This document shows, piece after piece, positions 1-21,238 of a stretch of 21,238 nucleotides of DNA; position 1 is the stretch's first letter, and the number at the start of each line of letters is the position of its first letter. The notes beneath the pieces were generated by a model, which had not been told where the DNA came from, did not search any database, and saw only the letters and a list, made by a program, of their open reading frames with translations. Both the position numbers and the translations under genes were made by a program. Source of the DNA: a virus. The stretch is from the IMG/VR virus record IMGVR_UViG_3300011126_000075, positions 1 through 21,238 of that record, one strand, 5' to 3'.

Positions 1-52
1 TTGGCACCGCACAGGTTGGCGTCGCACAGGTTGGCACCGCACAGGTCGGCGC
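1..52 (-). repeat. 15-bp tandem repeat encoding pentapeptides
   Basis: About three and a half copies of a 15-bp unit, read on the plus strand as TTGGC(A/G)(C/T)CGCACAGG, encode the A(N/D)LC(G/D) units of the pentapeptide-repeat protein. The array runs off the left edge of the window, so its copy number is not known. Confidence 0.75.
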
Positions 53-119
53 GGCAGCCACCCTTTCCTGCTCGCCATAACCCATGACCCTCTATAATTT
101 TTTCAATCTTTTTTTTCAT
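1..119 (-). CDS. Pentapeptide-repeat protein, N-terminal part (cut by window edge)
   Basis: This is a leftward reading frame starting at the ATG at 119-117, with AGGA about 7 bases upstream. The 39 visible residues begin with a short charged segment (MKKKIEKIIEGHGLW). They then run into A(D/N)LCx units: RADLC, GANLC, DANLC, GAN. This matches the pentapeptide-repeat signature A(D/N)LxX, which folds as a right-handed quadrilateral beta-helix. A cysteine occupies the same position in each visible unit, so cysteines would stack along one face. The gene lies downstream of ssb on the same strand, separated by a hairpin. Its role is unknown: family members include DNA-mimic gyrase inhibitors (Qnr/MfpA) and many phage proteins with no known function. 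The rest of the gene is outside the window. Confidence 0.8.
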   Translation of the reverse strand, partial: MKKKIEKIIEGHGLWRAGKGGCRADLCGANLCDANLCGA

Positions 120-132
120 TTCACTATCCTTT

Positions 133-182
133 CTTCATTCGACTGGGATGGCCTGTGCTGAGCTCCGGCTTTGCGAATGAAG
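133..182. repeat. 9-bp inverted repeat between ssb and the pentapeptide gene
   Basis: CTTCATTCG (133-141) and CGAATGAAG (174-182) are perfect inverted copies separated by 32 bases. The right arm abuts the UUCG hairpin at 182-199. The pair could form a long-range stem in the leftward RNA just ahead of the pentapeptide gene's ribosome-binding site. Its role is unknown. Confidence 0.45.
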
Positions 183-199
183 CCCTGCCGAAGCAGGGC
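182..199 (-). terminator. UUCG-tetraloop hairpin after ssb
   Basis: On the minus strand the sequence is GCCCTGC-TTCG-GCAGGGC: a perfect 7-bp stem closed by a C(UUCG)G tetraloop, starting 9 bases beyond the ssb stop codon. It is followed by TTCATTC rather than a U run. It could be a weak terminator or a 3' stability element that lowers expression of the pentapeptide gene relative to ssb. Confidence 0.55.
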
Positions 200-208
200 G
201 GTTAGTTT

Positions 209-592
209 TTAGAATGGAATATCATCGTCAAAATCATCCGCAGCGGCGGGCGCTTGATAGCCCTGCGCTGGCTTTGCTTGCTGTGCTGGTGCGTCGTCGC
301 GCTTGCCGATTAGATCGACTGACTTACAGCGTAGCTTGATATACGTTTTCCCATTCTCAGCAGTGTGTGTTGACAGCTCACCGGACACTGCTACCTGCTG
401 ACCTTTTTTGAGGTACTGAGGTAGTGCGCCTTCTGCCTGCCTCCCCCAGACCGAGCAATCAAGCCAGACGGTTTGAGCATTGTTGCCGTAGCCCGCTTTC
501 ATCGCCACTGAGAAGATGCAGACCGTAGAATCTCCGGCCTGCCTTACCTCTGCGTCGCGCCCAAGATTTCCTGTTGCTGTTAGTACGTTCAT
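209..592 (-). CDS. ssb: Single-stranded DNA-binding protein
   Basis: This 127-aa protein binds and protects single-stranded DNA during phage replication and recombination. It starts with the family's typical opening (MNVLTATGNLGRDAEVR) and has an OB-fold over roughly residues 1-97, including VWLDCSVWGRQAE and KKGQQVAVSGEL. A short Ala/Gln/Pro linker follows. The acidic tip DDFDDDIPF is the conserved SSB tail that recruits partner proteins. It is shorter than E. coli SSB (178 aa) because the linker is short, which is common in phages. Its start lies directly beside the stop of the 195-aa gene (stop at 593, start at 592), so it belongs to the leftward recombination operon. The family assignment is firm. 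Confidence 0.95.
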   Translation of the reverse strand: MNVLTATGNLGRDAEVRQAGDSTVCIFSVAMKAGYGNNAQTVWLDCSVWGRQAEGALPQYLKKGQQVAVSGELSTHTAENGKTYIKLRCKSVDLIGKRDDAPAQQAKPAQGYQAPAAADDFDDDIPF

Positions 593-1180
593 TTACATAA
601 CCTCGTCTTCATCATTAATTTCAACCGGCGCCACCGATTCTAGGGATGCTAGTTGGTCGCTGGAGAGCTGTCCGGTCTTTTGGCATTGCGCGATAACCTG
701 TTGTAGCGTCATGTCGCCGTCTTGCATCTTTTGGGTCATTACCGGAAGTGCTTTGGCGAACTGTTCCGATGGGTATTCTACTGTTTGAATGACCAATAGC
801 GGGACGTGGTACGGTTCGCGCTTCTTGCTATTGATCGTTAGGGCGAAGTTAAGACCACGCGAATCAATGTCTGAAAGTGAGCGGATGCGCACGCCGCCAA
901 CCTCTTTGCCCGCGTATGTTACAGTCGGTTCGAAAAACAGCTGTGCATACTTTCCGACCCACTCCGAAGAGTCTCGGCCCCACGCACCGGCTAGTATTCT
1001 TAGCATCCCCTTGCTTGGCCTCCACGGCTTTCCGTGGTCACCGTCGAAGTAGATGCTTACCGGCTGCTCACTTTTGCTAACCTTAACTTCGCGAATGCGT
1101 ATAACCGGCTCAGCGCCCATGATATCCACGGCGTTTAACTGGTCGCTCTTCGCTTCTAGTGCAAATCCTATATCACTCAT
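593..1180 (-). CDS. Conserved phage protein of unknown function between nuclease and SSB
   Basis: This 195-aa protein matches no domain I can name with confidence. Visible features are a central conserved-looking block, KPWRPSKGMLRILAGAWG (51-68) followed by VGGVRIRSLSDID (94-106), a Lys/Gln-rich helix-prone region (about 140-180), and an acidic end (EINDEDEVM). I recall proteins with this central block from other siphophages, annotated as hypothetical. A strong GGAGGTG site lies 7 bases before the ATG. The start overlaps the upstream nuclease stop by one base (TAATG), so the two are probably translationally coupled. Its place between a RecE-like nuclease and SSB is where phages usually carry a single-strand annealing protein. 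A recombination role is therefore an inference from context, not from motifs. Confidence 0.8.
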   Translation of the reverse strand: MSDIGFALEAKSDQLNAVDIMGAEPVIRIREVKVSKSEQPVSIYFDGDHGKPWRPSKGMLRILAGAWGRDSSEWVGKYAQLFFEPTVTYAGKEVGGVRIRSLSDIDSRGLNFALTINSKKREPYHVPLLVIQTVEYPSEQFAKALPVMTQKMQDGDMTLQQVIAQCQKTGQLSSDQLASLESVAPVEINDEDEVM

Positions 1181-2049
1181 TAGTAGACACCTCCGTCTTG
1201 TAGCTCACTCTCAATCTGCGATAGCCTGTAGCCTGGCAGGCTTATGACTTCCACTTCATCGCATGGCAGCGATGGCCAGCTTCCCGTTTTCTCGCACTCG
1301 GCAAACAGCGCCAATGCCTCGCGATACTTGCGCCGCCCCTCTTCCAACGTAGTGTTGCAGGGTTGGTACAACTTGTGTCCGTGCGGCATCTCTTCCTCCA
1401 CTGCTGCAAACTCGAAGGTATGCCGCTCGCCTGTCGCCCATTCGAGCGCGTCGGAGTAAAGCGCAGCGGAGAGGTCGTAACTGTAGTTATCGATCGCTCG
1501 GCTGAACGGCTCTGGTCTTGCGTCTTGCGTCTTTTTCACATCAACGATAACGCCATCTTCCGTTAGCAGGTCAAAGCGAACGCGAACAAGCACACCCGTT
1601 TCAGGGCATCGAACGAATAGCGATAGCTCGCGCCAACCTTCGCAGGTTAGCCGTGAGCGCATGAGCAGATTAGATAGAATGGCCTCTTGCATACCAGACA
1701 CCTTGTCCGCCTCGCGGGCCGTCAATACACGGCTTGGTGCGTGCACTTTGATTGCCTGTTTGTACTCGCTCGCCACTCGGTCTTTTACGTCACGAAGAAG
1801 GACATAATCTTTTTTGAATCGCGATGGCTCAAGCAATGCTGTGTGGATTGCGCTGCCCATCTCCATGGCACGGCTAGGGGCTCTCGCTGACTGAAAGCGG
1901 AAATGAGCAGGGCTTCGTAGCATCGCTTTTAGGCCAGTGCTGCTTATTCCTTCTGGGTGTGCGTGATAAACATCATCAGGCATATTGGCAATAAAGCAGG
2001 GCGGAACGATTTCCATCCCCTCCTTGTACCATTCAATAATTACATTCAT
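1180..2049 (-). CDS. RecE-like PDDEXK exonuclease (DUF3799 family)
   Basis: This 289-aa protein resembles the C-terminal nuclease domain of exonuclease VIII (RecE), which resects double-stranded DNA to give 3' single-stranded ends for annealing. Family marks are YHAHPEGISSTGLKAMLRSP (28-47), GSAIHTALLEP (65-75) with H69, E141, RFD (158-160), the DVK metal/catalytic motif (170-172), and YSYDLSAALYSDAL (189-202). It is the first gene of the leftward operon and overlaps the next gene by one base. The start at 2049 has a GGAG site at a longish spacing of about 10 bases. An internal ATG at residue 12, with AGGAGG very close upstream, is an alternative. The nuclease fold is well supported; the exact start is not. 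Confidence 0.85.
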   Translation of the reverse strand: MNVIIEWYKEGMEIVPPCFIANMPDDVYHAHPEGISSTGLKAMLRSPAHFRFQSARAPSRAMEMGSAIHTALLEPSRFKKDYVLLRDVKDRVASEYKQAIKVHAPSRVLTAREADKVSGMQEAILSNLLMRSRLTCEGWRELSLFVRCPETGVLVRVRFDLLTEDGVIVDVKKTQDARPEPFSRAIDNYSYDLSAALYSDALEWATGERHTFEFAAVEEEMPHGHKLYQPCNTTLEEGRRKYREALALFAECEKTGSWPSLPCDEVEVISLPGYRLSQIESELQDGGVY

Positions 2050-2077
2050 TCGGTAGTCGCTCCGTTAGTCATTTGGT

Positions 2078-2114
2078 GTTGACCACACTAATCATATCCG
2101 CTAGTGTTGTCAAC
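2078..2114. promoter_or_regulatory. Palindromic operator with two overlapping divergent promoters
   Basis: The left arm GTTGACCACACTA (2078-2090) and right arm TAGTGTTGTCAAC (2102-2114) are inverted copies with a single mismatch, separated by 11 bases. The same bases give a rightward promoter, TTGACC (2079-2084), 17-bp spacer, TAGTGT (2102-2107). They also give a leftward promoter, TTGACA (2113-2108), 17-bp spacer, TAGTGT (2090-2085). The site lies between the leftward nuclease operon and the rightward operon beginning with the Cro-like protein, which is the obvious candidate to bind it. Both promoters occupy the same DNA, so polymerase could use only one at a time. Function is predicted from sequence only. 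Confidence 0.65.
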
Positions 2115-2147
2115 GCATCCGAAGAAATTAAACCGAGAGGGCATAGA

Positions 2148-2321
2148 ATGTTGACCGTTGAAGTTATCCGAGAGCAGCTGAAAGACCGAAACCTTAGCAA
2201 AGTGGCTGAGGCGTCCGGCATAAGCTCTGCGAGTATTTACAGGCTTATGAATGAGGACGGAAGGCCTCTTTATGAGACGGTAAAGTCTTTGTCTGATTAC
2301 CTTGAGAAGGTCGTGCTATGA
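2148..2321 (+). CDS. Cro-like helix-turn-helix regulator
   Basis: This small 57-aa DNA-binding protein has a helix-turn-helix at about residues 16-37 (LSKVAEASGISSASIYRLMN), followed by a short helix (ETVKSLSDYLEKVV). Its size and layout resemble Cro-type phage regulators. I chose the ATG at 2148 because GAGAGGG lies just upstream. A longer in-frame reading from 2073 would begin inside the operator palindrome and upstream of the expected transcript start. It lies immediately downstream of the palindromic divergent promoter and overlaps the helicase start (ATGA), so it is probably autoregulated and co-transcribed with the replication genes. Whether it represses one or both early directions is inferred. 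Confidence 0.8.
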   Translation: MLTVEVIREQLKDRNLSKVAEASGISSASIYRLMNEDGRPLYETVKSLSDYLEKVVL

Positions 2322-3739
2322 AGCTAAGACCGTATCAGGAGAAATTAATAACAGAGACGCGTGCGGCCCTATCAAGAAGTCGGAGGGTTTTAATGCAGGC
2401 GCCCACAGGGGCGGGGAAGACCGCTATAACTGTTTACATGATGCAGCGAGCAGCAGAGCGCGGGAATACATCAATGTTTCTAGTTCACCAAAACGAGCTG
2501 CTAGACCAAACTAGCAGGGCGTTATGGAAGGGCAAGCTAGAACATGGAATGATTGCATCCGGTCGGTCAAAATCAAAGCTGCCAGCACAGGTTGCTAGTG
2601 TTCAGACACTTGTTAGGCGCATGGATTTATATGATGCGCCCGACCTGATCATTATTGACGAATGCCACCGAAGCGCCGCCAGCACTTACCAGAAAATACT
2701 AGACAGATACCCCCGTGCGATGGTTATTGGCCTAACTGCGACACCTCAGCGAACAGATGGGAAAGGGCTTGATTCCACCTACAGCGAGCTAGTCAAAGGC
2801 CCGACGGTTCGCCAGCTAATCGACGCTGGCTATCTGTGTGAATATGAGATATTCGCGCCGCCGTCAACGCTTAATCTTGATGACGTGAAAACCAGCATGG
2901 GCGACTTTGATCGTAAGCAACTGGAAGCGGAGGTGGATAAGCCAACTATCACAGGTGACGCAGTGGCGACGTATAAGAAGCACGCAGACGGCAAGCGAGC
3001 TGCTGTCATGTGCGTCTCGATACGCCACGCCGAGCACGTTAGGGATAGTTATGCTGCGGCTGGCGTCCCTGCTGAAATGCTAGAGGGTAAGATGACAAAC
3101 AAGGAGCGCGGCGCCGTTATCGACCGGCTCCGTAGTGGTGAGACGCTTGTGGTTACTGCTGTCAACCTTCTAATAGAGGGTTTAGATGTTCCATCTATTG
3201 AGGTTATACAGTGGCTTAGGCCTACTCAATCGCTAATTGTTTATATGCAAGGGAACGGGCGCGGCTTTCGGACGGCGGACGGCAAGTCGAGGTTAACGAT
3301 ATTGGATCAAGTCGGGAATTGGTCGCGCCACGGCTTGCCCGATAATGATCGAAGCTGGACACTAGAGGGAAGGAAGAAGGGCCGAAAGAAAAAAGAAGAT
3401 GAAGACGCTGATATCAGTATTCAGCAATGCAAGGGATGCTTTCATATCTTCCGCGCTGGCGTCCCTGCCTGCCCCTCTTGTGGGGCTGCTGTTGAGTTGC
3501 GCAAGAAGGCTGACATTGAAGTGGTTGACGGCGAGCTAGAGCGAATCGACGTTGACGCTATGCGCAAACAGGCCAAGCAAGAACAAGGGGCAGCTCGTGA
3601 CCTGGCTGACTTGGTTGCGCTTGGTAAACGTCGCGGAATGAAGAACGCAAGCGCATGGGCTGCGCATATATTCGCAAGTAGGCAGGGGCGCAAGGCAACG
3701 GCGCAAGACTTTGCAAACGCTAAGAGGGCGGGCCAATGA
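2318..3739 (+). CDS. SF2 DEAD/DEAH-type helicase with C-terminal zinc ribbon
   Basis: This 473-aa ATP-dependent nucleic-acid helicase is predicted to act in phage replication or recombination. Motifs in order are the Q-like N-terminus LRPYQ, Walker A APTGAGKT (28-35), motif II DECH (114-117), motif III TATP (140-143), motif V region VTAVNLLIEGLDVP (279-292), and motif VI QGNGRGFR (311-318), in which G follows Q where many SF2 helicases have R. After a Lys-rich stretch (352-360) comes a four-cysteine zinc ribbon, CKGC (371-374) and CPSC (385-388). The 85-residue tail is basic and alpha-helical in character. The gene overlaps its neighbours on both sides by ATGA, indicating coupled translation with the regulator and the VRR-NUC nuclease. 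Confidence 0.93.
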   Translation: MKLRPYQEKLITETRAALSRSRRVLMQAPTGAGKTAITVYMMQRAAERGNTSMFLVHQNELLDQTSRALWKGKLEHGMIASGRSKSKLPAQVASVQTLVRRMDLYDAPDLIIIDECHRSAASTYQKILDRYPRAMVIGLTATPQRTDGKGLDSTYSELVKGPTVRQLIDAGYLCEYEIFAPPSTLNLDDVKTSMGDFDRKQLEAEVDKPTITGDAVATYKKHADGKRAAVMCVSIRHAEHVRDSYAAAGVPAEMLEGKMTNKERGAVIDRLRSGETLVVTAVNLLIEGLDVPSIEVIQWLRPTQSLIVYMQGNGRGFRTADGKSRLTILDQVGNWSRHGLPDNDRSWTLEGRKKGRKKKEDEDADISIQQCKGCFHIFRAGVPACPSCGAAVELRKKADIEVVDGELERIDVDAMRKQAKQEQGAARDLADLVALGKRRGMKNASAWAAHIFASRQGRKATAQDFANAKRAGQ

Positions 3740-4086
3740 ACCCAGAAACAAACATACAGAACGCAATACTTTTAGCTCTATCAAAGGCTGGCTGTCTTGT
3801 TTTCAGAAATGAGACAGCAGGCGCATGGGTTGGGCGGATGCTTCACAAGGATAGCAATATCGTAACGCTATCGAATGCCAGCATGGTTCGATTTGGTTTA
3901 TGTGTTGGCAGCTCTGATATTGTAGGGATAGCGCCATGCGGACGATTTTTAGCTATAGAGGTGAAGACCTCGACGGGCAAGGCAACCAAAGAGCAGAGAA
4001 GGTTTCTTGCTGCGGTTAGCGGTGCTGGCGGCATTGCTGGTATTGCACGAAGTGTAGATGATGCTCTAAACTTAATTCGCGGATAG
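3736..4086 (+). CDS. VRR-NUC domain nuclease
   Basis: This 116-aa single-domain nuclease of the PDDEXK superfamily shows GSSDIVGI (58-65), FLAIEVKT (71-78) and Q87. D61, E75 and K77 are the likely metal-binding and catalytic residues. Small stand-alone VRR-NUC proteins in phages are thought to cleave branched DNA such as Holliday junctions, or to assist replication-fork processing. The length is typical of the stand-alone family. It overlaps the helicase stop by ATGA and is followed, after 72 bases, by the primase/ATPase gene. The context supports a job in replication or in resolving intermediates before packaging, but the substrate cannot be read from the sequence. Confidence 0.88.
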   Translation: MNPETNIQNAILLALSKAGCLVFRNETAGAWVGRMLHKDSNIVTLSNASMVRFGLCVGSSDIVGIAPCGRFLAIEVKTSTGKATKEQRRFLAAVSGAGGIAGIARSVDDALNLIRG

Positions 4087-4158
4087 GGCGGCCACCCGAA
4101 CGGCAGCTAGTCACTGTCTTCCGCTTCCTTCTGACTACCTTTGACTGAGGCTATGTTT

Positions 4159-6915
4159 ATGTCCACTGTAAAACCTACGGCTTGGTATGCGGCGCGTTAC
4201 GTTGAGCGCTACGGCATGGCTGTTATTCCGCTAAAGCAAAAGAGCAAGCTGCCAGTCGAAAACGACTGGGGTAACCGCGCCATCACTGACGCCGACAAAG
4301 CCGCCGAGCTGTGGCACGCATCGCCGCGCCTTAACATTGGGTTGGCTCTTGGCCCTTCCGCTATGTGCAGCTTGGATATTGACTGCATGGACTCTTTTCG
4401 AGTCATTGCCGACGAGTTCGGGATTGATATTGATAAAGAGTTAGCAGCAGTCCCAACAATTCAGGGAGCATCCAAGGGTATGCGCTGCATGTTTAGGGTG
4501 CCGAAAGATCACGGCATCATGGACTATCACAAGATAAACTGGCCTGCTGAGTCTGACCCATCCGGTGAGATTCACCGGCAAATCATGCGCGACGCTGCGC
4601 AAGCTAAGGCGGACGGCAACACCAAGGCGGAGGCGCTATTGCGTGCTGACGCTAAGAAGCACGCCGCTTTCACCGTGATAGAGTTGCGCGTCTCAGTGAG
4701 CGGGCAACAACGGTTCGATGCGCTGCCGCCGTCCATCCATCCCGACACCGGCCAGCCTTACCGCTGGATAGTTCAGCCGCCCAAGACGCTAGACGAATGG
4801 CCCGAGCCTCCCGCTTGGCTGATGGCTATTTGGAATGCGTGGGAGAGCTTTAAGCCTCAGCTGGTTGACGCTTGCCCGTGGCTGCCAAGGCAAGAGCCAC
4901 CACCGATACAGCCAGCTACTGTAGACACTAATAGCGGAGAGTCACCGATTACGGCGTTTAACGACGCTAACGACCTACCGGCGACGCTAGAGCGCTACGG
5001 CTACCAGCGCAAGGGTAAGCGTTACCTTTCTCCCCATAGCCACACAGGGTTAGCAGGCGTTACCGTTCTGCCTGATGGCCAGCGGTGTTACATCCATCAC
5101 GCTAGTGATCCGCTTTGCTCTGATGACAGCGGCAAGCCCGTTAACCCGTTTGACCTGTTCTGCCATTACGACCACAGCGGCGACACTAGCAAAGCGGTCA
5201 AGGCGGCGGCTGAGATACTCGGCATGACTATCAAGAGGGCGGCACCTACCGCCCAAGCTGTCGCCATATCGCAACCTGCTGAGGTTGATACGCCTGCCGA
5301 TAACACCGCGCCTTCGCAGCCGTTCCGTCCTCTCGGTTACAACAGTAATAGCTACTTCTACCTGCCACGCGGTACTGAGCAGGTTGCAGAGATTCGCAAG
5401 GGAAGCCACACAAGCCCAGCTGAGCTGATGGGGCTCGCCGCCTTAGAGTGGTGGGAAATGGCCTACCCAAAAGGGAAGGGGGGTGGCGCGGACTGGCACG
5501 CCGCTGCTAACGACTGCATGAGGGGATGTGAGAGAAGAGGGATATACAGCAACGAGCGTGAGCGTGGTCGAGGCGCGTGGTACGACGCTGGGCGTTCGGT
5601 GCTACACCTCGGTGACCGATTACTGGTTAACGGCGCCGCCACCGCTATCCCTGACCATGGGAGCGAGTTCATCTACACACGCCAAGCACCGCTTGAGCAT
5701 GGCGCCGACGCTGTGCCCGCTACTGACTCGCAGGCTGCCGACGTAGCTAACCTATTCGGGCAACTTAACTGGCACAAGCCGATGCACGCCGAGCTACTGG
5801 CCGGATGGTGTCTGCTGGCACCAATCTGTGGCTCGCTAACATGGCGTCCGCACGTCTGGATAACAGCGCAACGGGGGGCCGGTAAGTCGTGGGTGCAAGA
5901 CAACATCATACAGCCTTTGTTAGGGCCATCCGCGATGATGGTGCAGGGCAGTACAACCGAGGCCGGTCTACGCCAGCGGGTTCGACATGACAGCAGGCCT
6001 ATCGTGTTTGATGAAGCCGAGAGTGAAGACAATCGCAGCCAGCACCGGATGCAAACGGTTATAGAGCTGGCTAGGCAGGCGTCTAGCGACTCCAGCGCAG
6101 AGATAGTCAAGGGCACCGTTGGCGGTCATGCTATGAGCTTTCGCATCCGGTCAATGTTCCTCTTGGGCCCTGTTAACGTGTCCCTCACGCAGGCTGCCGA
6201 TGAGTCGCGCTTCTCTGTGCTGTCGCTCGCCACGCCCGCTAAGACGGCGCAGGAAGCGGAGAGGTTCGCAGCTTTTCGCGATCACGCCGCCAACACACTA
6301 ACAGCGGGCGCTTGCGCTGCTATCCGTGCGCGAGCTTACCGCCTTATGCCCGTTATTCGTGATAACGCCGTTACGTTCGGCAGAGCGATAGCTGAGGTGT
6401 TGGGCAGCCAAAGGCTTGGTGATCAAGTTGGCACCCTCCTTGCTGGCGCATACGCCTACAGGTCATCGGGGCGGATATCGCTTGAAGATGCGCGTACATG
6501 GGTTGCTACTATGGATTTTAGTGATGCCAAGGAAGCCGAATCGGTTAGCGATGAGGAGGCGTGCCTACAAAAGATACTTCAGCACCAAATACGCTTTGAT
6601 TCAGAGGTTGGGCATATACAGCGCTCAATAGGAGAGCTCGTAGAATGCGCCTCTGGTGGAGGCTTTATAGGAGGGTTGTCACCAACCGCCCTGAATGACG
6701 TTCTGAGGCGTTATGGTGTTACGGCTGACAAAGATAGCCTCACAGTAGCTAATCGCCATGTAGAGCTTGATAGGGTGTTTACCGGCACACCTTGGGCCGC
6801 TGGCTGGCGGCGAATCCTCGGACGCATTGACGGCGCGACAAACTCAGCTGAGGCTGTAAGGTTTGCGGGCGCAAGAAGTAGGGCGGTTGTTATCCCGATG
6901 GCCTATATTGAATAG
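4159..6915 (+). CDS. Prim-Pol primase fused to a P-loop ATPase/helicase
   Basis: This 918-aa replication protein carries a bifunctional primase/polymerase domain at its N-terminus. WYAARYVERYGMAVIPL opens it, the catalytic pair is in SLDIDC (D73 and D75), and PPSIHPDTGQPYRW holds H194. A middle region around 270-360 (RYLSPHSHTGLAGV, NPFDLFCHY) resembles the linker domains of phage primase-helicases. The C-terminal ATPase has Walker A QRGAGKS (K576) and Walker B IVFDEAE (D618-E619). It would prime and unwind DNA at the phage origin, and the repeat-rich non-coding DNA directly downstream fits that. The ATG at 4159 is preferred because GAGG sits 8 bases upstream; a TTG at 4141 and an ATG at 4153 are less well placed. 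The domain calls are strong, the helicase class less so. Confidence 0.88.
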   Translation: MSTVKPTAWYAARYVERYGMAVIPLKQKSKLPVENDWGNRAITDADKAAELWHASPRLNIGLALGPSAMCSLDIDCMDSFRVIADEFGIDIDKELAAVPTIQGASKGMRCMFRVPKDHGIMDYHKINWPAESDPSGEIHRQIMRDAAQAKADGNTKAEALLRADAKKHAAFTVIELRVSVSGQQRFDALPPSIHPDTGQPYRWIVQPPKTLDEWPEPPAWLMAIWNAWESFKPQLVDACPWLPRQEPPPIQPATVDTNSGESPITAFNDANDLPATLERYGYQRKGKRYLSPHSHTGLAGVTVLPDGQRCYIHHASDPLCSDDSGKPVNPFDLFCHYDHSGDTSKAVKAAAEILGMTIKRAAPTAQAVAISQPAEVDTPADNTAPSQPFRPLGYNSNSYFYLPRGTEQVAEIRKGSHTSPAELMGLAALEWWEMAYPKGKGGGADWHAAANDCMRGCERRGIYSNERERGRGAWYDAGRSVLHLGDRLLVNGAATAIPDHGSEFIYTRQAPLEHGADAVPATDSQAADVANLFGQLNWHKPMHAELLAGWCLLAPICGSLTWRPHVWITAQRGAGKSWVQDNIIQPLLGPSAMMVQGSTTEAGLRQRVRHDSRPIVFDEAESEDNRSQHRMQTVIELARQASSDSSAEIVKGTVGGHAMSFRIRSMFLLGPVNVSLTQAADESRFSVLSLATPAKTAQEAERFAAFRDHAANTLTAGACAAIRARAYRLMPVIRDNAVTFGRAIAEVLGSQRLGDQVGTLLAGAYAYRSSGRISLEDARTWVATMDFSDAKEAESVSDEEACLQKILQHQIRFDSEVGHIQRSIGELVECASGGGFIGGLSPTALNDVLRRYGVTADKDSLTVANRHVELDRVFTGTPWAAGWRRILGRIDGATNSAEAVRFAGARSRAVVIPMAYIE

Positions 6916-6945
6916 CCGCACACGTTTGTCACAGCGTGTCACAGT

Positions 6946-6979
6946 AAAAAAAGCCCCGTGTGACGGGGTTTTTCTTTTT
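6946..6979 (+). terminator. Intrinsic terminator after the primase/ATPase gene
   Basis: CCCCGT (6954-6959), loop GTG, and ACGGGG (6963-6968) form a perfect 6-bp stem. It is preceded by seven A and followed by TTTTTCTTTTT. This ends the rightward replication operon 31 bases after its last stop codon. The A run on the other side means it could also work leftward. Confidence 0.85.
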
Positions 6980-7053
6980 ATATCAATAGGTTAGGCTTGC
7001 CGCACACGTTTGTCACGCAATTCCGAAACTATAGCCCCATAGAGAAAGTTATA

Positions 7054-7074
7054 ATTGGTCAAAATGTAACCAAT
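7054..7074. promoter_or_regulatory. Inverted repeat beside a TATAAT box
   Basis: ATTGGT (7054-7059) and ACCAAT (7069-7074) are perfect inverted arms 9 bases apart. They begin at the end of a consensus TATAAT (7050-7055). No acceptable -35 box is visible 16-18 bases upstream. This could be an operator or a protein site within the origin-like region. Confidence 0.35.
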
Positions 7075-7164
7075 AACACCCTATATAATATTATATATAT
7101 ATATATAGATTTAGTGTGACAGTGTGACAAATAATCAAAATTACTAGGAATAATGCGGCTCTCA

Positions 7165-7197
7165 GCCGTCACAAAAAAAAATCCATTCTGTGACGGC
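7165..7197. repeat. 9-bp inverted repeat containing GTCAC/GTGAC boxes
   Basis: GCCGTCACA (7165-7173) and TGTGACGGC (7189-7197) are perfect inverted copies separated by 15 bases that include an A9 run. The right arm overlaps the inverted variant of the 18-bp repeats. It probably belongs to the same binding-site family as the other GTGAC boxes in this region. Confidence 0.55.
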
Positions 7198-7227
7198 GTG
7201 TGCGGCTTTTGTGACGCATAAAAACTA

Positions 7228-7256
7228 TTTACATGCATTCGGCAATGCTGCATTGT
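7228..7256 (+). promoter_or_regulatory. Possible promoter for the 71-aa gene
   Basis: TTTACA (7228-7233), a 17-bp spacer and CATTGT (7251-7256) lie about 33 bases ahead of the ATG at 7290. The -10 match is weak (3 of 6). It is supported mainly by position after the terminator and by the same TTTACA -35 ahead of the next gene. Confidence 0.35.
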
Positions 7257-7289
7257 TGCTGAGCACACAACAACAAAGGAAGCCTCACA

Positions 7290-7505
7290 ATGATTAAACA
7301 GACACCCATGCAGGTCAGAGTTCAAGCAAGAACCGAAATCGAGAAAAAGACCGCCGAGTTTCTAGCAAGAGGCGGCAAGATATACAAAGCCAAGCAGGGC
7401 GAGAGCGGCAAAAACGACGTTTCTCGGGCGTTCATCATAAGCACTGAGGCCGAGAGATCGGCAAGGCGCGGAAGGGAGCGATCGAAGAAAGTTAAAGAAT
7501 TTTAA
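7290..7505 (+). CDS. Small basic protein of unknown function with FLARGGKI motif
   Basis: This 71-aa, strongly basic protein starts at an ATG preceded by AAAGGA. It has a helical N-terminal half containing TAEFLARGGKIYKAKQGESG (21-40) and a highly charged Arg/Lys-rich C-terminus (residues 55-71). I recall the FL-x-R/K-GGKI pattern from small phage and plasmid proteins that have no assigned function. The charge suggests binding to nucleic acid or a nucleoprotein, but there is no recognisable helix-turn-helix. It is the first gene after the origin-like region and may have its own promoter. Function unknown. Confidence 0.7.
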   Translation: MIKQTPMQVRVQARTEIEKKTAEFLARGGKIYKAKQGESGKNDVSRAFIISTEAERSARRGRERSKKVKEF

Positions 7506-7515
7506 TAAAAGTTCT

Positions 7516-7544
7516 TTACAGGGCAAAAAGGCTTTAGTACAGTT
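7516..7544 (+). promoter_or_regulatory. Predicted promoter for the accessory genes
   Basis: TTTACA (7516-7521), a 17-bp spacer and TACAGT (7539-7544, 4 of 6 matches to TATAAT) precede the gene at 7593. The gap allows a 5' leader of about 40 bases. Confidence 0.45.
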
Positions 7545-7592
7545 AACTCATCGGCAGCCAAGAGGGAGGCCGGAACTCAAAGGGGTAAGATT

Positions 7593-7886
7593 ATGATCAT
7601 CACTAAAATGGAGTTAGCGGTACTAAAGGCAATCGACTGGTCAGAATACGGTTCCTACCTCAATGACGCGGTATGGTTTTTTAGCGTCCGCGATCATGTA
7701 GAAGGCGTTGAGCCTGCTTCGTTAGGCGGCGTTATTGCAAGCCTTTCTAAGAAAGGACTTGTAAGAGTAGAGGGCTGTGATGTTGACGAGGATGATATTA
7801 TTTACATGACCAAACAGGGCGCTATCGAATATTTACAAACAGTGGGCGACACTAATGCGTGTAAGCAGTGGCCTGAATCACTTTAA
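7593..7886 (+). CDS. Probable winged-helix protein
   Basis: This 97-aa protein has a start preceded by AAAGGGG. The N-terminal helix ITKMELAVLKAIDWSEYG is followed by a segment that reads like a recognition helix and wing (LGGVIASLSKKGLVRVEG, then DIIYMTKQGAIEYL). This order resembles MarR/PadR-like winged helices, where SLxxKGLV leads into the beta-wing. Similar small proteins occur in phage and plasmid accessory regions. It could be a regulator of the accessory or late genes, but no target site can be assigned. The fold is inferred from the pattern only. Confidence 0.7.
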   Translation: MIITKMELAVLKAIDWSEYGSYLNDAVWFFSVRDHVEGVEPASLGGVIASLSKKGLVRVEGCDVDEDDIIYMTKQGAIEYLQTVGDTNACKQWPESL

Positions 7887-7905
7887 CGGCACTCTATTAA
7901 CCAAC

Positions 7906-7924
7906 AGCCCGCCAGTCGCGGGCT
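7906..7924 (+). terminator. Hairpin between accessory genes
   Basis: AGCCCGC (7906-7912), loop CAGTC, and GCGGGCT (7918-7924) form a perfect 7-bp stem 19 bases after the 97-aa gene. The U run is poor (TCATTCTC), so termination is probably partial. The ribosome-binding site of the next gene (GGGGAG) follows directly. Confidence 0.55.
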
Positions 7925-7946
7925 TCATTCTCAAGGGGAGTAAGAA

Positions 7947-8582
7947 ATGGGACAAAAGACACAGGTTTTTGCGACCTATGAAGACTTTTTAAAAAGAAGT
8001 GACAAGAATCTAAACGGGGTTTCCCACGACTTCGCCGCAGAGCGTCCGAGCTACGCTGAAGATAATCAGGCAAACACTGGATGCTGGAATTGCAGCGGTT
8101 GCAGCTATTGCAGCGGTTGCAGCTATTGCAGCGGTTGCAGCTATTGCAGCGGTTGCAGCTATTGCAGCGGTTGCAGCGGTTGCAGCGGTTGCAGCTATTG
8201 CAGCGATTGCAGCGATTGCAGCGATTGCAGCGATTGCAGCTATTGCAGCGGTTGCAGCGGTTGCAGCGGAAGAGAGGCGGCTCACCCTATCCCTGTTGTT
8301 GAAAACCTACATCAAAAACTAGCCGCGGCTGTCACAAAAGCCGACGCTTTGGACATGAGCTCGTGGCATTCGTGCGAGACTACGCACTGTCGGGCGGGCT
8401 GGGTTGTTCATCTGGCGGGAGAGGCAGGCTATGCGCTTGAAAAATTTCACAACACAGCGCTTGCAGCTCAGCTAATCTACAGGGAGAGTGGTTATAAAAT
8501 AAATCCCAGCCGATTCTTTGACTCTGATTCAGTCGCCATGGACGACATGATCAGGTTAGCCAAAGAGGAGGCCGCCCAATGA
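7947..8582 (+). CDS. Cysteine-rich protein with 20 tandem Cys-Ser-X repeats
   Basis: This 211-aa protein has three parts. The N-terminus (1-48) contains TYEDFLKRSDKNLNGVSHDF and ends GCWNC. Residues 49-108 are exactly 20 tandem Cys-Ser-X tripeptides with X = Gly, Tyr or Asp. A C-terminal domain (109-211) contains ALDMSSWHSCETTHCRAGW, with two more cysteines (C143, C148), and ends INPSRFFDSDSVAMDDMIRLA. I recall this C-terminal domain from other phage proteins where it follows different short-period repeats, which suggests a modular repeat-plus-cap design. The repeats might form a beta-helix-like stack, bind metal ions or form disulfides; none of this is shown by the sequence. A strong GGGGAG site precedes the ATG, and the gene overlaps the next by ATGA. 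Function unknown. Confidence 0.85.
   Translation: MGQKTQVFATYEDFLKRSDKNLNGVSHDFAAERPSYAEDNQANTGCWNCSGCSYCSGCSYCSGCSYCSGCSYCSGCSGCSGCSYCSDCSDCSDCSDCSYCSGCSGCSGREAAHPIPVVENLHQKLAAAVTKADALDMSSWHSCETTHCRAGWVVHLAGEAGYALEKFHNTALAAQLIYRESGYKINPSRFFDSDSVAMDDMIRLAKEEAAQ
8091..8270 (+). repeat. Twenty 9-bp tandem repeats (TGCAGC + GGT/TAT/GAT)
   Basis: This is an uninterrupted array of 20 nine-base units. Each begins TGCAGC and ends GGT (Gly), TAT (Tyr) or GAT (Asp); the last ends GGA. The order by residue is G Y G Y G Y G Y G G G Y D D D D Y G G G. Every cysteine codon is TGC and every serine codon AGC. Such uniformity points to recent expansion by slippage or unequal recombination of 9- and 18-bp units, which preserves the frame. 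Confidence 0.97.
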
Positions 8583-8788
8583 CCTGCAAACAAATCTACA
8601 AAAACGAAGAGATCACCCCCGACTCGGTTATCGTTACCGAGATACTGCAAAATCAGAATACCGGCTTTTTTGATGTCTATGTGACGCACAACGGCTGCGA
8701 CGCTGTGCAGATGGGTGTTGATACGCTGGATAACGCGCATATTGCAGCATCGGCACTGGCTGACAAATTGAGGGAGATAGCGGAATGA
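8579..8788 (+). CDS. Small protein of unknown function (69 aa)
   Basis: The ATG overlaps the stop of the Cys-Ser-X gene (ATGA), and AGGAGG lies 7 bases upstream inside that gene, so translation is coupled. The 69-aa product is acidic. It has a beta-rich first half (SVIVTEILQNQNTGFFDVYVTHNG) and a helical end (AHIAASALADKLREIAE), so it is probably a small alpha/beta domain. I do not recognise a family. It is followed by another ATGA-coupled gene. Confidence 0.75.
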   Translation: MTCKQIYKNEEITPDSVIVTEILQNQNTGFFDVYVTHNGCDAVQMGVDTLDNAHIAASALADKLREIAE

Positions 8789-8985
8789 CAACCCTCAAAC
8801 AAACCCGCGAAGACCTGTACCTCTCGGCTAAGTGGTGCGCCGAGCACTGCCCTAACATCAACGGCAGTCGCGGCGTGACGCTATCGACGTGGAAGCACTG
8901 GGAGGCGGTAGATAGTCCGCCTGATGATGTGATTGAGTGGCTTGGTAGGCTTGGCGAAGTGTTGCACCCTTGCCCCACACCCTAA
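8785..8985 (+). CDS. Small HTH-like protein of unknown function (66 aa)
   Basis: This 66-aa product is coupled to the previous gene by ATGA, with GGGAG upstream. The pattern LYLSAKWCAEHCPNINGSRG (11-30), then VTLSTWKHWEAVDSPPDDVIEWL (31-53), resembles the small XRE/YdiL-like helix-turn-helix proteins in which a TWxxWE segment follows the turn. It is the last gene before an intrinsic terminator. A regulatory role is possible but not shown. Confidence 0.7.
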   Translation: MTTLKQTREDLYLSAKWCAEHCPNINGSRGVTLSTWKHWEAVDSPPDDVIEWLGRLGEVLHPCPTP

Positions 8986-9014
8986 AAAGGCTTAACCTAC
9001 AACTACTCCCCTTT

Positions 9015-9036
9015 ACCGCCTACGGGCGGTTTTTTT
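9015..9036 (+). terminator. Intrinsic terminator ending the accessory operon
   Basis: ACCGCC (9015-9020), loop TACG, and GGCGGT (9025-9030) form a perfect 6-bp stem followed by a run of seven T (9030-9036). It lies 29 bases after the 66-aa gene and separates accessory from late genes. Confidence 0.85.
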
Positions 9037-9046
9037 CGAGGACGGT

Positions 9047-9196
9047 ATGATTGAGCGAATCACGGCGTGTCTGGTTATATCTATTTGCGCTCTTACTCTA
9101 TCTATCTTTTGCGGCGCTGTGTTTTTTTTGCTGGCTATCAGGTACGTGTGGCGCTGGCTAGTAAGTTTCTCCCCTTGCCAAGGACGGCACCCTTAA
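9047..9196 (+). CDS. 49-aa single-span membrane protein
   Basis: A short frame runs from ATG 9047 to TAA 9194-9196, with GAGG 5 bases upstream, directly after the terminator. The product begins MIERITA. It has one long hydrophobic segment at about residues 8-28 (CLVISICALTLSIFCGAVFFL), followed by a positively charged and aromatic stretch (RYVWRWLVSF), suggesting an N-out, C-in membrane anchor. The position just ahead of the terminase genes can hold holins or superinfection-exclusion proteins, but no other lysis gene is near, so I do not assign a function. The good ribosome-binding site and clear hydrophobic segment make a real gene likely, though short frames are uncertain. Confidence 0.55.
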   Translation: MIERITACLVISICALTLSIFCGAVFFLLAIRYVWRWLVSFSPCQGRHP

Positions 9197-9209
9197 TTGT
9201 GAGTATGGT

Positions 9210-9614
9210 ATGACAAACCCAGTCGGAAGGCCGAGCAAGTATAACGAAGCGATGCAGGCCGAGGCAGACCGCTACATCTTGGACTATGAGTCCGTTGGCG
9301 ACGTGATACCAAGCCGCGCTGGACTCGGCTGTTTTATCGGCGTAGACCGCTCTACAGTCTACGAATGGGAGAAGAATCACCCCATTTTTTCCCACACGTT
9401 ACGCAAAATCGACATAATGCAAGAGCGAACAGCATTGAATAAAGGTTTGGACGGCACGTTTAACGCTGCGATAACTAAGCTGATTTTGCATAACCACGGG
9501 TACTCCGACCGGCAGGCGACTGACCACACATCTAGCGACGGCAGCATGACGCCGAAAGACAATAGCACGGCGGTCGTAGCGGCATTGGAACGCAAGCATA
9601 AAGATGACGCCTGA
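9210..9614 (+). CDS. Terminase small subunit
   Basis: This 134-aa protein is predicted to recognise phage DNA and regulate the large terminase. The N-terminus GRPSKYNEAMQAEADRYI is typical of the gp3/small-terminase DNA-packaging family. It is followed by a helix-turn-helix-like segment (AGLGCFIGVDRSTVYEWEK, 37-55), a helical oligomerisation-like region (FSHTLRKIDIMQERTALNKG), and the segment FNAAITKLILHNHGYSDR, also common in this family. The C-terminus is charged. The ribosome-binding site is weak. It overlaps the large subunit by 11 bases, the usual small-then-large order. Confidence 0.85.
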   Translation: MTNPVGRPSKYNEAMQAEADRYILDYESVGDVIPSRAGLGCFIGVDRSTVYEWEKNHPIFSHTLRKIDIMQERTALNKGLDGTFNAAITKLILHNHGYSDRQATDHTSSDGSMTPKDNSTAVVAALERKHKDDA

Positions 9615-10974
9615 GCAGATTGCAGACTGCCAGTGCGAGCTACTGCCTTTTACGAAAGCCATTTTTCTGGCCAGAAAAGGCTCAGAGCTAATCCCTAACT
9701 GGCATCAAGACGCCATCTGTGACGCCCTTGAGCGCGTTGTCATCGGCAAGACTAAACGCTTAATCATTACTGTTCCGCCAAGGACTGGTAAGACTGAGTT
9801 TGCGGTGATTAATTTTATCGCGTGGTCTATGGGCAACTTTCCAGACTCTGAGTTCATCCACGCGAGCTACTCCAAGCGCCTCGCCACTAACAACACGTAC
9901 AACGCCCGCGCAATCATGCAAAGCGAGGCGTATAAAACCATATTCCCTTACTCTGAATTGATGGCAGACAGTACGGCCAAGGACGAGTTTCGTACTACGG
10001 CTGGTGGCGTCGTATATGCGACCGGCGCAGATGGGACAATTACCGGCTACGGCGCTGGCAAGATGCGGCCATCGTTCGGCGGGGCGATCATTATTGATGA
10101 TCCGCACAAGGCTGGCGAGGGCAATAGCGACACGATGCGCCAGAATCTCATCGACTGGTTCGGCACGACCATAGAAAGCCGGAAGAACACGCCAGACACG
10201 CCCAGCATTATCATTATGCAGCGTTTACACGAAAAGGATTTAAGCGGATTCCTGCTGGGTGGCGGTAACGGAGAGCATTGGGAGCATTTAAATATACCCG
10301 CCGAGAATGAGCAGGGTGCGTCATTCTGGCCTCAACAATTCCCGATTGAAGATTTAGAGCGAAAGAAAAAGGCTAATTCTTACGTCTATGCAGGGCAGTA
10401 TTTGCAGCGACCCGCGCCGCTTGGTGGGGGCATATTTAAGGATGAATGGTGGCGCTACTATCGCGCCCTACCTGCGATGAAGTGGCGTGCAATCTACGCA
10501 GACACAGCACAGAAGACGAAAGAGCAGAACGACTATTCAGTTTTCCAGTGCTGGGGACAGGCGGAAGATGGGCAGGCTTACCTAATCGACCAAGTGCGAG
10601 GCAAGTGGGAAGCCCCTGAGCTGCTAACGCAGGCTAGAGCGTTTTGGCACAAGCACAAGACAGACGTGGTCATTCTCCGCAGCTTTAATATTGAGGACAA
10701 GGTGAGCGGCACAACACTGATTCAGACGTTAGCGCGTGAAGCGATCCCAGTTAAAGGTATCCAGCGCAGCAAGGACAAGATTACACGAGCATACGACGCA
10801 GCGCCCCTAATAGAATCGGGCAATGTCTATCTGCCGGAAAACGCACCATGGTTGTCCGAGTATCTTTCAGAGTTCAGTCACTTCCCAAAGGGCGCGAACG
10901 ATGACCAAGTAGACCCAACGATGGACGCGATAAAAGACATACTAAATCCGCCATCTTTCGTTTTCTCATGCTAA
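9604..10974 (+). CDS. Terminase large subunit
   Basis: This 456-aa packaging motor drives DNA into the prohead and cuts it. The ATPase has Walker A VPPRTGKT (57-64), Walker B AIIIDD (161-166) and the downstream motif SIIIMQRLHE (201-210). The RNase H-like nuclease domain has IYADTAQKTK with D300, IEDKVSG with E364/D365, and GANDDQVDP (430-438) with acidic D433, D434 and D437. The overall pattern matches the TIGR01630-type phage terminase family. The length is complete. It overlaps both the small subunit and the possible upstream start of the next small gene. The sequence does not show whether packaging is headful or cos-directed. Confidence 0.95.
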   Translation: MTPEQIADCQCELLPFTKAIFLARKGSELIPNWHQDAICDALERVVIGKTKRLIITVPPRTGKTEFAVINFIAWSMGNFPDSEFIHASYSKRLATNNTYNARAIMQSEAYKTIFPYSELMADSTAKDEFRTTAGGVVYATGADGTITGYGAGKMRPSFGGAIIIDDPHKAGEGNSDTMRQNLIDWFGTTIESRKNTPDTPSIIIMQRLHEKDLSGFLLGGGNGEHWEHLNIPAENEQGASFWPQQFPIEDLERKKKANSYVYAGQYLQRPAPLGGGIFKDEWWRYYRALPAMKWRAIYADTAQKTKEQNDYSVFQCWGQAEDGQAYLIDQVRGKWEAPELLTQARAFWHKHKTDVVILRSFNIEDKVSGTTLIQTLAREAIPVKGIQRSKDKITRAYDAAPLIESGNVYLPENAPWLSEYLSEFSHFPKGANDDQVDPTMDAIKDILNPPSFVFSC

Positions 10975-10985
10975 GAGGCCACACC

Positions 10986-11153
10986 ATGAACAGCAAAAAA
11001 GCCAAGCAAATCCGCCGCCGTGCTAAGAAGTTGACGCAGCATCTGCCAGACATCGGCTATACACAGACTAAGACAACGCGCTTAGGCGAGTGCACGCGGG
11101 GCGCTTATCGTGCCCTCAAGAGTGGCCGCGTAAATTTTCCTGACGTATCATGA
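10986..11153 (+). CDS. Small basic phage protein between terminase and portal
   Basis: The product is 55 aa from ATG 10986, which has AGAGG 7 bases upstream. An in-frame ATG at 10968 inside the terminase gene is less well placed. The N-terminus is very basic (NSKKAKQIRRRAKKL), followed by a pattern with a cysteine (TTRLGECTRGAYRALKSG). Small basic proteins of this kind commonly sit between terminase and portal genes in siphophages, without known function. DNA or RNA contact is plausible from the charge. Confidence 0.7.
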   Translation: MNSKKAKQIRRRAKKLTQHLPDIGYTQTKTTRLGECTRGAYRALKSGRVNFPDVS

Positions 11154-11181
11154 CTAAAATTTAATCGCGGGCCTTTCTGCT

Positions 11182-12459
11182 ATGCGCTTTCCATGGACAA
11201 AATCTGTTCCAGTTCCCGTAACCGGCATTGATCAACAGCTGGCGGTTGCCCTCAAATCAATATCACTGCCAGCGGCCACGCCGAAATGGTCGCTGTTCTC
11301 GAAAGGGCAGCCAGACTGGTCAGAGACGGTAGCCATCCGCGAGGGCTATAACGCCTCTGCTATCGTCTATGCGTGCGTTGAGAAGCGGGCAAAACTACTG
11401 GCCTCGATACCGTGGCGGGCGATGAATAACGGCGAACACATGCCAGACTCGCCCCTTCAGAGGCTTATCGATAACCCGAACCCTGATCAGTCCTGCTATG
11501 AGTTCGTCTACGCTATCAGTCAGTCTCTAGACCTTTCGGGCAATGCGTTTATCAGTGAGATCAAGGGCGGCATGGGTGGCCTGCCGTTTGAGCTTTGGCC
11601 TTTGCCCTCTCAGCACATGAAGATTAAGGCGGGCAGCGTGCGCTTAGTTGAGCGGTACGAATATTGCGAGAATGGCGTAAAGGCGATCATTCAGCCTGAG
11701 GACATGATTCAACTAAAGATGCCGAACCCGAATAGCCGTTGGTTCGGTATGCCGGTGCTGATGGCGGCAGGGCGGGCTACCGATATTGACCGCGAGGCGG
11801 GCATCTGGCAGAAGGTGAGTCTACAGAATCGCGGCGTGCTGGATGTTCACATTCAAGTGCCAGAGGGCACGACGCCAGAGCAGGCGCAATCAATCAAAGA
11901 CAAGTGGCGCGAACGGCAGTCAGGCCCAAGCAACGCCCGCGCCCCTGTAGTCACAAGCGGCGATGTTAAGCATTTGGGGCAATCGGCTGCCGAACTTGAT
12001 TTCGTTGCGTCCCGTCGTGCTGTCTGGACTGAGATCGCGGCAGTGTTCGGCGTGCCATTGGCCGCTATTGGCTTTACTGAGGACGTGAACCTTGCTAACG
12101 CTGGGGCGATGATGCGCCAGCTATGGCAGACGACAACGGTTCCGCAGCTTGAGTTAATCCGCAGGCAACTTAATAGCCAGCTTGTATCAGAGTTCGGGCC
12201 TGAGTGGGAGCTGGTTCCCGACTTATCAAACGTACAGGCGCTACAAGAAAACTTGAGCGACAAGCTGGCGAGTGCCGAGCGATTGCAGAAACTTGGATAT
12301 ACGCGCAACGAAATCAACGACCGGCTAGAACTTGGTTTCGAGAATGACGAAGAGACAGGGAATATACGCTATGAGCCTAGCGGCCTTCTTCCCATCGGCA
12401 TGGATGACATGACAACGCCAGACGAGAAGGCTGCAGCGAGCAAGCTAACTTATGGCTAA
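11182..12459 (+). CDS. Portal protein (HK97 family)
   Basis: This 425-aa protein should form the dodecameric ring at the capsid vertex through which DNA passes and to which the connector attaches. Typical HK97-portal marks are the segment NASAIVYACVEKRAKLLASIPW (57-78), DSPLQRLIDNPNPDQSCYEF (about 88-107), SLDLSGNAFI, the WPLP segment, DREAGIWQKVSLQNRGVLD, and the C-terminal helices with VFGVPLAAIGF and NLANAGAMMRQLWQTT. It follows the terminase module and overlaps the Mu-F-like gene by 8 bases. The ribosome-binding site is weak. The assignment is secure. Confidence 0.93.
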   Translation: MRFPWTKSVPVPVTGIDQQLAVALKSISLPAATPKWSLFSKGQPDWSETVAIREGYNASAIVYACVEKRAKLLASIPWRAMNNGEHMPDSPLQRLIDNPNPDQSCYEFVYAISQSLDLSGNAFISEIKGGMGGLPFELWPLPSQHMKIKAGSVRLVERYEYCENGVKAIIQPEDMIQLKMPNPNSRWFGMPVLMAAGRATDIDREAGIWQKVSLQNRGVLDVHIQVPEGTTPEQAQSIKDKWRERQSGPSNARAPVVTSGDVKHLGQSAAELDFVASRRAVWTEIAAVFGVPLAAIGFTEDVNLANAGAMMRQLWQTTTVPQLELIRRQLNSQLVSEFGPEWELVPDLSNVQALQENLSDKLASAERLQKLGYTRNEINDRLELGFENDEETGNIRYEPSGLLPIGMDDMTTPDEKAAASKLTYG

Positions 12460-13246
12460 GACGCTCACGGGGCTGACGCCAAGCCGAGAACAGCAGTACC
12501 GCGCCCGCATACTTGAGCGCCAAGCCCGCGCGACCGAAGGCCGGTATGCCCGTGAGATTGCACGCGCCATGCGTGAGTTGGCGAAGGCGTCGGGCAACGT
12601 CGGCAAGCAAGCAGCCGTGATGCAGTCGCACCGCGAGAAACTAGCCGCTCTGCTCGACAAGCAATACGTGACCGCCTTTGATTTCTTCGGCGGTCGCGTT
12701 CTAAGTGAAGCGCCCAAGCACCACGACCACCTGCTTAATACGAAAGATATTATTTCCTACGACGCTAACAGACTGGCGTGGATTACCGCGAACGTGGCAC
12801 GAAAAGTCACAGAGATAAGCGGCACGACCAAGGCGCAAGCGACGTCAATCATTCAAAGCGTTTTATCTGAACAGGTAGTGGCAGGCGCGGCGAGCCAAGC
12901 GTCAACCAGCGCGGCAATCATTGCAGCAATGCGAGAGAAGGGCGGTTCATTAGCTCGATACCGCAGCAGAGTAATAGCACGCACCGAGGCACACGCCAGC
13001 GCAGGCGCGGCAAACGAAGCCGCAGCAGCATCACTTGGCATACCGCTAAAAAAGGAATGGGTAGCAGCAAGACAAGCAGGGCGAACCCGTGATGATCATC
13101 TTGATGCGGATGGGCAGGTGGTCGCATTAGACCAACCCTTCATTGTTGGCGGTGAGCGTCTTATGTACCCAAGCGACCCATCCGGCAGCCCTGAGAACGT
13201 GATTAATTGCCGGTGCTCTTCGGTGCATATTGTCATTGACGATTAG
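12452..13246 (+). CDS. Minor head protein, Mu gpF-like (SPP1 gp7 family)
   Basis: This 264-aa protein has a helical N-terminal half rich in Ala, Arg and Glu. It is followed by the Mu-F domain: VIARTEAHASAGAANEAA (174-191), KKEWVAARQAGRTRDDHLDA (200-219) with H216, and near the end the paired cysteines of VINCRCS (250-256), a hallmark of the family. Members are minor head or early morphogenesis proteins that bind the portal and in some phages act in DNA ejection. It starts inside the portal gene (8-bp overlap) with no strong ribosome-binding site, consistent with coupling. It ends just before a predicted promoter for the capsid-maturation genes. Confidence 0.9.
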   Translation: MAKTLTGLTPSREQQYRARILERQARATEGRYAREIARAMRELAKASGNVGKQAAVMQSHREKLAALLDKQYVTAFDFFGGRVLSEAPKHHDHLLNTKDIISYDANRLAWITANVARKVTEISGTTKAQATSIIQSVLSEQVVAGAASQASTSAAIIAAMREKGGSLARYRSRVIARTEAHASAGAANEAAAASLGIPLKKEWVAARQAGRTRDDHLDADGQVVALDQPFIVGGERLMYPSDPSGSPENVINCRCSSVHIVIDD

Positions 13247-13274
13247 TTGCGCGATGCAATTCCGGTCGTATAGT
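13247..13274 (+). promoter_or_regulatory. Predicted promoter ahead of protease and capsid genes
   Basis: TTGCGC (13247-13252), a 16-bp spacer and TATAGT (13269-13274) lie in the 54-bp gap before the protease gene. An AGGCAGG site follows near the start codon. This would boost protease and capsid expression above read-through from the terminase side. Confidence 0.45.
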
Positions 13275-13300
13275 GAACAAAACGAAGGCAGGTTTTTGAT

Positions 13301-13915
13301 ATGGATTATAAAAGCGTAGGATTTAAAGCTGATAACGTTGACGCTGAAAAACGCACGATTTCAGGCTATGCGAGCACGTACGACCTAGACAAGGGCGGCG
13401 ATATTATCGTCAAGGGTGCGTTTGCTAAATCCTTAGCCTCCGATATTCGCGTCAAGGTTCTCTGGCAGCACAAGCAAGACACCCCGATTGGCCGCCCTGT
13501 TCTCATGCGTGAGGATGAAAGAGGTTTGTATGTTGAGGCCTACATTGCCAAGACTGCCAAGGGTGACGAGGCCTTAGAGCTGGCGAAGGAAGGCATCATT
13601 GATAGTATGTCTATCGGCTACCAAGTCGTAGACTCTGAATATAAAGATGACGGCGTTCGCTTACTAAAAGAAATCACCCTACATGAATTTTCAATGGTCA
13701 CGTTCCCGATGAACGAGGCCGCGATTATTACCGGCGTGAAGTCACTGGACGCACGAGAGATCGAAAGAGTCTTGCGAGAGGCAGGACTCTCACGAAGCCA
13801 AGCTAAATGCATTGCATCGGCTGGCATTAAAAATCTGCGCGAGGCAGACGATCAAGAAAGCAAAACAGACGGTCTTGACGCGCTAAAAACGGCGCTTAAT
13901 CTTTTTAATTTATGA
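13301..13915 (+). CDS. Prohead protease (HK97 family, U35/S78)
   Basis: This 204-aa serine protease cleaves the scaffold-like arm of the major capsid protein during head maturation. Marks are SGYASTYDLDKGGDIIVKGAF (21-41), the histidine segment KVLWQHKQDTPIG (H57), the serine segment GIIDSMSIGYQV (S102 or S104), and LHEFSMVTFPMNEAA (127-141). The length is typical. The C-terminal tail after residue 150 is charged and may be a targeting region lost in maturation. Its stop lies 10 bases before the capsid start, and the capsid ribosome-binding site overlaps the stop codon. Confidence 0.94.
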   Translation: MDYKSVGFKADNVDAEKRTISGYASTYDLDKGGDIIVKGAFAKSLASDIRVKVLWQHKQDTPIGRPVLMREDERGLYVEAYIAKTAKGDEALELAKEGIIDSMSIGYQVVDSEYKDDGVRLLKEITLHEFSMVTFPMNEAAIITGVKSLDAREIERVLREAGLSRSQAKCIASAGIKNLREADDQESKTDGLDALKTALNLFNL

Positions 13916-13925
13916 GGTGGTCATT

Positions 13926-15176
13926 ATGACTATTGAGCAGAAAGAACTCGCGCAGATTGCAGAGCAATTCAAAAGCGCAACCGACGAAGTTAAAGGCCTG
14001 AAAGCCAAGCACGAGGAAGAAGTAAAGACCCTCGGCGAAGCTACGGCAGAAACCAAATCGGCCATCGAAAAGCTAAACGGCGAAATCGAGACGCAATTCA
14101 AAGCCATGGATGACGTGGTAAAAGAATTGCAGGCAAAAATGGCGCGCCCTAATTTCGGCAAGCCAGAAGAGGCAAAATCAATGGGGCAGCAGTTCGTTGC
14201 CAGTGACGTGTTTGCCGAAATGAAGTCAAACCGCCGTGGCTCTAATGAGCCGGTAGAAATCAAAGCGGATATTACTTCATTGGCAGCTTCTGCCGGTGCA
14301 TTAATTGACCCTTACCGCGACCCAGAAGTCTATCGCACCATTGGCGGTCGTCGCCAGATGCGTATCCGTGACCTTATCCCGACTGTTCCGGCAGCAAGCG
14401 GTTCCGTTGAGATCATGCGCCAGAATGCGCTTACCAACGCGGCAGCTCCACAAGGTTCGGTTGCAGGCCAAGGTGGCGGTGAATTTGTCGCTAAAGCTGA
14501 ATCAACAATCACTTGGGAATTGGTGACTGTTCCTGTCCGCACTATCGCACATTGGGTGCCTGCTTCACGTCAAGCGCTGTCCGATGCGCCGATGTTGCAA
14601 GGCCTGATTGACACTGAACTGACTTACGGTTTGCAGCTTGAAGCCGATAATCAGATTTTGAACGGCGACGGCACTGGTCAGGAAATCACCGGCATCTTGG
14701 CGGATGCAGCAATCAACGACGTAGGCGAATTAGCAAGCGGTACTGCTGCTGCTGATGTACCCGCTGCAATGATTGATCACATCCGCGCGGCTATCACGCT
14801 TTGCCAGACTTCGGAGTATTACGATATTGACGGTTTGATTCTGAACCCTACCGATTTCGCTACTCTTGAAACTGCAAAGGCGACCGATGGTCACTACATC
14901 CTGATGCCTTTTGCCGCAACCAGCGACAAGCCTGAGCAAATCTGGCGCGTGCCGGTTATTGTTAGCAACGCAATGCCAGCCGACACGTTCCTGTTGGGCT
15001 CTTGGCAGATGGGCGCCAAACTGTACGTTAATGAAGGTGTGTCGGTTCGCGTAAGTGAATCACATTCTGATTACTTCGTTAAGAACGGCGTCGCAGTGCT
15101 GGCAGAAGAGCGTTACTGCCTAGGCATTAACCGCCCTAAAGCCTTCACTAAAGGCTTGTTCACAGTAGCAGCGTAA
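13926..15176 (+). CDS. Major capsid protein (HK97 fold)
   Basis: This 416-aa shell protein begins with an N-terminal coiled-coil arm rich in Glu, Lys and Ala (about residues 2-75), which is the delta domain that serves as internal scaffold and is normally removed by the upstream protease. The HK97 fold follows, with RDLIPTVPAASGSVEIMRQ, TVPVRTIAHWVPASRQALSD, LEADNQILNGDGTGQEITGI, VPVIVSNAMPADTFLLG, and VRVSESHSDYFVKNGVAVLAEERY near the end. I chose ATG 13926 because GAGGTGG is 5 bases upstream; a GTG at 13917 lies within that site. A UUCG hairpin follows the stop codon. Confidence 0.95.
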   Translation: MTIEQKELAQIAEQFKSATDEVKGLKAKHEEEVKTLGEATAETKSAIEKLNGEIETQFKAMDDVVKELQAKMARPNFGKPEEAKSMGQQFVASDVFAEMKSNRRGSNEPVEIKADITSLAASAGALIDPYRDPEVYRTIGGRRQMRIRDLIPTVPAASGSVEIMRQNALTNAAAPQGSVAGQGGGEFVAKAESTITWELVTVPVRTIAHWVPASRQALSDAPMLQGLIDTELTYGLQLEADNQILNGDGTGQEITGILADAAINDVGELASGTAAADVPAAMIDHIRAAITLCQTSEYYDIDGLILNPTDFATLETAKATDGHYILMPFAATSDKPEQIWRVPVIVSNAMPADTFLLGSWQMGAKLYVNEGVSVRVSESHSDYFVKNGVAVLAEERYCLGINRPKAFTKGLFTVAA

Positions 15177-15182
15177 GTGATT

Positions 15183-15211
15183 AAAGCGGGGGCTTCGGCC
15201 CCTGCTTTATT
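15183..15211 (+). terminator. UUCG hairpin after the major capsid gene
   Basis: AAAGCGGGGGC (15183-15193), TTCG loop, and GCCCCTGCTTT (15198-15208) make an 11-bp stem with one G-U pair and a C(UUCG)G tetraloop. The downstream U run is short (TTTATTT), so it may act as a leaky terminator or stabilise the capsid mRNA 3' end, with the remaining tail genes at lower level. Confidence 0.65.
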
Positions 15212-15223
15212 TAAGGAGTTTTT

Positions 15224-15415
15224 ATGTTGTACGAATTTATTCAGCACTCAGGCCGCCACCGTCGCGGCGATATTGTTGAGCTTGACGAAAAGCATTCCCA
15301 GACACAGGAACGATTAAAGCGCGGCATTATCCGCGAGCCTGTGAAGTTCAATCCCGTTGAAGAAACGGCGATGGACAAACCAGTTTTAGAGACAAAGAAG
15401 AAGCGTAAGCAATGA
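15224..15415 (+). CDS. Small protein after capsid gene (63 aa)
   Basis: This 63-aa protein has AAGGAG upstream of the ATG. Its first half (MLYEFIQHSGRHRRGDIVELD) has the look of a small beta-barrel found in short proteins between capsid and connector genes. The second half is helical and ends in a Lys/Arg-rich tail (ETKKKRKQ). It overlaps the connector gene by ATGA. Small proteins in this position are sometimes capsid-associated, but no function can be assigned here. Confidence 0.75.
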   Translation: MLYEFIQHSGRHRRGDIVELDEKHSQTQERLKRGIIREPVKFNPVEETAMDKPVLETKKKRKQ

Positions 15416-16029
15416 GAGAATTTGCGAATCGTACAGCGGGCAAGGCGGTAACTACCGCCGCCGTTGTGTCACCTGTCACTGAGCAAGCGCTTATTGATTA
15501 TTTGGTGCTACCCGCAACAGACCCTAACTTAGCAGGCCTTTTAAAGTCTGCAACGGGCGCTGTGATTCGCTACCTCGGTTATGATTTGCTGGCACGCGAC
15601 TGGGTGCTAAAGCATTGGGATTGGCCAACAAGCGGCACAACCGCAAATCCAACGCTATCCGGTCAAGCAGGTTACGCAAAGCGTGAGATTGTTTTGCCTT
15701 ACGCTAACATTTTATCGGTTGATAGCGTGCTGGTTTACGGCACTGCCAGCACTGACTATGAGACGCGCACAGACTCGATTGTTTTTGGTTCGAGCGCGGT
15801 TATTTTTTCCAACGATGGCGACAACCAAGACCCTGCAATTGAGGTTGGATATTCCGCTGGCTTTGGTGCTACTGATGACGATGTTCCAGAAGAAATCAAA
15901 GAGGCGATTTTATTGCTGGCGGCTTTCATGTATGAGCATCGCGGCGCGTGCTCTTCGTTAAATCAGATAAAGGAGTCAGGCGCAGAGAGCTTGCTAATCC
16001 CGTGGCGCAATCCTGAGTTGATGCTATGA
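15412..16029 (+). CDS. Head-tail connector / DNA packaging protein, gp6-like
   Basis: This 205-aa protein is expected to form the ring beneath the portal. Marks are an N-terminal helix pair (EQALIDYLVLPATDPNLAGLLKSATGAVIRYLGY) and a middle beta region ending in DPAIEVGYSAGFG. The characteristic C-terminal helix VPEEIKEAILLLAAFMYEHRG is the usual signature of gp6/TIGR02215-type connectors. It is coupled by ATGA to the preceding gene and overlaps the possible early start of the next. Confidence 0.85.
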   Translation: MREFANRTAGKAVTTAAVVSPVTEQALIDYLVLPATDPNLAGLLKSATGAVIRYLGYDLLARDWVLKHWDWPTSGTTANPTLSGQAGYAKREIVLPYANILSVDSVLVYGTASTDYETRTDSIVFGSSAVIFSNDGDNQDPAIEVGYSAGFGATDDDVPEEIKEAILLLAAFMYEHRGACSSLNQIKESGAESLLIPWRNPELML

Positions 16030-16040
16030 GGTGCTGCGAC

Positions 16041-16364
16041 ATGAACGCGGGCATGTTGCGTGAGCCTGTCACTTTTCGTGAGCAGGTAGAAACCGCGATT
16101 GGTGGCGGCGCTACAGATGTTAGCTTGGTCGATAAGTTCGACACAATTGGTTTTATGAAGCCGCTCAGCGGTAACGAGCGCATGTTCTCGCACCGACTTG
16201 ATGCTGTCACGCGCAACAGGCTAACGATTCGATACCGCACCGATATTGTCGAGAGTGACACGGTGGTTATTCGTAACCGTTCATACCAAATTAGATTTAT
16301 TAATAATCTTGAGTTTAAAAACCGCTGGCTAGAGCTTGACCTTGATGGGGGCGTCGCACTGTGA
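16041..16364 (+). CDS. Head-tail adaptor (head closure family)
   Basis: The product is 107 aa from ATG 16041, chosen because GAGGTG is 7 bases upstream; an ATG at 16026 overlaps that site. The sequence NAGMLREPVTFREQVE, an unspecific middle, and the end VVIRNRSYQIRFINNLEFKNRWLELDL match the Phage_H_T_join/SPP1 gp16-like head-closure family, a small beta-barrel that plugs the connector after packaging. It sits between connector and gp10-like genes, as in HK97-type phages. Confidence 0.85.
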   Translation: MNAGMLREPVTFREQVETAIGGGATDVSLVDKFDTIGFMKPLSGNERMFSHRLDAVTRNRLTIRYRTDIVESDTVVIRNRSYQIRFINNLEFKNRWLELDLDGGVAL

Positions 16365-16810
16365 GCGTTAGCATTAAAGGCATGAATGAGACGCTTAAGG
16401 CGCTATCTGCTTTCGGCAAAGGCGCTGATAAGTTTATAGCGAAGGCCGTCGGTGAAACTGCCATTGGCGTCCGCGCTGATGCGATCAAGGCAATCGACCG
16501 AGGCAGCAAAAGCGGACGCACTTATGTTCGTGGCGCGGGCAATAATCTATCCGGCACGCATACGGCATCGGCGGCTGGCGAGGCACCTGCTAGTGATTCC
16601 GGCAGCCTTGTTAGCAGCATTAAGATAGATCAAATTGATAAAGTTGCGCGAGTGTTTAGCCCTCTGCCTTATTCTTTCTGGCTTGAGTTCGGTACGCTTA
16701 GTATTGCGCCGCGCCCGTTCTTAAATCCTGCTGTAGATGGGCGTATGCGTTATTTCCAGCAACGATTAGCGAGAGCGCTCGATAAAGCAGAAAAGGCTTT
16801 TAGTAAATGA
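16361..16810 (+). CDS. HK97 gp10-like tail completion protein
   Basis: This 149-aa protein starts with GTG, which overlaps the previous stop codon, with a G-rich site upstream. The start SVSIKGMNETLKALSAFG, the middle RADAIKAIDRGSKSGRTY, and the conserved block YSFWLEFGTLSIAPRPFLNPA match the HK97 gp10/neck family, which acts at the head-tail junction or in tail completion. It overlaps the next gene by ATGA. Confidence 0.88.
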   Translation: MSVSIKGMNETLKALSAFGKGADKFIAKAVGETAIGVRADAIKAIDRGSKSGRTYVRGAGNNLSGTHTASAAGEAPASDSGSLVSSIKIDQIDKVARVFSPLPYSFWLEFGTLSIAPRPFLNPAVDGRMRYFQQRLARALDKAEKAFSK

Positions 16811-17220
16811 GCACATACCAGCTACAGATAGCAGTTGCCGCAGCACTAAATGCAGACGCGCCGCTAATGGCTTTAGTAAATGGGGTTTATGATAATCCGC
16901 TGCAAGTCGCTAATCCTGAGAGTGATTCAGCGTTCCCGTTCGTTACTTTATCAGACGGAAGCTCTACGCCTTGGGATACAGATACAGAGCTAGGCCGCGA
17001 GTCCGCTGTGATTATTCATACGTGGTCACGAGCCCGCCACGCATTGGAGGCCAAACAAATCCAAGATGCGATTTACAACGCCGTACATCGCGGTACAATC
17101 CCGATTGTAGGTAGTCAGTTTATCGGATGCGATGAAGTACAGCGCACCGTTGAAAGAGACCCCGACGGCATCACCCGTCATGGCGTGCAAGAGTTCAAAA
17201 TTATTTACGAAGAGGTATAG
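16807..17220 (+). CDS. Tail terminator/completion protein (DUF3168)
   Basis: This 137-aa protein caps the tail tube at the head-proximal end in related phages. Marks are LQIAVAAALNADAPLMALVNGVYDN (6-30), FPFVTLSDGSSTPWDT, VIIHTWSRARHALEAKQIQDAIYNAVH (68-94), and an ending strand VQEFKIIYEEV. All fit the DUF3168/lambda gpU-like family. Coupled to the upstream gene by ATGA. Confidence 0.87.
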   Translation: MSTYQLQIAVAAALNADAPLMALVNGVYDNPLQVANPESDSAFPFVTLSDGSSTPWDTDTELGRESAVIIHTWSRARHALEAKQIQDAIYNAVHRGTIPIVGSQFIGCDEVQRTVERDPDGITRHGVQEFKIIYEEV

Positions 17221-17223
17221 ATC

Positions 17224-17616
17224 ATGGCGGCAGAATACGGCAGAAAAGTTATTTTCACATGGGACGCCGCGCCAATTTTAGGCGTGCGAGAAAAGTCCCT
17301 ATCAATCAACGGCGAGCCTGTTAACGTCACAAGTGACGAGGACAGCGGCTGGCAGACTCTGCTTACCGAAGATGCAGAAGTTAGCGTATCTGTCGAGCTT
17401 TCTGGTGTGACGAAAGACACAATTTTGCGCAAAGCAAAACTTGACGGCGGCGCGTCATTGACCGGCGCGGTAACGCTAACTTATGAGAACGGCGACGAAA
17501 TCGCGGGCACGTTCCAGCTCGGGCCGTACAGCGAAGGCCAGCCGTACAATGAGGCTGTTACGTTCACCGCTTCCTTGATGAGTAACGGCGTGGTCACTTA
17601 CACGGTCGCTCCATAA
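17224..17616 (+). CDS. Major tail protein (tail tube)
   Basis: This 130-aa subunit probably builds the tail tube. The features KSLSINGEPVNVTSDEDSGWQTLL (25-48), ELSGVTKDTILRKA, and the closing strands FQLGPYSEGQPYNEAVTFTASLMSNG match the TP901-1/Phage_tail_2 type of small tube protein. It has a good GAGG site 8 bases before the ATG. Its stop codon overlaps the tail chaperone start (TAATG). The order terminator, tube, chaperone, tape measure is standard. Confidence 0.88.
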   Translation: MAAEYGRKVIFTWDAAPILGVREKSLSINGEPVNVTSDEDSGWQTLLTEDAEVSVSVELSGVTKDTILRKAKLDGGASLTGAVTLTYENGDEIAGTFQLGPYSEGQPYNEAVTFTASLMSNGVVTYTVAP

Positions 17617-17993
17617 TGAGCCAGCTTAAGCCGGTTACTTTTTCGTACAAGGGCAAGGATTGCACCGTCGATTCTGACGATGGAATCTGGGGGCTAATTG
17701 AAGCTGTCGAGGACGTTATAACTTTTCTCGAATTGCTTCCGTTAGTCCAGTCTGGAAAGTACCCAACGGCGCGGATTTTTCGCGCTTACGCTGCGGCTTT
17801 GTCGTATGCCGGTTGCAGAACGACGGCGCAAGAGGTTCGCGCAGAGTCAACTTATGCAGACATGGGGACAATGGCTGGCACGCTCATAACAATTATGATG
17901 ATGGCGCAGCCGCCTATTGATGTTGACCTCGGCAAGCCGTCGAGCGATTCAGAAGCGGAAAGCGAGAAAAAAAAAGAGGCGGAAGCCAAGTAA
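17616..17993 (+). CDS. Tail assembly chaperone, short form (gpG-like)
   Basis: This 125-aa chaperone bridges the tape measure and tube subunits during tail assembly. The segment DGIWGLIEAVEDVITFLELL (23-42) and following helices resemble the GTA gp10/Phage_TAC_11 family. The C-terminus is highly charged (SDSEAESEKKKEAEAK). Near its 3' end is a run of nine A in register with three lysine codons, which can shift ribosomes into the -1 frame that leads to the downstream TAC extension. It starts by one-base overlap with the tube gene. Confidence 0.87.
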   Translation: MSQLKPVTFSYKGKDCTVDSDDGIWGLIEAVEDVITFLELLPLVQSGKYPTARIFRAYAAALSYAGCRTTAQEVRAESTYADMGTMAGTLITIMMMAQPPIDVDLGKPSSDSEAESEKKKEAEAK

Positions 17994-18181
17994 GGTCGCT
18001 TTTTCAGCTTTGGGTTAGATTCGGTTACAGCCCTGTAGACTTTTGGAAGATGCACCCCGTAGCCTTTTGGTGGGTTGTCGAAGAAAAGTTGCAAGAGTGC
18101 AAGCCAAAAACTAACTACGCAGGCGGCATGACCGAGGCGCAAGTGCAAGAGCTTTACGCCGAAGCATACGGAGTAGATTAA
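17616..18181 (+). CDS. Tail assembly chaperone, -1 frameshift fusion (gpGT-like)
   Basis: A -1 shift at the A9 run (17967-17975) joins residues 1-120 of the short form to 68 residues read from 17975, giving about 188 aa and ending at TAA 18179-18181, directly before the tape measure ATG. The extension contains LFQLWVRFGYSPVDFWKMHP, AFWWVVEEKL and MTEAQVQELYAEAYG, with the FW-x-W and E-L-Y pattern of phage TAC second domains. No credible ribosome-binding site or early start precedes it, and it fills the gap exactly between chaperone and tape measure. This is the classical lambda G/GT arrangement. The fusion is inferred from the frame and from precedent. Confidence 0.8.
17967..17975 (+). promoter_or_regulatory. 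A9 slippery site for -1 frameshifting
   Basis: In the zero frame the codons read GAG-AAA-AAA-AAA-GAG. Any A-AAA-AAA heptamer allows tandem tRNA-Lys slippage by -1, continuing as AGA-GGC-GGA. The purine-rich GGAAAGCGAG just upstream may act as a Shine-Dalgarno-like stimulator. Polymerase slippage on A9 is an alternative mechanism. Confidence 0.75.
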
Positions 18182-20089
18182 ATGGCCGGTATTGAAGTTA
18201 AAATTGGTGCAGATACCACCGGCCTAGATTCCGGCGTTGCCAAATCTAAAACCAGTCTAAAAGGTCTCGGTAAAGAGGTTGGCGAGCTTAGTGGCAACAT
18301 GGCAAAGATGGGCCTTGCCGCTGCCGCTGCTGGCGCGGCTATGGCCGCTGCTCTAACCGTGAAAGGCCTTGCTGCTGTTGATGCTCAGGCTAAACTTTCT
18401 CGCCAGCTTGGCGCAACAAACGACGGCCTGCGAGCCGTTCAATTAGCCGCCTCTGATGCCGGTGTCTCTACCGGATCAATGAACTCCGCCTTAGAAAAAT
18501 TAAACCAGCGCGTCGGTGAGGCAATGCGCGGGACGGGCGAGGCTGCCAAATCGTTTGGTCGATTAGGATTGAGCGCTCAAGAGCTTGCGCCGATGGATGC
18601 AGACCAGCGCATGGCGGCTATCGCTGATCGCATGAAAGAGATGGGTTTATCTTCATCTCAAGCGGCTGATGAATTGCGCCAGATGGGCATACGCTCTGGC
18701 GAAGTCGTGAACCTGATGATGCAGGGCGGCGACGCGATTCGGGCGGCACGCGGCGAAGTTGATTCCCTTGGTTTGTCTTTGTCTGCTGTTGACGCCGCAA
18801 AGGTCGAGGCTGCTAATGATTCGTTCGCCCGCGTTGGCTTGGTTGTTGATGGCGTGGCGCAGCAACTAGCAATCGAAGTTGCTCCAATTCTTGACGCTAT
18901 TAGTAAGCAGTTCGTCGGCGCTGCAAAAGAAGCGGGCGGCATGGGCGAGGCTGTCGGCGAGTCGTTCGGGCTTATTGTTGATTCCGCTGCTTTTGTGATG
19001 GACGTGGTGGAAGGAATAAAGCGGGCGTTTACTGTTGCTGCTGATTTAATTATAGCGCAGTGGAGCGGCATGGCTGGCGCTATTGCCACGGTTATCGGTG
19101 AAGTTATTTCGCTGATGAACGAAATCCCCAGCGTCAATCTTGATGACGCTGAGGCCTCGGTAAAATCATTCGCGCAAGAGTCTATTGACGCTGCTAATTT
19201 CGCAGTAGATAACATTTCCGCAACGCTCGAAAGGCCACTACCAAGCGGCCAGTTCAAAGCGTTTGTAGCAGAGGCCAAAGAGGCTGCACAGGTTGCCGCA
19301 GAAGAGGCGGTTGCCGTTCGTGAGGCCATGGCTCAAGCTGGCGGCGGTGCAGGAGGTGGTGGCTCTCAGGTTAGCGAAGAAGAGAAGGCCAAGCTTGAAA
19401 GCAAGCTACAAGCCATCCGAGACGCTAACGCGACTGAGCTTGAATTGCTGGCGTCTAAGTACGCGGCAGAAGTCGAGATCATGCGCGAGGGATTGGCTAA
19501 TAAGCAGCTGACAGAAGACGAGGCCCGCGAGCTTTCGCTTGGCGCGGCTGAGCGTTATGCCCAATCGAAAGACGAGATAGAACGCAACTCAAAAGAAACC
19601 GCTGAAAGATTGGCAGAGGCAGAGCGCAAGAACAAGCAGTCAATAATGAAGTCCGCGCTATCCGGCCTTACTTCATTAATGAACAGCGAAAGCCGCAAAA
19701 TGTTCGAGGTCGGGAAAGCGGCGGCGATTTCCAGCGCGATCGTTGACACTTACATGGGCATGACCAAGGCGTTAGCGCAGCTCGGCCCCATCGCGGGCCC
19801 TATTGCGGCGGTTGCCATCGGCGCTACCGGCTTTGCCAACGTGGCGTCTATTCGGGCGCAATCCTTCGGCGGTGGTGGTGGTTCTGCCACAGGTTCAAAC
19901 ACAGGACAAATCAACGCAGCCACAACGCAAACGGGCGGCGGTGGTGCAGGCGGCGGCGAAGGCGGCCCGCGCCAAGTCGTGAATGTTGCGCTCAATGGCC
20001 AATTCTTCTCACGTGAAATGGTGCGCGACATGCTGCCGATGATCGGCGAAGAGCTGCAGGACGGCGGCGTTCTAGGGAGTGTCGGATAA
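18182..20089 (+). CDS. Tail tape measure protein
   Basis: This 635-aa protein sets tail length and is ejected with the DNA. The start (MAGIEVKIGADTTGLDSGVA) is typical of tape measures. An Ala-rich hydrophobic segment follows (GLAAAAAGAAMAAALTVKGL, about 43-62), then the TP901-like core and a hydrophobic region around 280-310. A Glu/Lys/Ala-rich coiled coil lies at about 395-490, and a Gly-rich segment (FGGGGGSATG and GGGGAGGGEGG) at about 560-600. At roughly 0.15 nm per residue, the length predicts a tail near 95 nm. GGAG is 8 bases before the ATG, and the gene starts immediately after the frameshift product's stop. Confidence 0.93.
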   Translation: MAGIEVKIGADTTGLDSGVAKSKTSLKGLGKEVGELSGNMAKMGLAAAAAGAAMAAALTVKGLAAVDAQAKLSRQLGATNDGLRAVQLAASDAGVSTGSMNSALEKLNQRVGEAMRGTGEAAKSFGRLGLSAQELAPMDADQRMAAIADRMKEMGLSSSQAADELRQMGIRSGEVVNLMMQGGDAIRAARGEVDSLGLSLSAVDAAKVEAANDSFARVGLVVDGVAQQLAIEVAPILDAISKQFVGAAKEAGGMGEAVGESFGLIVDSAAFVMDVVEGIKRAFTVAADLIIAQWSGMAGAIATVIGEVISLMNEIPSVNLDDAEASVKSFAQESIDAANFAVDNISATLERPLPSGQFKAFVAEAKEAAQVAAEEAVAVREAMAQAGGGAGGGGSQVSEEEKAKLESKLQAIRDANATELELLASKYAAEVEIMREGLANKQLTEDEARELSLGAAERYAQSKDEIERNSKETAERLAEAERKNKQSIMKSALSGLTSLMNSESRKMFEVGKAAAISSAIVDTYMGMTKALAQLGPIAGPIAAVAIGATGFANVASIRAQSFGGGGGSATGSNTGQINAATTQTGGGGAGGGEGGPRQVVNVALNGQFFSREMVRDMLPMIGEELQDGGVLGSVG

Positions 20090-20910
20090 TGGCTGTAGTT
20101 ATTAACAGCAGTGTTGTTTTATCTTCTTCATCAACGCTGCCACCCTTCCCGCTTAATCATGCGCGTATCGGCTATCAGAGCTTTTTACCAGACGCAGAGC
20201 TGACGCCATCTAGCGCGGCTGCTGGCTTCCCTGCCGAGGCGGTTGTCAATGGTTTGACTTACGATCAGTGGCGACCGGAAGAGCTACCTGCAACGCTTAC
20301 AACGGACTTAGTGACAGCTAGGGATTGCGACTACCTCGGTATAGCGGCGCATAATTTCGCAACCATTGGCGCAGTTGTTGACATTGAATATTCAACAGAT
20401 GGCGGCGCGACTTATACGCTACTAGAGTCAATGAGTCCCGAAGATAACACGCCAATAATGCTGATTTTCAATACAGTAACAGCCCGCTATTGGCGTATGT
20501 CGATAACAGCACCTAGCGGCACAGCTCAGATTGGTGCTGTTAATCTTGGGCAGGCGCTTGTTATGCAGCGGCCCATCTATGGTGGGCACACGCCAATTAC
20601 AATGAGTCGCCGCACCGAGTACCAAAATAACATAAGCGATTCCGGACAGTGGCTGGGGCGGACTATTGTTCGCAAAGGTGTTGGCACTAGCTTTGCGTGG
20701 AAACATTTGACGGCAGGCTGGTGTCGTGAGTATTTCACGCCGTTTGTGAAAGCGTGCAGGACTACGCCGTTCTTCATCGCTTGGTATCCCTCTAAATTCC
20801 CGAGAGAGGTGGGCTATTGCTGGACGAGCGGCGACATATCGCCTAGCAACATGGGCATTCGTGACTATATGAGCGTCACGCTAAAAGCGGACGGGTTCGG
20901 CGATGACTGA
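20089..20910 (+). CDS. Distal tail / tail-tip protein with galactose-binding-like domain
   Basis: This 273-aa protein is encoded right after the tape measure (TAATG overlap). The segment CDYLGIAAHNFATIGAVVDIEYSTDGGATY and the later VTARYWRMSITAPSGTAQIGAVNLGQAL have the pattern of a galactose-binding (F5/8 type C) jelly roll. The end (TTPFFIAWYPSKFPREVGYCW, then RDYMSVTLKADGFGDD) resembles distal tail proteins. It probably forms part of the baseplate or tail tip and may contact host surface sugars. The first part is clear by context; the binding role is inferred. Confidence 0.7.
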   Translation: MAVVINSSVVLSSSSTLPPFPLNHARIGYQSFLPDAELTPSSAAAGFPAEAVVNGLTYDQWRPEELPATLTTDLVTARDCDYLGIAAHNFATIGAVVDIEYSTDGGATYTLLESMSPEDNTPIMLIFNTVTARYWRMSITAPSGTAQIGAVNLGQALVMQRPIYGGHTPITMSRRTEYQNNISDSGQWLGRTIVRKGVGTSFAWKHLTAGWCREYFTPFVKACRTTPFFIAWYPSKFPREVGYCWTSGDISPSNMGIRDYMSVTLKADGFGDD

Positions 20911-21238
20911 GAATGCGCGAATTGGCCGTGAACCTATCGAAGTGCTGCAAGTTTTTCAGGACGTTTGCAGCCTTGAATACGGCGTTGCGCCGTGCACTGC
21001 TGTTCTGCCAGCAGCAGGTCAAAAGTGCTTTAAAACCCGCTCATCTTGCCAAGACTCTGAAAACTTCACGCGCTCAAGCTTGCAAATAAACTTTTGCACA
21101 AATCAGGCGCGTATTCCGCAGGATGGCAATTATTACCTGCCGTTTTTGTCTGGTGTGCAAGTAACGCCAGCGCGAATCAATCCAGCGGGCGGCAATAGCA
21201 GCGCGTCGGCTCTCGGACAACGCTCTGTTATTACCGCA
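20903..21238 (+). CDS. Tail-tip protein, N-terminal part (cut by window edge)
   Basis: The open frame from ATG 20903 continues through the right edge, giving 112 residues so far. It overlaps the previous gene by 8 bases. Visible features are EVLQVFQDVCSLEYGVAPCTA (the Cys-x(6-7)-PC pattern) and KCFKTRSSCQDSENF, then NFCTNQARIPQDGNYYLPFL. I recall this spacing of cysteines from the N-terminal regions of tail-tip proteins that follow a distal tail protein in siphophages. They probably belong to the baseplate hub. The rest of the gene is outside the window. Confidence 0.7.
   Translation, partial: MTENARIGREPIEVLQVFQDVCSLEYGVAPCTAVLPAAGQKCFKTRSSCQDSENFTRSSLQINFCTNQARIPQDGNYYLPFLSGVQVTPARINPAGGNSSASALGQRSVITA

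Follow-up and report, generated by a model that had tools for sequence, protein, structure and literature searches.

The DNA analyzed here (the window) is a stretch of 21,238 nucleotides, positions 1 to 21,238 of IMG/VR virus record IMGVR_UViG_3300011126_000075. At positions 7947-8582 of its plus strand lies a complete gene, stop codon included, which starts with ATG and carries the Shine-Dalgarno-like sequence AAGGGGAG (7933-7940) 6 nt upstream. The protein is 211 aa long and consists of an N-cap, a cysteine-triplet array and a C-cap. The N-cap (residues 1-45, positions 7947-8081), supported by AF2 confidence (pLDDT 81-92), alignment and a pattern scan, is of the type FATYEDFLxRxDKxxNGVSxDFA...NxxNxGCWNC, here called N-cap A, and similar N-caps are present in isolated phages. 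The array (residues 46-108, positions 8082-8270) begins with Cys46-Trp-Asn and continues with 20 uninterrupted Cys-Ser-X units, in which X is Gly ten times, Tyr six times and Asp four times. The C-cap (residues 113-211, positions 8283-8579) is helical, is marked by HSCETTHCRAGW and the motif WHxCxTTHCRAGW, is here called C-cap I, and corresponds to the C-terminal part of PHROG 31265. A sequence-only reading of this DNA had already described 20 perfect units at residues 49-108, with X restricted to Gly, Tyr or Asp, and 23 cysteines in the protein; the open reading frame bears out both statements.

At the DNA level, the array is a 9-bp repeat, TGC AGC NNT (8089-8268; TRF period 9/18), and is the sole long tandem array that TRF found in the window. 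It is far beyond chance and more than a mere DNA repeat, and its 9-bp period also gives rise to an antisense ORF (8010-8285) and a second plus-frame ORF (8081-8302) as side effects. The array RNA folds well (z -5.9), which is attributed to the palindromic TGCAGC units, the calculation covering this codon context alone, and the Rfam search matched nothing. A VIPR guide RNA (vrRNA) was also considered; vrRNAs are noncoding GGY/NN repeats of 5 nt (PMC13142463). This candidate was ruled out because the array is coding, has a 9-nt unit, varies its constant part by synonymous codons and uses nearly only A or G at the second position of the X codon.

The window protein has no Pfam match even at E 1, and none in NCBIfam or PADLOC. 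PHROG 31265 matches residues 114-210 (E 7e-24), the alignment covering profile positions 148-249 of 264 only and not the whole length or the pentapeptide region, and PHROG 15341 matches the array (E 4e-9); both families are annotated as of unknown function. The stop codon of the gene overlaps (ATGA) a small ORF of 69 aa (8579-8788, plus strand), which is probably translationally coupled to it and has no significant family match.

The array gene sits between a replication block (helicase, VRR-NUC, primase-polymerase) and the genes of the small and large terminase, and in the nearest phages by terminase the syntenic slots hold unrelated small genes. The opposite strand encodes an SSB, a DUF3799 nuclease and, at the contig edge, the start of a second solenoid gene (3-119, minus strand; MKKKIEKIIEGHGLWRAGKGGCRADLCGANLCDANLCGA), which adjoins the SSB gene, is cut by the contig end and has pentapeptide-type repeats that contain cysteine (ADLCGANLCDANLCGA). 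The recombination genes YqaJ (16 loci) and ERF (10 loci) are the only neighbours that recur widely near arrays, YqaJ being present in 9 of 34 records, a frequency given with no background rate. As far as context goes, this fits an intracellular accessory gene rather than a virion part. Two other features were observed nearby. Two genes upstream of the array gene, a 71-aa protein (7290-7505, plus strand) matches the SutA RNA-polymerase-binding domain PF20661 with an E value of 1.9e-7, above the cut-off; it is possibly a phage-encoded modulator of host transcription. In addition, GC-rich hairpins followed by TTCATTC were seen by eye at 7907-7923, just upstream of the array gene, and at about 179-197, beside the SSB gene, and are perhaps related terminator-like elements.

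Spread of the family and exchange of its parts

About 170 related arrays, of 6 to 59 units, occur in phage contigs, in two isolated phages (Flavobacterium phage FL-1 and Vibrio phage 1.238) and in prophage-like loci, with 51 related loci coming from one scan of viral contigs. A search for the C-cap among phage and viral sequences, the check that the sequence-only reading had proposed, found 409 viral places, 80 of which were read, so that the cap is not unique to the window protein; the same profile found 36 loci in bacterial genome assemblies, including isolates of Kaistia, Rhizorhapis, Phyllobacterium and Dyadobacter. Relatives of the N-cap, sought by a DNA pattern, amounted to 75 stretches, some of them already known. 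Query genomes apart, the N-cap had no further match in 394 other genomes of one phylum (0/394) and the C-cap none in 273 genomes of another class (0/273); from this absence in two broad cellular genome samples, the family is taken to be mainly one of mobile elements.

Several cysteine-array paralogues with the same N-cap and different arrays occur together in one phage genome, as in a 158-kb contig (the source of L035, L198, L213, L227 and L231) and for L048 and L221. In Flavobacterium phage FL-1 the reading frame of the array protein (4007-4823) is interrupted within the C-cap, where the annotation lists two hypothetical proteins. The relative in Vibrio phage 1.238 (L205) is annotated as an insect antifreeze protein, a name that finds no support in Pfam, presumably derives from the cysteine spacing and is probably misleading.

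The sequence-only reading had also proposed that the C-terminal domain can be separated from the array and sits on phage proteins with other repeats. This proved correct, and the exchange is wider than was claimed, extending to the N-caps and to a second C-cap. C-cap I follows cysteine arrays that start with N-caps A, B and D, and it also follows PF00805 pentapeptide repeats in L151 (E 3e-37), L156 (E 7e-23) and L172, on a Bordetella plasmid (E 5e-57). By reading, and with no Pfam match to the repeats, it was found once after LRR-like repeats (L149) and once after Ala/Trp repeats (L171). The pentapeptide member L156 matches PHROG 31265 from profile position 74. These pentapeptide proteins with the CETTHCRAGW cap resemble the window protein in C-cap I, in the order of N-cap, array and C-cap, and in a repetitive array of variable length, but their repeat is A(D/N)LXX with a period of five and their N-cap is another one. 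The window protein belongs with PHROG 31265 by its C-terminal CETTHCRAGW cap, whereas its period of three and the absence of a Pfam match set it outside PF00805.

A second cap, C-cap II (IGSR...CGCF), behaves in the same manner. It follows cysteine arrays, and in isolated phages it follows YdcK beta-solenoid repeats (PF18836; L259, E 1.5e-41, and L261, E 3e-15), hexapeptide repeats (L258) and pentapeptide repeats (L260). The YdcK/hexapeptide solenoids of phages therefore have C-cap II in common with cysteine-triplet arrays, but their repeats are of the form YGNA(R/K)V and lack the cysteine ladder, and the window's own C-cap is of type I. Proteins of PHROG 15341 have the same array with cysteine at every third residue (L052, E 4e-27) but another N-cap and another C-cap, which in L052 is C-cap II. 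Because two unrelated C-caps are each common to cysteine arrays and known solenoids, the cysteine array itself is likely to be a rod, and this is the main evidence for that conclusion that does not depend on a structural model. A gene of L206 (4811-5767, minus strand) encodes N-cap A followed first by cysteine triplets and then by cysteine-containing pentapeptide repeats, and is perhaps an evolutionary intermediate.

Composition, coding and turnover of the arrays

Among 170 non-redundant arrays, the core positions are 99.3% cysteine, the second position of the unit is mostly Ser, and X is mostly Asp, Gly, Arg, Tyr, Asn or Ser, with His also occurring in practice. The three-residue register is strict, CC and CxC being nearly absent over thousands of units, and array length has no clear preference modulo 4 or 3. 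Ala almost never stands in for the core cysteine. In distant members the position is occasionally occupied by Ser, Gly, Ile, Leu or another residue, a pattern more in keeping with packing than with obligatory metal ligation and also consistent with an inward position.

The sequence-only reading had named a metal array and disulfide rungs among the possible forms of the ladder. The array might be a metal-binding one, in which inward rows of thiolates hold Zn, Cu or Fe-S clusters for storage, detoxification or electron transfer: 99.3% cysteine is far above what packing alone seems to need, and CxxCxxC is a usual metal-binding spacing. However, the same caps carry cysteine-poor pentapeptide and hexapeptide arrays, so that metal is not the shared function, the core cysteine is sometimes Ser, Gly, Ile or Leu, and the arrays hardly ever contain CC or CxC and match no metallothionein family in Pfam or NCBIfam. 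We consider a metal array unlikely, though conceivable.

The earlier statement that no repeat class has a period of three was too strong, since the fold of insect antifreeze protein points every third residue inward and heterocycloanthracin precursors contain Cys-Xaa-Xaa repeats. The precursors suggest another reading, namely that the array is a substrate for thiazole/oxazole modification, like a heterocycloanthracin-like bacteriocin precursor, as Cys and Ser are the residues that such enzymes cyclize and the Cys-Xaa-Xaa repeats of the precursors are strain-variable (PMC2674419). This is extremely improbable. Those precursors have a short leader and a C-terminal repeat, lack a folded C-terminal cap and are accompanied by modification enzymes in the genome, whereas the array is internal and is followed by a folded conserved cap that also occurs on repeats with no cysteine; YcaO was found in none of 20 phage records, the window included (0/20), although the enzyme could be host-encoded.

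Codon usage suggests what is conserved. Across 109 arrays taken from other loci, the repeat unit is written in 13 synonymous contexts (TGCTCGNNC, TGCTCCNNC, TGCAGCNNT, TGCAGTNNT, TGTTCGNNC and others), all encoding Cys-Ser-[NNY]; the array search pattern itself required Cys-Ser, so that the result is informative for the spread of codons. This indicates that selection acts on the protein. Within one array, 97% of the units share a single constant hexamer; uniform unit DNA within arrays combined with synonymous differences between loci indicates that arrays are homogenized by local duplication or conversion while the amino acids are kept across phages. The X codons have nearly only A or G at the second base, and TG (Cys) is almost absent, a bias that fits an amino-acid rule and not a DNA or RNA rule.

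Arrays also differ where their surroundings do not. C-caps that are 90-100% identical carry arrays differing in length and in the order of X, with a mean X identity of 0.33. In the pair L210/L230 the flanks are 99.9% identical (9 mismatches in 7216 bp upstream and 0 in 927 bp downstream), and the arrays have 30 vs 50 units. The sole differences between L202 and L241 in 6.0 kb are one 27-bp indel and one mismatch, both within the array, and the sole three differences between L011 and L013 in 5.8 kb fall in two adjacent X codons; in other near-identical contig pairs the arrays are identical. Taken together, the sequences suggest that arrays are hypervariable and change faster than the caps, although they come from metagenome assemblies, and short-read assembly of repeats is error-prone and may itself produce such differences. 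Reverse transcriptase (RVT_1) was absent from 16 records, the window included and many of them fragments, which makes a diversity-generating retroelement unlikely.

Turnover of this kind bears on two other readings. The protein might be a DNA mimic, or an inhibitor of gyrase or topoisomerase like MfpA and Qnr, given that some members are pentapeptide proteins, that recombination genes recur nearby and that pentapeptide DNA mimics are rods which dimerize through C-terminal helices (PMC8145042). Against this, the arrays are not uniformly acidic: their charge averages -0.13 per unit and runs from -0.79 to +0.29, with 28% of them not negative. Moreover, mimicry would need neither a hypervariable X nor such variation in length; we regard it as quite improbable. 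Alternatively, the array, as a solenoid of almost identical triplets, could act as a code of one residue per unit, in which the target would be specified by X (D, G, R, Y, N, S, H) and the caps would supply a constant function, X being reshuffled by repeat recombination as targets change, by analogy with the repeat number and variable residues of TAL effectors. Such a code is, in our estimate, very improbable.

Predicted structure of the arrays

The sequence-only reading had offered a beta-helix-like stack as one possibility, and structure prediction gave a divided answer, with a fairly confident array model for a relative and a poor one for the window protein itself. In the AF2 model of the window protein the caps are folded, and C-cap I has pLDDT mostly above 88 except for the stretch 131-150, whereas the array has pLDDT 30-48. 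A second run used a relative of richer sequence from Vibrio phage 1.238.A (L205), whose N-cap is 56% identical to that of the window, with a nearly gap-free alignment of 44 sequences. Here the array is a beta-solenoid, in which DSSP assigns a bridge to every third residue between 45 and 108, with pLDDT in ten-residue blocks mostly about 76-90, lower at both array ends; the five models vary, their means going from 73 down to 50.

Foldseek found no significant PDB match for the whole window model, and VIA gave a weak calponin-homology match to its C-cap (Z 3.2). Likewise, the L205 model has no significant Foldseek match in the PDB (E 0.54 for 1L1I); VIA placed the insect antifreeze protein 1L1I first (Z 5.1, 79/84 residues), tied with other beta-solenoids and at background level, the other rows being mostly beta-helices. 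The match to 1L1I is weak and says "narrow beta-helix" at most. The antifreeze protein (TmAFP) resembles the L205 model as a cysteine-rich beta-solenoid with an inward residue at every third position, but it is secreted, has TxT ice-binding faces and fewer cysteines per coil, and lacks such caps; the window array has no Thr-X-Thr row and no match to an antifreeze family in Pfam. Among BFVD entries, the L205 model matches the cysteine-rich proteins A0A5B8IEK9 of Mimiviridae sp. ChoanoV1 (37% identity) and H6SUK4 of Campylobacter virus IBB35 (36%), so that giant viruses may have cysteine-triplet solenoids as well.

The closest known structure, 1L1I, is disulfide-bonded, and the ladder could likewise be oxidized into disulfide rungs, giving a very stable rod for use after lysis or outside the cell. 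The near absence of Cys-to-Ala replacement agrees with this but would also fit a small core. On the other side, the sequence, read by eye, has no apparent signal peptide or transmembrane segment, the gene is flanked by replication and packaging genes, and the cytoplasm is reducing. A solenoid with disulfide rungs is rather improbable. We place at the same level the idea that the array is disordered, a low-complexity cysteine linker or sponge that joins two functional domains. The low AF2 confidence of the window array and array lengths of 6-59 units would agree with such a linker, but the strict three-residue register with almost no CC or CxC, the exchange with true solenoids and the solenoid model of L205 do not.

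Independently of the models, periodicity at X was compared with shuffled arrays. Tyr at X recurs four units (12 residues) apart 139 times vs 109 in the shuffles (z +4.1), and Gly has a smaller excess at the same lag, so that the signal is partly common to Gly; no such recurrence was seen for D, R or N. The non-Cys core positions, too few for a period test, had no significant four-unit period (z +1.4). The fold is predicted to be a solenoid with about 12 residues per coil.

Proposed architecture and its meaning

We propose that the protein is an intracellular accessory protein of the phage, a rod made of a solenoid with a cysteine-packed core between two caps, and we consider this architecture and fold somewhat better than an even bet. 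The N-cap, with its short strands and helices, would start a narrow beta-solenoid, probably a right-handed one, where each third position, the cysteine, would point inward as a stacked ladder and Ser and the variable X would point outward. The helical C-cap would close the rod and probably hold a conserved activity or contact. Because known solenoids take the place of the array beside the same caps, the array is best described as a rod module, for which pentapeptide, hexapeptide/YdcK and LRR-like solenoids could be substituted.

As to function, repeat recombination would lengthen, shorten and reshuffle arrays much faster than caps and so present a changing X surface, which, most simply, would bind a factor of the host or of a rival phage that also changes. 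Binding of variable targets through the X face is a tentative proposal, with the odds against it, in which the location in the cell, the binding role and the target are all inferred.

No description of the array protein, or of the modular exchange of caps, was found in the literature searched, and we put forward the cysteine-triplet array as a new repeat class within the beta-solenoid repeat proteins, one with cap exchange. If this is right, a minimal solenoid, with a three-residue unit and one core cysteine in each, joins the known repeat folds, and phages keep the end caps yet exchange the whole rod among pentapeptide, hexapeptide, LRR-like and cysteine-triplet forms. The cysteine ladder could also give protein design a simple template on which to line up thiols or metals. 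Finally, the remodelled arrays in near-identical contigs suggest that the binding surface evolves fast; an unrecognized conflict between phage and host, or between phages, would then be open to experimental test.
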